Assembly (NCBI RefSeq): GCF_003725955.1
Contig: NZ_QIBZ01000010.1
Coordinates: 1 to 64,000, forward strand
Source of the DNA: Slackia isoflavoniconvertens
Lineage (GTDB): Bacteria; Actinomycetota; Coriobacteriia; Coriobacteriales; Eggerthellaceae
DNA length: 64,000 nt
Reading direction: 5' to 3'
Below, in pieces: positions 1 through 64,000 of the stretch; the stretch's first letter is position 1, and each line of letters starts with the position of its first letter. The notes beneath the pieces were generated by a model. It did no database searches, was not told the DNA's origin, and was given only the letters and a program-made list of their open reading frames with translations. Position numbers and translations under genes: made by a program.

Positions 1-732
1 GCTTTGGATGCCCCAAAAGGAGATAGCGGAGCTGTTTGGCACGACGAAGCAGACAATCAGCTACCACATGTGCCCACCCGCCCGCTCGAGCAGAAGCACG
101 CGGTGAACTACATCGTGGAAACCATTATGGCAAGCGAGCCGGGCACCATCACCTTGGTTCCCACCGGCCCGCTCACCAATATCGCGATGGCCGTGCGTAT
201 GGAGCCGCGCATCGTTGAGCGCGTGAAGGAAGTCGTGCTCATGGGCGGCGGCTACCACGTGGGCAACTGGAGTGCCGTGGCCGAGTTCAACATCAAAGTC
301 GACCCCGAAGCCGCTCACATCGTGTTCAACGAGAAGTGGCCGCTCACCATGGTTGGCCTCGACCTCACGCACCAAGCGCTGTGCACGCCCGCCGCGCAAA
401 AGAGGATCGAAGAAGTTGGCACGCCGCTCGCTACGTTCGTCTCGGGCCTCATGGACTTCTTCCGCAAGACCTACCAAGACAACCAAGATTTCGTGGATCC
501 GCCGGTGCACGACCCCTGCACGGTCGCTTATCTCATCGACCCCACGTGCGTGGAAACGCGCCGCTGCCCGCTCGACGTGGAAATCCACAGCGAGCTCACG
601 CTGGGCATGACGGTTGCCGACCTGCGCGGGCCGGAGCCTTCTGCCGAGGAATGCCACACCCAAGTGGCAACGAAGCTCGACTTCGACAAATTCTGGAACC
701 TCGTGACTGACGCTATTGAAAGGATCGGCTAA
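1..732 (+). CDS. Nucleoside hydrolase (IunH/Rih family), 5'-truncated
   Basis: This enzyme should hydrolyse the N-glycosidic bond of ribonucleosides to free base and ribose in the cytoplasm. The visible part is about 243 residues and lacks the N-terminal DxDxGxDD calcium/ribose site, which lies off the left edge; the family is usually about 310 aa. Family hallmarks present are VPTGPLTNIA, VVLMGGG, then AEFNIKVDPEAA and GLDLTHQA, which carry the conserved Asn, Glu and Asp around the active site. The stop lies 6 nt before the MFS carrier start, so the two are probably one transcript, and a ribokinase follows: a nucleoside-to-ribose-5-phosphate salvage set. Which nucleosides it prefers cannot be told. 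Confidence 0.93.
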   Translation, partial: ALDAPKGDSGAVWHDEADNQLPHVPTRPLEQKHAVNYIVETIMASEPGTITLVPTGPLTNIAMAVRMEPRIVERVKEVVLMGGGYHVGNWSAVAEFNIKVDPEAAHIVFNEKWPLTMVGLDLTHQALCTPAAQKRIEEVGTPLATFVSGLMDFFRKTYQDNQDFVDPPVHDPCTVAYLIDPTCVETRRCPLDVEIHSELTLGMTVADLRGPEPSAEECHTQVATKLDFDKFWNLVTDAIERIG

Positions 733-738
733 GTTCGC

Positions 739-2163
739 ATGGCCGCTGAATCTACCAAACCCAAAACTCTCGACGAGGGCGGCAAGAACATCGTTGCCCT
801 CATGACCGCACTGCTCGTGGCCATCTTCGCCTTCCAGCTCAACGCTTCTATGCTCTCGCCCGCGCTTGTGGCGATGCAAAACGAGTTGAACACCACCGCC
901 ACCGAAATCGGCAACACGCAAACGGTGTTCTTCACGGCCGCCGCGCTGTTCTCGCTGTTCCTTCCCCGCCTGGCCGACATCGTAGGCCGCAAGAAGGTAC
1001 TCAGCGGCATGCTTCTGATTACCGCCATCGGCTGTATCGTGAGCGCTGCCGCGCAAGATGTGACCATGCTCATGGTGGGCCGCATCATGCAAGGCGTTGC
1101 CGGCCCGGTTGTGCCTATGTGCCTTATCATGCTGCACACGCAAGTGACCGAAGAGGCCCGTTATACCAAGCTGATGGCCATCCTGACCTCGGTCAATGGC
1201 GGCATCGCAGGCGTTGACGCCATTCTGGGCGGCTGGCTTGCCGGCAACTTCGGCTTCCGCTCGGTATTCATCTGCATGGCCGTCGTTGCCGTGCTCGCCG
1301 TGGTGCTCGTGTGGTTCTGCTCGAAGGAAAGCAAGGCCGAAGGCTCGCCGAAAATGGACTGGGCCGGCGTGGTTACGCTCGGCATCGCGTTTCTTTCCGC
1401 CTACTTGGCCATCAATGAGATTCAGAAGCTGGCCAAAGCCGACCTCGTGATGGTGGCCGTGCTGGTGGTCGTTGCCGCCGTGTTCTTCGTGGTGTTCTGG
1501 AACATCGAAAAGAAGAAAGACGCCCCCATGGTGTCTACCCACTATCTGAAGCAGCGCCGCACGTGGGGCCTGCTGCTTACCACGCTGCTTACCATGACCG
1601 GCGTGTTCGCCATCATGAACGGCGTTGTGCCCGCCATCGCGCAAGACGAAGCCTGCGGCGTCGCCATGGGCGCCGACGTGGTGAGCTTCGCCACGCTAAC
1701 CCCGTATGCACTGCTCGGCCTGTGCTTCGGCCCCGTTGCCGGCATTCTTGCCAGCAAATTCGGCTACCACGCCGTGCTGCGCGCGGGTCTCGTGGTGTCC
1801 ATTTTGGGCGCGCTGTTCGGCATTTTCGTCGCGCACAACACGAGCATCGCCACGCTTGTCGTGATTTCGGTCGTACTGGGCATTTCCTATGCAGGCACCG
1901 CGAACATCATGCTGAACGGCCTGGGCATCGTGCTTTCCCCGAAAGACAATACAGGCTACCTGCCGGGCATGAACGCAGGCGCGTTCAACCTGGGCGCAGG
2001 CCTTTCTTTCGCCGTGCTGTACGCCGCTATGGACGCCTACGCCGCGCAGGCGGGCGCCGCCGGCGGTTATGCTGCCGCCATGGTCATGGGCGCCATCCTG
2101 CTGGCGCTGGCGCTGGCAACTTCGTTCCTTATTCCGAAGGCCGAGGACGCCGACAACAGCTAG
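739..2163 (+). CDS. MFS transporter, candidate nucleoside/drug:H+ carrier
   Basis: A 474-residue integral membrane protein of the major facilitator superfamily with about 12-14 hydrophobic segments, resembling the DHA2-like branch. Motif A is visible as LPRLADIVGRKKVL after the second helix, and a GP-rich motif C (GPVVPMC) follows near residue 120. The start ATG lies 6 nt after the nucleoside hydrolase stop; no strong ribosome site is seen, suggesting translational coupling. Placement between nucleoside hydrolase and ribokinase suggests uptake of nucleosides or their sugars, but the fold is equally used for drug export, so the substrate is inference from neighbours only. Confidence 0.9.
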   Translation: MAAESTKPKTLDEGGKNIVALMTALLVAIFAFQLNASMLSPALVAMQNELNTTATEIGNTQTVFFTAAALFSLFLPRLADIVGRKKVLSGMLLITAIGCIVSAAAQDVTMLMVGRIMQGVAGPVVPMCLIMLHTQVTEEARYTKLMAILTSVNGGIAGVDAILGGWLAGNFGFRSVFICMAVVAVLAVVLVWFCSKESKAEGSPKMDWAGVVTLGIAFLSAYLAINEIQKLAKADLVMVAVLVVVAAVFFVVFWNIEKKKDAPMVSTHYLKQRRTWGLLLTTLLTMTGVFAIMNGVVPAIAQDEACGVAMGADVVSFATLTPYALLGLCFGPVAGILASKFGYHAVLRAGLVVSILGALFGIFVAHNTSIATLVVISVVLGISYAGTANIMLNGLGIVLSPKDNTGYLPGMNAGAFNLGAGLSFAVLYAAMDAYAAQAGAAGGYAAAMVMGAILLALALATSFLIPKAEDADNS

Positions 2164-2171
2164 TTTCATTT

Positions 2172-2205
2172 GCGCCGGCTGCGCGTTCGGTCGCACAGCC
2201 GGCGC
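2172..2205 (+). terminator. GC-rich hairpin after MFS gene
   Basis: Ten-bp perfect arms GCGCCGGCTG and CAGCCGGCGC (2172-2181 / 2196-2205) begin 8 nt after the MFS stop. There is no clear T-run, so it may be a 3'-end stabiliser or weak terminator rather than a classic intrinsic terminator. Confidence 0.4.
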
Positions 2206-2267
2206 CTCTGTACGAAGCTGCGCCTTTCCTGGCAGGAATCACCGCGACTAGGTACTCTTGTTGATGG

Positions 2268-2325
2268 CAGATGTTGCTTCTCGAGGGCTTTCCCGCTAGA
2301 AATAGCCCTCGAGAAGCAACATCTG
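2268..2325. repeat. 22-bp perfect inverted repeat
   Basis: Arms at 2268-2289 and 2304-2325 are perfect reverse complements (CAGATGTTGCTTCTCGAGGG plus CT, and its mirror) around a 14-nt loop. It sits alone in the 395-bp gap between the MFS gene and rbsK. No T-run follows directly, although CATTTTTC occurs 6 nt later. It may be a strong RNA hairpin or a small palindromic insertion; the rest of the gap shows no gene. Confidence 0.75.
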
Positions 2326-2558
2326 GATGCCATTTTTCAAATTTCGCAAGTTTCAAAAGACCTAATTTTCGCATTTTCTGCCAAAACAGCCCCGGTTTTA
2401 AACAAAAAGACCCACTCGCGACTCCCTCGCCAAAAGCAAGCCGCGCTTGGTGTTCCCCGGCGAGCGCATCGAACGCGTTCCAATGCACTCGAATGCATTC
2501 GCCAAAGAACACATCCCACCCGACCATCATTCGATTCCACGTAACGCGAAAGATCATC

Positions 2559-3458
2559 ATGAGCAAAGTCATCGTTTTCGGCAGCCTGAACATGGATCTA
2601 TCCATCGAGAGCGACCACATGCCCAATTTGGGCGAAACCATTATCGGTCGCGGATTCATCACCAACCCCGGCGGCAAGGGCGCAAACCAGGCCGTAGCTG
2701 CGGCGAAAATGGGCGCCGCGGTGTGCATGCTGGGTGCCGTGGGCGCTGACGCATTCGGCGATCAGATGATTGCAGGCCTCGCCGAGCACGGCGTGACGTG
2801 CGAATACATCACGCGCTCGGAAAGCTGCCCAACAGGCGTGGCCATTATCACACGCGTATGCGGCGACAACTTCATCACCATTGACGCAGGAGCAAACGCA
2901 AGCACCCGCATCGATGCAGTGCGACGCGCGCTCGACGAAGTGGCCGAACCGGGCGACGTGTTCTTGGCTCAGCTAGAATGCGACTACGAAACCACCTGGG
3001 CCGCGCTTGCCGAAGCGTGCAAACGAGGCCTATACGTGGCAATAAACCCCGCGCCCGCGCACGAGATTCCCGAAGCCGTGCTGCCCTGCCTGGATTTGGT
3101 GGTGGTGAACGAGGGCGAATGCGAGATGATGACGGGCATCTACCCCGCCGATGCGACGAGCGCTCGCGCCGCCGCCGACAAACTGAAAGAAAGCGGCGTG
3201 GGCTGCGTTGCCATTACGCTGGGAGCGCGCGGATCGATGGTGTTTTGCAGCAATGAAACCATTGAATCGGTGCCGCCGAAGACGCGCGCAATCGATACCA
3301 CCTGCGCAGGCGACACCTATATCGGTGCGATGGTCGCAGGGTACGCACGTGGCCTGTCGCTCGCCGACTCAGTAGCGCTCGCCACGAAAGCAAGCGCCAT
3401 GGCCACCACGAAGGTAGGCGCCCAGCAATCCATCCCCACGCTCGCCGAGGTCGAGTAA
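2559..3458 (+). CDS. rbsK: Ribokinase (PfkB family)
   Basis: Phosphorylates D-ribose to ribose-5-phosphate with ATP. The 299-residue protein carries both PfkB signatures: the N-terminal NPGGKGANQAVAAAKMG (substrate side) and the C-terminal DTTCAGDTYIGAMVAGYA, whose GD holds the catalytic aspartate. An upstream extension of the frame to 2271 is open but runs through the 22-bp inverted repeat and is not ribokinase-like; ATG 2559 begins directly with SKVIVFGSLNMD, the normal N-terminus. A weak GAAAG precedes it. Together with the upstream nucleoside hydrolase it completes nucleoside-ribose salvage. A terminator-like hairpin starts 20 nt after the stop. Confidence 0.95.
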   Translation: MSKVIVFGSLNMDLSIESDHMPNLGETIIGRGFITNPGGKGANQAVAAAKMGAAVCMLGAVGADAFGDQMIAGLAEHGVTCEYITRSESCPTGVAIITRVCGDNFITIDAGANASTRIDAVRRALDEVAEPGDVFLAQLECDYETTWAALAEACKRGLYVAINPAPAHEIPEAVLPCLDLVVVNEGECEMMTGIYPADATSARAAADKLKESGVGCVAITLGARGSMVFCSNETIESVPPKTRAIDTTCAGDTYIGAMVAGYARGLSLADSVALATKASAMATTKVGAQQSIPTLAEVE

Positions 3459-3477
3459 CTCAGGGCCTCAGTAAGCG

Positions 3478-3512
3478 AAACCTGTTAAATGCTCGTAGCG
3501 TTTAACAGGTTT
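3478..3512 (+). repeat. Dispersed palindrome copy A (terminator-like, + orientation)
   Basis: Arms AAACCTGTTAAATGCT and AGCGTTTAACAGGTTT flank a CGT loop; a U-G wobble forms on the + strand, and TTTT follows. It lies 20 nt after rbsK. First of seven near-identical copies in the window (see also 7405, 46390, 46486, 46768, 52353, 52526). As RNA it would act as an intrinsic terminator of rbsK. The reverse strand encodes the spurious peptide tail KRYEHLTG. Confidence 0.85.
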
Positions 3513-3686
3513 TCGCGGGCCTAATGATCCCGAGATTGAGATTGGCCCCAAGGCACCCGGCCGCCTCAAGCACCTTGCGCCTGAGGCGGAATCAACTTCA
3601 GCCGCATCCAACAGTGCCGAAGCACAACCATCGAACATGGTGATGCCGAATTCACCAGGCAGAAACCCATACACCACGCCTAAGAA

Positions 3687-3718
3687 AACGCGTTACATGC
3701 TACGAGTATTAGCGCGTT
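3687..3718 (-). terminator. Helicase-gene terminator, diverged member of the palindrome family
   Basis: On the minus strand, 21 nt after the helicase stop, arms AACGCG and CGCGTT enclose ATACT, the same CGT loop and AGCAT, followed by TTTTCTT. The loop and inner stem match the dispersed palindrome while the outer stem differs in sequence but still pairs imperfectly. The 3513-3686 stretch between it and copy A shows no credible gene. Confidence 0.55.
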
Positions 3719-3739
3719 CACAATAGACGGAAAGTATCG

Positions 3740-5893
3740 CTATGCTTTTTCCAGCTTCACGCGGAAGCTGATGGCGCGGGTGGTATCGAGCCCATCGAAG
3801 CGCACGATGTAGGCGCGCTTTTGCATGTCGATTTCCTCGACAATGCCTTCGCCGAACACGGCATGGCGCACGCGGCTGCCCTGGCGGAATCGCACATCGG
3901 TACTCATGCCGGCAATCCACTGGTCGTTGGCCGCATACGCGGCGCGTGCAGCCTCGAGCGCGGTTTGATCGGGCTTGTGGGAAAACATCAGGCACTCAGG
4001 GTCGATATCGAGCAGAAACCGCGACGGATAGCGCGGCGTGCCCTTGTGCGTGAAACCTTCGGCCTCGGTAAGATACAGGCCATCTTCGGCGCGCGTCATA
4101 GCAACGAACGCGAGCCTGCGTTCTTCCTCCATTTGCTCGCGCGTTCGCGTTTTCTTCGAGGGCAGCACGCCTTCGCTCATCGAACACAAAAACACATGCT
4201 TGAACTCCAAGCCCTTCGCCGCATGAATCGTCATGAGCTTCACCTTATCGGCTGCGCCATCCATCGCGTCGGCATTGGTAAGCAGCGCCACATGCGACAG
4301 ATAATGCTCGAGCGTCACTTCCTCGCCGCATGTAGTTTCGAACTCATAGATGCTCTGTTTGAGCTCAGCCACATTATCGAGCCGCTCTTGGCTTCCCTCG
4401 GTGCGCAGCATGCGATCGTAGCCGCTCTCGTTAAGCACGGCCGCCATAACATCGCTTACCGCACGCCCCTCGAACTGCCCGCGGAATCGCTCGACGAGCG
4501 CCAGAAGCTGCTTTGCCTTGGTGCGTTTGAAAATCTCATCGTCGATGGTTTGCTCGAGCGCCTCGTACAGCGTGCACTCATGCTCATCGGCCCACTCGCG
4601 CAGAAATGCCATGCGTCGCTGGCCCATGTTGCGTTTCGGCACATTCGCCACGCGCGCAAACGATAAATCATCTTGATACGCCACGAACCGCAAATAGCTC
4701 AGTGCGTCTTTCACTTCGCGGCGACCAAAGAACGGAACTCCAGAATACAGTGTATAGGGAACTTTGGCCTGCATTAATGCTTCTTCTACCGCCCGCGATG
4801 CATAATGCGCGCGATACAGCACCGCCATGTCGCGATACGCCACCCCCGCCTCATGCAGCTTCTGGGCGCCTTCCGCAATCCACGCCGCTTCTTCTTCGGG
4901 CGATTTCGCATGGTACCACACCGTGGGGCCATGAACGTCGCGCTGCGCCTCGAGCCGTTTGGGAATGCGCTGTTTGTTCTTCTCGATGAGCGAATTCGCC
5001 ACACCGAGCACTTCAGGCGTGCTGCGATAATTCTCGGTCATAAGAATGGTCTTGCAACCCTCGTGAGCATCGGCGAAATCGAGCAGGTACCGAACGTCGG
5101 CGCCACGCCACGTATAAATCGTTTGATCAGGGTCGCCCACGACGAACAGGTTGCGATGGTATTCAACAAGCTTTTCCATGAGCGCGATTTGCAGCGCGTC
5201 GATATCTTGAAACTCGTCGATCATGACGTACTCAAGGCGCTGTTGCCACTTCAGCGCGATATCGGGGAAATGGTCGAAAATATGCAGCGTGATAATGATG
5301 AGGTCGTTGTAATCGAGTCCAAAGCATTTTTTCTGCTGATACAAATAACCGTAGAAAATGATGTCGTCAACTTTGCGTGCATCAAGGTATTTCTGCTTGA
5401 GCTCCGCCAGCGGAAGCGAGATAAGATCGATGTAATAATCGGGGCGCTCTATCGTTTTCAAAATCTCGATCATATCGCGCGCCTTGCTGAAGGTTTTCTC
5501 GCGCAGGGTGATTTTGCGCTCATCGTAAATCACCTGCAGCATCGCATCGATATCGGCATTGTCGAGCACCAGAAAGCTTTGCGGATACCCCACGGCATGC
5601 GAATCTTCCTGCAGCACCGAAACGCAGAAGCTATGGAACGTGCAAATGTAGCCCGTATCGTTATCGCCCGTCACGCGACGAATGCGCTGGCGCATTTCGT
5701 TGGCCGCCTTATTGCTGAACGTAACGCACAAAATATTGCCCGGCAGAATGCCCAGGTCGTTGACCAAGTACGCGAACCGATGCGTGAGCGCGCGCGTTTT
5801 GCCCGTACCCGCACCCGCGATCACGCGAACGAAGCCCTCAGTCGTGGTAACGGCTTCGAGCTGCGCAGCGTTCAGCTGAGGCTCCTCAGACAT
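3740..5893 (-). CDS. UvrD/PcrA-type superfamily 1 DNA helicase
   Basis: An ATP-dependent 3'-5' DNA helicase for repair or replication-fork processing. Of 717 residues, motif I is AGAGTGKT, motif II VMIDEFQDID, motif III-like VVGDPDQTIYTWRGAD, motif IV ILMTENYRST, motif V KLMTIHAAKGLEFKHVF and motif VI EERRLAFVAMTRAE. The C-terminus (RFRQGSRVRHAVFGEGIVEEI) is the Tudor-like PcrA tail that contacts RNA polymerase. An in-frame ATG at 5947 would add 18 residues, but an extended -10 (TGCTATACT, -10 at 5953-5958) would place transcription start at that ATG, so ATG 5893 with GGGG ahead is preferred; this choice is uncertain. The transcript ends at the 3687 hairpin. Confidence 0.93.
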   Translation of the reverse strand: MSEEPQLNAAQLEAVTTTEGFVRVIAGAGTGKTRALTHRFAYLVNDLGILPGNILCVTFSNKAANEMRQRIRRVTGDNDTGYICTFHSFCVSVLQEDSHAVGYPQSFLVLDNADIDAMLQVIYDERKITLREKTFSKARDMIEILKTIERPDYYIDLISLPLAELKQKYLDARKVDDIIFYGYLYQQKKCFGLDYNDLIIITLHIFDHFPDIALKWQQRLEYVMIDEFQDIDALQIALMEKLVEYHRNLFVVGDPDQTIYTWRGADVRYLLDFADAHEGCKTILMTENYRSTPEVLGVANSLIEKNKQRIPKRLEAQRDVHGPTVWYHAKSPEEEAAWIAEGAQKLHEAGVAYRDMAVLYRAHYASRAVEEALMQAKVPYTLYSGVPFFGRREVKDALSYLRFVAYQDDLSFARVANVPKRNMGQRRMAFLREWADEHECTLYEALEQTIDDEIFKRTKAKQLLALVERFRGQFEGRAVSDVMAAVLNESGYDRMLRTEGSQERLDNVAELKQSIYEFETTCGEEVTLEHYLSHVALLTNADAMDGAADKVKLMTIHAAKGLEFKHVFLCSMSEGVLPSKKTRTREQMEEERRLAFVAMTRAEDGLYLTEAEGFTHKGTPRYPSRFLLDIDPECLMFSHKPDQTALEAARAAYAANDQWIAGMSTDVRFRQGSRVRHAVFGEGIVEEIDMQKRAYIVRFDGLDTTRAISFRVKLEKA

Positions 5894-5952
5894 CGCAAGC
5901 CCCGTAGCTTTTTGTATGTTTGTGAAATATGTTTGCTCGTTTTCCATGCGGA

Positions 5953-5961
5953 ACAGTATAG
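5953..5961 (-). promoter_or_regulatory. Extended -10 promoter for helicase gene
   Basis: Minus-strand TGCTATACT, an extended -10 with no good -35 (TAGGAA at 17 bp). The predicted start is about 5946, giving a leader of roughly 50 nt to ATG 5893. Confidence 0.4.
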
Positions 5962-5995
5962 CAAAAGCGAACAGGTGTTCCTATATAAAAGTTAA

Positions 5996-6110
5996 TGTGC
6001 CTGGCGAAACATGCGCTTCCGCTTCGGTCAAGTCCTGCTCGCGACGAAGGCGCCACTGGCGCCTTCTGCTCGTGCGGAATCTATCGGAAACGCACGTCTC
6101 GCCAGGCACA
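5996..6110. repeat. 115-nt imperfect long inverted repeat
   Basis: The 20-nt ends (TGTGCCTGGCGAAACATGCG at 5996, its mirror ending 6110) match 18/20, pairing continues through TTCCG, and a perfect inner hairpin GAAGGCGCC / GGCGCCTTC sits at 6046-6066. The element fills much of the 347-bp gap between the helicase and NA37 genes and would fold as one long hairpin on either strand. No open frame of note; the rest of the gap (6111-6240) shows nothing. Confidence 0.65.
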
Positions 6111-6240
6111 CCACATCAAATCGATGCCTTGGCCGGCTGACCAAAGCGCTTTCGGTACGCAAGCCGCAGCTCGAACCCGAAACGCGTCGCAAGATCACCG
6201 CGCAGCATCGAGCCAACACCTTAATCATCGGGCCAAAGTA

Positions 6241-7305
6241 TTACCTGTTCTCAATGTTTCCGATATTCTTCAGCTCGATCGAAATCATGCCGTTCGGCAT
6301 GCTTACAAATTCGATGAAATCGGGGTTGTGAGAGTACTCCGTAGGGAAAGTGATTTCGATGCCCGTATCGGTACGAATTTTGTGGTTGCGAGCCAAACGC
6401 TGCGCCGCCTTCTTCTCCATAGGTACCTTGTCGGGCAAGTTTTCGGCTGCGACCGCTTCTTCAAAACGCTTCTGCATAGGCTCGTCATCGAATACTTCTT
6501 CGGCCATGTCCCACGGCGCAAGATACGCCGAATCGTCGGCGTTTTCGTTCACGTAAGCCTTTGCCTTCGAAGCCGCTACAGCCGTGTTCGCGCCGAATTC
6601 CTGTGCGACTTCCTCAACGATACGCGTCACTGTGTCGACGACTTCCTTGCTCGACGCTTCACTTGAGCATTGCAGCAAACCCTCGGGCAAAAGCAAACGC
6701 TTCTCACCCGAAATCTCGCGTTCCTTGTCACAGAACAGCACTTCGAGCGTTTTGCTTTCCACGAGCGCGTAGCTCGAAAGCTTCTGCGAAGGATTCGGCA
6801 AAATGGCGTGATGGCGCGCGATGTCGACGCGCGTGCCGAGTTCTCCCCCGCCCACTTCATGCATGAATGCAGGACGGCTATTCAGCAAAGCCACAACAAA
6901 GTAGCGCTTGCCCTGCGCCTCATATGCGGCTTCCTGATCTTCCTCACGCGTATCAGTTGAAACCTTGGGTGCATCATCTTCAAAATCGGCCACGAGCACG
7001 TCGCAGCTTTCAGGCGATTCCATATGGCTCAACTCTTCGGCGATAAACTGAGCGCACTGGCGCGATAGGCTCACGAAATCGACCTGATTGGCGAAATAAT
7101 CGCGCACCTCGCCCTCAAACGATGAGCCGGGCTCAAATTCGCCACGGCGATTTTCCACGCTCGAAAGCGCTTTTCGGCACGTCTTGCCCACATACGACTT
7201 CACCTTGCGATCGGAAAGATCGAGCTCCTCTTCGGAAAACACGTTCACGCACGACTCGAAGTCGCACACATGAAGAATCGCATGGTTCACACGCAGCATA
7301 CGCAC
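6241..7305 (-). CDS. Nucleoid-associated protein, NA37/YejK family
   Basis: A 354-residue cytoplasmic DNA-associated protein of the 37-kDa nucleoid-associated family (E. coli YejK/NdpA). The N-terminus LRVNHAILHVCDFES and the C-terminal block KIRTDTGIEITFPTEY followed by ISIELKNIGNIENR are characteristic of the family. The middle is acidic and less conserved. Family members bind nucleoids and in some systems touch topoisomerases; the exact role is unsettled. It is monocistronic, running away from a short intergenic gap that holds palindrome copy B. Confidence 0.85.
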   Translation of the reverse strand: MRMLRVNHAILHVCDFESCVNVFSEEELDLSDRKVKSYVGKTCRKALSSVENRRGEFEPGSSFEGEVRDYFANQVDFVSLSRQCAQFIAEELSHMESPESCDVLVADFEDDAPKVSTDTREEDQEAAYEAQGKRYFVVALLNSRPAFMHEVGGGELGTRVDIARHHAILPNPSQKLSSYALVESKTLEVLFCDKEREISGEKRLLLPEGLLQCSSEASSKEVVDTVTRIVEEVAQEFGANTAVAASKAKAYVNENADDSAYLAPWDMAEEVFDDEPMQKRFEEAVAAENLPDKVPMEKKAAQRLARNHKIRTDTGIEITFPTEYSHNPDFIEFVSMPNGMISIELKNIGNIENR

Positions 7306-7404
7306 CCACTTTCAAACGCCAATAAACACAGCATTCCATGGTAGCGAACTCCAGCAAACGCGCGGCCCATTCCCCGAGAAAACCTAAGAACGCGCCCCGG
7401 CCAA

Positions 7405-7439
7405 AAACCTGTTAAATGCTACGAGCATTTAACAGGTTT
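7405..7439 (-). repeat. Dispersed palindrome copy B (perfect, - orientation)
   Basis: Perfect 16-bp arms AAACCTGTTAAATGCT / AGCATTTAACAGGTTT with ACG loop on the + strand (CGT on minus), followed on the minus strand by TT. It lies just downstream of the hya terminator. Confidence 0.85.
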
Positions 7440-7443
7440 GGGC

Positions 7444-7480
7444 AAAAAAGAAGAGCCCGCGATTTCTCGCGAGCCCTTCT
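7444..7480 (-). terminator. Intrinsic terminator of hyaABC operon
   Basis: Minus strand: arms AGAAGGGCTCGCGA and TCGCGGGCTCTTCT around GAAA, then TTTTTT. Strong, 35 nt after the hyaC stop. Confidence 0.85.
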
Positions 7481-7515
7481 GTAAGAAGCAGGTGCTTCAG
7501 GCGAACTACCAAGGC

Positions 7516-8202
7516 TTAGTGAGCCAGGTCGTCCTTGCCGGAAATGTTGTGCTTCTCGATGTCGTAGGTCAAACCACCGTGCTCTTTGCCGAAGAACATG
7601 AGCATGGAGGGTGCAAGGCCTTCAATGTTTGCCAAGTAAGCATGCAACAGCGTGAAGGCGATGAACACGAACATCATGAAGTAGTGGATGATGCGCACGC
7701 TCATAGCGCCACCGAGACCATTAATAGCGGCCTCGAACAGCGGCATGTTCGCGCAGGGCGGCCACAGGCAAAGACCGGTGAAGAACATGAAGATGATCAA
7801 CACAGGAATGCACAGGTAGCTGATCTTCTGCGGAACGCCAAGCTTAGCGGACAGCGGGTGATCCTTCTTGAGGAACAGGTAGTACTTAATCCACTGCGGG
7901 CCCTGGTGAAGGTTGTCGGCCTGAGGCAGCCACGTTTTGTAGTCAGGAACCACTTCGCGGGTGCCAGCGGTCGGGGCGCTCTTCACGATGAAGGCAAGCA
8001 CAACACGCAGCAGGCAGTTGATGAAAAGCACGAAGCCAAAGGCAATGTGCAGGCCACGGGCAATGCCCATGAACTCAGGCCAGTACGGGAAGTGAATCGC
8101 AAAACCGGTGACGATAAGAATCACCATGGAAACGAGGTTCACCCAGTGAGTGAAGCGGAACGGAGCCGGATGGGCCTCACGGTAGTGTGCGAGATGTGCC
8201 AT
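7516..8202 (-). CDS. hyaC: [NiFe]-hydrogenase cytochrome b subunit
   Basis: A membrane di-haem cytochrome b that passes electrons from the hydrogenase small subunit to the quinone pool. The 228-residue protein shows four hydrophobic spans with histidines placed as haem ligands: FRFTHWVN (first helix), ARGLHIAFGF (second), VRIIHYFMMF (third or fourth) and TLLHAYLAN. The start lies 1 nt after the hyaB stop. Third gene of hyaABC; it carries the family sequence PFRFTHWVN near the N-terminus. No maturation protease or hyp genes are in the window. Confidence 0.95.
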   Translation of the reverse strand: MAHLAHYREAHPAPFRFTHWVNLVSMVILIVTGFAIHFPYWPEFMGIARGLHIAFGFVLFINCLLRVVLAFIVKSAPTAGTREVVPDYKTWLPQADNLHQGPQWIKYYLFLKKDHPLSAKLGVPQKISYLCIPVLIIFMFFTGLCLWPPCANMPLFEAAINGLGGAMSVRIIHYFMMFVFIAFTLLHAYLANIEGLAPSMLMFFGKEHGGLTYDIEKHNISGKDDLAH

Positions 8203-8203
8203 C

Positions 8204-9862
8204 TTACTTCACCCCCCACGGGCTGGTTACGGTCTCGAACTTCTTGCCGGTCTTCGGCTCGACGATATGCACAGCGCAAGCGGTGCAGGGGTCGAAGCTG
8301 TGAACGGTACGCAGCGCGTTGATCGGCTTCTCCACATCGGCAACGGGCACGCCGATGAGAGCCTGCTCCAACGGGCCATAGTTGCCCTTCGGGTCGTGCG
8401 GAGAGAGGTTCCACGTGGACGGAATGATGATCTGGTAATCGGTGATCTTGCCGCCCTTGACCTTCTCGGAATGGTAGAGAGCGCCACGCGGGGCCTCCCA
8501 GAACGCGGTGCCTTCGCCGTCGCTCTTCTCGGGAGCGCGGAAGTACTCAGAGTCGCCGCTCTTGATAGCTTCGCACAACTCGTTGACCCATTCCTTCATC
8601 AGGGTAGCGATATAGAGGGTCTCAACCTGGCGGGCAGCCGTACGACCGAGCGTATTCTGCAGAACAGAAAGGTCGCCAGCCTGAGCGCCCAAGGCCACGA
8701 GCATCTCGTCGACGTGCTGCTTGACGAACGGAACGCCACGCTTATAAGCGACGAGCACACGAGCGAACGAGCCGGTCTCGAGAGACTTGCCATCGTAGAG
8801 CGGGCACTTGTCCCAGGTGTAGCGATCGTTGACGTCGTACTCAGTAAATGCGGGCTTGGTGTCCTGCTCGAACGGCGGCAGGTCGGCGTCGCCCTCGTAC
8901 CAAGAGTGGCCAACGTACTCGGTGATCTTCGACTCGTCGGGGTCGGAGATGTTGAAGTTCTCGTCAAGAACGCCAGCAGGCAGATAGCGGTTGCGCATGC
9001 GATCGGCGTAGGAAGTGCCCTCGTCGAACGGGCTCTCGAACACGCCCCAAGCAGCATAGCGGCCAATGCCCTTGCCGAACGTGGTGGCCTCGGGATAGAA
9101 CTTCGCAATGGCCAGCGTGTCGGGAATCATGGTATCGGCGACCCACTGATACACCTCGTCGACGAGGCCCTTCAGGTCGTCAAGCTTCTCGGCGGTGGGA
9201 ACGAATGCCGTGCCGCCAGGAACGATGGTCATGATGTGAGGCATCTTGCCACCGAGCAGCGCCGCGATCTCGGAAGCCTTCGACTGCATCTGCAGGGCTT
9301 CCAGATAATGAGCGGTGAGGATAAGGTCGGCCTCGGGAGTCATGTTGTACTCGCCGGTGTCGAACCAGTTGCCGCTGAAGATGGAGAGCTGGCCGTTGTC
9401 GGCGAACTTCTTCAAGCGATCCTGCAGGCCAACGAAGTCGGCAGACGGGGTGCCCAGCTCAGCCGCCAAGTCGTAGGCGTCAGCCGCATCGGCGCCAAGG
9501 GCGTTCAACGGGTTCACGTAGTCAAGGCCGGCCAGGTTGTACAGCCACAGAATGTTGCTGTGCAGGAACTGCGCGCCCTCAATGAGGTTGCGAATGATGC
9601 GGGCGTTGTTGGGAATGGTAATACCCAAAGCCTGCTCAGCCGCGATGGAAGCGGAATGCATGTGCGAAACGGGGCACACGCCGCAGATGCGCTGCACGAT
9701 GTAAGCGGCATCTTCGGGGGTACGGTCGCGCACGACGAGCTCCATGCCACGGAAGCAGCCGCCGGAAATCCAAGCGTCGGTAACGACGCCGTCGGTAACC
9801 TCCATCTCGGCGCGAAGGTGACCCTCGATACGGGTAATGGGATCGATAACGGAACGCGTCAT
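8204..9862 (-). CDS. hyaB: [NiFe]-hydrogenase large subunit
   Basis: Catalytic subunit that oxidises H2 at a Ni-Fe(CN)2CO centre. The 552-residue protein has the L1 nickel motif RICGVCPVSHMHSA near residue 58 and the L2 motif DPCTACAVH near the C-terminus, followed by a 21-residue tail (starting IVEPKTG) that a HyaD-type protease would remove after the histidine. An excellent ribosome site AAAGGAGG precedes ATG 9862, which directly follows the hyaA stop. Neighbours hyaA and hyaC make this a periplasm-facing uptake hydrogenase. The sequence type fits the Coriobacteria group of class 1 uptake enzymes, which is inference from organism context. Confidence 0.97.
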   Translation of the reverse strand: MTRSVIDPITRIEGHLRAEMEVTDGVVTDAWISGGCFRGMELVVRDRTPEDAAYIVQRICGVCPVSHMHSASIAAEQALGITIPNNARIIRNLIEGAQFLHSNILWLYNLAGLDYVNPLNALGADAADAYDLAAELGTPSADFVGLQDRLKKFADNGQLSIFSGNWFDTGEYNMTPEADLILTAHYLEALQMQSKASEIAALLGGKMPHIMTIVPGGTAFVPTAEKLDDLKGLVDEVYQWVADTMIPDTLAIAKFYPEATTFGKGIGRYAAWGVFESPFDEGTSYADRMRNRYLPAGVLDENFNISDPDESKITEYVGHSWYEGDADLPPFEQDTKPAFTEYDVNDRYTWDKCPLYDGKSLETGSFARVLVAYKRGVPFVKQHVDEMLVALGAQAGDLSVLQNTLGRTAARQVETLYIATLMKEWVNELCEAIKSGDSEYFRAPEKSDGEGTAFWEAPRGALYHSEKVKGGKITDYQIIIPSTWNLSPHDPKGNYGPLEQALIGVPVADVEKPINALRTVHSFDPCTACAVHIVEPKTGKKFETVTSPWGVK

Positions 9863-11095
9863 TTACTCGTCGCCTCCTTTCTTGGCGTCAGATTTCGGGG
9901 CGTCGTCATACACGCCGATGGACTTTTCGGGATGCTTAGCGTCCCAAGCGCGCTTCTTCTCGAACTCGGCGCCGTTCGGCACGCGGCCGGCGGCCTTCAT
10001 GCCGAAGCCATGGATGACCAGGGCGACAGCTTCGATGCCGAGAACGGCAGCGGCAATGGTGCCAGGCTGGAACTTGAAGTCGCCGATGTTCAGATCGCGA
10101 TGACGCTTGAAGAACGGAGTGTTGACCTCGATCCAGTTCTGGCCCGGGTTGTTCGGGTTGGCTTCGCAGCAGCCGATGCAGGGAGCGCCGGCTTCAACGC
10201 ACCAAGAACGACGGTGGTTATAGCGAACAACGCCGCAGTTGGCCTTGGTTTGCGGACCACGGCAGCCCAGCGGGTACAGGCAGTAGCCCTTAGCCTCTTC
10301 GGGAGAACCGAACTGGTAAACGAATTCGCCGTTCTCGAAGTGGCCACGACGCTGGCAATTGTCGTGAATGGTCTGGCCGAAAATCTGCGTGGGCTTGTTC
10401 TCGGCGTTGAGCTCGGGCAGCTCGCCCAGCAGCAGGTACTGGATGAGCACCGCGCAGAGCCACTCGGGGTTCGGCGGGCAGCCCGGGATGTTGATGATGG
10501 GCACGTTGATGCCCTGCTCCTTGAGGAACGCCTGCACGCCCGTCGCGTTAGACGCGTTGGGAGCGGCAGCCATCCAGCCGCCATTGACGGCGCAAGAGCC
10601 GAGCGCGACAACCGCGGTCGCCTTTTCGGCGGCCTCGATCAGGTGCTCATTGCCGGTTTTGCCAGCAACGCGAAGCGCATTGCCGTTCCAACCGTTGAGC
10701 ACAGCGCCTTCATACACCAAAATGTAGTTGCCGGCTTCGATGGTCTGCTCCTTGGCCTTTTCCATCGAATGGCCCGCAGCAGCGGACAGGGTCTCGCTGT
10801 AGTTGAGCGAAATGAGCTCGAGCACGACGGCGGCAGCGTCGGGAGCGTCGATCTGAGCGAAAGCCTCGGTGCAACCCGTGCAAGAAGCGCCCTCGATCCA
10901 GATGACCGGGTACAGGTCGCCCTGGCTTGCGCCGATAACCGACTCTTCCAGAGCCTGGGCCACGCGCGGAGCGGCGGCTTCACCCAAGCCAGCCATAATC
11001 GCGAGCGTGCCACACAGTTTCATGAAGCTACGACGCGAAACACCGCGCGCTTCGAGCATTCCCTGAAACTCTGAGGCAGTGGACTGTTTGTCCAT
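9863..11095 (-). CDS. hyaA: [NiFe]-hydrogenase small subunit, Tat-exported
   Basis: Carries the FeS relay from the NiFe site. ATG 11095 has a perfect AGGAGGTG ribosome site 5 nt upstream; upstream in-frame codons are disregarded. The 410-residue protein starts with a twin-arginine signal (SRRSFMKLCG) and hydrophobic core. Cluster ligands: CTGC, GSCAVNGG and PGCPP (proximal), then HDNC with CLYPLGC (distal) and WCVEAGAPCIGCCE (medial). The proximal motif is C-T-G-C rather than the C-T-C-C of oxygen-tolerant enzymes, predicting oxygen sensitivity. A C-terminal hydrophobic segment (AAAVLGIEAVALVIHGFG) can anchor it to the membrane beside HyaC. The dyad at 11227-11254 lies upstream. Confidence 0.96.
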   Translation of the reverse strand: MDKQSTASEFQGMLEARGVSRRSFMKLCGTLAIMAGLGEAAAPRVAQALEESVIGASQGDLYPVIWIEGASCTGCTEAFAQIDAPDAAAVVLELISLNYSETLSAAAGHSMEKAKEQTIEAGNYILVYEGAVLNGWNGNALRVAGKTGNEHLIEAAEKATAVVALGSCAVNGGWMAAAPNASNATGVQAFLKEQGINVPIINIPGCPPNPEWLCAVLIQYLLLGELPELNAENKPTQIFGQTIHDNCQRRGHFENGEFVYQFGSPEEAKGYCLYPLGCRGPQTKANCGVVRYNHRRSWCVEAGAPCIGCCEANPNNPGQNWIEVNTPFFKRHRDLNIGDFKFQPGTIAAAVLGIEAVALVIHGFGMKAAGRVPNGAEFEKKRAWDAKHPEKSIGVYDDAPKSDAKKGGDE

Positions 11096-11226
11096 TCGTA
11101 CACCTCCTATTAGATGCATGGTGGAATCACTGACGGCTATGCATTATGGCGCAAATGATGCATGCAAGGTGGCAAAACCCGCCAACGGTAGCCTGTTGTG
11201 AAGACAATGCGGGAAATGGCACAACT

Positions 11227-11254
11227 ATGTTACGCCGTCGCCGAATCGTAACAT
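11227..11254. promoter_or_regulatory. Dyad operator candidate upstream of hyaABC
   Basis: Perfect 8-bp arms ATGTTACG (11227-11234) and CGTAACAT (11247-11254) separated by 12 nt, about 130 bp upstream of the hyaA start. It could be a regulator site or an RNA hairpin in the leader. The 431-bp gap 11096-11526 otherwise holds AT-rich promoter-like DNA (TATAAA and TATACC runs near 11350) but no gene. Confidence 0.4.
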
Positions 11255-11526
11255 GAATGTTGACCCTGGGTATCTTTTTTTCGCCCAAATGGGGCGTTTC
11301 TGTCCGTCGTGTTCCCTTATAAGGTATCGCTGAACTGGGAATAACCTTTTTATAGTGAGGGTATACTTCTAATTATTTGGACACTTTTTAATATTTGTGG
11401 CTTGCGGAATTAAGGCAGGCTCAAAAAGTGACTAACAGGATATCCCCTAAAGCGGGGTACTTACAAATTAAGTACGACGGCCGCGCGAATCTGTCCTATT
11501 CACCGTAATGCATAAGCTTGAAAACA

Positions 11527-12411
11527 CTACGCAAGCCACCCGTCGCCTTCGCGATGGAAGAAGCCTTCGCGCGCAAGATCGGCCATAATGGATTCGAATT
11601 CGTCGCCCTCTACCCCATCGCGGCCCGACTTACGCTCCTCGACATTCAATCGACGCAGCAATTCAGCCGAGGAAAGCCCCGGCGCGGCCATAACTTCGCG
11701 CACAAGCCATGCGCGCTTTTGGCGGCGCGAGCCTTCAAATTTGCTTTGCCGCGTATAGGCCGCAGCCCTGCGAGTCGGGTTTTTGTGGTCTTTCTTCAAA
11801 CGGGCGCCCACATCGAGCAACGCGTAATACCAGCCTCGTACATCTTCGGCGGGGCATGCGCGCTCCACAAGCGGGCGCAGCTCCTTGTCGGTCACGCGTT
11901 CGGCATCGCGGAAGAAGCAGTGAATGAACACCGCGCGCACGTTCGTCTCGAGATACAGGCAGGGAACATCGCGCGAGAACGCCGTGATACCCGCCGCGGT
12001 GGCATCACCAATGCCGGGAAGCTTCACGAGCTTATCGACGCCTTCGGGCATACGCCCAGCGTATTCCGTGGAACATATATCGGCAGCGCGCTTCAATGCG
12101 AGCGCGCGGCGGTTGTAGCCCAAGCCCTGCCACTCCTCAACCACATCGGCCGAGCTCGCCGACGCGAGCGCATCAACCGTGGGAAAATGGCGCAAGAACC
12201 GCTCCCACCGGGAAAGCACACGCGACACCTGCGTTTGCTGCAGCATAGCTTCAGAAATCCAAATGGCATATGCGTCGCGCGTATTACGCCAGGGAAGGTC
12301 GCGATAGAGCGCCTGCCCCGCCTCGCGCACCCACGCTTGGAATTCCGCGATGTCGGCATCGCTGGGCTCACTCGTAAAAAGGGGCGCCTCAAGCGCCCCT
12401 TCAATGATCAT
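11527..12411 (-). CDS. Clusterless MutY-like A/G adenine glycosylase
   Basis: A base-excision repair glycosylase of the HhH-GPD superfamily, expected to remove adenine opposite 8-oxoguanine. Seen in 294 residues: LPWRNTRDAYAIWISEAMLQ with the MutY glutamate, helix-hairpin-helix KLPGIGDATAAG, and LETNVRAVF, where the usual catalytic Asp of LDGNVKRV is Glu. The four-cysteine [4Fe-4S] loop that should follow is absent; instead it has NPTRRAAAY and QSKFEGSRRQKR. A short C-terminal winged-helix-like region replaces the NUDT-like domain. Its start overlaps the Rrf2 stop by 4 nt (ATGA), so the two are translationally coupled. Enzymatic specificity is inferred. Confidence 0.85.
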   Translation of the reverse strand: MIIEGALEAPLFTSEPSDADIAEFQAWVREAGQALYRDLPWRNTRDAYAIWISEAMLQQTQVSRVLSRWERFLRHFPTVDALASASSADVVEEWQGLGYNRRALALKRAADICSTEYAGRMPEGVDKLVKLPGIGDATAAGITAFSRDVPCLYLETNVRAVFIHCFFRDAERVTDKELRPLVERACPAEDVRGWYYALLDVGARLKKDHKNPTRRAAAYTRQSKFEGSRRQKRAWLVREVMAAPGLSSAELLRRLNVEERKSGRDGVEGDEFESIMADLAREGFFHREGDGWLA

Positions 12412-12815
12412 CGAACCTCTCCTGAAAACAGTTTTTCGAGCGTGATCGATTCGAAATAGTCTTGCATAAGCCTATCGGCATGCTTCCAAATGCCGTGATA
12501 CTCGCAACCGCCGCAACGTTCGCAATACTCCGGGTCGGCCGAGCACGGCGACATATTCATGGGCCCCTGAAGCGCAGTGAGCACATCGAGCACCGTGGTT
12601 GTCGCGGGATCGCACGCGAGTGTAAGGCCGCCCTTCGCGCCGCGCACAGTTTTCAAAAGCCCCGCATGCACCAAATCGTGCTGAATGGAGCGGGCGAACG
12701 CGTAAGGAATGCTTTCAGCGTCGGCCACATCGGACACCGACACATACGCGTCTTTATTCGCATACGCCGCACGAATGATGCGGCAGGCGTAATCGGTTCG
12801 GCGAGTAAGTTCCAC
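12408..12815 (-). CDS. Rrf2-family FeS transcriptional regulator
   Basis: A 135-residue winged-helix regulator. The N-terminal wHTH (MELTRRTDYACRIIRAAY, VSVSDVADAESIPYAFARSI) is the classic Rrf2 fold, with GAKGGLTL as wing. A cysteine cluster CSADPEYCERCGGC around residues 92-104 is suited to bind an FeS cluster, although spacing is richer in Cys than in IscR. It lies 2 nt after the pseudo-AAA+ gene and overlaps mutY, so all three are one operon; a role in sensing iron, redox or NO is a family-based inference. Confidence 0.9.
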   Translation of the reverse strand: MELTRRTDYACRIIRAAYANKDAYVSVSDVADAESIPYAFARSIQHDLVHAGLLKTVRGAKGGLTLACDPATTTVLDVLTALQGPMNMSPCSADPEYCERCGGCEYHGIWKHADRLMQDYFESITLEKLFSGEVR

Positions 12816-12817
12816 GG

Positions 12818-14476
12818 CTATTCAACACTTTCGTCATCGTCACCAAGCGCGTCGTAGCGCCGGCTTTCGGCTTCGGCTTCTTCTTCGAAATCGCATTCGA
12901 TATCTGCAATCTGCTTGCGGAAATCAGCGATCACGGCGTCTTCGAGCGCACGGTACTCGGTGGAATCGAGCGGCTGGAAGTTCGAAATGTGTTCGAACAT
13001 GAGCTCCTGCGTGATGGGCTTATAGCAGCGCGCCTTCAGACCTGCGCGGTAAGCGTCTTCCACGGCCTCGCGGGCAGCGGTCACGATATCGGTGCGCGAA
13101 AGGTTGCGCGACATCTTCGTGAGCGTCGCCATGTCGAGCGATTGCACCGACGGATGCTCGGACGCAATAGTTTCCCAAATCTGACGGCGCTCAAGCTCAT
13201 CGGGCAAATAAATGTCGACCACGCTCATGGGTTCCATAAGGTCGTACAAATATCCTTGGTCAGGAGCTTCGCCTCCCACGGAAGCAAGCACGTAGATGTT
13301 CGGGTTCTCGACAGCCGCGGTAACAAGCGCAACGGCTTCGCGCGCGGCACGCGACATGCTCGCGAACATCGCGCCCTCGCCCTCGGTGGAGCTGGCGGCG
13401 TCGATGAGCGGCGCGCCCCACATGTCGATGTCTTCAAGCACGAGCACGCTCGGAGCCTCAAGCGCAACGCGACCAAGCATGCGCGGCTGGTTTTTCGCCG
13501 ACACCGTGACGCACAGCATGGGCACGCCCATGGGGCCCTGTTGCATTTGAATGCGCATAGCGGGAAGGCCGAGCTCGCCCACCACGGCCTGCATGAATGT
13601 GTTCGCGTCTTCGCGCGACGACGTGCGGAACACGACCGAGCCAACGGCGGAAAGGCCGTCGAGGCCGTGCTGTTCGCGCAACGTGTCCACGAGCGCACGG
13701 TATTCCTCATCGTCTTCAACGCCCAACCCGAGCGAGCGAGCGTCTTCGATAATGCTGTCGAAGCCCACCAAATCGGAATAGCGCAGCATGGGCACGGCCT
13801 TCGAAGGCGCAGCCTTGTGCACATCGGCCGAAGCGGTCGTCGGGCGCGGCTCGTCGGAATCGTCGGCAGAATCGGCGCCAGTATCGCCCGGAATATGCAT
13901 CGACATGATGGGCGAAATGCCCGTAATATGCGCGTTTTGGCCGATTTCCTCGGAAATCATGTCAGCCACGCCTTCCAGATCGGCACGCGAAATGCCGAAT
14001 TCGGAAAGCTTGTCGAGCGCCAAATTCTGCAGGCGCTTGGCGTATTCAGGCGCCTCGTCGGTGGACAGGTGCGGCTCAAGTTTGTCGAAAATGTATTCGG
14101 CGAGCGAGCGCTCCTTCATATCGCACGCAATGCCCCACGCCCTGCGCAGCGCCGCGATGGCCGAATCGTTCGCGACTGGCGAACGCTTGCATGCTTCCTC
14201 ATAAGCCGTAAGGAACAGATGCATGGCGAGCTCACGGTCGCCCGCTTCCGCCGCCGCCTGGGCGCGCTCGAGGTAATCGTTACGTGCGATGAAATCAGCC
14301 GCCAAAGCCTCGCCATGCACAATGGCGGTGCCATGATCAGAATATTCGTCACGTTCGAAAGAGGCGTTGTCCTCTGCAGACGAGCTGCATTCAGCGCAAT
14401 CGCCCTGAGGCCGATGGGCTTGATCGGGCTCTTGATTGTTGGCGATATTCGCCTCGTCGTTGTTCTGGTTGAGCAC
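12818..14476 (-). CDS. AAA+-like protein lacking Walker A
   Basis: A 552-residue protein of unknown function with an AAA+-like architecture. An acidic low-complexity N-terminus is followed by a helical repeat-like region (about residues 50-190, ending IARNDYLERAQAAAEAGDRE then LHLF-type helices), a linker, and an AAA+-like core. VLVLEDIDMWGAPL resembles Walker B, VYLPDELERRQIWETIAS and RNLSRTDIVTAAREAV resemble the AAA lid, but no GxxxxGK[ST] is present; the equivalent strand reads GSVVFRTSSREDA. The start GTG 14476 is chosen because AAGGGGG precedes it and a promoter lies 30 nt upstream; a GTG at 14560 would start upstream of that promoter. Operon with Rrf2 and mutY. Confidence 0.8.
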   Translation of the reverse strand: MLNQNNDEANIANNQEPDQAHRPQGDCAECSSSAEDNASFERDEYSDHGTAIVHGEALAADFIARNDYLERAQAAAEAGDRELAMHLFLTAYEEACKRSPVANDSAIAALRRAWGIACDMKERSLAEYIFDKLEPHLSTDEAPEYAKRLQNLALDKLSEFGISRADLEGVADMISEEIGQNAHITGISPIMSMHIPGDTGADSADDSDEPRPTTASADVHKAAPSKAVPMLRYSDLVGFDSIIEDARSLGLGVEDDEEYRALVDTLREQHGLDGLSAVGSVVFRTSSREDANTFMQAVVGELGLPAMRIQMQQGPMGVPMLCVTVSAKNQPRMLGRVALEAPSVLVLEDIDMWGAPLIDAASSTEGEGAMFASMSRAAREAVALVTAAVENPNIYVLASVGGEAPDQGYLYDLMEPMSVVDIYLPDELERRQIWETIASEHPSVQSLDMATLTKMSRNLSRTDIVTAAREAVEDAYRAGLKARCYKPITQELMFEHISNFQPLDSTEYRALEDAVIADFRKQIADIECDFEEEAEAESRRYDALGDDDESVE

Positions 14477-14505
14477 TTCGCCCACCCCCTTCAATGAATT
14501 AAACG

Positions 14506-14533
14506 ACAATACTACAAAGGTAAGTGTAACCAA
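14506..14533 (-). promoter_or_regulatory. Promoter of pseudo-AAA+/rrf2/mutY operon
   Basis: Minus-strand TTGGTT (14528-14533), 16-bp spacer, TATTGT (14506-14511). Predicted start about 14499, 23 nt before GTG 14476. Confidence 0.5.
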
Positions 14534-14770
14534 GCACCTAGCGATGTGCAAAAATTTCACGAAACGTTACTTAGAAAGAAACAGTTCCACAAATATGGAA
14601 TGGGTAACGGGCGCCTCGTTTGCAGATGCGTCCGCTCGAACAGCTCGATTGAAGGCCCAAACCCCCGAGGATGTGTGATGGGCATGCACGGGGAGCTCGA
14701 CGCCATAGCGAGCGGCGGGCAAACGCGAACGCCCCGTCGAAATCGCGAGCCCGGATGCCTCGTTCGCGCG

Positions 14771-15571
14771 CTATTTCTCGGCCTTGCAATTCCAATCGAG
14801 CGCATGCCAATCGTTTTCCCTGGCGGTGCGCGAAAGCGTGGAATCGGGCGTGACGGCGAACGCGTCGGCGGCGCGGCTCAGCATGGGGATGTCGGAATGG
14901 TGATCGCCAAACGCGCATGAAAGCTCCCAGTTGCCTACGCCGTATTTCTCGTTGGCCCATTTCGTGATAGCGCGCACCTTCGCTTCACCCTCGACGCACT
15001 CGCCGTCAACCCGGCGAGTGTAATTGCCGTTGGCGTCGACTTCCATTTCAGTGCACAGGCTCACATCGAACGGCTCGAATTCCTGGGCTCGGCGCACGAT
15101 GGGCCCAAACGTTGCCGACACGATGACGACCTCAACGCCCGCATCGCGCAGCGCGTTCATGGCCGCACGCGCCTTGGGGCGAAAACGCTTCTGGCCAGCG
15201 ATAACCTTGTCGTAAAAATCACGCAGGTATTCGTCGACCTGCTCTTTAGGGCCACCCTCGAACGCGGTGAACACCTGGCCGCGAACCCATGCCTCGCTTT
15301 GCGGAAGACGCAGCTTGTAGGCAGCGCCCCACGCGCCCACCTTTGCCAAAACGCGCTTGCGCAGCAAATCATCGCCGCGCAAATAGCGCACGAGCAATAC
15401 GGGCGAATTGCCCTGGATGGACGTTCCGTCGAAATCGAACGCGGCAATGGCGTGCTTGCCCGTTGCCTTCGCACGTCGAGCCGCTGCTGCTGCCGCCGCC
15501 ACGACCTCATCGTCAACCGCGCACGATTCCCCCGCAATGCCCGTCTGTGCCTCGCGCAGCTTCTTTTCCAT
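14771..15571 (-). CDS. HAD-superfamily phosphatase, subclass IB (SerB/CicA-like)
   Basis: A 266-residue Mg-dependent phosphohydrolase. Motif I is AAFDFDGTSIQG (nucleophile and acid Asp near residues 45-47), motif II VVIVSATFGP, motif III region RRVDGECVEGEAK, and motif IV CAFGDHHSDIPML. A helical cap lies between motifs I and II. Subclass IB members dephosphorylate phosphoserine, lipid phosphates or sugar phosphates; the substrate cannot be read here. An Ala-rich N-terminal extension of about 40 residues precedes the fold. It stands alone, between the upstream ABC genes (82 nt) and a gap with no gene at 14561-14770. Confidence 0.85.
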   Translation of the reverse strand: MEKKLREAQTGIAGESCAVDDEVVAAAAAAARRAKATGKHAIAAFDFDGTSIQGNSPVLLVRYLRGDDLLRKRVLAKVGAWGAAYKLRLPQSEAWVRGQVFTAFEGGPKEQVDEYLRDFYDKVIAGQKRFRPKARAAMNALRDAGVEVVIVSATFGPIVRRAQEFEPFDVSLCTEMEVDANGNYTRRVDGECVEGEAKVRAITKWANEKYGVGNWELSCAFGDHHSDIPMLSRAADAFAVTPDSTLSRTARENDWHALDWNCKAEK

Positions 15572-15653
15572 ACAGAAATTCGCCCCTCATGTGTGCCGGG
15601 CAATCGCCCGACTGGCACGGGGCGCACCTTTCGAGGGCGCGCCCCAATAATGG

Positions 15654-17510
15654 TTATTCAGCAAACTGTGAGTTATAGAGTTTAGCATAGGCCCCATTCG
15701 CCGCAAGTAGCTCCGCATGAGTTCCTTGTTCCACAATGTCACCTTTTTGCAAAACGAGAATTAAATCGGCATTGCGAATGGTCGACAAGCGATGAGCGAT
15801 GACGAACGACGTGCGCCCGCGCATGAGGTTATCCATGGCCGCCTGGATGCGCCCCTCGGTGCGCGTGTCGACCGAGCTTGTTGCCTCGTCCAAAATGAGC
15901 ATACGACGATTAGCCAAAATAGCTCGGGCGATAGTGAGCAGCTGGCGCTGGCCTTGGCTGATATTGCTCGCATCCTCGTTGATCACCGTGTCGTAGCCTT
16001 CAGGCAGCGTGCGAATGAAATGATCGGCGAATGCGGCTTTCGCGGCGGCCTCGACTTCGGCATCGGTTGCATCGAGTCGACCGTAGCGAATGTTCTCGCG
16101 CACGGTGGCGTTATACAGCCAGGTATCTTGCAGCACCATGCCGAATTGCGAGCGCACGTCTTCGCGCGAGAATTCGCGCACATCGTGGCCGCCGATGCGA
16201 ATGGCGCCGCCATCCACATCGTAGAAGCGCATAAGCAACTTCACCATGGTGGTCTTGCCTGCTCCCGTGGGACCGACAAGCGCCACGGTTTGTCCCTCGC
16301 CCACGCGCGCCGAGAAATCGCTGATCACCGGATGCTCGGGGTCGTAGCCAAAGCGCACATGGTCGAACTCCACGTCGCTTGAAACATCGGCGGCCTGCGC
16401 CTTCGGCTGCTCGGACGCTTCTTCAGGAGCTTCAAGGAATTCGAAAATGCGTTCCGCCGCCGCGGCCATTTGCTGCAGCACGTTGGCGACCTGAGCGAGC
16501 TGCGTGATAGGCTGCGTGAAGTTTTTCACATATTGAATAAACGCCTGAATATCGCCCACCGTGATTCGACCCTGCACGGCAAAAACCGCGCCCGCAATAG
16601 CCACAGCCACATATCCCAAATTGCTCACGAAGCTCATGACGGGCATCATGAGACCCGAAAGAAACTGAGAGCGCCACGCCGATTGATAGAGCGCCTCATT
16701 CGTTTCGCGGAAAGCGGCGAATGCCGCGTCTTCCTTGTTGAACGCGCGCACGATGGCTTGGCCCGAGAACGTTTCCTCAATTTGGCCGTTGATTTCACCG
16801 AGCTTCTTCTGCTGAGCGCGGAAGTACCTCTGGCTGCGCTTCACGACGACTTTCACCAAAATGAGCGACAGTGGAATCACAAGCAGCGCGATAAGCGTCA
16901 TCTCAACATTGATGGACAGCATCATAACAAGCACGCCGATCATGGTAGTGGCGCTCGTGATGAGCTGCGTCACGCCTTGGTTCAGGCTTTGCCCCAGCGT
17001 ATCGACATCGTTGGTGATGCGCGAAAGCACGTCGCCGGTGCTCGTGCGCTCAAAATAGCCCACGGGAAGGCGATCAATTTTCTCGGCGATTTGGCGGCGC
17101 AGACCATAGCACGTGCGCTGCGAGACCGAGGTCATCATCCAGCCTTGTACGAACGAGCACGCCGCGCTCACGCAATACAACGCCAGCGTGGCGAGCAGAA
17201 TGGCGCCAACTGCGTCGAAATCGATGCCGCCAGTGCCGCCGATTTTGGCGACGATGCCGTCGAACAGCTCGGTGGTCGCTTGCGAAAGCACCTTCGGGCC
17301 CACGATATTGAAGGCGGCCGACGCCATGGCGAACACGATGGCCGCAATGAAAGCTACTTTGAATTGCCCCATGAAGCGCACGAGTTTGCCAATAGTGCCC
17401 TTGAAGTCTTGTGCCTTTTCTCCGGGCATCATGCGACCCATGGGGCCACGCCCGCCGCGGCGGCGCGGCGATGCCGCCTTCAGCTTTGCCATTTCCTCCT
17501 GCTGGCTCAT
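15654..17510 (-). CDS. ABC exporter half-transporter, catalytic NBD
   Basis: A 618-residue fused permease-ATPase: six-helix exporter domain (about residues 45-340) and a C-terminal ATPase. Walker A is GPTGAGKTT, Walker B LILDEATSSVDT with the catalytic Glu, and switch FVIAHRLST with His, so this NBD has an intact hydrolysis core. Its signature motif, ISQGQR, departs from LSGGQ. This complements the degenerate partner encoded immediately upstream, so both together should form one heterodimeric exporter of the LmrCD/TM287-288 type. The start overlaps the partner stop by 4 nt (ATGA). Substrate unknown, probably drug or lipid-like. Confidence 0.93.
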   Translation of the reverse strand: MSQQEEMAKLKAASPRRRGGRGPMGRMMPGEKAQDFKGTIGKLVRFMGQFKVAFIAAIVFAMASAAFNIVGPKVLSQATTELFDGIVAKIGGTGGIDFDAVGAILLATLALYCVSAACSFVQGWMMTSVSQRTCYGLRRQIAEKIDRLPVGYFERTSTGDVLSRITNDVDTLGQSLNQGVTQLITSATTMIGVLVMMLSINVEMTLIALLVIPLSLILVKVVVKRSQRYFRAQQKKLGEINGQIEETFSGQAIVRAFNKEDAAFAAFRETNEALYQSAWRSQFLSGLMMPVMSFVSNLGYVAVAIAGAVFAVQGRITVGDIQAFIQYVKNFTQPITQLAQVANVLQQMAAAAERIFEFLEAPEEASEQPKAQAADVSSDVEFDHVRFGYDPEHPVISDFSARVGEGQTVALVGPTGAGKTTMVKLLMRFYDVDGGAIRIGGHDVREFSREDVRSQFGMVLQDTWLYNATVRENIRYGRLDATDAEVEAAAKAAFADHFIRTLPEGYDTVINEDASNISQGQRQLLTIARAILANRRMLILDEATSSVDTRTEGRIQAAMDNLMRGRTSFVIAHRLSTIRNADLILVLQKGDIVEQGTHAELLAANGAYAKLYNSQFAE

Positions 17511-19663
17511 TGCGCATCACCTCCTTCCAGCTCTTCTTCCGATAGCTGCGAAAGCGCGATTTCGCGATACGGTTCACAGGCGTCCATGAGTTCGGCATGC
17601 GTGCCGCAACCCACGACGCGCCCCTCGTCGAGCACAACGATTTGGTCGGCATGAAGCACCGTGGAAATGCGCTGAGCCACGATGATCTGAGTTTTGCCGC
17701 CAAGCTGTTCGGCGAGCGCATGGCGCAGCGCGGCGTCGGTTTTGTAGTCGAGCGCGCTGAAGCTGTCGTCAAACAAAAACGCGCGAGCATCGGTGGCAAG
17801 CGCGCGGGCGATAGCCAAGCGCTGGCGCTGGCCGCCCGAAACGTTCGTGCCGCCTTGGGAAATTTCGGTTTTGAAGCCCTCGTCCATGTCGTCCACAAAA
17901 TCGGCCTGGGCGATTTCCGCCGCAGCGCGCACGCGTTCGGCATTCAGCTCGTCGGCAGCGTAGTCGACGTTTTCTTCAACCGTGCCGCTGAACAGGAAGG
18001 CCTTTTGCGGAACGTAGCCCAATTGGCCGCGCAGCGCATGCAGCGACAGGTCGCGAATATCGATGCCGTCGATGGTAATGGAGCCTTCCGACACGTCAGC
18101 GAAACGCTCCACGAGTTTAATCACCGTAGACTTGCCCGAACCGGTCGAGCCGATGATGGCCGTGGTTTGACCAGGCTTCGCGGTGAAGTCGACATGCTCG
18201 AGCACGCAATCTTGCGAGCCAGGATATCTGAAGCTCACGTCGTTGAAAGCGATTTCGGCACCACCCGTGCGCGCGGCGAGTTCGTCGTCGCGACACACTA
18301 CAGTCGAAGGGTCGGCGATCGAGCTTTCCGTCTTAAGCACCTCATCGATGCGCTGGGCGGCAACATCGGCACGCGGCAGCATGATAGAAAGCATGCCGAT
18401 CATAAGAAAGCCCATGATAATAACCATGGAATAGGTGATGAACGCGATGAGGTCGCCCGTTTGCAACGTGCCCGCATCAACCGCGTGGCCGCCGAACCAA
18501 ATGATGGCAACCGACACCAAATTCATGATGAGCATCATGAGCGGCATCATGAACGTCATGACGCGGTTCGTGAACAGCTGCGTTTTCATGAGGCGCAGGT
18601 TTGCTTCGTCGAAACGCTCTTCCTCATGGGCCTCGCGGCCGAACGCGCGCACCACGGGGATGCCCGTAAGAATCTCACGCGACACGAGGTTCACGCGGTC
18701 GATGAGCTTCTGCATGATTTTGAACTTCGGCATTGCCACTTTCATGAGGAACAGCATCACCACGGCGATGGCAAGCACGGCCGCCACGATAATCCAGCCC
18801 ATAGAGAGGTTTGTGCGGGCAATCATGATGATGCCGCCGATAGCCAAAATGGGAGCGTAAAGAATCATGCGCAGCATCATGACCGACACCATTTGCACTT
18901 GCTGCACGTCATTGGTGCCACGCGTGATAAGCGAGGCGGCCGAGAAGCTTTGGATTTCAGCGTCCGAAAACGACAACACGCGCTCGAACAGGCGGCTTCG
19001 CAAGCTGGCGCCGATTTTCGCCGCCGTGCGGCTCGCGATGAAGCCCACGATTACGGCGATGACCATGCCGAGCGCGGCGAGGCCGAGCATCTTGCCGCCC
19101 GTGGTGAGCAGGTAATTCATCTGCATGGCGTTCAGATCGTAACCGAGCTGTTCATATTCGGCCTTGGCGGCGGCAATCGCCTGCTGGCCCACGATGGAAT
19201 CGGCCATGTCGCCCATCTGCGACTTCACTTCATCGAGCATGGTTTGAACGTCGGGCTTCTGCACCATGCCGGCATCGTAAGCGACTTTCAGCTGGTCGAG
19301 GTCCATGCCGGTTTGATCGGCGTAATGCACTGCAACAAGCGGCATAGACATGGCATCGTCGAGTTCCGCGCGATGCTCGCGGCCGAAGTCGGTGAGTTCG
19401 TAGGTGCCATCGGAGCGTTGGAAGTAGGAATCGGCAAACAGGCTTTCGTTCTGCTCGGTTTCCATAATGGCGACCAAGTCGTGCGTGCGCTCGGTGAGCG
19501 CATCGGTCGACGCATGCTCGACGCCCGATTGCTGAATACCCACGTCAACGATATCGGATGTATAATTCGGCAACGATAAATCACAAAATGCTTGAACCGC
19601 GAGCAGTACCACGACGATCACTACCGCGATTTTATGATTCGCGAAATTCTTGATTAGGCGCAT
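17507..19663 (-). CDS. ABC exporter half-transporter, degenerate NBD
   Basis: A 718-residue partner half-transporter. It is longer because of a large loop of about 110 residues between the first two membrane helices (residues 40-155). In its ATPase, Walker A GSTGSGKST and signature NVSGGQRQR are intact, but Walker B reads AFLFDDSFSALD (Glu replaced by Asp) and the switch reads IIVAQRIST (His replaced by Gln). That pattern is the standard non-catalytic site of heterodimeric exporters. The start overlaps the MarR-family stop by 10 nt, giving marR-ABC-ABC as one operon under the palindromic operator at 20183-20218. Confidence 0.93.
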   Translation of the reverse strand: MRLIKNFANHKIAVVIVVVLLAVQAFCDLSLPNYTSDIVDVGIQQSGVEHASTDALTERTHDLVAIMETEQNESLFADSYFQRSDGTYELTDFGREHRAELDDAMSMPLVAVHYADQTGMDLDQLKVAYDAGMVQKPDVQTMLDEVKSQMGDMADSIVGQQAIAAAKAEYEQLGYDLNAMQMNYLLTTGGKMLGLAALGMVIAVIVGFIASRTAAKIGASLRSRLFERVLSFSDAEIQSFSAASLITRGTNDVQQVQMVSVMMLRMILYAPILAIGGIIMIARTNLSMGWIIVAAVLAIAVVMLFLMKVAMPKFKIMQKLIDRVNLVSREILTGIPVVRAFGREAHEEERFDEANLRLMKTQLFTNRVMTFMMPLMMLIMNLVSVAIIWFGGHAVDAGTLQTGDLIAFITYSMVIIMGFLMIGMLSIMLPRADVAAQRIDEVLKTESSIADPSTVVCRDDELAARTGGAEIAFNDVSFRYPGSQDCVLEHVDFTAKPGQTTAIIGSTGSGKSTVIKLVERFADVSEGSITIDGIDIRDLSLHALRGQLGYVPQKAFLFSGTVEENVDYAADELNAERVRAAAEIAQADFVDDMDEGFKTEISQGGTNVSGGQRQRLAIARALATDARAFLFDDSFSALDYKTDAALRHALAEQLGGKTQIIVAQRISTVLHADQIVVLDEGRVVGCGTHAELMDACEPYREIALSQLSEEELEGGDAQ

Positions 19664-20160
19664 GGCTCGCCACCTTCCTTTTCGCAGCGAGGGGCGTTGC
19701 TGACGGCGGCATCCTTCCAGGGATGCGACTCTTCGAACTCGAGCATGCGGTTCACGATACGCACGAATTCGCGAGCATCCTCTTCGCCCAAGAATTCGAG
19801 CATATGCATGAAACGCTCGTCATGCAGGCGACGGCCCTCGTTTTCGAACTCGTGACCCGCATCGGTCAGGGAAATCGCGACGGAGCGAGAATCGCCCTCG
19901 CCGCGCTTGCGCACGATGAGGCCTTTTTCCTCAAGCGACTTGAGCGTTTGCGAAACCGCGCCCGGCGTCGCATGAGTGCACGCGGCAAGCATGCCGGGGC
20001 GCACGGTCTCGCCACGGGCTTCCATCATGGAAAGCATCATGAGCGTGTTGATTTCGCCACGCGTGATCCCCGGTGGCAACGGAGGTGTCGAGCGGCGTTG
20101 GCGCATGCGCTGCATCGTTTCAAACATTTCGGTGCGCAACGCTTCCAAAGATTCGCTCAT
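19654..20160 (-). CDS. MarR-family transcriptional regulator
   Basis: A 168-residue winged-helix regulator. The core shows ITRGEINTLMMLSMM, RPGMLAACTHATPGAVSQTLKSLEEKGLI and the wing VRKRGEGDSRSVAISLTDAG, all standard MarR elements. A good ribosome site AAAGGAG lies 6 nt before ATG 20160. It heads the operon for the two ABC half-transporters and most likely represses it, with release by a transported compound. A nested palindrome directly upstream is the likely operator. Confidence 0.93.
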   Translation of the reverse strand: MSESLEALRTEMFETMQRMRQRRSTPPLPPGITRGEINTLMMLSMMEARGETVRPGMLAACTHATPGAVSQTLKSLEEKGLIVRKRGEGDSRSVAISLTDAGHEFENEGRRLHDERFMHMLEFLGEEDAREFVRIVNRMLEFEESHPWKDAAVSNAPRCEKEGGEPCA

Positions 20161-20182
20161 ATCAGCTCCTTTCGAAACTCGG

Positions 20183-20218
20183 ATTGTTTAGTTCCTAAAT
20201 ATTTAGCTACTAAACAAT
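20183..20218. promoter_or_regulatory. Nested palindromic operator of the marR-ABC operon
   Basis: Outer arms ATTGTTTAG (20183-20191) and CTAAACAAT (20210-20218) enclose an inner perfect palindrome CTAAATATTTAG (20195-20206). It lies 23 nt upstream of the MarR ATG, in the promoter zone; autoregulation is inferred. The adjoining 20219-20640 stretch holds no gene I can support. Confidence 0.7.
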
Positions 20219-20643
20219 ATCGAACCTAAAAGGAATTTCAAGCGCTGTTACCTATATGTAGTCATTCGCTGAAAATGATTCATATTTTCGAGTCAAGTGC
20301 TACGCCGCAATTACCACGCCACGCAAGAGCGTCATTTTCCGAATAGCCACGAGCCACACCGAGATCAAGGCGACGTGTAGCGATTGGAATCGTAACGGCG
20401 TGCGGCTGCCGAGCCCCAAGAGCCTGCGAAAATGCGAGAATGAAGCCAAACGCCCAGAAGCCATGGGGCACAGCGAAAAGAGGCGCGTCGTTTGGAACCC
20501 ACCTGTTGAAGACGCGTTAGCGTTCAAACAGCATTCGCTTCGAGCGACATGTGGCCCAAGTGGCATGACACACTTTTGTCCTATAGGCTCCACGCTTCGC
20601 GCATATCACGCTAACGTCGATTGTCACAACACCTCGGAGAATC

Positions 20644-21400
20644 AAGACCACCCGCATAGCGGGTGGTTTGCTCTTAGGGTATAACCTTTGGATGCCGGCC
20701 AGCGCCTCAAGGCGCCGGCCCTCACTTCGTTCAGGCCCAATAGCGTTTTGACCCGTGTCGCCGGTAGAAACCGGCCGGCAGTCACTTCCCGCCGAACGGG
20801 TCCTCGTACTCCTTCACGCTCAACTTGTCCTCGGCGATGTCCCGGGATTCCTGCTCCCGGATGTATTTCGCGATCGTCGCCTCGTTGAGCCCGACGGTCG
20901 ACACGTAGTAGCCCTGCGCCCAGAGCTTCCTGTTGCCGAATTTGTGCTTCAGGTTGGCATGCCTGTCGAATATCATCAGCGAGCTCTTGCCCTTCAGATA
21001 CCCCATGACGCTCGCGACGCTGTACTTCGGGGGTATCGCGGCCAGCATATGCACGTGGTCGGGCATCAGGTGGCCCTCGATTATCTCGATCCCCTTGTAT
21101 TCGCAGAGCTTCCTCAGTATCTCGCCGATGTCGGCCCTTATTTGGTTGTAGATGATTTTGCGCCTATACTTCGGCGTGAACACGATGTGGTACTTGCACA
21201 TCCACTTCGTGTGCGCCAGGCTGCACGCTTTCTGCGCCATGGCCTTCACACCCTTTCGTCTCGAAATCTTGACGGCCTGAACAATCGTCAATATCGAGCG
21301 AAAGGGTGGCTTTGTAAAGCGGATTGTCGTCCGCCCGCATAGCGGGCGGTTTCCTTGGCGCGGCTACGCGCGCGCCAGACTAAAGTCTTTAATGGAATGC
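20644..21400 (-). mobile_element. Solo IS200-type insertion sequence (approximate ends)
   Basis: A single Y1 transposase gene bounded by two near-identical hairpins, ACCACCCGC/GCGGGTGGT (20647-20667) and CCGCCCGC/GCGGGCGG (21331-21349), both with an ATA loop and followed by TTT. Such subterminal hairpins are what IS200/IS605 transposases recognise. Extra hairpins at 20692-20720 lie in the transposase 3' region. The exact cleavage ends cannot be fixed by eye. It sits immediately 3' of the lipoprotein operon at 21405. Confidence 0.65.
20782..21240 (-). CDS. tnpA: IS200/IS605-family transposase TnpA (Y1 HUH)
   Basis: A 152-residue single-strand DNA transposase. The HUH pair is seen in LMPDHVHMLAAIPP, the RNA-like fold core in CKYHIVFTPKYRRKIIY, and the catalytic tyrosine in LNEATIAKYIREQES. 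An upstream in-frame extension to 21291 exists, but ATG 21240 (AQKACSLAHTKW) gives the normal family length. No TnpB/IscB partner or guide-RNA gene accompanies it. All key residues are intact, so it may be active. Confidence 0.93.
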   Translation of the reverse strand: MAQKACSLAHTKWMCKYHIVFTPKYRRKIIYNQIRADIGEILRKLCEYKGIEIIEGHLMPDHVHMLAAIPPKYSVASVMGYLKGKSSLMIFDRHANLKHKFGNRKLWAQGYYVSTVGLNEATIAKYIREQESRDIAEDKLSVKEYEDPFGGK

Positions 21401-21404
21401 CTCA

Positions 21405-21575
21405 TTAAGTTCTTCTTCGCGCCCCCCTTCTAATCATGTTTTGGGTATCAATACGGGATTGCTTGAACTCAGAAGAGGCAACAGTTCCATTATGCATTCC
21501 CACAAGAACATAGATAATTACAAACGGTGCTGCGATGGCATTCAGTATTAGGATAGCGGCCAATATACCGTCCAT
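21405..21575 (-). CDS. Small membrane protein, 56 aa (element cargo)
   Basis: Unrecognised. The peptide starts MDGILAAILILNAIAAPFVI and continues IYVLVGMHNG, a single membrane span, then a basic C-terminal tail RRGARRRT. GGGGA lies 6 nt before ATG 21575. It is the last gene of a four-gene minus-strand operon, 27 nt after the 86-aa membrane protein, which argues that it is real despite its size. The IS200 element begins just beyond its stop. Confidence 0.6.
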   Translation of the reverse strand: MDGILAAILILNAIAAPFVIIYVLVGMHNGTVASSEFKQSRIDTQNMIRRGARRRT

Positions 21576-21602
21576 GTTTATCCCCGCCTACCGAGAGTAA
21601 GG

Positions 21603-21863
21603 CTATATCCATCCGAAAAGCGCATTGGACGCAGCGTCCATCATGCCCATCAACCACACCATTACAGGCCCAGCGAACGCGCCAAGCCGGTAATGAAGAA
21701 ACGGGTTAATATGCCATATGAACAGAAAGCCGATCGCGCCGAAAATCAATAGAATCAAAGCAAGCGCAAACCATCCTACGCCAGCGAATATTTCCTTAGT
21801 TCTGCTCTTCGTGTCAAGCGACTTGCCGTTTTCTGCTTCGTTCTTCTCCGTATCTGGATTCAA
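21603..21863 (-). CDS. Small two-span membrane protein (element cargo)
   Basis: Unrecognised 86-residue protein. A charged N-terminal tail of about 25 residues precedes a long hydrophobic span (VGWFALALILLIFGAIGFLF) and a second amphipathic/hydrophobic segment (AFAGPVMVWLMGMMDAAS). The start is TTG 21863, with AAGAGG 8 nt upstream. It follows the OB-fold lipoprotein gene by 20 nt. No function can be assigned. Confidence 0.65.
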   Translation of the reverse strand: MNPDTEKNEAENGKSLDTKSRTKEIFAGVGWFALALILLIFGAIGFLFIWHINPFLHYRLGAFAGPVMVWLMGMMDAASNALFGWI

Positions 21864-21883
21864 TGTTGAACCTCTTTTCGCAC

Positions 21884-23152
21884 TTATTGAACAACCTCAA
21901 TCTGGCTCGGTGATTCGACTTCAATATTGCATGCCCCGTTGTAGACGTATATCTCGCCAGTCACGCAAATGGTCTTGCCCTCATATAAGGCTTTTGGTGA
22001 TGGAGTGAACTTAGACCTGTTCTCTCCCCATATGACTGCGGTAACCCTGCTTGCATCGGGGTAAGATGCCCCAATGTCCATAAAGGTAGGTGCGCCGTTT
22101 GCTCCGCTCTCATAGTCCACGTCTATCACCTTGCCGTAAACGGTCACGGTTTCTCCAATGTGGGAACTTGCGTCTTTCCAAGAAATCGCTCCATCGGGGA
22201 TGCTGCTTGTAGACGACTTCTTAGCATTTGCGTCTGGAGCTGTCGTGGACGAACCACTCTTTGAAGATTCGGCCGCATCAATACGCGGAGGCAGAAGCGA
22301 ATTCTCGAAAACGGCATTGCCTTCGCCGCCCAGCTTTATTGTCTTGTAGTAATCAGTGACCCAATCGCCGAAGACATCTGCATTTGCGTCGTTGTAATCG
22401 AGCATGACGGTGTACTTGTTTGCACCCGATACGAAATGAAGATTGACCTCATGGGAATCTCCAAAATCCATACTGGTGTCTAAGACCATGTCTATTCCGT
22501 CTGCGCTAACCAATTGCAGATTGGGATAGCCCTTGTCTTGCAGCGTTCGCAGGATGGTTTCGGCGGTTTGACCCTCGGCTGGGTCTGAAAAAACCGTGAG
22601 GTACATGTCTGTTGTGGGCAAATAAATCATTGTGTACGCACTTACGTTAGGCTCTTGCAGCGACATCTTCAAAGGAGCCTCCATCGAGAAGCCATCGAAT
22701 TGAACGCGCGTAAGCTCGTCCTCTTCTGCAACTTTCTCGAACACAAAGCGCATCCCATCGCCAGATGCGGAAGTCATCAGCTTGCCGTCTGATGGTTCTA
22801 GCCTGAATGCGACCTGATCATATAGATTGAAAAGAACATCGCCTTTATTCACAGACCACTTATATTCGGTTATTTCTCTTCGGCAATCAGTGCTGATCGC
22901 CCATTCGTCAGAGTTGATGGCTATAACGGCTGTGGCCATTGTTACGTAGCTTCCATCCTCTATGAGCTGTTCGGAGCTAACATTCTTACCGTCGTATTCG
23001 ACACCCGAACATTTCCATATGCCCTCGTAGACAATGGAGCTACTTGAGGCATCTCGATTCCCGCAACCCGTGAGGACAAGAGAAGCAGATAGCAATAAAA
23101 ACAACGCAATGATCGCCGTGATAAAGCATCTTGTCCTGCTGACATTAGACAT
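21884..23152 (-). CDS. Lipoprotein with C-terminal OB-fold-like domain (element cargo)
   Basis: A 422-residue predicted exported lipoprotein. The signal peptide (ITAIIALFLLLSASLVLTGC) ends in an LTGC lipobox. A lipocalin-like segment (residues 45-150, EGIWKCSGVEYDGKNV), a PsbP/Mog1-like middle region (about 150-270), a Ser/Thr/Lys-rich linker and an OB-fold-like C-terminus (SHIGETVTVYGKVIDVDYES to CVTGEIYVYNGACNIEV) follow. AAGGG lies before ATG 23152. Middle gene of the cargo operon; the surface location would fit superinfection exclusion or envelope interaction, but that is conjecture. Confidence 0.75.
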   Translation of the reverse strand: MSNVSRTRCFITAIIALFLLLSASLVLTGCGNRDASSSSIVYEGIWKCSGVEYDGKNVSSEQLIEDGSYVTMATAVIAINSDEWAISTDCRREITEYKWSVNKGDVLFNLYDQVAFRLEPSDGKLMTSASGDGMRFVFEKVAEEDELTRVQFDGFSMEAPLKMSLQEPNVSAYTMIYLPTTDMYLTVFSDPAEGQTAETILRTLQDKGYPNLQLVSADGIDMVLDTSMDFGDSHEVNLHFVSGANKYTVMLDYNDANADVFGDWVTDYYKTIKLGGEGNAVFENSLLPPRIDAAESSKSGSSTTAPDANAKKSSTSSIPDGAISWKDASSHIGETVTVYGKVIDVDYESGANGAPTFMDIGASYPDASRVTAVIWGENRSKFTPSPKALYEGKTICVTGEIYVYNGACNIEVESPSQIEVVQ

Positions 23153-23170
23153 ATCTATCCCTTGCTATGT

Positions 23171-23647
23171 TTATCGCTTTGTAAAGGTCGCCCATCTAGA
23201 AGAGCCCTCCATTGCTGGAAGCTTAATCTCGGTTTCCGAAATGACTTCGCCAGGCATGGCACTCTTTGTGCCGTCGGGGTCGGTTCCAATCATTCGGAGC
23301 TGGTTGCCTTTGCGTTCGTAGTCGCGCCACACGCCAGTGTTCGCCTCGGTCGATACCCTGAATTGGTTGTCCTTGAACTCGACGCAGGCTTCCATCCCGT
23401 TCACGTAATTCGGGCAGTAATACTTTCCCGATACGGGTATTTCGACATCGGCTTCGGAACTCGCGCTTTGCGAAGAGCTGGATGTAGCGGTAGCCGAACT
23501 GGAAGATGAAGAGCTTTTAGAGCTGGAACACGCCGAAAGTGTAAGACACAACGATGCAGCTAGCATAAACGCTACAGCTGTTTTCAGGATGTGCACGCGT
23601 CTCGATTCGTTTCCATTGCTATGACCTGCGATACGCAGCTTGTCCAT
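23171..23647 (-). CDS. Short lipoprotein (element cargo, first operon gene)
   Basis: A 158-residue predicted lipoprotein. ATG 23647 is chosen because AAGGAGGGG lies 3-10 nt upstream; an open extension to 23749 lacks such a site. The signal core AVAFMLAASLCLTL ends in the lipobox LSAC, followed by a long Ser-rich linker. The mature domain contains CPNYVNGMEACVEFKDNQF and MIGTDPDGTKSAMPG, resembling the small lipocalin-like folds seen in the next gene. Function unknown. The operon order 23647 to 21405 has gaps of 18, 20 and 27 nt. Confidence 0.72.
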   Translation of the reverse strand: MDKLRIAGHSNGNESRRVHILKTAVAFMLAASLCLTLSACSSSKSSSSSSSATATSSSSQSASSEADVEIPVSGKYYCPNYVNGMEACVEFKDNQFRVSTEANTGVWRDYERKGNQLRMIGTDPDGTKSAMPGEVISETEIKLPAMEGSSRWATFTKR

Positions 23648-23722
23648 GACCCCTCCTTGCACTGGCTCCGTTTGCCAAGCCGGGATGATTTCAGGCCACG
23701 AACAGTTCCAACGACCATGAAA

Positions 23723-23855
23723 GAGGGCATCCCGCCTAACAGTCGCCAAACTGACCTAGAGCTACAGAACTCCAGAAGGGTACAAGATGCCCTCCTGCAT
23801 ACGTTCTGTAGCTATATGAGGCCTTTGCTCACGCAGAGGCTTTGTCAGTTTGGCG
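23723..23855. repeat. Nested inverted repeats upstream of the lipoprotein operon
   Basis: Three pairs interleave: GAGGGCATC (23723) with GATGCCCTC (23786); CGCCAAACTGAC (23744) with GTCAGTTTGGCG (23844); GCTACAGAAC (23761) with GTTCTGTAGC (23803). Two of the pairs are nested and one crosses them, so alternative folds are possible. The region lies between the divergent cargo lipoprotein and the frameshifted gene and may be regulatory. Confidence 0.6.
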
Positions 23856-23899
23856 GTGTCTATTATAAAGGCTACGTGTGAAGAATGGGTGCTTGATGC

Positions 23900-24555
23900 T
23901 TATTGTGACGGCGCGTCTATGCCAAACGGTTTGTGAGCCAGCAGGGCAACGCCGCCATATCGCAACGGTCGTTCGTTAAGAGAAGGGTCGTTTGTCCAAC
24001 GCAATTCGCGGACAGCTTCTTGCAGTTCCTCCGTGTTAGCCAAGGTTTCTTTTTCTGCATCCTCAACGCTTTCCCTGCGGACGACCGCTTTGAGATTAGT
24101 GAACTTGTTGGTGTGTTTGGCGCTGCACGTGTTCTTGGGATGGCCGCCCGTTTCGCCTCTGCGCCTGTCAACCACTTTGCCGCACACAGGGCAAAGGCCA
24201 GGAAGTTGCTTGTCGTTAGCTCAACAATCGTTTGCCAAAGCTCATCTACGCGAGACTTAGGCCGAAACTTCGGCTTTCCGTCAAACGTCCCCACATAGAT
24301 GCTTGAAGTATGCGCGTTCGCTATGACTTGTCCAAGAAGCTTGTATGGCATTAGCGCATCGAAGTTGTCGGAGTTGCCGCTCCTGTCCAATAACTCCAAG
24401 CGCACAATCGCATGCATTTCGAAGATGACATAATCGCCGCCACCAATCCGCTCAACACTCAATGAGGGGACGAGAAACCCATTAGAGCCAAGCACGCTGT
24501 CATATTCATCGGGAACTTGAAAGTTGCCTTGACCGATATAGAAGCATTGTTCCAT
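23900..24555 (-). pseudogene. Frameshifted gene with C-terminal zinc-finger
   Basis: Two overlapping minus-strand frames make sense only when joined. The N-terminal part (ATG 24555 to about 24222, ~111 residues) ends QTIVE; the C-terminal part, in another frame from about 24220 to 23900, begins ANDKQLPGLCPVCGKVVD and continues with a Cys/His cluster (CPVC, then CSAKH) and a long helix. One missing G within GAG(G)CT near 24220 restores a ~217-residue protein. Without correction, the first frame reads on into an Arg/Ser-rich nonsense tail. It could be a decayed gene, a sequencing error or, less likely, programmed frameshifting. Family not recognised. Confidence 0.65.
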
Positions 24556-24570
24556 GTACGGAAGAACAGC

Positions 24571-24777
24571 CTAAATCTCTAGGGCTACATCATCATTACC
24601 ATAGGCTCGCTCACGCGTAAGGATTTGGCTTTTGCCCGTGAACCTGCACACATCCTGCCAGCTCGCTAAACCTATTCCGTAGGCGATAAGAGAACAGGCG
24701 CGGTACATGTTCTCGCTCTGTACCATTGCAAGCCGCCCAACCTCATATTCTGGGGTTTGCGGAAGTTGGCCGCACAT
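24571..24777 (-). CDS. Hypothetical small ORF, 68 aa
   Basis: A possible small gene 15 nt upstream of the frameshifted gene, starting MCGQLPQTPEYEVGRLAMV. It has no recognisable domain or convincing ribosome site, and it fills the gap up to the divergent repA. Kept only because spacing and strand suit an operon with the downstream gene. Confidence 0.3.
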   Translation of the reverse strand: MCGQLPQTPEYEVGRLAMVQSENMYRACSLIAYGIGLASWQDVCRFTGKSQILTRERAYGNDDVALEI

Positions 24778-24794
24778 GTAAGGTGGTAGCCGCA

Positions 24795-25883
24795 ATGCTT
24801 AACACGATAATTTCAAGCCAAGACAACAACGGCGCGGAAACCCCGCTTACGCAACTGCCAATCGTCGAAGCAATCACGGAAGAGGCGAAGCTGCCAGAGC
24901 TTCCTAACGAGCTTATCGAAGGTGTCATCAGGCGCGGAAGCAAGCTGCTCGTCACTGGTGCGTCGAAATCTGGGAAGTCTTTCTTGTTCATCGAGCTTGC
25001 GTTGGCCGTGGCAACTGGCGGCAAGTGGTGCGGCACGCAATGCGCCAAAGGGCGCGTGCTGTACGTGAACCTAGAGATTCAGGAGCCGCAGTTCATGCGC
25101 CGCGTCTATGAAGTAATGGAGAAGCCTGGCATGGTTGGCAACAGCATACCGAGAAACTTCCACATCGCAAACCTGCGGGGAAAGTTCTCCGACATCAAAT
25201 CCCTTGTGAATGCCATCTTAGAATTGCTCGACGCGCGGACATACGACCTCATACTCATCGACCCAACATACAAGGTACAGTCGGGGTCGGAGAACAGCGC
25301 GGATGCCATCACGGCCTTTTGCAAAGAACTTGACAGGCTCGTTGAAGGACATGGCTGCACCGTTGCCTACACACACCATCACAGCAAAGGAAGCCAAGGC
25401 AACAAGAACGCCGAAGACCGCGCCTCTGGCTCTGGCGTGTTCGCCCGCGATGCCGACACGATAATCGACATGGTGCAGCTTTCATCCGATGAGGAAGCTG
25501 CACATTCGAAGTTCGCAATCATGCACCCGACAGCAGTGCCGTTCCGTCTGGAGTTCATCCTACGAGACTTCCAGAAGAAGCCCCCAGTCAAAATCTGGTT
25601 CGCACATCCGCTGCATGTAGTGGATGAAGACGGGGAGCTGAAAAGATGCAATCCAAGAAAAGCTGGCAGCAACAGCAACGCTATAAAAGCCAAGAGGGAA
25701 GCCTTGGAAAAGCTGGAAGGAAAGCTCGATCGGTTCATGGGCAGTCACACCGAGATAGATCGTAAAGACTTCCTTGCAGCACATCCTATGAAAAGGGAGA
25801 CCTTCAACAAGCGCATCAAGAAAAGCGAGCGCTTCGAGGTTGAAAGCGGAAACCACACGTGCAAGGTAAGGCGCATAGGTTAG
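24795..25883 (+). CDS. RepA-like RecA-fold ATPase (AAA_25 type)
   Basis: A 362-residue P-loop ATPase of the plasmid/phage RepA-helicase kind. Walker A reads VTGASKSGKSF (about residue 60), Walker B YDLILIDPTYK, and THHHSKGSQG with RASGSGVFARDADTI is a RepA/DnaB-like motif. The C-terminal 70 residues are charged and helix-rich, possibly a DNA-binding winged helix. ATG 24795 is preferred over an upstream start at 24726 because AAGGTGG lies 8 nt ahead. A hairpin and a 9-bp iteron array follow within 220 bp, so it likely serves replication of the integrative element. Confidence 0.82.
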   Translation: MLNTIISSQDNNGAETPLTQLPIVEAITEEAKLPELPNELIEGVIRRGSKLLVTGASKSGKSFLFIELALAVATGGKWCGTQCAKGRVLYVNLEIQEPQFMRRVYEVMEKPGMVGNSIPRNFHIANLRGKFSDIKSLVNAILELLDARTYDLILIDPTYKVQSGSENSADAITAFCKELDRLVEGHGCTVAYTHHHSKGSQGNKNAEDRASGSGVFARDADTIIDMVQLSSDEEAAHSKFAIMHPTAVPFRLEFILRDFQKKPPVKIWFAHPLHVVDEDGELKRCNPRKAGSNSNAIKAKREALEKLEGKLDRFMGSHTEIDRKDFLAAHPMKRETFNKRIKKSERFEVESGNHTCKVRRIG

Positions 25884-25905
25884 AAGAAGTTGTATGCAGC
25901 TTACG

Positions 25906-25948
25906 GGGGTACCCTCCCCTATAAGGTGTCTAGCTAGGTAGGTACCCC
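25906..25948. repeat. Inverted repeat downstream of repA
   Basis: Perfect 8-bp arms GGGGTACC (25906-25913) and GGTACCCC (25941-25948), 23 nt after the repA stop. Part of a cluster of symmetric elements leading to the iterons. Confidence 0.5.
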
Positions 25949-25951
25949 TAA

Positions 25952-25983
25952 GCAACCTTGGCAAGCCAAGTTGCCAAGGTTGC
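25952..25983 (+). terminator. 13-bp hairpin between repA and iterons
   Basis: Arms GCAACCTTGGCAA and TTGCCAAGGTTGC with a 6-nt loop; GTTTGTT follows. Could terminate repA or be part of an origin. A second partial copy (CCTAGGCAACC) follows. Confidence 0.5.
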
Positions 25984-26040
25984 GTTTGTTCCTAGGCAAC
26001 CTGCCTACCGAGATGGGGGCGACGAGAGAGACAAACAGAG

Positions 26041-26100
26041 TTAGCTTGGTTAGCTTGGTTAGCTTGGTTAGCTTGGTTAGCTTGGTTAGCTTGGTTAGCC
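26041..26100 (+). repeat. Iteron-like array of 9-bp repeats
   Basis: Six perfect tandem copies of TTAGCTTGG at 26041, 26050, 26059, 26068, 26077 and 26086, ending in a partial TTAGCC. No spacers vary, so it is not a CRISPR. It lies 157 nt after the repA stop; directly repeated 9-mers beside a replication ATPase resemble iterons of a plasmid-type origin. One frame would read Ser-Leu-Val repeats, which I regard as a by-product. Confidence 0.75.
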
Positions 26101-26184
26101 ATATTGAAATCGAACCAACCCAACAGGCGCATCTCTTTTGCTTTGTCACATGGCTAAGCATGGTAAACAAGTGACCTGGATGTG

Positions 26185-26902
26185 GCTGCGAAGATATGAT
26201 TTGGTTTGTTAGCTCATAAACCTACTCAAAAGCGCCCCATCCTGGTAGCTGTGTTTAAGCTCTAGCCCCTACCTATCCCGCTTGTTAACGGGTCGCTTCG
26301 TTGGGAATGCCCGCGCTCGTGCTTGGCAGCACCGATACCTAGGCCGCTTCGGCAGACCATGCGGACAGTCCGAAAGAACCTCCCGTTCGCCCGTAACGCA
26401 TGATTAGCAAGAAATCCGCTCTTGAACTGGGGATTTGCAGCCAATCAGATTCTGGAAAACAGGCGGGGTTGTTGGTCGGGAACTTCCCCATATTCCTAAT
26501 ATCCAGATTGTTGATATATACCCACCCCCCTACACGCTAGGGAAACGCGCGGAGCGTTAGTCCGTTGCTCGTTTTCACATTTCGGTTGCGGGGGTTGCCT
26601 GTCGTGCAGTTCGGAACATGCGACCCCTAGGGAGCATCGGCTTGCCCGTGGTTCCGAATCTCGCGGACGGCACATCGACGCGCCATCTCTGGAACAGGTG
26701 AAGCCACGGCTCGAAATGCGCCCCGTGCTAGTGGCGGCAGCAACGCCAACCAACATGAAAGGTTAGGCCAGCAATACACGGCGTTTGTGCTCGCGGTGGC
26801 AAGCGCACCGACACATGCAAGTCAGCCAAGGGAGCACCCGTAGGCTTGCTTTCAAGGCTTGCATTAACGGTGGAACGAACAGGTAACCAGCCACCACGAC
26901 AA
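26185..26902. other. Non-coding stretch of the integrative element
   Basis: About 720 bp without a supportable gene on either strand. Base composition is mixed, with a C-rich run (26521-26533) and scattered short palindromes. It may hold origin, transfer or regulatory sites; no oriT or relaxase signature was recognised. Confidence 0.4.
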
Positions 26903-26916
26903 GAAAGGAGCCGACC

Positions 26917-27060
26917 ATGACGGCAACAGCAATGGCAGAGCGCAAGGCAACGGAGACGGCAGCGGCAGCGCAGCCAGCGCGCACAGGGCGCACAGGGCGC
27001 ACAGGGCGCAAGGAGCGCAGCATCAAGCAGCGCACGGTGGATGCAGCCAAACCTACCTAG
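26917..27060 (+). CDS. Small basic protein, 47 aa, with GRT repeats
   Basis: Short ORF with an excellent AAAGGAG ribosome site 7 nt upstream of ATG 26917. The peptide is Ala-rich then basic, with an in-frame 9-bp repeat GGGCGCACA giving GRTGRTGRK, and ends KQRTVDAAKPT. The stop TAG overlaps the GTG start of the next gene by one base, suggesting coupling. Could be a nucleic-acid-binding or leader peptide. No family recognised. Confidence 0.5.
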   Translation: MTATAMAERKATETAAAAQPARTGRTGRTGRKERSIKQRTVDAAKPT

Positions 27061-27473
27061 TGGCGAGGGGCTACAACGTGCGCAGCACGTGGGAGTCGGA
27101 AAGCCAGTTCGGGTTCGTCGCGCAGGACGATGGGGCAGTGGCGTTCATTCGTCTGCTCTCAAACGGCATCGGCAAGGACAAGCTGCCAGACGAGCCGACC
27201 ATGACCCGCGAGCAGTTCGAGCAGGTGGCCATTAAGTGGCTGAAGACGGCGGACAAGGAGCTGGTGGACGTGCCAGTGCGATTCGACGAGCTTGCACTCA
27301 CGGTGCTATGCGCCGATCGCGCGCTAATCCGCCACCACATCAACATGCTTGGCATGGGCGAGAACCGACACATGCAAGTCACATACCAGATACATCCATG
27401 TGACATGCCACCAGCCCACATCCCGCCCATGTCGCCAAATTGCGGGGAGGTTCTAGCCAGCCTCCCCGCCTAA
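27060..27473 (+). CDS. Hypothetical protein, 137 aa
   Basis: Unrecognised soluble protein starting at GTG 27060. It has WESESQFGFVAQDDGAVAFI, then EQFEQVAIKWLKTADKELVD and a helical DELALTVLCADRALIRHHINML segment. The C-terminus is Pro-rich and of low complexity. It lies 27 nt before the integrase and is coupled to the 47-aa ORF; position suggests a recombination accessory or regulator, without sequence proof. Confidence 0.55.
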   Translation: MARGYNVRSTWESESQFGFVAQDDGAVAFIRLLSNGIGKDKLPDEPTMTREQFEQVAIKWLKTADKELVDVPVRFDELALTVLCADRALIRHHINMLGMGENRHMQVTYQIHPCDMPPAHIPPMSPNCGEVLASLPA

Positions 27474-27500
27474 CTAGCTATTCTAAGGAAGTGTTCATAC

Positions 27501-28709
27501 ATGAAGAAACACATAAAGCCGGCATCGGTTAGTCAGGTGAAGAACTGTCACGGCACACCGGCAAAAGGCTCATGGAGGTTAACGCCCACAATCGGAACTG
27601 ACCCAATCACCAAGAAGCCAATTCGCAAATACAGAACATTTCACGGCACTAAGACGGAGGCAAAGCAAGCCGCCATAGACTTCGCGTGCGAAGTCGAGAG
27701 CGGCCTCAATGTTGACTTGGAGCGTCTAACATTCGGAGAGTATGCAGCTCAATGGATAGCAGAGCGGGAAGCGAGTGGAACCTTCGCTGCAACAACCATC
27801 AAGAGGAACAAGGAACTGGTAGAACACCTGAACACCTATCTTAGAGGCGTTCGCATATCAGACATTGATGCGCCGACAATCCGCAACCTATACATCTACA
27901 TGACGCAAGATGGCGTTGGACATCCTACGCAGAACAAGGCAAGCGTCGTGTTGAAGCAGATAATGAGACAAGCAGTGATCAACGGAATCATCCTCACGAA
28001 TCCTTGCGATCTAGTGAAGCCTCCAAAACAGGAGAAATCGACTGTCAGCATTTCCCTCGACAAGAGCGAGGTGGCCGCACTATGCAAAGCTCTGGATAAG
28101 TTAGAGACGAAGCGATACCCCCACGCTAGGGAAGCCTGCCAGAAGGAAACAGCCAACAAAGCTCATGCAACAGCAGTTAGGCTGATACTTGCAACAGGCT
28201 TGCGTCAAGGCGAGGCTTTAGGGCTGACACGGAACGATGTGGATTTCGATAACGCCATGCTTTATGTGCGCCATACGCTAGACAGGGCAACAGGCAAATT
28301 GAAAAAGCCTAAGACTGACAGCGGCGTGCGCATTGTCGCGCTTGATGAAGCAACCCTATTAATGCTCGGAAGCTGGAAAGCAGCGCAACGTTCCTATTTG
28401 AACTCACTCGGCATTGAGCAAGGAAACGACACACCAGTGATCACGAGCGAAGCGGGCACTCATATGGAAGGAAACAACCTCTATCACTGGTGGAGCAGAT
28501 TCTTGAAAGCCAACAACTTGAAGAAGTGCAGACTTCACGACTTGCGCCACACTCACGCTACGTTGCTCATATCAAGCGGCACGAACATTAAAGCCGTGTC
28601 AGCTAGACTAGGCCATGCAAACATCGGCATCACATTGGACTTGTATGCTCATGCGCAAATGGAAGATGACAGGAAGGCCGCATCTGTGATTGGCTCAATC
28701 ATGTACTAA
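27501..28709 (+). CDS. int: Tyrosine-recombinase integrase
   Basis: A 402-residue phage/ICE-type integrase. An N-terminal AP2-like arm-binding region (GSWRLTPTIGTDP, KYRTFHGTKTEAKQAA) is followed by the SAM-like core-binding domain (LTFGEYAAQWIAERE) and the catalytic domain with all five residues: Arg in ATGLRQGEAL, His and Arg in LHDLRHTHAT, His in RLGHANIG, Tyr in LDLYAHA. AAGGAAG lies 11 nt before ATG 27501. The gene points at the 3' ends of three tRNA-Asp genes 120 bp away, the standard arrangement for integration into a tRNA. Confidence 0.95.
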   Translation: MKKHIKPASVSQVKNCHGTPAKGSWRLTPTIGTDPITKKPIRKYRTFHGTKTEAKQAAIDFACEVESGLNVDLERLTFGEYAAQWIAEREASGTFAATTIKRNKELVEHLNTYLRGVRISDIDAPTIRNLYIYMTQDGVGHPTQNKASVVLKQIMRQAVINGIILTNPCDLVKPPKQEKSTVSISLDKSEVAALCKALDKLETKRYPHAREACQKETANKAHATAVRLILATGLRQGEALGLTRNDVDFDNAMLYVRHTLDRATGKLKKPKTDSGVRIVALDEATLLMLGSWKAAQRSYLNSLGIEQGNDTPVITSEAGTHMEGNNLYHWWSRFLKANNLKKCRLHDLRHTHATLLISSGTNIKAVSARLGHANIGITLDLYAHAQMEDDRKAASVIGSIMY

Positions 28710-28761
28710 GCCGCAGCATAAGCCGCAAAAGCGAATCTCATTGTCGTAGCAGTGTCGTAGC
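28708..28761 (+). promoter_or_regulatory. Paired direct repeats after int (candidate arm sites)
   Basis: AAGCCGCA occurs at 28708 and 28720 (12-bp period) and TGTCGTAGC at 28742 and 28753 (11-bp period), about one helical turn apart, between int and the tRNA array. Such pairs are typical integrase or excisionase binding sites; function is inferred. Confidence 0.4.
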
Positions 28762-28786
28762 CGCCTGATTGTGTGCCTATGAAACC

Positions 28787-28817
28787 AAAAAGGTCAGAGG
28801 TAAAATAGCCTCTGACC
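28787..28817 (-). terminator. Intrinsic terminator of the tRNA-Asp operon
   Basis: Minus strand: GGTCAGAGG, an 8-nt loop, CCTCTGACC, then TTTTT. It lies 11 nt after the 3' end of the last tRNA. The + strand reading also ends in a T-rich run, so it may serve int too. Confidence 0.75.
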
Positions 28818-28828
28818 TGGTGTTTTAA

Positions 28829-28905
<77 letters not shown>

Positions 28906-28929
28906 GAATGGTGCGTACTTGAAAAAAGA

Positions 28930-29006
<77 letters not shown>

Positions 29007-29035
29007 GTGCTACACACGTGAGTTTGAAAAAAAGA

Positions 29036-29112
<77 letters not shown>

Positions 29113-29150
29113 GTATTTTCAAACTTCACCTCTCTCAAGGCAGCCAGGAT

Positions 29151-29179
29151 AGTCTACACAAACGAAGAGATTCGGGCAA
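29151..29179 (-). promoter_or_regulatory. Promoter of the tRNA-Asp operon
   Basis: Minus strand TTGCCC (29174-29179), 17-bp spacer, TAGACT (29151-29156). Directly upstream lies a T-rich palindrome (29179-29202) that may end the substrate-binding-protein transcript. Confidence 0.5.
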
Positions 29180-29217
29180 GAACTTTTTTGAAAAAATTCT
29201 TGAAGGCGGAATTTCGC

Positions 29218-30222
29218 CTATTTTGCCTTGAGGTCGCCCGTCTCGGAATCGTAGGCGACGTCGGCCTGCAGGTATTCCTTGCCCTTCATCCAATCGAGAA
29301 CAGGGTCGACCATGTCTTTCGTGGGAAGCTCGGCTTCGGGGTAAGAAGAAATGGGATACGTGTCAGCCACAATACCGGGCAGATTCGCTTTTTCCACGAG
29401 CAAATCGCGGAATCCCTCGGGGTCGGCCTCAATCGCGACCACGGCATCGTTCCATGCGAGGCGTACGCTCTCGAGCGCAGCTTTGCCGCCCTCGAGCCAC
29501 GAAGAGCGCACGGCGAGAACCGACTGGCTTACGTTGCCCACGCCTTGCGTGTCGTCGGCAAGCGTGATCATGCCCGTCGCCTCGCCCAGCGCAAGCAGGC
29601 TGCCCGGCAACGCGGCCGCCGCGACCTGGTTGTTCGTCATAGATTCGTAGCGAACTGGAAGCTTTTTGATCTCTTCGTTGACGATTTCGCCTTCTGAAGC
29701 GCCAGCGGCCTCCATAAGCTTGTCCATCACATATTCGGGCACGGTATTCGAGCCAACGCCAATGCCTTTGCCCTTCAAATCGGCGAGACTCTTGATGCCC
29801 GATTCAGGCGACGTTTGAATGCCGAAACGACCCTGTTCGGGCGTGGCGCCAAGCGTAACCCATGCGAGGTTCAAACCAATGCCGCTCACCACGAGCGACG
29901 CGGAAACCATGATATCGGTCATCGCACCGTCGATTTCACCCGCTGCGAATGCCGTGGAAAGCTCCTGTGCGCTTTGGAACGTAACGATTTCGACCTCGAC
30001 GTCGTGATCGCCATAGAAGCCCTTTTGCTCGGCAACCCAGAAAGGCAGCGAGTCCTCGGTCTGCATGGTGCCGATTTTCATCGAAGTAGCTTCAGGCGCG
30101 GCGCTCTCCTGCGAAGAGCAGCCCGAAAGCGCGACCGCCGAAAACGCGGCAACCGAAGCAAGCCCGATGAAATCGCGACGCGACATTGCGCCCTTGCTCG
30201 TAACGTCGATGACGTTTTTCAT
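29218..30222 (-). CDS. ABC substrate-binding lipoprotein, NrtA/SsuA/ThiY-like, Tat-type
   Basis: A 334-residue extracytoplasmic binding protein of the nitrate/sulfonate/taurine/thiamine-precursor group. The signal combines a twin-arginine (MSRRDFIGLASVAAFS) with a lipobox (ALSGC), so it is predicted to be exported folded and lipid-anchored. Core features are KIGTMQTEDSLPFWVAEQKGFY and LKGKGIGVGSNTVPEYVMD. The start MKNVID at 30222 has AGGGAGA about 9 nt upstream. No permease or ATPase gene is adjacent, so its transporter partners lie elsewhere or it has a separate role. Substrate not readable. Confidence 0.88.
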   Translation of the reverse strand: MKNVIDVTSKGAMSRRDFIGLASVAAFSAVALSGCSSQESAAPEATSMKIGTMQTEDSLPFWVAEQKGFYGDHDVEVEIVTFQSAQELSTAFAAGEIDGAMTDIMVSASLVVSGIGLNLAWVTLGATPEQGRFGIQTSPESGIKSLADLKGKGIGVGSNTVPEYVMDKLMEAAGASEGEIVNEEIKKLPVRYESMTNNQVAAAALPGSLLALGEATGMITLADDTQGVGNVSQSVLAVRSSWLEGGKAALESVRLAWNDAVVAIEADPEGFRDLLVEKANLPGIVADTYPISSYPEAELPTKDMVDPVLDWMKGKEYLQADVAYDSETGDLKAK

Positions 30223-30249
30223 GAAACACATCTCCCTTCATTGATGCGT

Positions 30250-30660
30250 TGCGGTGAATTGTTACCGTTTAAACAGCACATGCGATAGTACCGACATCGC
30301 TAAGCAACACAAGCAAATAATGATAGCGCCCCGCATAAGGACGAATAATCCATGCGGACGAACAAGGAAGCGGCCGCCGACTGGCGACCGCGTAGGCATC
30401 AGATGGCAAATACTCAATCGCATTTTTCTTTGCGCACCAATACGAATACCATTGAAACAATAATTCAATTCTGTGGAGAACGCATGGGGCCACGAGAAAA
30501 CCCGCCCGCAATTCCCGACGCGCTCCTTGATAGATCGGCGTTCGCCAAAGGTCGGTCAGCCGATCCGCAACCGGTCGATCCGCGCTTCCTCAAAAGGAGA
30601 TTCGAAAAAGTCCGCACGACGAGTTCGACAGGACCTGGGCGAATCGGAGTTCAGCATGTC
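30250..30660. other. Gap without supported gene
   Basis: The 460-bp gap between the binding-protein gene and trxB contains a few open frames in all phases, but none has a ribosome site plus recognisable composition. The leftmost part must hold the promoter of the binding-protein gene. Confidence 0.4.
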
Positions 30661-30683
30661 AAAACATGACGGCAATGGCCAAA

Positions 30684-31640
30684 CTAATCGAGGTTCAAGT
30701 ATTCGAACGCGGCCGTAGCCGCATTTGCCCCGTCGGAAGCGGCAGTTATCACTTGGCGCAGCGGTTTTTCGCGCACATCGCCCGCAACGAACACGCCTGG
30801 CACATTGGTCGCTCCGCTCTCGCCCGCAATCGCATAGCCCGCTTCGTTAAGGGCGACGCCGGCAGCCTTGAGCACGTTCGATCGCGGATTCGTACCCACA
30901 GCAATAAATACCGCATCGGTATTCACGACGCGCTCATCGCCCGTATTCCTATCGCGAACGAGAATCGATTCCACATGCGGCATGGGCACTTCCCCATCGG
31001 TCGTCGACCGAATCGCTTCAACAGTCGAATTCAACACAAGCTCTACGTTCGACAGTTCGGAAAGAGCATTGAGGTAAAGGGCATCGGCACGGAACGAATC
31101 GCGCCTGTGCACCACGTACACCTTCTCGCAAATACGCGATAGATACAGGGCATCGCCCACGGCCGTGTTACCGCCGCCGACTACCACCGCGACCTTGCCG
31201 CGGAAAAACCCGCCGTCGCATGTTGCGCAATACGAAACGCCTCTGCCACGCAGCTCAGCTTCCCCCGAAACACCGAGCTCTCGAGGCTCGGCTCCTGTCG
31301 CGACGATAACTGCCCGAGCGGAATACTGAACACCAGATGCGCAGGTCAGTAATTTCTTTACAGCGTCAACATTAAGATCAACCACTTCATCGGGAACGCG
31401 CTCAGCGCCAAATCTTTCGGCTTGCGACGCCATTGCAAACGAAAGCTCGAACGCATCTACGCCCTCGGCAAAACCCGGATAATTATCGAGTCGCTCCGTT
31501 TGGGTCATTTGCCCGCCTGGCCCCATTCGCTCGAAAACCGCCACCGACAATCCAGCGCGAGCCGCATAGAGCGCTGCGGTCATGCCGGCAGGCCCGCTTC
31601 CTACTACGGCAACATCGAGCTCGGTTCGTTCATCAATCAT
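30684..31640 (-). CDS. trxB: Thioredoxin reductase
   Basis: A 318-residue FAD/NADPH flavoprotein that reduces thioredoxin. Seen: FAD motif VAVVGSGPAGMTAALYAARAG, redox pair CATC in SYCATCDGGFFRG, NADPH motif VVVGGGNTAVGDALYL, and GVFVAGDVREKPLRQV in the C-terminal FAD site. Start ATG 31640 has AAGGAAAGGGG 8 nt upstream; an extension to 31679 overlaps the trxA terminator and is rejected. The thioredoxin gene lies upstream, separated by that terminator. Confidence 0.95.
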   Translation of the reverse strand: MIDERTELDVAVVGSGPAGMTAALYAARAGLSVAVFERMGPGGQMTQTERLDNYPGFAEGVDAFELSFAMASQAERFGAERVPDEVVDLNVDAVKKLLTCASGVQYSARAVIVATGAEPRELGVSGEAELRGRGVSYCATCDGGFFRGKVAVVVGGGNTAVGDALYLSRICEKVYVVHRRDSFRADALYLNALSELSNVELVLNSTVEAIRSTTDGEVPMPHVESILVRDRNTGDERVVNTDAVFIAVGTNPRSNVLKAAGVALNEAGYAIAGESGATNVPGVFVAGDVREKPLRQVITAASDGANAATAAFEYLNLD

Positions 31641-31660
31641 GGCGCGACCCCTTTCCTTTA

Positions 31661-31696
31661 AGAAAAAGGCGGCAAGCATTGATGCCTTGCCGCCTT
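31661..31696 (-). terminator. Intrinsic terminator of trxA
   Basis: Minus strand AAGGCGGCAAG, loop, CTTGCCGCCTT, then TTTTTCTT. It overlaps the trxB leader, so trxB either reads through or has its own promoter. Confidence 0.8.
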
Positions 31697-31778
31697 AGCC
31701 GTACATTCGCTCTAAAGCGCCCGCCAAGACGCCATTTTCTCAAAAGGTCCATCGCGATGCGATCAGGGATCTCAATAA

Positions 31779-32087
31779 TTAATCGAGCAACGCGAGCACG
31801 TTCGCTTTCGGTTGCGCGCCCATTGCAGTGCGCTTCACCTGACCGCCCTCAAACACCATAAGCGTGGGCACACTCATAATGCCGTAACGCTGGGCGAGAT
31901 CAAGCGATTGATCGATATCGACCTTGTACACCGCGGCCTTGCCGGCAACCTCGTTCGCCACCTCATCGAGCACAGGAGCGAGCATCTTGCAAGGACCGCA
32001 CCACGTTGCGAAAAAGTCAACGAGCACAGGGCCGGTCGCCTGCAACACCTTGGAATCGAATTCTTGAGAAGTAATGACCTGAGCCAT
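31779..32087 (-). CDS. trxA: Thioredoxin
   Basis: A 102-residue disulfide reductant. The active site is WCGPCKM (about residues 28-34), with the buried Asp in LVDFFATWC and the cis-Pro in GIMSVPTLMVF. GAAGGAGG precedes ATG 32087. Paired with trxB downstream to form the thioredoxin system. Confidence 0.97.
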   Translation of the reverse strand: MAQVITSQEFDSKVLQATGPVLVDFFATWCGPCKMLAPVLDEVANEVAGKAAVYKVDIDQSLDLAQRYGIMSVPTLMVFEGGQVKRTAMGAQPKANVLALLD

Positions 32088-32360
32088 AACGCCCTCCTTC
32101 GTTTGTCGCCTTACATTCGCGACCTCTTAATTGTTACCGATAAGATAGCATATAGAATATGAAAAGCAAGTAAATCTCTGTAACGTTGCCCCAACGTCAA
32201 CTAAGCAACGCTTGACCCATGGGCTCAAATTGTTCACCATGGAAATAAAACAGCCTGCCCATGCGTGCAGGAAGCTCTGGGAAGATACGTGAAGCACTCC
32301 GATGCGTACCCAGCACCCAGCCCGCCCTTGCGCGCGGGAAGCTCAACCGAAGGAGCAACA

Positions 32361-33278
32361 ATGCAATCATCATACGTCTACGATACCTCCGATCGGGCCC
32401 CGGCATACAAAGACGCCCAAACTGTTAACGTGAACCTCGTTTTGGAGGGCGGCGCAATGCGCGGACAGTTTACTGCAGGCGTGCTCGACTTCTTCATGGA
32501 CCAAAACCTTTGGTGCGAGCATGTAATCGGCACGAGCGCGGGCGCGTTGAATGGCTACAACTACGTTGCCGGCGAGCTCGGGCGCACCTGCTTTTTGAAC
32601 ACGAAATACTGCGACGACCCGCGCTATCTTTCCATGAAGAATTTTGTACGAACGGGCGATGCCCTCGGTCGCGATTTTGCGTTCCACGAGATTCCCGAAA
32701 CGCTCGAACCCTTTAACTTCAAGGCATTTCGCGAATCCCCCATGGAGCTCACGACCGTCGCAAGCGACCTTGAAACCGGTGAAGCCGATTACCATGTAAT
32801 GGAGACCGCCGATGACGAGCGCGATATCGAATACCTACGCGCATCGGCAAGCATGCCTTTGGTGTCGCATATCGTTGAGCTCGACGGCAAAAAGCTGCTC
32901 GACGGCGGCCCGTGCGACAGCATACCGCTGCTGCATTCCATGCTCATGGGCAATACCGACAAACACATCGTGGTGCTCACGCAAGACTCGACATTCGTGA
33001 AGGGCCCAAACAAAACCATGCCCTTGATCAAGCGCATATATTCCGACTACCCCCGTTTCGTCGATCGCGTCGAATATCGCCATTTCGAATACAACCGTTG
33101 CTATCGATGGATCAAACGCCTGCATGACGAAGGCAAAATTTTCATGATTCAACCGAGCGAGCCAGTAACGGTTTCCAGCATGGAACGTGATGCCGACAAA
33201 CTGTTCGCGCTTTATGAACAAGGTTTACGGGTCGCGGCGGAAAACTGGAACGCACTGCAGGATTACCTGGCGAAATAA
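32361..33278 (+). CDS. Patatin-like phospholipase, YjjU type
   Basis: A 305-residue serine hydrolase with the patatin Ser-Asp dyad. The oxyanion loop is LVLEGGAMRGQFTAG, the nucleophile GTSAGALNG (Ser about residue 65) and the Asp within LLDGGPCDSIP. AAGGAG lies 6 nt before ATG 32361. It is isolated between opposite-strand neighbours. Acyl hydrolysis of phospholipids is the family activity; substrates in bacteria are poorly known. Confidence 0.92.
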   Translation: MQSSYVYDTSDRAPAYKDAQTVNVNLVLEGGAMRGQFTAGVLDFFMDQNLWCEHVIGTSAGALNGYNYVAGELGRTCFLNTKYCDDPRYLSMKNFVRTGDALGRDFAFHEIPETLEPFNFKAFRESPMELTTVASDLETGEADYHVMETADDERDIEYLRASASMPLVSHIVELDGKKLLDGGPCDSIPLLHSMLMGNTDKHIVVLTQDSTFVKGPNKTMPLIKRIYSDYPRFVDRVEYRHFEYNRCYRWIKRLHDEGKIFMIQPSEPVTVSSMERDADKLFALYEQGLRVAAENWNALQDYLAK

Positions 33279-33329
33279 GCGAACTCGATTTCGTCCGCAG
33301 AGGCGCCGGCACCAATGCAACCGCCTATG

Positions 33330-33986
33330 CTATTTCCCCGAGCTTGGGCATATATCAGCCAAGAAGCACTCCTGGCATTTCGGGCGACGGGCCACGCAGA
33401 ATTCGCGTCCAAAATGGACCCACTGATGATTGATGTACAACCAATCGGGCTGAGGGTAGATTTTCATGAGCTTCGCCTCAACCTTTTCGGGCGTATCGTC
33501 GTTGCGCGTCGCAAACCCCAGCTGATGGGCGATGCGGAATACATGCGTATCGACGGCGATGCCCTGAGGGTCTCGAAACGCCTGACACATAACCACATTT
33601 GCCGTTTTGCGCCCTACCCCAGGAAGTTTCTGCAAATCGACCATAGTACGCGGCACTTCGCCACCAAATTCGGCAAGCACCGTTTGCGCACACGCCTTCA
33701 AGTTCTTCGCTTTACTGCGGAAAAACCCGAGCGGATGAATAATCGCCTCTATGTCTTCAATGCTCGCCGCCGCCATGGCCTCTGGAGTGCCGAATCGCGC
33801 AAATAATTCGGGGGTCACCTTATTCACGGCCGCATCGGTGCACTGAGCCGACAGAATAACCGCCACGGTAAGCGTAAACGGGTCGACGTGATCGAGCGAG
33901 CATGCGCCTTCGCCGTAATGCTCAAACATGCGCTGTTCGATTTCGGCAGCACGCTCACGTTTCTGCGTAAGATTCTCACGAGGCAT
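33330..33986 (-). CDS. nth: Endonuclease III
   Basis: A bifunctional DNA glycosylase/AP lyase for oxidised pyrimidines. The 218-residue protein has the HhH motif KLPGVGRKTANVV (Lys nucleophile), the catalytic Asp in VDTHVFRI, and the full four-Cys [4Fe-4S] loop CVARRPKCQECFLADIC near the C-terminus. The contrast with the clusterless MutY homologue at 11527 is notable. It follows the DUF2130 gene by 2 nt. Confidence 0.96.
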   Translation of the reverse strand: MPRENLTQKRERAAEIEQRMFEHYGEGACSLDHVDPFTLTVAVILSAQCTDAAVNKVTPELFARFGTPEAMAAASIEDIEAIIHPLGFFRSKAKNLKACAQTVLAEFGGEVPRTMVDLQKLPGVGRKTANVVMCQAFRDPQGIAVDTHVFRIAHQLGFATRNDDTPEKVEAKLMKIYPQPDWLYINHQWVHFGREFCVARRPKCQECFLADICPSSGK

Positions 33987-33988
33987 GG

Positions 33989-35716
33989 CTATTCGTCACC
34001 CTTCGCATCAATATCGCTTTCAAGAACCTCGGCCGAATCGCTTCCGTCGCCGATCATGGCGCCAGCAGCACGCTGTTCGGCAAGTTCAGCGAACTTCGCT
34101 TGCATAGTAGGGTTTTTTCGCGTGAGCTTCTTGATGGTGAGGTCTTGTGCCTTATCGTTGGCCAGGCGCAAATTACGCTCGCTGCCGAGCAAAGCATCTT
34201 TTGTTTTCTGCAAATGGTCGATGGTCTTGTCGATTTCCTCAATCGCCGTTTGGAACTTGCGGCTTGCCAGGTCATAGTTCTTCGAGAACTTCGTTTTGAA
34301 CTCTTCCATCGAGTTTTCGAAGTTCGTAATATCGATATTCTGGTTGCGCACCTCGGCAAGCTGCGTTTTGTATTGCAGTGCCGAAAGCGCAGCATTGCGC
34401 AGAATGGAAATAATCGGAATGAAGAACTGCGGGCGAATGACATACATCTTCGGGTAGCGATACCCCATATCGACAATGCCTTCGTTATAAAGCTCGTTGT
34501 CGGGCTCGAGCATGGTGCACAATACCGCGTATTCGCAACCTTTCTTCGTTCGATCGGAGTCGAGCTTTTTAAAGAAGTCTTCGTTTTTATGCTTGGTTTT
34601 CGTTTCGTCGTTCTCGTTCTTCATCTCGAACATGATTGAAACGATTTCTTCGCCGGTTTCGGGGTCGCACTCGCGGAATACGAAGTCGCCCTTCGTGCCT
34701 TCGACAATGTCGTTATCTTTTTCAAAGTATGCATGCGGGAACGCCGTAGCTCGAATTTTGTTGAACTCGATTTCGCAGTGCTGTTCGAGCGACTCGCCCA
34801 CCATTTTCGTCGAAAGACGCGCCTTCATTTCTTTCACGCGGGCAATTTCGTCGTCTTTGTACTTGATGAGTTCGTCTTTCTGAGCAAGCTCATGCGTCAT
34901 TTGCTCGCGCAACGCCGCCTGAGCCTGAGCCGCCTTAGCGCGCTCGAGTTCAACAGTCGCCTTCGCTTCGTCACGCTCGCGCTCAGCCTGAACGCGCGCC
35001 TGCGACACAGCAAGATCTTTCTCGGCGGCGAACTGCTGCGATTGCGATTCGATTTGCTGCCTCTGGGTTGCGATGGTCTGCTGCAGCTTCGCCGATTCCT
35101 CGGCGGCCCGTCGCGACGCCTCGATCTTCTCCAACGCCAACTTCTGCGAGTATTCCTTCGACTGCGATTCGATTTGTTGTTTGAACGCGGCTTCTTGCGA
35201 AGCGATTTGGGTTTTGAGCGCTGCGATTTCAGCATCGCGTTTCGCGGTGGCATCGATAAGCGACTTTTCATGTTCGGCCTGCGTGGCGCGCTTTTGCGAT
35301 TCCTGGTCGGCCGAAAGCTTCTCGACTTCGGCCTGAAGCTTGGCAATTTCCGCCTGTTTTTCAGCAAGCGCCGTTTTTATATCGGCATCGGCCTTTTGGC
35401 GCTCCGCCTGCTGCACCTGCTGCATTTCTTTCTCGGACGCCTTCGCCGCCTGTTCGCTCTGCTCAAGCGCCGCCGCAAGCTTCGCTTCAAGCTCCGCGAT
35501 ACGCGCCTCGCTTGTGGCCTGGGCGTTTTGCGCCTCGCTTTTCACCTTCGACACGGCAAGCGCCACAGCTTGCTCGTTTTGCTGCTTCAGCATGCCTTCG
35601 CGCTGGGCGATTTCCTTATCGAACTCCTGCGTGCGAACCTGACGCACAATGTCGGCGAACCCACGCTCGTCTACCTGGAACACCTCGCCGCAATGGGGGC
35701 ACTTGATTTCATTCAC
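33989..35716 (-). CDS. DUF2130 coiled-coil protein
   Basis: A 575-residue protein of unknown biochemical role. The N-terminus [21 protein letters not shown] holds a CxxC pair. Residues 35-290 form a long Gln/Ala/Lys/Glu coiled coil. The C-terminal DUF2130 domain has [40 protein letters not shown] and [20 protein letters not shown], a nuclease-like arrangement of Glu, Lys and Asp residues. Upstream of nth in one unit, consistent with a DNA-related role. Confidence 0.85.
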
Positions 35717-35806
35717 GTCGCACGCCTTTCAACGAATCGTTTTCTGGCGCTTATTATCGCTCAAAGTCACGTGATATGCGAATGTCATTTCGAATATCTG
35801 TTCGAA

Positions 35807-36640
35807 TTATTTGGTATCGAAAGCATGATGCCCTATTGCGCGAGATTCAAGCACAGCACGCAACTCAGCCTGCACCGCCTGCTCGGTATTCTTGCCAATA
35901 ATGCGCTTTGAAATCTGCTTCACCGCCCAGCGGCCATTCCCCATAGCACAGCTGTGGCCCACCATGCGCAAGATCTCGTAATCGTTCATGGAATCGCCGA
36001 ACGCCATCACGTTTTCAGCCGCAACGCCGTGGGCAGCAAGCACTTGATTAATGCCGGTCGCCTTGTTCACGCCGCGCTGCATCACGTCAATCCACTTCGC
36101 TCCCGAAGGAGCGAACACGAAATCGGCCTCGAGCTCGCGCGACAGGATATACGCCATGTCCATTTGAGCGCTGTCGCATGAAATCGAGACTTTCACAATC
36201 GACGTGTCAGGCGACGGCAAATCGCGCAGCACCACCGGGTTGGGCAAATCTTTGTCGAATTCCGCATCGAAGCATGCGGGGTCGTCGAGCAAATAGCTGT
36301 TCGTGCGGTCATACACCACCATGTGAAGGTTGTCGAACTCTTCCACAAGCGCATACAAGCGGCGCAGCGCAGCATGGGAGAACACTTCGCGATCGACGAG
36401 CTTTCCGCGCACGAATACCTGCGCGCCATTGCTCGCAACGAAATCCATGCGATCGGCCACGGGCTCGAAAAACGCGCGCAACGTATCGTAACGACGGCCC
36501 GACGCCGCGACAAAGCGAATACCCGCGGCATCGAGCGCGCGAACAAGGTCGAATGTTTCAGGGGGAACCTGCGAGCGCTCGTCAAGCAACGTGCCGTCCA
36601 TGTCACAGGCAATGAGTTTAATGTCTTCATACGTTTCCAT
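35807..36640 (-). CDS. HAD hydrolase, Cof subfamily (IIB)
   Basis: A 277-residue sugar-phosphate or nucleotide phosphatase. Motif I is ACDMDGTLLDE, motif II FVAASGRRYDTL, then a Cof cap, the GVNKATGINQVL lysine region and motif IV MAFGDSMNDYEIL. AAGGAGG lies 8 nt before ATG 36640; an upstream extension to 36739 is rejected. Substrate unknown. Confidence 0.93.
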   Translation of the reverse strand: METYEDIKLIACDMDGTLLDERSQVPPETFDLVRALDAAGIRFVAASGRRYDTLRAFFEPVADRMDFVASNGAQVFVRGKLVDREVFSHAALRRLYALVEEFDNLHMVVYDRTNSYLLDDPACFDAEFDKDLPNPVVLRDLPSPDTSIVKVSISCDSAQMDMAYILSRELEADFVFAPSGAKWIDVMQRGVNKATGINQVLAAHGVAAENVMAFGDSMNDYEILRMVGHSCAMGNGRWAVKQISKRIIGKNTEQAVQAELRAVLESRAIGHHAFDTK

Positions 36641-36851
36641 ATGCGGGCCTCCTTCAGACTCGCGCCCGAACCCTTCGGGCGACCTAGCAATTCTTCTTGG
36701 TGCAGCCATAGTACGTCCCGCAAAACGAATCGACGCCAAGCGTTACCGCTTTGACGTCGATTTGACCGGTTGCGCATATTCGCGCCACGATATGGAAGAT
36801 GAAAGCCGCGCTCGATTGCGCAAAACCGCAGTCCGAAAGCCGACGCGGCCT

Positions 36852-37391
36852 TTACGCGCCCAGCTTCTTGCAAATAGCCTCAACAATCTCGTCGACTGGC
36901 GAGAGCGTACCCTTAGCCACATCGCCGCACGCAAGTTTGCCAATACCAGGGCCAACCAGCTCAATGCCACGCGCGGCAAGCGTCGCAAGGTTCGCCTGGG
37001 TTGCGGCGTTTTCATACATATGCGTGTTCATCGCGGGGCATACAATAACCGGACACGTCGTTGCCAAAAACGTGGAGGACACCATATCGTCGGCGATGCC
37101 GTTGGCAAGCTTCGCGATGATGTTCGCCGTCGCAGGCGCCACACACATGACGTCGGCCTCCTGCGCAAGCGTGATGTGCTTGATGGACGCATCGTAGCTG
37201 TAATCGAACGTATCGGTGAACACCATATTCTTGGAAAGCGCCTCGAACGTGAGCGGCGTCACGAATTTCGTCGCATTCTCGGTCATGATAACTTGCACGT
37301 CAACGCCGCGCTTGCCCAAATCGCTTACAACCTGGCACACTTTGTACACCGCGATGCCACCCGAAACCGCGATAAGCGCCTTTTTCGCCAT
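36852..37391 (-). CDS. coaC: Stand-alone phosphopantothenoylcysteine decarboxylase
   Basis: An FMN-dependent enzyme of coenzyme A synthesis that decarboxylates 4'-phosphopantothenoylcysteine. The 179-residue protein covers only the CoaC half: KKALIAVSGGIAVYKV, KHITLAQEADVMCVAPATANIIAKLANGI, and PAMNTHMYENAATQANL (the PxMNxxMW-type loop), plus the CPV Cys region. The CoaB ligase domain of bacterial CoaBC is absent and is not found next door. GGAAAGGAA lies upstream of ATG 37391. Confidence 0.88.
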   Translation of the reverse strand: MAKKALIAVSGGIAVYKVCQVVSDLGKRGVDVQVIMTENATKFVTPLTFEALSKNMVFTDTFDYSYDASIKHITLAQEADVMCVAPATANIIAKLANGIADDMVSSTFLATTCPVIVCPAMNTHMYENAATQANLATLAARGIELVGPGIGKLACGDVAKGTLSPVDEIVEAICKKLGA

Positions 37392-37509
37392 GGAGCATTC
37401 CTTTCCGCAACTCAAATTCCGCAGGCAAGTATAGCCCAAAGAAAAAGGGAACCCACCCGATTGCGAATGAATTCCCCCACATTTCCCTACCGATAAGATA
37501 GGGAATTTC

Positions 37510-37540
37510 AAAAAAGGGCCGGCACGAAGCCAACCCTTTT
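37510..37540 (-). terminator. Terminator of the NCS1 permease gene
   Basis: Minus strand GGGTTGGC, loop TTCGT, GCCGGCCC, then TTTTTT. A short palindrome TTCCCTA/TAGGGAA sits just beyond, in the coaC leader (37485-37504). Confidence 0.7.
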
Positions 37541-37578
37541 CAATCGCAAATCTATGCAGTTTTCGCAGCGCAGTTCAA

Positions 37579-38910
37579 CTACAGAATCTGATCGGTTTCC
37601 TTGAACTTCACCACATCAACCTTCTTGGCCGACTTGTAAATGGTCATAGCGCCCCAGTACGCAACACCGGCGAAGATAAGCGAGTTCAGGCCCGGAATGC
37701 CAATAGCCAGAATCGAGGAGCCCTCGCCCACGCAGAACGCGAGCGCCCACACGATAAGCGCGATGGGGTTCCACTTCTCAACCTTCTGAGGCAGCTTGCC
37801 CGACGGGCGGGTTTCTTCCAGAACAGCACGGTTGCGCTTCAGGATGAAGTAATCAATAACCATGATGCCAGCCGCAGGCGGAATAGCAACGCCAAGCAGC
37901 GTCAGGAAGTTCGTGAAGTAGTTGATGACGCCGATAACGGAAAGCAGCGTGCCAATGATACCGAGCGTCCAAGTCATGACGTTGCGGTTAATCTTCACGT
38001 TGAACAGCGCATTGATGGCAGTGGCAACGCCAAGGCCCGACGAATACAGGTTCATGTCGTTGAGCTTGACGGTGGAAGCGACGACGATAATCACGCCCAA
38101 AACACCCGAAGTCGCCATCATAATATCGGTCACGTTGTCGGTGCCGGTTGCGTGAGCCAGAATAACGGCAAGCAGGTTCATGCCGAGCTCGCCCACGAAA
38201 GTGCCGATGAGGGTCATCCAAAACACTTGGGTGCCATTCTTCAGGTAGCGCGCGTAGTCGGGCGTGCAAATGGCGCCCGCGATAAAGCCGCCGGCGACCA
38301 TGGTAGTAGCCGTGCCGAACGCCAACTCGGGACCGGGATGCGGCGAGTTAAGGAATTCGATGAGACTGTGGTCCTGCAGCACAATGGCAGCAGAAATAAC
38401 GACGGCGGCAATGAACAGCGGCACGAACACGGTAGCAAAGCGGGCAATCCAACGAATGCCAGCAATAACCAGAAGCGTAATACCCAAGCCGGTAATGATT
38501 GCCCAAATGGGGAAATTCAGCACGCCGGTGATGGAAAGCATGCCTTCAGCGAACACGGAGTTCTGAACGCCGAACCAGCCAACCATCGAAATGGCAACGA
38601 CGCCGCCCAAAATAGCTGAACCATTTTTGCCGAGGCCGCACCAGCGAGACAGCAAGCTCGTCGAAAGGCCTTCGCGAGCGGCCGCGGTGCCGAGTGCCCA
38701 GCTTACGACCTGCAGAATAACCGAGCCGAGCATGGTTGCCCAGAATGCGCCCCAAAACGTCATACCATAGCCAAGTGTTGCACCCAAAACCAGCTGGGAG
38801 ACGCAGCAAATGGCGCCAATACGAATCATCAAAATTTGCCAGAGCGGTTGCTTGGCTCCCTCAGGAACGCGCGACAGTGAGTAGTCGTTGTCGATGGGTT
38901 CGTTCGCCAT
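37579..38910 (-). CDS. NCS1-family nucleobase permease, CodB-like
   Basis: A 443-residue carrier with about 12 membrane spans of the nucleobase:cation symporter-1 family. Characteristic pieces are QLVLGATLGYGMTFWGAFWA, GWFGVQNSVFAEG and AGGFIAGAICTPDYARYLKNG. Start ATG 38910 is preceded by AAGGGGG; the ORF upstream of it is non-homologous. Cytosine, allantoin, hydantoin or pyridoxine are possible substrates; no deaminase neighbour decides it. Confidence 0.88.
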   Translation of the reverse strand: MANEPIDNDYSLSRVPEGAKQPLWQILMIRIGAICCVSQLVLGATLGYGMTFWGAFWATMLGSVILQVVSWALGTAAAREGLSTSLLSRWCGLGKNGSAILGGVVAISMVGWFGVQNSVFAEGMLSITGVLNFPIWAIITGLGITLLVIAGIRWIARFATVFVPLFIAAVVISAAIVLQDHSLIEFLNSPHPGPELAFGTATTMVAGGFIAGAICTPDYARYLKNGTQVFWMTLIGTFVGELGMNLLAVILAHATGTDNVTDIMMATSGVLGVIIVVASTVKLNDMNLYSSGLGVATAINALFNVKINRNVMTWTLGIIGTLLSVIGVINYFTNFLTLLGVAIPPAAGIMVIDYFILKRNRAVLEETRPSGKLPQKVEKWNPIALIVWALAFCVGEGSSILAIGIPGLNSLIFAGVAYWGAMTIYKSAKKVDVVKFKETDQIL

Positions 38911-39044
38911 GGAGACCAACCCCCTTCTTTCTTTACGGTAGTGTTCCGAATACGACCGACGGTCTTCGAAGCGAACGTCGCGCACCGCAGGCGTGGCCAA
39001 CCCGCACGCGACGGCCCTTTCGGCGACCGTCAAATTAAAGCGAG

Positions 39045-39078
39045 ATTATACACTGTTACTTTAGTGTGACAGAGTAAC
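39045..39078 (-). promoter_or_regulatory. Promoter and operator of the NCS1 permease gene
   Basis: Minus strand TGTATAAT extended -10 (ATTATA at 39045-39050) with CTGTCA 16 bp upstream. The arms GTTACT (39055-39060) and AGTAAC (39073-39078) form a dyad across the spacer and -35 region, a likely repressor site. Confidence 0.5.
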
Positions 39079-39125
39079 AAGTTTGTTAACACCCCTATAT
39101 ATGGGAATTTCTAGCAGCTGAACAC

Positions 39126-39150
39126 AAAAGGGGCCCAAAGGCCCCTTTTT
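39126..39150. terminator. Bidirectional terminator-like hairpin
   Basis: AAAAGGGGCC, CAAA, GGCCCCTTTTT. Lies beyond carB in a 436-bp gap; the rest (39151-39469) is low-complexity, with CCAACC/GCCAGCC-type runs, and shows no gene. Confidence 0.65.
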
Positions 39151-39469
39151 GGAAGAGATGTTGCAATTCTACACGACAGGCGAGCGGCTCTTTTGTTCCG
39201 CCGAGCGGAAAATGCGCAGCGTGGCCGCACTCGCGTGCAAGCAAGCACCCCATGCCGCCTTAATTGACGCCCTGGCTCAACACCCCGAACCACGTTCGCC
39301 GCGTGCTCGGCCGCATAGCCCGCCCCGCGACTAGCCGCAATCTGAGTTTTCGTTTGACGGCTAGCCAGGCAACCGGACAGCCCGGCCAACAAGCCAACCA
39401 ATCAATTAGCGGGCCGGCCGGCCAGTCAGTAAGCCAACCAGCCAGCCCGTCAACCTTTCAGCTTGCCGT

Positions 39470-42400
39470 TTACTTCACCTCGTACTGCGGCAAATCTTGC
39501 AGCGCGATTACCGGCAAACCATACGGATTCTCGTCAAGCGCTTCAAGCGCAGCCGTAAACGCGCTTGCGCCCGAAAGCGCGGTCACGCACGTCACGCCAT
39601 GCTTCACAGCTTCAGTGCGCATGAAGTACCCATCGCCACGCGTTTCCGAACCATATGGTGTATTCACGATAAGCGCGATTTCGCCATTGGAAATCATGTC
39701 GCCAACATTGGGATGCGGCTCGGAAATCTTGCGTACGACCTCACAGCGCACGTTTCCGCCACGCAGCGTGCGCGCGGTGCCTTCAGTCGACACAATGCGG
39801 AAGCCCAAACGCTGAATCGTGCGTGCGATGGGAAGAATATGACGCTTGTCGCGATCGCATACCGAAATGAACACGGTGCCTTCCTTCGGCAGCTCGTAGC
39901 TCACGGCGAGCTGCGTTTTCGCATAAGCCTCGGGATACGTGCTCGCGATGCCCATGACCTCGCCCGTCGATTTCATCTCGGGGCCCAGCACCACGTTCGC
40001 GCCCGGGAAGCGACCCCACGGCATAACGGCTTCCTTCACGCAGAAGTAATCCATACGGCGATCGTCAGCCGGCAAGCCCAGGCTTTCGATGCTGCGACCG
40101 CTCATGATAAGCGCCGCGCACTTCGCCAGGGGCACACCGGTCGACTTCGACACGAACGGCACCGTGCGGCTCGCGCGCGGGTTCGCCTCAATGACATAAA
40201 TCGTCTCGCCTTTGATGGCGTACTGCACATTGAGCAGGCCGCGCACGCCCAGGCGCAGCGCCAGACGACGCGTGATGTCGCGCAGCTCGCCGACCAAACG
40301 GTCGCTGAACGAGAACGGCGGAATGCAGGTGGCCGAGTCGCCCGAGTGGATGCCAGCTTCCTCAATATGCTCGAGCACGCCGCCCACATACACCTGCTCG
40401 CCGTCGCACAGCGCGTCAACGTCACATTCGATAGCGCCCTCGAGGAAGCGGTCCAAATACACCGGATGATCAGGAGAGATGCGCGTTGCCTCGGCCATGA
40501 AGGTGCGCAGATGCGACGGGTCGTAGGCGATTTCCATACCGCGGCCGCCGAGCACGTAGCTCGGGCGAACGAGCAGCGGGAACCCAATGCGATTGGCGAC
40601 GCGTTCGGCTTCCTCGAAGCCCGTGGCCATACCTGCGGCGGGGTACGTGATGTCGAGCTCGTCGAGCACCGCGCTGAAACGTTCGCGGTCTTCGGCCAGG
40701 TCAATCGCCTCGGGGCTCGTGCCCATAATGGTCACGCCCGATTCCTGGAGCGCATGCGCGAGCTTCAGCGGCGTTTGGCCACCGAGCGTCACCACAACGC
40801 CGTCGGGCTGCTCAACATCGACGATGTCCATGACGTCTTCGTAGGTGAGCGGCTCAAAATACAGACGGTCGCTCGTGTCGTAGTCGGTGGACACGGTTTC
40901 GGGGTTGCAGTTCACCATGATGGTTTCATAGCCGGCCTCGTGCAGCGCGTAGCTCGCATGCACGCAGCAGTAGTCGAACTCAATGCCCTGGCCAATACGG
41001 TTGGGACCTGCGCCCAAAATCATGGCTTTAGGCTTGTCGACGGACACGATTTCAGAATCGCCGAAGCTCGGCGCCGCGCCCGCTGCCGCAACATGGGGCG
41101 TTTCGTAGGTCTTGTAGTGGTATTCGGTTTTGCCCGCGAATTCGGCCGCGCACGTGTCGACGGTTTTGAACGTAGGCACAACGCCAAGGCCCTTGCGATA
41201 GGCACGCACAATAACTTCTTTCGTGCCCGTGAGGTGGGCGATTTGAGCATCGGAAAAACCGTATTGTTTCGCGATGCGCATAGCCGGCGCGTCGAGGTCT
41301 TCCAGGCGCAGACCTTCGAGCTGGTTTTGCACAGCGGCCATATCGGCGATGCGATGCAGGAACCACGGGTCGATGCCGCACGCCTCGTGCACCGCATCAA
41401 CGGTCCAACCGCGACGCAGAGCCTCGGCCACATAGAAGATGCGATCTTCCGTGGGGCGTGCCACGCATCCATCAAAATGCTCTTCGTCGAAATCGTCTTT
41501 GCCATCGGCGCCCAGACCCGCGCGGCCGTTTTCCAGCGAGCGCATGGCCTTGCCGAACGCTTCCTCAAACGTGCGGCCGATGCTCATGATTTCGCCCACG
41601 GCCTTCATACGCGTGGACAGCGTGGTGTCGGTACCCTTGAATTTCTCGAATGCGAAACGCGGCACCTTCACCACGCAATAGTCGATAGAGGGCTCGAAGC
41701 ATGCTGGCGTGACGCGTGTGATGTCGTTCGTGATTTCATCGAGCGTGTAGCCCACGGCCAGGCGCGCAGCAGCTTTCGCGATGGGGAAACCGGTCGCCTT
41801 CGACGCGAGCGCCGATGAGCGGCTCACGCGCGGGTTCATTTCGATGACGATCAGGCGGCCGTTTTTCGGGTTGAGCGCGAACTGCACGTTCGAGCCGCCC
41901 GTTTCGACGCCGATTTTCTCCAGGATCGCGAGCGAGGCCACGCGCATGCGCTGGTATTCCACGTCGGAAAGCGTTTGCGCAGGCGCCACCGTAATAGAGT
42001 CGCCGGTATGCACGCCCATGGCATCAACGTTTTCGATAGAGCACACGATGATGCCGTTGCCGGCCTTATCGCGCATGACTTCCATCTCGTATTCTTTCCA
42101 GCCGATGATGCTTTCTTCCACAAGCACCTCGCCGGCGGGAGAAAGCTCCAGACCCTGCGCCACAATCTCGCGCAGCTCCTGCTCGTCGTAGGCGATGCCG
42201 CCGCCCGCGCCGCCGAGCGTGAAGCTCGGGCGAAGCACGCAGGGGTAGCCCACCTTGCCGGCAAGCTCAACGGCATCTTCAACGGAGTACGCATAGCCGC
42301 TGCGCGCGCATTCCAAACCAATTTCTTCCATGGCCTCGGCGAACAGCTTGCGGTCTTCGCCGCGCTCAATAGCCGCCAAATCGCAGCCAATCATTTCGAC

Positions 42401-42736
42401 GCCATATCGATCGAGCACGCCCGATTTCGCCAGCTCAACGGCCGCATTCAGACCCGTTTGGCCACCAAGGGTAGGCAGCAGGGCGTCGGGATGTTCTTTA
42501 GCGATAACGCGCTCGATGAACTCAGCGGTAATGGGTTCCACATAGGTGCGATCGGCCAAGCTGGGATCGGTCATGATGGTAGCGGGGTTCGAATTTACGA
42601 GCACCACTTCATAGCCGTCTTCCTTGAGCACCTTGCACGCCTGAGCACCCGAGTAGTCGAACTCGCACGCCTGGCCAATAACGATGGGGCCCGAGCCAAC
42701 AACGAGAATGCGTTTGATGTCGGTACGTTTGGGCAT
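39470..42736 (-). CDS. carB: Carbamoyl-phosphate synthase large subunit
   Basis: Makes carbamoyl phosphate from bicarbonate, ammonia and two ATP for pyrimidines and arginine. The 1088-residue protein shows both ATP-grasp halves ([20 protein letters not shown] near the N-terminus, [20 protein letters not shown] in the second half), ATP-grasp [18 protein letters not shown] and [18 protein letters not shown], and a C-terminal MGS-type regulatory domain ([20 protein letters not shown]). Full family length. It starts 3 nt after carA. Confidence 0.98.
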
Positions 42737-42739
42737 TGT

Positions 42740-44155
42740 CTAGGCCTCCTTCGAGCCGAAGACCCAACCAGCGAGGCGGTCTTGCGAAATGTTGATGTTC
42801 AGGTAGTCGGCGTCGCCGTCCATCAGGCGGCAAAACGCCGTGAACAGGTAGTGCGCATCGGTGGGACCAGGATTGGCCTCGGGATGGTACTGCACCGAGA
42901 AAGCATTCTGGTCGAGCAGCTGAATGCCTTCGCATGTGCCGTCGTTCAAGTTAACGTGCGTCAGGCGAATGCGGCCGAAGCGCTCGTTTTCAACGACGGG
43001 GGCAATGCGGCGCTGCGACCAGAAGCGAAGGTCGCCGTCGGCCGTATGCTCGGCCACGCCGCCCGAAAGTTCGGGCACAAGCTTGCCGAGGCTCGGGAAC
43101 ACCAGGCCGAAGCCGTGGTTCTGCGCGGTAATTTCCACCTGGCCGCTCACGAGGTTCATGACGGGCTGGTTGCCGCCGCGATGGCCGAACTTGAGCTTTT
43201 CCATTTCGCCGCCGCTTGCAAGGCTAATCATCTGGTGGCCCAGGCAAATGCCAAACACCGGCACCTTGCCAATAAGCTCGCGCGCCTGCTCGTAAGTTTC
43301 GGTCACGGCATCGGGGTCGCCCGGGCCGTTGGAGAGGAAGACGCCGTCGGGTTCCATGGCAAGCACGTCGGCAGCGGGAGTGTCCCACGGCACGACGGTA
43401 AGGTCGCAGCCCACACGCACGAGGCCCACGAGAATCGACTCTTTCACGCCGCAGTCATACGCAACCACGTGATATTTCTTCGGCGCGGGAGCCGCCACGG
43501 CGAACGCCTGGCTTTCAGGCACCTTATCGAACGATTCCGTGGCGGCGCGGCTCACGGTTTTGGCGAGGTTGCGGCCCACCAGGCTCGGAGCTGCGGCGAC
43601 CTTTTCCGCGAGCGAAGCAGCGTCAAGATCTTCGGTGGATAAAATAGCGGTCTGCGCACCGAAATCGCGAATATGGCGAACGAGCGCACGAGTATCGATG
43701 CCCTCGATAGCCACAATGTTCTCGCGCTCGAGGAATTCGGGCAGGCTCATGCTCGAACGCCAATTCGAAGGGGTGCGGCACATGTCATGCACGACCAAGC
43801 CACGCAGAGCGGGCTTGGCCGACTGCGTGTCGTCGAGGTTCACACCGTAGTTGCCAATCTGGGGATACGTCATCGTGACAATCTGGCCCGCATACGAAGG
43901 GTCGGTAATAACCTCAAGATAGCCCTCGAGCGATGTGTTGAAGCAAATCTCGCCCGTAACTTCGCCCGGGGCACCGCATGCCCAGCCGTCGAATCGGGTT
44001 CCGTCCTCCAATAACAAAATAGCCGCCTTGCGAGCTTTTTTGCTCGTGGCGGCTATAAGTTTCTCTGCAATTGTCATGGCTTTGGCCCCTTCTTGGCCAG
44101 CTGCCAACACTGTTGCCGCAGACACGTGCCCTGTGGCGGTTTGGGTAGCTTCCAT
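42740..44155 (-). CDS. carA: Carbamoyl-phosphate synthase small subunit
   Basis: Glutamine amidotransferase that feeds ammonia to CarB. Cys nucleophile in FGICLGHQM, His and Glu in QYHPEANPGPTDAHY, N-terminal CPSase domain TGEICFNTSLEGYLEVITDPSYAGQIV. At 471 residues it is about 90 longer than usual; the first ~48 residues (MEATQTATGHVSAATVLAAG and beyond) are an extra Ala/Thr-rich extension. AAAGGAG 6 nt before ATG 44155 supports this start over an internal ATG (TIAEKL). Confidence 0.96.
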   Translation of the reverse strand: MEATQTATGHVSAATVLAAGQEGAKAMTIAEKLIAATSKKARKAAILLLEDGTRFDGWACGAPGEVTGEICFNTSLEGYLEVITDPSYAGQIVTMTYPQIGNYGVNLDDTQSAKPALRGLVVHDMCRTPSNWRSSMSLPEFLERENIVAIEGIDTRALVRHIRDFGAQTAILSTEDLDAASLAEKVAAAPSLVGRNLAKTVSRAATESFDKVPESQAFAVAAPAPKKYHVVAYDCGVKESILVGLVRVGCDLTVVPWDTPAADVLAMEPDGVFLSNGPGDPDAVTETYEQARELIGKVPVFGICLGHQMISLASGGEMEKLKFGHRGGNQPVMNLVSGQVEITAQNHGFGLVFPSLGKLVPELSGGVAEHTADGDLRFWSQRRIAPVVENERFGRIRLTHVNLNDGTCEGIQLLDQNAFSVQYHPEANPGPTDAHYLFTAFCRLMDGDADYLNINISQDRLAGWVFGSKEA

Positions 44156-44351
44156 TTGCGTCTCCTTTTCGGTCTCTCGGTACCGGTTTAAAGGCACTTT
44201 CGCTCCAAATTGCATATTTATAACGAAAAGTGTATTAAACAACCCTTGATTTGCATTTGGGCGATTATAACGGCGAATCCCGTCTATGGGAGAAATTTCT
44301 ATAATCCACCACACTAAAGCGCGGTGAGCGGCGACGTAAATCAGAATGCGA

Positions 44352-44534
44352 TTTTCTGCCAAAAGTTGCGAATTCGGGGGCTTGGCAAAAGTGCGAGCCC
44401 GTTGCTTTAGTCATATATCCCCAGGTCGCGGTTAGGCCATGTTAACAATTCGTGGGACAATTAGCCTTTTCAACAGCGTATTCCCTTGAAAAAGGGCGTT
44501 TCATGCCCCCGAATTCGCAACTTTTGGCAGAAAA
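44352..44534. repeat. 183-bp unit bounded by perfect 30-bp inverted repeats
   Basis: The 30-nt arms 44352-44381 (begins TTTTCTGCCAAAAGTTGCG) and 44505-44534 are exact reverse complements, separated by 123 nt that show no gene. No clear target-site duplication is visible, and no transposase is inside. It could be a MITE-like non-autonomous element or a very long-range RNA structure upstream of carA. The 2377-2387 region has a short match (TTTTCTGCCAA). Confidence 0.8.
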
Positions 44535-44770
44535 CAGAGGAATCATTTACGCTGAGCCCGAAAGGCGGGGGCACGAACAAAAAAAGTTGGACCGATAACA
44601 TCAGCCCAGATTGGAGTTTGTATGCATACGAAAGAACACGTCGAGCCGCTCATCGTCCGCGTCAGCGCCTGAGCGCAAAACCCACGTAGCGGCTAAACTG
44701 CGTCGCGGCGCGTATTGCTCCGAAAGCGTCATCTTGGCAAAAACGCTTCTCACGTGACGGTGCGCCTTCG

Positions 44771-44995
44771 CTGCTCAGCGACGCGCCTCATCTAACGACA
44801 TGTCTTACCTGGCAACATGTCCGCCTAGCGGGGCGTCTTGTCTAATAAGGCATACCGCCCAGTAGCACGTCCTCCCTGCGGTGCGCACCCCATCCAGCAG
44901 CACATCCCGCCTAGCGACGCAGTGCATCTGGCAAGCACTTCTCACCTGGCGGCGCTTCGTGCCTTATGGTACGCCCCGCCCAACGGCCGATAATA
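44771..44995 (+). repeat. Degenerate ~18-bp tandem repeats
   Basis: About twelve diverged units with a consensus near TCCCGCCTAGCGGCACG, for example TCCGCCTAGCGGGGCG, TCCCGCCTAGCGACGCAG and TCTCACCTGGCGGCGCT. Each unit has an internal small dyad (CGCC..GGCG). No open frame fits the whole. It lies between the carA leader and the azlD end. Confidence 0.55.
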
Positions 44996-44999
44996 CAGC

Positions 45000-45032
45000 G
45001 AGTCCCGTGGCAGTCGTGCCGCCACGGGACTC
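45000..45032. terminator. 12-bp perfect hairpin downstream of azlD
   Basis: GAGTCCCGTGGC (45000-45011) and GCCACGGGACTC (45021-45032). Very stable, but without a T-run on either strand; probably the 3' end structure of azlCD. Confidence 0.5.
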
Positions 45033-45082
45033 GTCAAACCATATTCAAATGAGGCTAGCAGAAAAGCAGCAGGGGCAAAAGC

Positions 45083-45421
45083 CTACAACAGCGCAGGCAC
45101 ATACGTGAGCACAGCGAGCATGCCAACACCCACTACGATGCAAGCCGCCATCGATTTCGTCTTCGCACCCACCACGAGCACCACAGCGGCAGCCAACAGA
45201 GGCATGCCCCACAGCGCGATGTCGCCCGAAGCGACTTTCGCGGGATCAAACAGGTCATTCGTCACCAGGGCGGCAAAAGCCGCGGGCGGAATGAAATTCA
45301 GCGCACGCACAAACCGTTCAGGCAATTGTTTGCCCTTGAGCAAGAAGATGGGAAGGCAGCGGCAGGCGAGCATACACGCCAGGCACACGCCAAAAATAAT
45401 GAGGAAGCTCGTAACGTCCAT
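45083..45421 (-). CDS. azlD: Branched-chain amino acid exporter subunit AzlD
   Basis: A 112-residue membrane protein with about four hydrophobic spans (FLIIFGVCLACMLACRCLPIF, RALNFIPPAAFAALVTN), the AzlD/YgaH pattern including RFVRALNFIPPA. It pairs with AzlC encoded 3 nt upstream to form a branched-chain amino acid or azaleucine exporter. Confidence 0.9.
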   Translation of the reverse strand: MDVTSFLIIFGVCLACMLACRCLPIFLLKGKQLPERFVRALNFIPPAAFAALVTNDLFDPAKVASGDIALWGMPLLAAAVVLVVGAKTKSMAACIVVGVGMLAVLTYVPALL

Positions 45422-45424
45422 TAC

Positions 45425-46276
45425 CTACTCCCCCACTTTCATAGTCGTGTTGCGATTATCGTGGTGCACGCTCGAAAATGCAAACGCGGCACCCACGCCC
45501 ACAAGCGCTCCGATCAAAATGGCGGGACCAGCAAGGCCCACGCATTTGCAGGCAATGACACCCGCGATGGAGCCAAACACGGCGACCAGATTTGCAGGAG
45601 TCACTTTCTGCATGCACAGCAAGCAAATGAACAGCGACGTCATGGCAAACGAAGCGAGTGCGGTGGGCAGCGAGATCGCCGAACCGATGAGTGCACCCGC
45701 GACATTGGAAACGGTCCACGACGTAAGCGAGAACAAATTCACGAGCAAGGCGTGCTTCACCGACCAGTTGCCATTAATCATGCGCGCCAAATTCACGCCG
45801 AAGCTCTCGTCGGTTACCGTGGCGCCGAAAATGAACGCCAGGCGCTTGCCCGCGCTGCCGCAGAATTGCGAAAGCGATGCACCATAGAGCATTTGGCGCG
45901 TGTTCACAAGCGCGACGCTGGCGATAATGGCCGAAATCGGGTTGCCCGCGAGCCACATATTGGGAATCATGTATTGGCCAGCGCCTGAATAGAACAGCAG
46001 GCTCATTATCGCAATCATCCACACGTCCATGCCAGCAGCCACGCCCAAGATGCCGCACGGAATGCCCAGCACGATATAGCCGAGCACAATGGGCCATGCG
46101 GCCTGGAAGGCCTCTTTTTGCATAGCGGCAGAGACGCCGCTTTTATGAGCGACGCTCGTTTCGGCAACAACGGGTTCGGATGCGGCCGATTCAACGACGC
46201 CCGATTCAGCGCCGTCTCGTTCGGCGGCGGCAGATTCAACCGCCGCCTGATTTTGTTTCAAATTTGTTTCAGACAT
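45425..46276 (-). CDS. azlC: Branched-chain amino acid exporter subunit AzlC
   Basis: A 283-residue membrane protein of the LIV-E/AzlC family. The core has FQAAWPIVLGYIVLGIPCGILG, SLLFYSGAGQYMIP, NTRQMLYG and FIFGATVTDESFG. An unusual Ala/Glu/Ser-rich tail of about 45 residues precedes the first span. ATG 46276 is chosen because a consensus promoter lies so close upstream that the mRNA would be almost leaderless. First gene of azlCD. Confidence 0.92.
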   Translation of the reverse strand: MSETNLKQNQAAVESAAAERDGAESGVVESAASEPVVAETSVAHKSGVSAAMQKEAFQAAWPIVLGYIVLGIPCGILGVAAGMDVWMIAIMSLLFYSGAGQYMIPNMWLAGNPISAIIASVALVNTRQMLYGASLSQFCGSAGKRLAFIFGATVTDESFGVNLARMINGNWSVKHALLVNLFSLTSWTVSNVAGALIGSAISLPTALASFAMTSLFICLLCMQKVTPANLVAVFGSIAGVIACKCVGLAGPAILIGALVGVGAAFAFSSVHHDNRNTTMKVGE

Positions 46277-46285
46277 AGTGCCGTG

Positions 46286-46314
46286 ATTATAGAAGGGCGC
46301 TGCCGCTTTTCCAA
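46286..46314 (-). promoter_or_regulatory. Consensus promoter of azlCD
   Basis: Minus strand TTGGAA (46309-46314), 17-bp spacer, perfect TATAAT (46286-46291). Predicted start about 46279, only about 3 nt before ATG 46276. Confidence 0.7.
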
Positions 46315-46389
46315 CCGTCACGCACAGATATTTCACGCTCGCCAGGACGTATTTGGGTTGTAGAGGCGCACCACCAGCACGAACCCGCC

Positions 46390-46420
46390 ACCTGTTAAAT
46401 GCTCGTAGCGTTTAACAGGT
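46390..46420 (+). repeat. Dispersed palindrome copy C (+ orientation)
   Basis: ACCTGTTAAATGCT, CGT loop, AGCGTTTAACAGGT. The single U-G pair forms on the + strand although flanking genes run minus. The 46337-46855 gap also holds copies D and E and no gene. Confidence 0.85.
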
Positions 46421-46485
46421 TCTCCTCGCGCGCGTTCCAACCTCCCATGCCTGCCATCAGTTACTACCCGCTAAATGTTCGACAT

Positions 46486-46512
46486 CTGCTAAGTGCTCGT
46501 AGCATTTAGCAG
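46486..46512 (+). repeat. Dispersed palindrome copy D (variant stem, + orientation)
   Basis: CTGCTAAGTGCT, CGT, AGCATTTAGCAG, followed by GTTTT. The outer stem differs by a compensated T-A to C-G change (CTGCTA/TAGCAG instead of CTGTTA/TAACAG) and has one G-U pair. Confidence 0.8.
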
Positions 46513-46767
46513 GTTTTCCACAGCAGATTCCCCGCAATGCGCTTCCCTATAGCGAACCTCCCATAGTGGACCCCCCCTCACAACAGGCCCCATAGCGGAA
46601 CTCCCCAGCACCTGCCGTAACCGCAAACAGCTCGCCATCTGACAGAGGAATGCGAACTGTACGCGAGAACGCAGAGACACGAGCTAAGGACAGCCGGCGG
46701 CACGTCATGAAATCGGAGCAAAGTCCAAACCGCCTCGAACAAAACCAAAACGCACTAAAGCTGGAAC

Positions 46768-46804
46768 TGAAACCTGTTAAACGCTACGAGCATTTAACAG
46801 GTTT
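46768..46804 (-). repeat. Dispersed palindrome copy E (- orientation)
   Basis: On the minus strand GAAACCTGTTAAATGCT, CGT, then AGCGTTTAACAGGTTTC; the U-G pair is on the minus strand, matching transcription of nhaC, whose stop lies 51 nt upstream. Confidence 0.85.
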
Positions 46805-46855
46805 CGACGCATCAAACAGCGACCCATGCTTCAGCCCGCCCGGGCTTGGTGCAAC

Positions 46856-48301
46856 CTACGCTTCGCGCGGCACGCCTTCGGGTGCCTCAGCATCCCGCGC
46901 CGCCAGCCTCGGCTCGCCTTTCGAAACCCACCCAAGCTTCTTGCCGAAAAGCGCGGCCACAACGAAAACGACGATTGGGTACAAATAGCAGAAGAAGGCA
47001 TACCCCATGTAATCGACGCAAGAAACGCCCAGAATGGTAACCATGTAAATAGCACACGTGTTCCACGGCACAAGCACTGACGTAATGCCCGCCGAGGAAT
47101 TCACGATATTGCCCCACGCCGCGCGGTCGACGCCGCGGCGGTTGTATTCGTCGCGGTAGACCAACGTCGACATCGTGATCGCCGGATACTGGTCGGGCAA
47201 AAGCGCGTTGAACAGCGCGCCCGAGAACACGGTTGCGCCTGCAAGCGCCACAAAATTCTTGAGCCTTCTCACAATAGGCTCAACCATCGAAGCCATGAGC
47301 CCGCAATGCTGCATGATGCCCGCATACGCCATAACCAGCAAAATAATGGAGATGGTCTCGAGCATCTCGTTGATACCACCCGTGGAAAGCAGCGTGTCGA
47401 TAAACTGCGCGCCCGTATTCGACTCGGCGCCCCTCACCATAGCGCCCAGAAGCATCGACGCATCGACGCCCTGGTAAAACACGGCCTCAATCGCGCCAAC
47501 GGCGATGCCCGCCAAAAACGACGGAATCGCAGGCACCTGAAAAGCGATGCAAACGACCATGACCACAAGCGGAATGAGCGTCACGGGGCCAATATTGAAA
47601 GAACCCTCCAGCCCAGAAAGAATCGCCGCCGTAGACGCGCCAGCATCGCCCGACGTATCAAGGCCGAAGCCGATAACGGCATAGATTCCCGTGCACGCCA
47701 AGCACACGGCAATCACCAAAGGAAGGAACCGCTTGCACAGCGCAAACACGTCGACCTCGGCGATAGCGGCCGCCAAATTTGGACCATCGACCAGGGGCGA
47801 TACAATCTCGCTCACATACGCCGCGCCCACAATGGCGCCCGCCGCCATGCCGAGCGGCACATCGAGCGCCGCAGCGATGCCGATGAACGCCAGGCCAATG
47901 GTGCCAGCGGCGCCCCATGCGCCCACGACAATGCCAATCACGAGCGTCGCCAGGAAGCACACCGGCAAGAACAGTTGCGGCGTAACCACCTCAAGCCCGT
48001 AATAAATCATCGTGGGCACCGTGCCCGACAGAATCCAAACCGCGACCATAACGCCAATGCAAATAAGAATCAGGCACGCTTCCATCGAATCATCGATGCC
48101 CTTCTTCATGGCATCGAGAATTTCCTCCCAATCAAACCCCAGGTACAGCGCGATAAAGCCCGAAATCACGCAGCCGATGAGCATGGGAATCTGCGGATCG
48201 GTGCCCAGTCCCACAACGCAGCCGAACATTACCGCCGCAAGCAGACCGAAGGCGAGCATCCCATGGCGAAACTTCGCCTCTTTTTTCGTTTTCTCGGCCA
48301 T
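46856..48301 (-). CDS. nhaC: NhaC-family Na+/H+ antiporter
   Basis: A 481-residue membrane carrier with 11-13 spans. Family features are VWILSGTVPTMIYYGLE, GAAYVSEIVSPLVDGPNLAAAIAEVDVF, and GALFNALLPDQYPAITMSTLVYRDEYNRRG followed by SVLVPWNTCAIYM. ATG 48301 is preferred to an upstream extension because of the GGGGGTT site and typical length. Could exchange malate/lactate or amino acids as in related carriers; Na+/H+ is the default. Confidence 0.9.
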   Translation of the reverse strand: MAEKTKKEAKFRHGMLAFGLLAAVMFGCVVGLGTDPQIPMLIGCVISGFIALYLGFDWEEILDAMKKGIDDSMEACLILICIGVMVAVWILSGTVPTMIYYGLEVVTPQLFLPVCFLATLVIGIVVGAWGAAGTIGLAFIGIAAALDVPLGMAAGAIVGAAYVSEIVSPLVDGPNLAAAIAEVDVFALCKRFLPLVIAVCLACTGIYAVIGFGLDTSGDAGASTAAILSGLEGSFNIGPVTLIPLVVMVVCIAFQVPAIPSFLAGIAVGAIEAVFYQGVDASMLLGAMVRGAESNTGAQFIDTLLSTGGINEMLETISIILLVMAYAGIMQHCGLMASMVEPIVRRLKNFVALAGATVFSGALFNALLPDQYPAITMSTLVYRDEYNRRGVDRAAWGNIVNSSAGITSVLVPWNTCAIYMVTILGVSCVDYMGYAFFCYLYPIVVFVVAALFGKKLGWVSKGEPRLAARDAEAPEGVPREA

Positions 48302-48547
48302 AATGCCAACCCCCATGCCCCTCGAACAGGGCACAACAAAAAGAGGACGCACGCCCTTCTCGCGTACGCCCCTTTCTCTCATTTCCCTTACATGTTCGCC
48401 CTGCAATGAGCGCCTTCTTGGCCGCATGAACGCGTCGGCCCATCGAGCCGACCGAAGCAATCCGAGGGCAAACTCGCGCAACGCCGCGCAAGCTTCGGCC
48501 CGAAAACAGGCACGCGCTCACTCGCGGTCGCCCGCATGCAACAGCGC

Positions 48548-49261
48548 TTATTTCACAAGCAGAATGATACCAATCACCGTGAGCAACACATAAGTCACCT
48601 TAATGAACGTTGCCTGGCTGATACGCTTCTGCAGCTTGTTGCCGAGCCATATAGCCACGAGCAGAAGAGGGATAGCAATGGCGACCATGACCAGGCAATC
48701 GGGCGTGTAGTGCCCTTGGCTAAGCTGCAGCGCGGCATACACGAAATTGAGCACCATCCAAATGCACGAAAGCGTTGCGCGGAACTGGTCTTTGTCCTGA
48801 AGGCGCTGGAGCGCATAAATCGCGAGAATGGCGCCGCCCGAAACGAACATGCCTTGAATGAGGCCTGCGAGCACTAGCAGCACAGCGAGCAGCCACTTTG
48901 GCATGAATCGCTGTTGCTTGAGCACCAATCCGCGCACACCCACGACCACCACAATGGCGCCGTAAATCTTCGACAGAATGCCCAGCGGCAACACCGCGTC
49001 GAGCCAAATGCCCACAAACATGAACGGCGTCATAACCGCAAGCATAATCGCGAGCTCGCGCCAATTGATGTGCTTCCAATTTTGAATGGCGATAAGACCG
49101 CAGCCGATCATGCCGGTGGCGTTGAGCATGGCGACGCTCTCTTGCATGCCGACGGTCGCCATGCCCGCAGGCATCGCGATAATATTGCCGGCAAAACCCG
49201 TTATCGCCTGAATGGCATAGGCAATGAAGAACACGCCCAAAAATAAACCGCGACCAACCAC
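48548..49261 (-). CDS. TauE/SafE (TSUP) family anion exporter
   Basis: A 237-residue protein with 7-8 spans, typical of sulfite/sulfonate/organic-anion carriers: FFIAYAIQAITGFAGNIIAMPAG at the N-terminus and VLAGLIQGMFVSGGAILAIYALQ halfway mirror the two repeated halves. Start is GTG 49261 with AAAGG 9 nt upstream. It is monocistronic; substrate unknown. The pxp operon begins divergently at 49586; the 324-bp gap holds both promoters and no gene. Confidence 0.85.
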   Translation of the reverse strand: MVGRGLFLGVFFIAYAIQAITGFAGNIIAMPAGMATVGMQESVAMLNATGMIGCGLIAIQNWKHINWRELAIMLAVMTPFMFVGIWLDAVLPLGILSKIYGAIVVVVGVRGLVLKQQRFMPKWLLAVLLVLAGLIQGMFVSGGAILAIYALQRLQDKDQFRATLSCIWMVLNFVYAALQLSQGHYTPDCLVMVAIAIPLLLVAIWLGNKLQKRISQATFIKVTYVLLTVIGIILLVK

Positions 49262-49585
49262 GAAAAACAGCCTTTCAATCTCTCATATTCGAAACAAGCA
49301 GCCTCTACCGGCGTACCTCATTCGGGAAACGCGACGGCATACATCGCAATCGATTCGCCCAAAGGCCAAGCCCGACCAAAGAGAAGCCCGCGCCCAGCGG
49401 AAACGAATCATCCTGTAAGTTTCGCACGCATTCTCGCCGCTTGCGGTTGCTAAATTGTAAACAACGAAGTCTTCGCATCAACTCTGTACTATCGTGCGCT
49501 AAAGTATACAGAGCAATTAACCGACGCGGCACGCCACGCCGCGCATTTCGCCGAACGTTCAAGCAAAACTAGAGAGAGTGCACCC

Positions 49586-50311
49586 ATGCGCCCTTATCAA
49601 ATCTGCGTGTGCGGAGATTCCGCCATCAATATCGTTGTCGCCGATACCATCTCGGCCGAAGCAAGCGCCCTTGTGCGCAGCGCCGCCGCGCGCATTCAGG
49701 CAGCGGGCATTGCAGGTATCGAAGACATCGTTCCCACGTTTTGCGCCGTCATGGTCGCATACAACCCCGAAACTATTTCCTATGAGGAATTGGTTTCAGC
49801 CGTGCACGCCAATCTCGACGGCCTTTCCGCCGAAGGGGCCTCGGCCGGCAAAACCATCGTGATTCCCGTGTGCTACGGCGGCGAATTCGGCCCCGACCTG
49901 GAGCATGTCGCGCAATTCCACAGCATCACCCCCGATGAAGTGGTGCGCTTGCACACCGAGCCCACGTACCTCATCGCGATGCTGGGCTTTCTGCCGGGCT
50001 TCGCCTACCTAAGCGGTTTAAACCCCGATTTGGAAACGCCCCGTCTCGAAGTACCGCGCGTGCGCATCGAAGCCGGCGCTGTGGGCATTGGCGGCGCGCA
50101 AACGGGCATCTACCCCTTGCCCTCGCCCGGCGGATGGCAAATCATCGGCCGCAGCCCGCTGCGCCCCTACGACGCAGAACGCGAGCCAGCGTTTTTGTAT
50201 GCCGCGGGCGATTCCATTGAATTCGAGGCCATTTCCCCCGATGAATATGCGGAAATCGAGGCCGCGCTGCAAGCTGGAACCTACGAATACCGCGTGAAGG
50301 AGGCGATGTAA
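49586..50311 (+). CDS. pxpB: 5-oxoprolinase subunit PxpB (KipI-like)
   Basis: Part of the ATP-dependent 5-oxoprolinase PxpABC that opens 5-oxoproline to glutamate; formerly allophanate hydrolase subunit 1/KipI. The 241-residue protein has VPTFCAVMVAYNPE, MLGFLPGFAYLSGL, and AVGIGGAQTGIYPLPSPGGW with IIGRSPL. GAGAGAG precedes ATG 49586. It abuts pxpC with no gap and starts the cluster pxpB-pxpC-ycsI-pxpA-ycsG. Confidence 0.95.
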   Translation: MRPYQICVCGDSAINIVVADTISAEASALVRSAAARIQAAGIAGIEDIVPTFCAVMVAYNPETISYEELVSAVHANLDGLSAEGASAGKTIVIPVCYGGEFGPDLEHVAQFHSITPDEVVRLHTEPTYLIAMLGFLPGFAYLSGLNPDLETPRLEVPRVRIEAGAVGIGGAQTGIYPLPSPGGWQIIGRSPLRPYDAEREPAFLYAAGDSIEFEAISPDEYAEIEAALQAGTYEYRVKEAM

Positions 50312-51346
50312 ATGGCAAAATTCACCGTGTGCGTGCCAGGTCTTCTGACCACCGTGCAAGACCGCGGCCGCATGGGATACGCCGCGAGCGGCTTCTCGCC
50401 TTCGGGCGTCATGGATCGCCGCGCGTTCTCGCTCGGGAACCTGCTTGTGGGCAATGCGGCGAATGCGCCAGCCATCGAATTCGCCTTCGCGGGCCCTACG
50501 CTCGAATTCGAAAACGACGCCGTCGTCGCCATTACGGGCGCCGATTTCAACCCGCGCCTCGACGAAGAGCGCGCGCCCATGTACCAGGCGTTCGTGGTGC
50601 GCGCCGGCCAGCGCCTCTCGATGCCGGCCGCCGAGCGCGGCGTATACGGATATTTGGCCATCGCCAACGGCGGCGTGGATGTGCCCCGCGTCATGGGCAG
50701 CGCTTCCACCAACCTGAAGTGCGGCCTGGGCGGCTTCGAGGGGCGGCGCTTCACGTTCGGCGACGTGGTGAACTTTCACGACACCACGCCGAACCCCTAC
50801 TACGATTTCGGCCCCAACCACTACCGCAACGACCCGTTCTACCATTTCGAGTACCTCACGCAGGAAATTCGCGTAGTGCCCGGCCCGCAAAGCGATTTGT
50901 TCACGAGCCGCGGCATTGACACGTTCTATAAGGAACGCTACCAGGTAAGCGCGCAAACCGACCGCATGGGCTGCCGCCTCGATGGTCCGCAAATCGAATC
51001 GAGCCGCGGTTCCGACATCATTTCCGACGGCATTGCGCTCGGCTCAATCCAGATTCCCGCGCAGGGCACCCCCATCGTAATGCTCGCCGACCGCCAAACA
51101 ACGGGCGGCTACGCGAAAATCGCCACCGTCGCGAGCGTCGACATTCCGCTGCTTGTGCAGCGCGCGACCAAGCAGTACGTGCAGTTCAAGCCCGTTTCGG
51201 TCATCGAAGCACAGCGGCTGCTCGTGGCCGAACGCGATTACTACCGCAACGTGCGCGCCAACGCACGGGGCAGGCTCACGCTGGAAATGCCCTGCATCGA
51301 GCCGAACGACCACGCGGGCGAGCCCACCATGCCTCCGGTGGAATAA
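50312..51346 (+). CDS. pxpC: 5-oxoprolinase subunit PxpC (KipA-like)
   Basis: Partner of PxpB, a 344-residue member of the AHS2/KipA family. Key pieces are VCVPGLLTTVQDRGRMGYAAS, GVMDRRAFSLGNLLVGN, NRMGCRLDG-type (DRMGCRLDGPQIESSR) and the C-terminal PIVMLADRQTTGGYAKIATV. AAGGAGG overlaps the end of pxpB just before ATG 50312. The next 179 bp to ycsI hold no gene. Confidence 0.95.
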   Translation: MAKFTVCVPGLLTTVQDRGRMGYAASGFSPSGVMDRRAFSLGNLLVGNAANAPAIEFAFAGPTLEFENDAVVAITGADFNPRLDEERAPMYQAFVVRAGQRLSMPAAERGVYGYLAIANGGVDVPRVMGSASTNLKCGLGGFEGRRFTFGDVVNFHDTTPNPYYDFGPNHYRNDPFYHFEYLTQEIRVVPGPQSDLFTSRGIDTFYKERYQVSAQTDRMGCRLDGPQIESSRGSDIISDGIALGSIQIPAQGTPIVMLADRQTTGGYAKIATVASVDIPLLVQRATKQYVQFKPVSVIEAQRLLVAERDYYRNVRANARGRLTLEMPCIEPNDHAGEPTMPPVE

Positions 51347-51525
51347 GCGGAGGAAGAAACGGTCGCGGCCCGGAAAACGAGCCGCCCGCGCAAACCGACC
51401 GATGCGATACGCGCGACATACGGCTTTAGCCGAGCGCCGCGCGCAGCATACAGAACGCGACCACGGCGTATGAAGTGGCGGGCGCCGCCCCGACAAAGCG
51501 GCAGAAAGATACGCGAGGAAGCACC

Positions 51526-52338
51526 ATGGCACAAGAACAGCTCAGCATTTCCGACATTCCCGCAAACATCACCCCGCGCGAAATGCGCCATATCATTCGC
51601 GAAGGACGCTTCAGCGGTCCCACGAGCGGCTTGTGCCCAGGCTACGCGCAGGGCAACCTCATCGTGCTGCCGAAGGAAGACGCCTATGACTTCCTGCTGT
51701 TCGCGATGCGCAACCCCAAACCCTGTCCCATTTTGGAGGTTTCAGAGGTGGGCGACCGCTTCTTCCATACCAGCAGCGCCGACTGCGACATCGCCAACGA
51801 TTTCCCGCGCTACCGCGTTTACCGCGACGGCGTAATGGTCGACGACCCCATGAGCGTCGAAGATTTGTGGCGCGACGATTTGGTCGCATTCCTCATTGGC
51901 TGCTCGTTCAGCTTCGAAAGCGAGCTCATCGAGGCCGGCATCGAGATGCGCCACAACACGCAGGGCCGCAACGTGAGCATGTATATCACGAACATCGCGT
52001 GCGAGCCGGCGGGCAAGATGTCCGGCAACATGGTCGTGAGCATGCGCCCCATCCCGTATGAGCAGGTCGTTCAGGCTGTGCAAATTTCAGGCGCCATTCC
52101 GAAGGTCCACGGCGCACCGATTCACATCGGCGACCCCAGCGTCATCGGCATTGACGATATCTCCAAGCCCGATTTCGGCGATGCGGTCGATATTCACGAG
52201 GGCGAGGTGCCCGTGTTCTGGCCGTGCGGCGTCACCCCGCAGTCGGTCGTCATGAACGTGAGGCCGAAATTCGCCATCACCCACGCGCCCGGCTGCATGC
52301 TCATCACCGACACGAAGAACATCTCCCTGAAGTTTTAG
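51526..52338 (+). CDS. ycsI: DUF1445 / YcsI-type putative hydro-lyase
   Basis: A 270-residue cytoplasmic protein of the DUF1445 (putative hydro-lyase, D-glutamate-cyclase-related) family. Hallmarks are GLCPGYAQGNLIVLP, LIGCSFSFESELIEAG, and VFWPCGVTPQSVVM with APGCMLITD. GAGGAA lies 6 nt before ATG 51526. In Bacillus the same gene sits with ycsF, ycsG, kipI and kipA, supporting a shared 5-oxoproline/glutamate-related pathway. The exact reaction is not established here. Confidence 0.9.
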   Translation: MAQEQLSISDIPANITPREMRHIIREGRFSGPTSGLCPGYAQGNLIVLPKEDAYDFLLFAMRNPKPCPILEVSEVGDRFFHTSSADCDIANDFPRYRVYRDGVMVDDPMSVEDLWRDDLVAFLIGCSFSFESELIEAGIEMRHNTQGRNVSMYITNIACEPAGKMSGNMVVSMRPIPYEQVVQAVQISGAIPKVHGAPIHIGDPSVIGIDDISKPDFGDAVDIHEGEVPVFWPCGVTPQSVVMNVRPKFAITHAPGCMLITDTKNISLKF

Positions 52339-52352
52339 CAACCTTGAACCGC

Positions 52353-52383
52353 ACCTGTTAAATGCTCGTAGCGTTTAGCAGGT
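52353..52383 (+). repeat. Dispersed palindrome copy F (+ orientation)
   Basis: ACCTGTTAAATGCT, CGT, AGCGTTTAGCAGGT. Two U-G pairs (T-G at the outer and inner stem) form only on the + strand, the coding strand of ycsI, whose stop is 15 nt upstream. Confidence 0.85.
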
Positions 52384-52525
52384 TTATCGCAGCCCGGAAG
52401 CGCCCGAGACAATTGCCAAACACAATTGGTAGGAATCGCGTCGGCAGAAACCGCGTTAACCCATCGGCGATTTTCCGTCCGCAATGCCGCCCGCGACCCG
52501 CACTCCATGACGCATTCGACCTTGA

Positions 52526-52556
52526 ACCTGTTAAATGCTACGAGCATTTAACAGGT
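52526..52556 (-). repeat. Dispersed palindrome copy G (perfect, - orientation)
   Basis: ACCTGTTAAATGCT, ACG on the + strand, AGCATTTAACAGGT. It lies 49 nt upstream of the pxpA start, so pxpA is flanked upstream by two copies (F and G) in opposite orientation. Confidence 0.85.
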
Positions 52557-52605
52557 CTCAGCGTAAAGCAAATTCTGTCCCACCACATCCGAAAGGAACG
52601 CCTTT

Positions 52606-53370
52606 ATGACACGCGTAGATCTGAACAGTGATTTGGGCGAAAGCTTCGGCCGCTATTCCCTCGGTCTCGACGACCAGGTGATTCCTTTGGTCACGAGCGT
52701 GAACATCGCATGCGGAATGCACGCTGGCGACCCGTGCGTCATGCGTCGCACCGTTGCCGCCGCAGCGGCCGCCGGCACCTCGATTGGCGCGCACCCGGGA
52801 TATCCCGACCTGCAGGGCTTCGGCCGCCGCGACATGGCGCTTTCCCCCGATGAAGCCTACTCATTCGTGCTGTATCAAATCTCGGCGCTTGCCGGTTTCT
52901 GCAAAGCGGAATGCACTGCGCTCGCCCACGTGAAACCGCACGGGCAGCTTTACAATCGTGCCGCAAAAGACGCCGCCCTCGCCGAGGCAATCGCCGCCGC
53001 GGTGCACGATTTCGACCCCACGCTCGTGCTCGTAGGCCTCGCTGGCGGAAAACTCATCGAAGCAGGGCGAGCGGCGAACCTTGCCACCGCGCAGGAATTC
53101 TTCGCCGACCGCAATTACATGGCTAACGGCACGTTGGTGCCGCGCAAACAGGAAAACGCCGTGATCGCCGACGAGGACTTCGCCGTAGCGCGCGTGGTAC
53201 GCGCGGTTCAGGAAGGCACCATCGAAGCGGTTGACGGCAGCACTATCGAGGTTGCCGCCGACACTATTTGCATTCACGGTGACAATGCCCACGCGCTCGA
53301 ATTCGCCAAGAAAATTCGCACCGCACTCGCGCAAGCAGACGTAGAGCTGAAACCCTGCCGAACACAATAA
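52606..53370 (+). CDS. pxpA: 5-oxoprolinase subunit PxpA (YcsF/LamB family)
   Basis: Third oxoprolinase subunit, 254 residues. Metal-site and family motifs DLNSDLGESFGRY, VNIACGMHAGDP, GAHPGYPDLQGFGRR and HVKPHGQLYN are present, and the TICIHGDNAHA region is near the C-terminus. AAAGGAA lies upstream of ATG 52606. It is separated from pxpBC by ycsI and the two palindromes, so it may have its own promoter. Confidence 0.96.
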   Translation: MTRVDLNSDLGESFGRYSLGLDDQVIPLVTSVNIACGMHAGDPCVMRRTVAAAAAAGTSIGAHPGYPDLQGFGRRDMALSPDEAYSFVLYQISALAGFCKAECTALAHVKPHGQLYNRAAKDAALAEAIAAAVHDFDPTLVLVGLAGGKLIEAGRAANLATAQEFFADRNYMANGTLVPRKQENAVIADEDFAVARVVRAVQEGTIEAVDGSTIEVAADTICIHGDNAHALEFAKKIRTALAQADVELKPCRTQ

Positions 53371-53388
53371 AAAGAAGAGGCCTCGCGC

Positions 53389-53432
53389 TATCCGGAAGCG
53401 TTTCATGCAGAATCTTAGAGCGCTTCTGGATA
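53389..53432 (+). terminator. Hairpin downstream of pxpA
   Basis: TATCCGGAAGCG (53389) and CGCTTCTGGATA (53421) pair over 12 positions with one G-U. No T-run; a 3' structure or attenuator before ycsG. Confidence 0.4.
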
Positions 53433-53551
53433 ATTCAAACAACCTATCAAGCTGGCAGGAATAGCGCACGTCTTTTCACACTGAATAATTTACATACCAT
53501 TTCTTATACATGCTTATCCACGTCATTATTTCGGCATGGCCAGTTACCGAC

Positions 53552-53580
53552 TTGTTAAACTCTTCCACTGCCACTCTAAT
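53552..53580 (+). promoter_or_regulatory. Candidate promoter of the NRAMP-like gene
   Basis: TTGTTA (53552-53557), 17-bp spacer, TCTAAT (53575-53580). Gives a leader of about 110 nt before ATG 53699. Confidence 0.35.
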
Positions 53581-53698
53581 GCGCTAAAGCGTTGAGTACC
53601 ATCATAATAAACAAGTTACATTATTCGGTTTTGCGCTCGCACCGCCCACCACGACGGGGCGCACGCAAGGCCGAAGCCCGAAAAAAGAAAGGAACGCC

Positions 53699-55012
53699 AT
53701 GAGCAAAGTCATCGAAAAGCTCAAGAACGTTGGCCCGGGTGCTCTCGTGGCCGCGGGCTTCGTCGGCCCCGGCACGGTTACCACGTGCACCGTTTCTGGC
53801 GCGAGCGTCGGCTACACCATGCTGTGGGCCCTCGTGTTCGCCACCGTCGCCACCATCATCTTTCAGGAAATGGCCGCCCGTGTCGGTATTGCCAGCCAGA
53901 AAGGCCTTGGCGAGAACATTCGCGACCACATCCCCAATCCCGTGCTGAAGGGCCTGGCTATCGCGATCGTCATTATCGCTATTTTCATCGGCAACGTCGC
54001 CTATGAAACCGGCAACATCACCGGCGGCATTTTGGGCATCCAGGCCGTCGCACCTGGCATTCCCATGGGCGCCATCGTCGTTGTCGTGGGCCTGCTGGCA
54101 GCCGTCGTGATGTTCATCGGCCACTACAACCTCATCGAAAAGGTGCTCACGGCCATCGTCGTATTCATGGGCGTGGTGTTCTTGGTCACCGCGCTTGCTT
54201 CCAACCCCGATTGGGGCGCCATCGTCTCCGGCATGTTCACGCCTCAGCTGCCCACAAATAACTCCACCGGCCTTATGACCGCCATCGGCCTCGTCGGCAC
54301 CACCATCGTTCCGTATAACCTGTTCCTGCATGCCTCTTCCGCAGCCGAGCGCTGGAAGGACCCCGAGCAGATTTCCGATGCCCGCTTCGACGCCGTGCTC
54401 TCCATTGCCTTGGGCGGCATCATTTCCATGGCCATTCTGGTCTGCGCCGCTGCAAACCTTCACCCGCTGTGGACGACCTGGGAAGTTGACGGCGCTACCG
54501 TCGCCGGCATCACGACCGCCGCGGGCGACCAGATTACAAGCGCAAAAATCAACGGCCAGGTCATGGCTCTCGCCCTCACCCCACTTCTGGGCGACTGGTC
54601 TACATGGATGATCGGCCTTGGCCTTCTTGCCGCAGGTTTCTCTTCGGCCATCACCGCTCCCCTTTCCGCAGCGTACGCCGTGAATGGCGTGCTCGGCTGG
54701 GGCAAGGGCCTGAAGGACGCGAAGTTCAAGATCGTTTGGGCCATCGTCCTCGTATGCGGCTGCTGCATGGCAATCGCTTGGGGCAAGAGCCCGACACAGC
54801 TCATCCTTGTTGCGCAGGCCGCAAACGCAATTCTGCTGCCCATCATGGCGTTCTTCGTCATCTTCTGCGCAAACGGCAAAGACCTGGGCAAGTTCAAGAA
54901 TCATGCCTTCGCCAATATCGCTGGCGTCATCATCATCGTGGTTACGCTGTTCATTTGCTACCGCAACATGACGAACTTCCTCACCTCACTGCAAACCCTC
55001 ATCGGCATGTAG
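53699..55012 (+). CDS. ycsG: YcsG-type NRAMP-related transporter without metal ligands
   Basis: A 437-residue, 11-12-span carrier of the SLC11/NRAMP fold. Where MntH has DPGN in helix 1, this protein has GFVGPGTVTT, so the metal-binding Asp and Asn are Gly and Thr; in helix 6 the Met-Pro-His is VGTTIVPYNLFLHASS, with the Met position Val. It is therefore unlikely to carry Mn2+. The same position in Bacillus (ycsG) and its place after pxpA make uptake of 5-oxoproline or a related organic acid a fair hypothesis. GAAAGGAA precedes ATG 53699. A strong terminator follows. Confidence 0.88.
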   Translation: MSKVIEKLKNVGPGALVAAGFVGPGTVTTCTVSGASVGYTMLWALVFATVATIIFQEMAARVGIASQKGLGENIRDHIPNPVLKGLAIAIVIIAIFIGNVAYETGNITGGILGIQAVAPGIPMGAIVVVVGLLAAVVMFIGHYNLIEKVLTAIVVFMGVVFLVTALASNPDWGAIVSGMFTPQLPTNNSTGLMTAIGLVGTTIVPYNLFLHASSAAERWKDPEQISDARFDAVLSIALGGIISMAILVCAAANLHPLWTTWEVDGATVAGITTAAGDQITSAKINGQVMALALTPLLGDWSTWMIGLGLLAAGFSSAITAPLSAAYAVNGVLGWGKGLKDAKFKIVWAIVLVCGCCMAIAWGKSPTQLILVAQAANAILLPIMAFFVIFCANGKDLGKFKNHAFANIAGVIIIVVTLFICYRNMTNFLTSLQTLIGM

Positions 55013-55031
55013 CTATCAATGCTCGGGAAAG

Positions 55032-55055
55032 GCCGCTCTTCGGAGCGGCTTTTTT
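55032..55055 (+). terminator. Intrinsic terminator of the pxp/ycsG cluster
   Basis: GCCGCTC, TTCG tetraloop, GAGCGGC, then TTTTTT. 19 nt after the stop. Confidence 0.9.
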
Positions 55056-55294
55056 CATGCACCGCTACATGTCCACTGCCCACCTCGTTTTACGAAGAGC
55101 TTGCCGAGACCAAGGTACGCTACCTTTCCCTTCGCTCGTTTTGCGCTCACCTGGCTGTGCTTAACTTTGAGATGAAGACAGGCGCAAGCGCAGACGACCT
55201 CGGTATACCCATCGAAAAACAGGGTGTGCTGCCAACAGGCGTTCATGATGTTTCGCGTCTAGTCTGCGAGCCAAACGCGAAACGACGGAACACA

Positions 55295-55328
55295 CAAAAA
55301 AGGCGCCCTCCCGAAGGAGAGCGCCTTT
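55295..55328 (-). terminator. Intrinsic terminator of ppdK
   Basis: Minus strand AAAGGCGCTCTCC, TTCG, GGAGGGCGCCTTTTTT. The 55056-55294 gap between convergent terminators shows no gene. Confidence 0.85.
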
Positions 55329-55355
55329 GAGCCTCTTGAAGAGTCGTCAGCAGGA

Positions 55356-58076
55356 TTACTGCTTGTCGGCGATAGCAGCCTGAGCGGCAGCCAGGCGAGC
55401 CAACGGCACGCGGTAGGGGCTGCACGAAACATAGTCGAGACCAATCTTGTGGAAGGTCTTGACCGAATCAGGGTCGCCGCCATGTTCGCCACACACACCG
55501 CACACCAGGTCGGGATTGCCCTCGTGACCCAGCTCAACGCCCATCTTCACGAGCTTGGCAACGCCCGGGTCGACGGTCGCGAACGGGTTGTAAGGCAGCA
55601 GCTTCTCGGCGAGGTACTGCGGAATGAACTCAGCCTCAACGTCATCGCGGCTGAAGCCGAACGTCGTCTGAGTGAGGTCGTTGGTGCCGAAGCTGAAGAA
55701 GTCAGCCTTGGTGGCGATTTCATCAGCGGTCACAGCAGCACGAGGCAGCTCAATCATAGTGCCAATGGGAAGCTCGAGCTCAACGCCCTGCTCCTCGGCA
55801 ACTTCGGCGATAACGCGCTCGGCGACGCCGCGCATCTTGTCGAGCTCCTTCACCGTGGAAACCAGCGGAATCATGATCTCGGGCTTGGGATCGAGACCTT
55901 CCTTCTTGAGCTTGGCAGCTGCGGTCGCGATAGCGCGCACCTGCATCTCGGGAAGAATGGGATACACGATACCCAAACGGCAGCCGCGCAGGCCCAGCAT
56001 CGGGTTCTGCTCAGCCATGGAATCGATCTTGTCCATGAGCTCGCGCTTGGCCGCGATTTCCTTCGCGTCGGCGCCAGTGGCCTCCATGCGGGCAATTTCC
56101 ACGTCGAGGGCACGCGGGCTCTCGAGGAACTCGTGCAGAGGCGGATCGAGCAGGCGAACGATAACCGGCAGGCCATCCATAGCTTTGAACATGCCGTAGA
56201 AGTCGCCCGTTTGAGCCTCGAACAGCTGCTCGACAGCTTCCTTGCGAACCTCTTCATCCTCGTTCAGGATGAAGGTCTGAATGATCTGCTTGCGCTCGCC
56301 CAGGAACATGTGCTCGGTGCGGTCGAGGCCAATGCCCTCGGCGCCGAAGTCGCGGGAAAGCTGTGCGTCGGCCGGGTTGTCGGCGTTGGCGCGAACGCCC
56401 AGGCGGCGATACTCGTCGGCCCACTCGAGAATGGTGTCGAGGTCGCCGGTGAGCTCAGGCATAACCAGGTCGACGGCGCCCAGAACGACGATGCCGGTGG
56501 TACCGTCGAGCGAAATCATGTCGCCCTCGTGAATCACGATATCGGTGCCGGTGAGCGCGGCTTCCTTCTTCTCAGAGTCAATCTTGAGCTGCTCAACGCC
56601 GCAGACGCACGGGGCACCCATGCCACGGGCGATAACGGCAGCATGGCTGGTTTTGCCACCATGGCTGGTGAGAATGCCTTCGGCGGCGATCATGCCAGCA
56701 AGGTCGTCGGGAGTGGTCTCCCAGCGAACGAGCACGCACTTCTTGCCCTCTTCAACAGCCTTCACGGCGTCGGCAGCCGAGAACACGGCACCGCCCACAG
56801 CAGCGCCCGGAGAAGCGTTCAGGCCACGAGCGAGCACATCGTAGTTAGCGTTCTTGTCGAACTGCGGGTGCAGCAGCTGGTCGAGCTGGGCAGGGTCGAC
56901 GCGGCACACAGCCTCTTCCTTGGTGATGAGGCCTTCTTTTTCCATCTCAATGGCGATATGCAGCGCGGCGGCGGCGGTACGCTTGCCCACGCGGGTCTGA
57001 AGCATCCACAGTTTGCCCTGCTCGATGGTGAACTCGATGTCGCACATGTCGCGATAGTGGTTCTCGAGAATGGTGAACACGCCCTCGAGCTCCTTGCCGG
57101 CTTCTTGCAGGCCGTCGACATGCTTCAGCTCGGCGATGGGGCTCGTGTTGCGAATGCCTGCAACGACGTCTTCGCCCTGGGCGTTCACCAGGTAGTCGCC
57201 GTAGAATTCCTTCTCGCCGTTTGCGGGGTTGCGGGTAAATGCAACGCCGGTAGCGGAAGTCTCGCCCTTGTTGCCGAACACCATGCACTGCACGTTCACG
57301 GCGGTGCCCAGATCGTCGGCAATCTTGTTCTGCTTGCGGTAGAGCACCGCGCGCGGGTTGTTCCAGCTGCCGAACACGGCCTCGATGGCGAGCTTCAGCT
57401 GAACGTCGGGGTTCTGCGGGAAAGCGACCGCGCCGTCAACGACGAGCTCGGGATGCTCTTCGGCGGAAACGTTCTGGGAGAAAATCTGCTTGAATTCGGC
57501 AACGAGTTCCTGCAGGTCTTCAGCGGAAAGCTCGGTGTCGCTCTTCACACCGCGAGCGAGCTTCTTGGCGGTAATGGCGTTTTCGAACAGGTCGCCGTCG
57601 AGGCCCATGACCACGTTCGAGAACATCTGGATGAAGCGACGATAGCTGTCCCACGAGAAGCGGGCGTTGTCGGTGTGCTTGATAAGGCCATAGACCGACT
57701 CGTCGTTCAGACCAAGGTTCAGAACCGTGTCCATCATGCCGGGCATCGACATGGGGGCGCCGGAACGAACGGAAACAAGCAGCGGATCTTCGGCATCGCC
57801 AATGCGCTTGCCGATACGCTTCTCGAGGTCGAGGCGATACTCCTGAATGGTGTCGAGCGCGCCTTCGGGCCACGTGTTATTCGCGTTTGCATATTCCATG
57901 CAGGTTTGGCAGGTGATCGTGAAGCCCGGAGGCACGGGCAGGCCAATGAGGGCCATTTCAGCGAGGTTCGCGCCCTTGCCGCCAAGGATGTTCTTCATAT
58001 CCTTGTTGCCTTCAGTAACGTTGTTGCCCTCAGCGTCCTTGCCGAACGCGTAGACACGCTTAACGTCTGCAGTCAA
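55356..58076 (-). CDS. ppdK: Pyruvate, phosphate dikinase
   Basis: Interconverts pyruvate, ATP and phosphate with PEP, AMP and pyrophosphate; used for PPi-linked glycolysis or gluconeogenesis. The 906-residue protein has the ATP-grasp N-domain (NILGGKGANLAEM, VSVRSGAPMSMPGMMDTVLNLG), the phosphohistidine loop GGKTSHAAVIARGMG, and the C-terminal PEP site CGEHGGDPDSV with Cys. Start is TTG 58076 with AGGAGA 6 nt upstream. Its regulator is encoded directly upstream. Confidence 0.97.
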   Translation of the reverse strand: MTADVKRVYAFGKDAEGNNVTEGNKDMKNILGGKGANLAEMALIGLPVPPGFTITCQTCMEYANANNTWPEGALDTIQEYRLDLEKRIGKRIGDAEDPLLVSVRSGAPMSMPGMMDTVLNLGLNDESVYGLIKHTDNARFSWDSYRRFIQMFSNVVMGLDGDLFENAITAKKLARGVKSDTELSAEDLQELVAEFKQIFSQNVSAEEHPELVVDGAVAFPQNPDVQLKLAIEAVFGSWNNPRAVLYRKQNKIADDLGTAVNVQCMVFGNKGETSATGVAFTRNPANGEKEFYGDYLVNAQGEDVVAGIRNTSPIAELKHVDGLQEAGKELEGVFTILENHYRDMCDIEFTIEQGKLWMLQTRVGKRTAAAALHIAIEMEKEGLITKEEAVCRVDPAQLDQLLHPQFDKNANYDVLARGLNASPGAAVGGAVFSAADAVKAVEEGKKCVLVRWETTPDDLAGMIAAEGILTSHGGKTSHAAVIARGMGAPCVCGVEQLKIDSEKKEAALTGTDIVIHEGDMISLDGTTGIVVLGAVDLVMPELTGDLDTILEWADEYRRLGVRANADNPADAQLSRDFGAEGIGLDRTEHMFLGERKQIIQTFILNEDEEVRKEAVEQLFEAQTGDFYGMFKAMDGLPVIVRLLDPPLHEFLESPRALDVEIARMEATGADAKEIAAKRELMDKIDSMAEQNPMLGLRGCRLGIVYPILPEMQVRAIATAAAKLKKEGLDPKPEIMIPLVSTVKELDKMRGVAERVIAEVAEEQGVELELPIGTMIELPRAAVTADEIATKADFFSFGTNDLTQTTFGFSRDDVEAEFIPQYLAEKLLPYNPFATVDPGVAKLVKMGVELGHEGNPDLVCGVCGEHGGDPDSVKTFHKIGLDYVSCSPYRVPLARLAAAQAAIADKQ

Positions 58077-58125
58077 TGTCTTCTCCTAACATATGAAGTC
58101 TAAAAAGTACTGCACCGTGTAATTA

Positions 58126-59028
58126 TCACTCAATCGCACTTTTTTGAAGAGGGTGAGCCAGCTCGAAGTACCGTAATATCTCCTGAGCGGTTTCTTCTAC
58201 GGCTTTATTGTCGGTTCTAATCACAATACATCCAAGTTTTCGCATAAGCGCGCGAGCCTCTTCGAGGTCTTGATAGACCATTTCGGGCTCGGCGTAGCTC
58301 GCGGCGACCATGGAAGCGATGCGCCCCGAACCGCCCAAGCGGCGCTGACGAATGCCCACGAGTACATCGGGAGTCGTCATAAGGCCGAAGATGCGCGACG
58401 AATCGCAGTCGTAAATCTCCTTCGGCGGCTCGGTTCCAAGCGCAAGCGGCACATTGGCAACCTTATAGCCCTCCATGCCCATGTAGATGGAAATAGGAGT
58501 TTTGCTCGAACGCGAAACGCCCAACAGCACAATATCGGCATCAGGCAAATCTTGCGGATTGCGGCCGTCGTCGTGCTCCACCGTGAATTCCATAGCGGCG
58601 ATACGGCGGAAATAATTCTGGTCAACCGTGCGCATAAGGCCCGGGTCGCGACTCGCTTCAAGCCCCGAGGCTTTCTCGAGAGCCGAAATAGGACCACCCA
58701 TCAAGTCGACCGCATGCATACCGCGCTCATCGCAAAACGCTTGCATCAAATGACGCATTTCATCGTCGACAAGCGTATAAAACACTACCAAGTCATCGGG
58801 TTTGCCCTTCGCGCGATGCGATTCCTGATGTTTGGTCAAAAAACCTGCGATTTCGTTGAAGCTGCGTACCTTAGGCAGCGTTTCAATGTATGGGTCGGAA
58901 TAACCGAACTGCCCCGCCGCGGCGCGTGCGAGCGAATGAGCCGTCGCGCCAAGCGAGTCGCTTACAATATGAATCGTGGGAAACGGCGTGTCGTTGTTCA
59001 CTCCAATAAATCCTTCATTCGATGCCAT
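58126..59028 (-). CDS. PPDK regulatory protein (kinase/phosphotransferase, DUF299)
   Basis: A 300-residue bifunctional enzyme that phosphorylates PPDK Thr with ADP and removes it with phosphate. The P-loop is LLGVSRSSKTPISIYM and the substrate end includes GLMTTPDVLVGIRQRR and KVANVPLALG. ATG 59028 has GAGGGG 8 nt upstream; an open upstream extension to 59553 is not homologous and is rejected. Located just before ppdK on the same strand (49-nt gap), consistent with co-regulation. Confidence 0.95.
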   Translation of the reverse strand: MASNEGFIGVNNDTPFPTIHIVSDSLGATAHSLARAAAGQFGYSDPYIETLPKVRSFNEIAGFLTKHQESHRAKGKPDDLVVFYTLVDDEMRHLMQAFCDERGMHAVDLMGGPISALEKASGLEASRDPGLMRTVDQNYFRRIAAMEFTVEHDDGRNPQDLPDADIVLLGVSRSSKTPISIYMGMEGYKVANVPLALGTEPPKEIYDCDSSRIFGLMTTPDVLVGIRQRRLGGSGRIASMVAASYAEPEMVYQDLEEARALMRKLGCIVIRTDNKAVEETAQEILRYFELAHPLQKSAIE

Positions 59029-59247
59029 GCATGTCCCCTCTCTGAAGCGCCCTGCTTTGCAGCACTCACTCCATATTGTTTCATACACCACAAAAGAAAA
59101 GGGCGGCAATCGTCCCACGAGACCGTCGGGTTCAAGCATGCTCTTCTTTCGAAAACGAAACCCCGCCGGACAAGCACAACAAAAGCAACAGGAACGATAG
59201 CCTGCTGCGGCCTTGGCGAAAGCCTCGCTGCCCTCTCGGCAAATAGG

Positions 59248-59275
59248 AAAGGGCCCGCCGCATGGCAGGCCCTTC
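59248..59275 (-). terminator. Hairpin after glyS
   Basis: Minus strand AAAGGGCCTGCC, ATGC, GGCGGGCCCTTT, then CCTATTT. The arms pair with one U-G; a T-run is weak. The 59029-59247 gap has no gene. Confidence 0.55.
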
Positions 59276-59281
59276 AAAACT

Positions 59282-61369
59282 CTATTTCTTAGCCATTTTG
59301 CCGAAATCGGCGACGTCTTTGAACACAGCGACGAAACGGTTGAGCAAGCGCAGGCGGTTCTCGCGAATCGTCTCATTCTCGTCCATGACCATAACGCCGT
59401 CGAAGAACGCGTCGATGGGAGCGCGCAAATTCGCGAGCTCGGCCAAGGCGGCAGCGTATTCGTTGCCGGCGAGATGCTCTGCGACTTTGCCTTCAGCAGC
59501 GGCAACCGCGTCGAGCAGCGCACGTTCCTCGTCGCCAAGCAGCGACTCGTCAACGTTCGTACCCAGCTTCTCGTCGCGCAGGTTGTTCGCGCGAGCGTAC
59601 GCAGTGGCCAAATCGTCGAACGTCTCAGCCTGCTGCTCGCGGGCGGCTACAAGCGCGCGCACGCGCTGCATGAACACAACGGGCTCTTCAACGCTCACGG
59701 CGAGCACGGCGTCGATGGCATCGGGGGCAGCGCCCTCGTCTTTCGCCATGACCTTCGTGCGCGTGATGAAGAAGTCGACCACATCAGCGCGAACGGCGGC
59801 GGCATCGAACTCGATACCCTGAGCCGCGTAGCTCGCAAGCGCCACGTCAATGGCGGCACCGAGCGAAATGTCGAGACCCTTATCGGAAAGCAGCATAGTC
59901 ACAATGCCCAGCGCGCTGCGGCGCAACGCGAACGGGTCGGAAGAGCCCGTGGGGCCCTGGCCAATGGCGAACAGGCCGCAAATAGTGTCGAGCTTGTCGG
60001 CAATGGCCACGATGCAGCCAACGCGCTCGGCCGGCACATCGTCGCCCGAGAAACGCGGACGGTAGTGGTCGGCGATGGCACGCGCCACGGCGTCGGTCTC
60101 GCCGGCGGCCTTGGCGTAGTAGCTGCCCATGATGCCCTGCACGCTCGTGAATTCCACAACCGCGCCCGTGACCAGGTCGGCCTTGGCCAAATAGGCGGCG
60201 CGCTCGGCGTCGGCGGCTTCCTGGCCCGTCGCGCCGGCGTCGGCGGCGATGGCCTTGGCGAGCGCAACAATGCGATCGGTCTTGGCGCGCGTGGTGCCAA
60301 GCTTTTCCTGGAACACGACGGTGTCGAGGCGCTCAACGTAATCTTCGAGCGGCCGCTTCAGGTCTTCGTCGTAGAAGAACTTCGCGTCGTAAAGGCGAGC
60401 GGCCACGACGCGCTGGTTGCCGTCGACGATGTTCGCCTCGAACTTCGGATCGCCGTTCGAGGTGATGAGGAACTTATTCGCAAGCGTCCCATCGGCGTTG
60501 AACAGCGGGAAATAGCGCTGGTGCACGAGCATGGCGTCAACGGTGATTTCCTTAGGAACCGCCAAGAACAGCTCGTCGAACTCGCCCACCATAACCGTGG
60601 GGAACTCGGCGAGGTTCACGACTTCAGCCATGGTTTTCGCGGGAAGCTCGGCCACAAGGCCCGTCTTCTCTTCGATAGCCGCGACCTGCTCGCGAATGGA
60701 AGCCTCGCGCTCGGCCTCGGTGGGCACCACGTTGTGCTCGCGAAGCACATCGATAAGAGCGTCGGCCGAAGCGACCTCCCACGGTCCGGGCGCTAAGAAG
60801 CGATGGCCACAGGTGGTGTTGCCGGCGGTAAGGCCCGCGAACTCAACGGGAACCACCGCGTCGCCGTGCATGGCGAACAGCCAGCGAACGGGGCGGCTGA
60901 AGTGCTCGTGGCGCGAACCCCAGCGCTGCGAACGCGGCCAGTAGATGGAGGTGATGAGGTTCTGCAAAATATCAGGCAGAAGCGTGACCACCTGCACCGA
61001 CGGGGTCGATTTCACGGCGTATACATATTCGACGCCGTTCTCGTCGCGGCGCTCAAGAGCGCTTGCGTCAACGCCCTTGCCGCGAGCGAAGCCCAGGGCA
61101 GCCTTCGTGGGGTTGCCGTCGGCGTCAAACGCGATTTTCGCAGCGGGGCCGCGGAAGGTTTCGGTCAAAGCCTCGGTGGCCTCGGGCACAGCGAGCGCGC
61201 TCACGATAAGGCGGCGCGGCGTAGAGTACACCGAAATCTCGCCATGGGGAATGCCCGCGCCATCGAGCGCGTCGGCGAACATGCCGCCGAGCTTTTCGGT
61301 TGCGGCATGCAGAGCGAAAGCAGGCAGCTCTTCGGTGCCGATTTCAAACGTTAGCGTCTGATTCGCCAT
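59282..61369 (-). CDS. glyS: Glycyl-tRNA synthetase beta subunit
   Basis: tRNA-binding and regulatory half of the alpha2-beta2 enzyme, 695 residues (usual length). N-terminal FEIGTEELPAFAL and GPAAKIAFDADGNPTKAALGFARGKG are classic; the central HD-like region includes the DKLDTICGLFAIGQGPTGSSDPFALRR block, and the C-terminus is an anticodon/DALR-type domain. It lies 3 nt after glyQ. Confidence 0.97.
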   Translation of the reverse strand: MANQTLTFEIGTEELPAFALHAATEKLGGMFADALDGAGIPHGEISVYSTPRRLIVSALAVPEATEALTETFRGPAAKIAFDADGNPTKAALGFARGKGVDASALERRDENGVEYVYAVKSTPSVQVVTLLPDILQNLITSIYWPRSQRWGSRHEHFSRPVRWLFAMHGDAVVPVEFAGLTAGNTTCGHRFLAPGPWEVASADALIDVLREHNVVPTEAEREASIREQVAAIEEKTGLVAELPAKTMAEVVNLAEFPTVMVGEFDELFLAVPKEITVDAMLVHQRYFPLFNADGTLANKFLITSNGDPKFEANIVDGNQRVVAARLYDAKFFYDEDLKRPLEDYVERLDTVVFQEKLGTTRAKTDRIVALAKAIAADAGATGQEAADAERAAYLAKADLVTGAVVEFTSVQGIMGSYYAKAAGETDAVARAIADHYRPRFSGDDVPAERVGCIVAIADKLDTICGLFAIGQGPTGSSDPFALRRSALGIVTMLLSDKGLDISLGAAIDVALASYAAQGIEFDAAAVRADVVDFFITRTKVMAKDEGAAPDAIDAVLAVSVEEPVVFMQRVRALVAAREQQAETFDDLATAYARANNLRDEKLGTNVDESLLGDEERALLDAVAAAEGKVAEHLAGNEYAAALAELANLRAPIDAFFDGVMVMDENETIRENRLRLLNRFVAVFKDVADFGKMAKK

Positions 61370-61372
61370 GAT

Positions 61373-62290
61373 TTACGCCTCCTCGCCTTCCTCGGCCGGC
61401 TTCACGCCAACCACGTGTTCCAAATAGCTTGCGCAGCACGCCTTGGCAATGGTGCGCACACGCAGAATGTAGCCCATGCGCTCCGTGGCCGAAATCACGC
61501 CGCGCGCGTCGAGCAGGTTGAAGGCATGCGAGCACTTCAGCACGTAGTCATACGCGGGAAGCGGCAGGCCAGCAGCCAACACGCGGTTGCACTCGGCCTC
61601 GTAGCGGTCGAATTCGCCGAACAACATGTCGGTATCGGCAACCTCGAAGTTGTACGCCGAAAACTCGCGTTCGTTTTCCAAGAACACGTCGCCGTAGGTG
61701 AACTCGAGGCCGTCGTCGCCACGACTCCACACGATGTCGTACACCGAGTCGACGCCCTGCACGTACATAGCCAAACGCTCCAGGCCATAGGTAACCTCAG
61801 AAGGAACAGGGTCGCACTCGAAGCCGCCAACCTGCTGGAAGTAGGTGAACTGCGTCACTTCCATGCCGTCGATCCACACTTCCCAGCCAAGGCCCCAAGC
61901 GCCCAGCGTGGGCGATTCCCAGTCGTCCTCGACGAAGCGCACGTCGTGCTCGGCGACCGTGATGCCGATGGCCTCCAAGCTGCCCAGGTACAAATCCTGA
62001 ATGTTGTCGGGCGAAGGCTTCATGAGCACCTGGAACTGGTAGTAGTGCTGCATGCGGTTCGGGTTTTCGCCATAGCGGCCGTCAGCCGGTCGGCGGCACG
62101 GCTGCACATAGCACGAACGCCAGGCGTCGGGGCCCAGCGAGCGCAGCGTGGTGGCCGTGTGGAACGTGCCCGCGCCTACTTCGTTGTCGTAAGGTTGCAT
62201 AACAACGCAGCCGTTGTCTGCCCAGTAGCGCTGCAGTCGCAGGATGATCTCCTGAAACGTGGGCGCCTCGGGCCTGGGAGCTTTGCTCAT
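61373..62290 (-). CDS. glyQ: Glycyl-tRNA synthetase alpha subunit
   Basis: Catalytic class II half that makes glycyl-adenylate. The 305-residue protein has [20 protein letters not shown], motif 2-like [41 protein letters not shown], and motif 3-like [16 protein letters not shown]. The start is 1 nt after the lepB stop region on the same strand. Confidence 0.98.
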
Positions 62291-62857
62291 TTACAGCACT
62301 CCTATATGGTTGAGGGGCCAATAGATCGCGACAGCGCGGCCGGTGACGGTTTTGCTGTCGATGGGTCCGAAATAACGGGAATCCGCAGAATCGGTTCGAT
62401 TATCTCCCATTACCCAAAGATAGCCTTCGGGAATGGTATAGGGATAGCTTATAGAAACATTCGCCGCAGTTTTCAGCGGCTCGGAGGGCTTGCCTTCGGT
62501 ATAGGGCTCGTTTTGCGCCACGCCGTCGATATACACGGTGCCATCGATGAGGTCGACCGTTTGGCCGCCCGTGGCAATAACGCGCTTGATGAGCGTGCGA
62601 CCCGCGATTTCAGGGTCTTCGAACGTCACGATGTCGCCGGCCTGCGGCTCGTGCGTGTAATAGGTGATTTTCTCGGACCACACGTTGTCGCCCACTTCAA
62701 TGGTGTCTTCCATAGAGCCCGAGGGAATCGTGTACGGGCATACCACGAAGTTTTGGAGCAGCCACACCAGACCGATTACGAAAACGATGTAGAACACCCA
62801 CGAGAGCGCTTTGCGTAAACCCCCACCGGCGCTTGAGCCATGCTGGCCATAAGCCAT
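62291..62857 (-). CDS. lepB: Signal peptidase I
   Basis: Membrane serine protease that removes signal peptides. One N-terminal span (FYIVFVIGLVWLLQNFVV), the Ser nucleophile in YTIPSGSMEDTIEVGD, the Lys base in GRTLIKRVIATGG, and the box GDNRTDSADSRYFGPI; 188 residues, the Gram-positive SipS-like size. Lies between trmD and glyQ in one unit, although a terminator-like hairpin precedes it. Confidence 0.96.
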   Translation of the reverse strand: MAYGQHGSSAGGGLRKALSWVFYIVFVIGLVWLLQNFVVCPYTIPSGSMEDTIEVGDNVWSEKITYYTHEPQAGDIVTFEDPEIAGRTLIKRVIATGGQTVDLIDGTVYIDGVAQNEPYTEGKPSEPLKTAANVSISYPYTIPEGYLWVMGDNRTDSADSRYFGPIDSKTVTGRAVAIYWPLNHIGVL

Positions 62858-62878
62858 GAAACGTGCATCCTCTCAAAT

Positions 62879-62902
62879 AAAAAGGCGCCCCGTTAGGCGC
62901 CT
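62879..62902 (-). terminator. Terminator overlapping the trmD stop
   Basis: Minus strand AAGGCGCC, short loop, GGCGCCTTTTTAT. It would end much of the rimM-trmD transcript or attenuate lepB-glyQS. Confidence 0.7.
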
Positions 62903-63633
62903 TCGATTGTGCCATCGCGCAATGATAGCAAAAAAGCCCGCTCGGCTTGCGAAACATTGGCACTCTCCAACAAATCGGGACGCAAGCGTGCCGTACGAAT
63001 GAGCGATTGCTGGCGACGCCACGCATCGACCTTGCCATGGTCGCCCGACAACAGCACACTGGGAACCTCCATGCCGCGGAAATTCGCGGGGCGCGTGTAC
63101 TGCGGGTATTCGAGCAGACCGTCGTAGAAGCTCTCGTCGATGGAGCTGCCCTCATCGCCCAGCACGCCCGGAATCAGGCGCACCACGGCGTCGATGATCA
63201 CCATGGACGCAAGCTCTCCCGACGTGAGCACGTAATCGCCCAGCGAAATGCACTTATCGGCAAGCGAATAGGCGCGCTCGTCGATGCCTTCATAATGCCC
63301 GCAAATAAACAGCAGGCGGTCTTTCTCGGAAAGCTCGGTGGCAACGCCCTGGTCGAACGGCTCACCGCAGGGTGTGAGGAAGATGGTGTAGGGTGCGGCA
63401 CCCTGCGCGACGATATCGTCATACGCCTCAAAGATGGGCTCGCACTTCATCACCAGGCCCTGGCCGCCGCCGTACGGGTCGTCGTCGGTGGTGCGATGGC
63501 GATCGTGCGTCCAATCGCGCAGGTCGTGCGCGTGGAAATCGAGCGCGCCCGATGCCTGCGCGCGCTTCATGATCGACTCGCCCATAACCGAATCGTACAT
63601 ATGCGGGAACGTGGAAAGCGTATCGATGCGCAC
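62893..63633 (-). CDS. trmD: tRNA (guanine37-N1)-methyltransferase
   Basis: Methylates G37 next to the anticodon, using SAM in a trefoil-knot fold. In 246 residues: YGGGQGLVMKCEPIF, LTPCGEPFDQGVA, LLFICGHYEGIDERA and ISLGDYVLTSGELA, with the usual PVRRRQ-like RRQQSLIRT tail. The start is GTG 63633, preceded by GGAGGAG; upstream sequence belongs to the rimM end. Confidence 0.97.
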   Translation of the reverse strand: MRIDTLSTFPHMYDSVMGESIMKRAQASGALDFHAHDLRDWTHDRHRTTDDDPYGGGQGLVMKCEPIFEAYDDIVAQGAAPYTIFLTPCGEPFDQGVATELSEKDRLLFICGHYEGIDERAYSLADKCISLGDYVLTSGELASMVIIDAVVRLIPGVLGDEGSSIDESFYDGLLEYPQYTRPANFRGMEVPSVLLSGDHGKVDAWRRQQSLIRTARLRPDLLESANVSQAERAFLLSLRDGTIEGA

Positions 63634-63637
63634 GGTA

Positions 63638-64000
63638 CTACTCCTCCTCCGATTCCGACATATCAACCAAGCCGGCCGGCAGGTCCATGTAGATCACGCC
63701 CTCGGCTTCGTCGATATCGACAATGAAATCTTCCACAAAGGGAATGAGCACCTGCTCGCCCTCTTCGGTTTCCACCACAATGAGATACTGCGTCGGCATC
63801 TCGCGCACTTCCACGATCTCGCCCACATACCCCTTGGTTTCGTCTTCCACCTCAAAGCCCACGATGCGCTCGGTGGCATACGAGGCGCCTTCCTCGAAGC
63901 CTTCTGGCAAATCGGCGCGCTCGACAATCACATGGCTTCCCACGAGCTTCTCGGCGACATCGAGGTTTTTCACGCCGGAAAACGCCACAAGCCAATCGTG
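63638..64000 (-). CDS. rimM: Ribosome maturation factor RimM, N-terminus outside window
   Basis: The C-terminal ~120 residues of the 30S assembly factor. A PRC-barrel is visible: VAEKLVGSHVIVERADLPE, IVGFEVEDETKGYVGEIVEVREM and VLIPFVEDFIVDIDEAEGVIYMDLP. The reading frame is open to the edge, so the gene continues beyond 64000. It ends 4 nt before trmD, the standard rimM-trmD order. Confidence 0.92.
   Translation of the reverse strand, partial: HDWLVAFSGVKNLDVAEKLVGSHVIVERADLPEGFEEGASYATERIVGFEVEDETKGYVGEIVEVREMPTQYLIVVETEEGEQVLIPFVEDFIVDIDEAEGVIYMDLPAGLVDMSESEEE

Follow-up and report, generated by a model that had tools for sequence, protein, structure and literature searches.

A probably truncated integrative element at a tRNA-Asp gene of Slackia isoflavoniconvertens and its small relatives at other tRNA genes

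In the mycobacteriophages CrimD and Pixie, the attachment site (attP) carries pairs of arm-type sites that flank the core, with a tRNA gene as the target in Pixie and a stem-loop terminator between the core and the arm sites in CrimD (PMC3203893). Among phage satellites, PICMI are defined by int, AlpA, a DUF3987/DUF5906 primase and a fis site (PMC10803314). Here, we compare with such systems a locus of Slackia isoflavoniconvertens (Eggerthellaceae). The window, i.e., the whole stretch of DNA that was analysed (64,000 nucleotides), belongs to contig C10 of a 53-contig draft assembly (2.25-Mb genome, 97.6% complete), and a first-pass annotation had read its positions 21405–28829 as a compact integrative element beside tRNA-Asp. 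We consider it likely that what remains here is the attR-side portion of a mobile element that had integrated into the 3' part of a tRNA-Asp gene, and that the copy is probably immobile. In the literature searched we found no earlier description of such elements in this bacterial family, an absence that is no proof.

An insert at the tRNA-Asp array

The left flank of the insert consists of MarR and ABC-transporter genes (17507–20160, minus strand), and on its right lie three tRNA-Asp (GTC) genes (28829–29112, minus strand; ARAGORN, Rfam RF00005). The genus-level search covered 12 genomes, the source genome among them. One genome of the same genus but a different species (G005) has the ABC and MarR genes, ~0.8 kb of DNA and then three tRNA-Asp genes in the same orientation, which is an empty site; the distance from MarR to tRNA-Asp is 8.7 kb in the window vs. 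~0.8 kb there. This is the sole same-orientation empty site among the genomes compared, and G001, G003, G007, G009 and G011 have one or two tRNA-Asp genes close to MarR/ABC genes in the opposite orientation. GC3 was 0.57 in the integrase gene (int) and 0.54 in a large lipoprotein gene (lipo422) vs. 0.72 ± 0.056 in 41 other ORFs of the window; repA was intermediate (0.66), and a UPF0102-like gene was not low. Given the empty site and the low GC3 of int and lipo422, the insert is real and its composition partly foreign. The first-pass annotation had suggested a search for empty tRNA-Asp sites and had named the same 7 kb in all relatives, with chromosomal codon use, as evidence against an integrated element; the junction without the insert in G005 and the deviating codon use of the two genes are the opposite of that pattern.

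Facing the array is a tyrosine integrase gene (27501–28709, plus strand, 402 aa), whose product has Phage_integrase and SAM-like domains (Pfam), a PHROG match, and the motifs LRQGE, HDLRHTH, LGHANI and LDLYAH in order; judged by these motifs, it is intact. Domains, motifs and ARAGORN calls bear out the claim of an intact integrase that faces the tRNA-Asp genes. Its nearest relative is 49% identical (G046:C24), and a scan of genome contigs with int returned two distant relatives. The stretch from the stop codon of int to the attR junction at the 3' end of the first tRNA-Asp (28829) contains two identical 9-mers, TGTCGTAGC, at 28742 and 28753 (28742–28761, plus strand; period 11 bp), which we read as arm-type repeats. 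The score of this pair was reached by 0 of 300 shuffles, which preserved base composition only. Direct repeats of 7–10 bp with exactly the same period occur at ten other element ends, adjoining tRNA-Asp, Gly, Arg, Val, Met and Leu, and their sequence is mostly different in each. At the repeat-bearing element ends, between 0 and 6 of 300 shuffles scored as high as the real sequence, and none of five native tRNA-Asp flanks carried an 11-bp-period repeat.

Between the arm repeats and the tRNA lies a hairpin (28788–28820, minus strand; AGGTCAGAGG...CCTCTGACCT) followed by a T-run on the tRNA strand. Its outer stem is nearly invariant in the 12 element ends compared and its inner pairs covary, with 96.6% of cells paired and a covariation score of 0.414 vs. 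0.165 in shuffled alignments (0/500); slid versions fail. The window hairpin is unlike the native terminators of tRNA-Asp in relatives and at uninvaded tRNA-Asp genes, and we read it as a putative terminator supplied by the element to the tRNA that the insertion split. In another genome of the genus (G004), tRNA-Asp is likewise occupied by a prophage of 25.4 kb; its att repeat measures 45 bp (44/45), each of its ends carries arm repeats, and its integrase is 32–33% identical to that of the window. Because the arm pair and the covarying terminator meet at the junction and a related integrase uses the same tRNA in G004, the link between integrase and tRNA-Asp is well supported on sequence grounds. 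This relation had been read correctly from the start, and an integrase unrelated to the site, which would have counted against it, is not what we see. Together, the empty site, arm-type repeats, element-borne terminator and G004 prophage support the integrative-element reading.

Replication module, cargo operon and folded leader

Upstream of int lies a gene for an AAA_25/RepA-like replicative helicase (24804–25883, plus strand, 359 aa; Pfam AAA_25, 2.4e-32), whose best PHROG is 2597 (phage DNA primase/helicase, 9e-88) and whose homologues on the integrase-bearing contigs L103 and L104 are 54–55% identical. The ~1 kb that follows holds no convincing genes, and a 9-bp tandem repeat, GTTAGCTTG, is present there in 6.7 copies (26040–26099; TRF). 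The annotation of a RepA-like ATPase with an iteron array holds with regard to the ATPase and the repeat, but not for the iteron identity: none of the repA-bearing relatives examined has such an array, and "iteron" is therefore a label only. An integrated plasmid that uses its integrase merely for chromosomal parking is an improbable reading. The RepA-like ATPase is distantly similar (29%) to plasmid RepA helicases and the 9-bp repeats, as possible iterons, are close to repA; however, the best family matches are phage helicase/primases, the repeats are not seen in repA-bearing relatives, and family searches found no partition gene or second replication protein in the region. Scans of viral contigs with repA, int and lipo422 detected no relatives.

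Two small genes had been proposed in front of int. The protein of 27060–27473 (137 aa) is 35% identical over 98 residues to a homologue in L105 that matches Pfam UPF0102 (E 3.8e-10), but the 47-aa ORF 26918–27061 probably forms the 5' part of this gene, read in a different frame (whole gene 26918–27473, plus strand). It aligns collinearly with the N-terminus of the homologue and the 137-aa ORF with the remainder, with a change of frame near 27050, and the N-terminal match of the 47-aa ORF alone is weak (reached by 26 of 500 shuffles). It is possible that the frame change is a sequencing error.

On the opposite strand, the proposed four-gene operon is present (21405–23749, minus strand; two products with lipobox-like motifs), but a fifth minus-strand ORF (23917–24555, 212 aa, no family assigned) is absent from that annotation. 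Among 138 family genomes this ORF has one marginal match besides itself and no intact homologue, and its intactness is uncertain. A CPVCGK...CS motif occurs at 23900–24187 in a different frame. A reading of 23.9–24.8 kb as a frameshifted copy of the zinc-finger DUF of relatives was dropped, since the alignment scores (z −1.2 to 2.5) were not clearly above shuffles.

The first operon gene encodes a small lipoprotein (23171–23647, start probably at 23647) with an LSAC lipobox and a serine-rich linker; its family search gave weak matches to lipoproteins, mostly short and in the signal-peptide and linker part. The large lipoprotein (lipo422; 21884–23152, 422 aa) has an OB-fold-like C-terminal domain with weak OB matches. 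Its near-full-length homologue in G133 is 32% identical, and C-terminal homologues occur in several family genomes; this domain is common to the cargo of a bounded element described below (G031b; 34% over 108 residues). Three matches to plasmid records all cover the C-terminal quarter, and phage records gave none. A structure predicted without an alignment was unusable (pLDDT 36), and PDB sequence searches returned nothing useful. Two small proteins read as membrane proteins from their sequence complete the operon (21603–21863, 86 aa; 21405–21575, 56 aa), the latter being the final gene before the lost left end. A surface role of the lipoproteins, e.g., in superinfection exclusion, is a guess.

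Upstream of the operon, and directly after the sole TATAAT on the minus strand of 19–30 kb, lies a strongly folded stretch that we presume to be its leader (23750–23858, minus strand; −59.7 kcal/mol, z −7.0 vs. shuffles). An Rfam search returned no match up to E 0.5, and the apical GAGGGCATC could alternatively pair with GATGCCCTC just downstream. The stretch may act in cis-regulation or be a MITE-like hairpin, two readings that its lack of a homologue at hand keeps indistinguishable. Viral matches to its inverted repeat were set aside because they fold differently and look like chance. As the first-pass annotation had noted, the region holds no relaxase or capsid gene that Pfam, PHROG and further family searches could match, and Padloc gave no credible defence match.

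The missing left end

At its far edge, the insert meets an IS200/IS605-family insertion (20648–21355) with similar hairpins at both ends, where the first-pass annotation had placed an IS200; its TnpA gene (20782–21291, minus strand) is confirmed by Pfam Y1_Tnp (1.9e-39), and the IS is present in a single copy in the assembly. The right-end hairpin also scores as a terminator; given its similar partner at the opposite end, we assign it to the IS. The absence of a copy of the tRNA 3' end at this side, previously judged by eye, extends to the window and the assembly: exact 11–14-mers and local alignment gave nothing convincing in the window, and a 24-mer with up to three mismatches occurred nowhere else in the assembly. 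A second arm pair is absent from the entire 64-kb window, and searches of the element with excisionase and HTH proteins of relatives gave chance-level matches only. Since no tRNA-Asp fragment, second arm pair or excisionase was found, we conclude that the left end is gone from the interval between MarR and 21405, which holds the IS200. The IS200 may have taken part in this loss or caused it.

With its left end missing, 21405–28829 is not a whole element. The missing left tRNA fragment and arm repeats, the lack of an excisionase, the edge IS200 and the probable frameshift in the UPF0102-like gene indicate that the window copy is probably a left-truncated, immobile remnant rather than an intact compact element. 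Two points count against truncation: a displaced att fragment could lie in an assembly gap, as the assembly is a draft, and the int and RepA frames remain intact, in keeping with activity that was recent or occasional. An intact and mobile satellite-like element, with a left attachment core too short or too diverged to find, would agree with the integrity of integrase, RepA and right end. We regard it as quite improbable, however, in view of the long tRNA repeats of the bounded relatives, the arm repeats at both ends of G018, G031a, G031b, G088 and the G004 prophage vs. one pair in the window, and the excisionase not found in the element.

Bounded relatives and comparison with known systems

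Four related elements in other genomes are bounded on both sides: at tRNA-Leu in G018 (8.6 kb, 37-bp perfect repeat), at tRNA-Met (G031a; 6.9 kb, repeat with mismatches), and at tRNA-Val twice (G031b, 8.9 kb, 49-bp repeat; G088, 5.6 kb, 51-bp repeat). Exact arm pairs flank both ends of G031a, G031b and G088, and the second pair of G018 differs by one mismatch and has a spacing of 12 bp. The genes seen in these elements encode an integrase, an HTH_17-type excisionase-like protein, a phage-type helicase or primase and small cargo, and in some of them also a zinc-finger DUF or another HTH protein. Among their searched proteins (part of the small ones included), no match of note to a relaxase, terminase or capsid was obtained, which supports the view that such elements can be compact and free of transfer genes. 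The neighbours of int and RepA homologues, whose comparison had been proposed, recur in G018, which shares with the window int (34%), repA (39%), a UPF0102-like gene (35%) and, distally, cargo of membrane proteins. Of the term "compact integrative element", then, "integrative" stands and "compact" is supported through the four bounded relatives, but completeness of this copy is not.

A less probable reading, though one to be taken seriously, is that the window holds the remnant of a larger element (either an integrative mobilizable element or a prophage like that of G004) whose structural or relaxase genes disappeared with the left end, so that the ancestor was not compact. The G004 prophage shares the tRNA-Asp site and has a related integrase, many phages carry relatives of the RepA-like protein, and L111 has int-DUF-xis-repA with a relaxase and a MobC-like protein at tRNA-Val. 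This last pairing means that the int-repA module travels in several kinds of element. Against a larger ancestor, the four relatives are bounded at 5.6–8.9 kb with no structural or relaxase gene seen, and G018 has the int, repA, UPF0102-like gene and distal membrane cargo of the window.

For the reading that we favour, a left-truncated member of a group of small elements, the ancestral integrase would have been lambda-like, with an N-terminal domain that binds the 9-bp arm repeats and a catalytic domain that recombines attP with the tRNA-Asp gene, which would restore the tRNA and leave it terminated by the element-borne hairpin. Reversal of integration would have been aided by an excisionase that is now missing, replication of the excised circle would fall to the RepA-like helicase, and the integrated copy would express the lipoprotein/membrane operon as cargo. 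Lacking its own transfer genes, such an ancestor would have relied on a helper for mobilisation, and the small elements as a group are probably helper-dependent. A phage is a likelier helper than a conjugative element because the relatives carry phage-type replication and regulatory genes; our best guess is that they are phage-satellite-like.

Taken alone, the locus is an unremarkable island in decay, and its value lies in the entry that it offers to this group of small integrative elements. The 11-bp-period arm pair and the conserved hairpin provide a simple signature for exact element ends at many tRNA genes, and the four bounded relatives are candidate phage satellites in this gut-bacterial family. 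A broader proposal, which we put forward tentatively as plausible rather than likely, is that Eggerthellaceae-like gut bacteria carry an undescribed family of 5.6–8.9 kb elements without relaxase or capsid (probable phage satellites), which enter many tRNA genes and are marked by the arm pair (repeats of 8–10 bp, period 11 bp) and the covarying tRNA-terminating hairpin. The window would hold a member that has lost its left end; one domain of its lipoprotein cargo recurs in the cargo of a complete member, and a strongly folded stretch without an Rfam match precedes that lipoprotein cargo.

Compared with tRNA genomic islands (Islander, PMC4383910), the window likewise has a tyrosine integrase gene beside a complete tRNA gene, a partly foreign composition and an empty site in a relative, but it lacks the displaced tRNA fragment in the same orientation that marks the far end of such islands. 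The four relatives resemble phage satellites (PICI; StCI of Streptococcus thermophilus, PMC13376191; PICMI, PMC10803314) in that they measure 5.6–8.9 kb, are flanked by att sites, carry genes for an integrase, an HTH_17 excisionase-like protein and a helicase or primase, and show no structural gene. In contrast, the window copy is truncated, and phage packaging of the relatives is putative. The attL/attR direct repeats of PICI/StCI-like elements are present in G018, G031a, G031b and G088 and not in the window, which is free of phage structural genes and has, of the satellite-type gene set, the integrase and the RepA-like helicase, with no regulator or excisionase found. It is not a PICMI, as the site is tRNA-Asp and no DUF3987/DUF5906 primase or alpA-type gene was found, and no relaxase match in the region indicates an integrative mobilizable element. 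The G004 prophage is like the window in its tRNA, related integrase and similar terminator, but differs in having capsid- and tail-like genes (read from sequence). With mycobacteriophage attP, the window-type elements have in common the arm pairs, the tRNA target (Pixie) and the core-to-arm stem-loop terminator (CrimD), although integrases and hosts differ; from one of our elements to the next, the arm sequence varies while the 11-bp period stays constant.

Folded and repeated stretches of the window element

On the minus strand, upstream of the lipoprotein operon, the stretch at 23750-23858 contains a perfect inverted repeat of 12 bp with an inner stem of 11 bp. Its folding gave a z of -7.0, an Rfam search with the stretch returned no matches, and an alternative pairing with downstream sequence is possible. 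Within a gene-poor kilobase, the stretch at 25952-26099 holds the inverted repeat GCAACCTTGGCAAGCCAAGTTGCCAAGGTTGC (25952-25983) and, after it, an array of 6.7 copies of GTTAGCTTG.

Relatives of the UPF0102-like protein

Of 138 genomes of the family, 126 gave matches to proteins related to the UPF0102-like one (27060-27473), many of them more than one; part of these matches may be due to the housekeeping UPF0102 gene.

Elements and probable element traces at other tRNA genes

The source genome carries an arm-type repeat (TTGGTCCC, 11-bp period) and an element-type terminator beside a tRNA-Gly gene (L004 1380-1565 on G000:C3), with no integrase gene nearby. A second element probably once sat here and left this site as its scar. 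At L158 7884-8065 (G046:C24), adjoining the closest integrase (49% identity), a tRNA-Arg(CCT) is seen with its 5' part alone. The element hairpin comes next, and on this side the tRNA has not regained its 3' part. Two compact, bounded elements lie nearly back to back in G031 (L157 1979-18192), with the neighbouring tRNA-Met and tRNA-Val genes as their sites.
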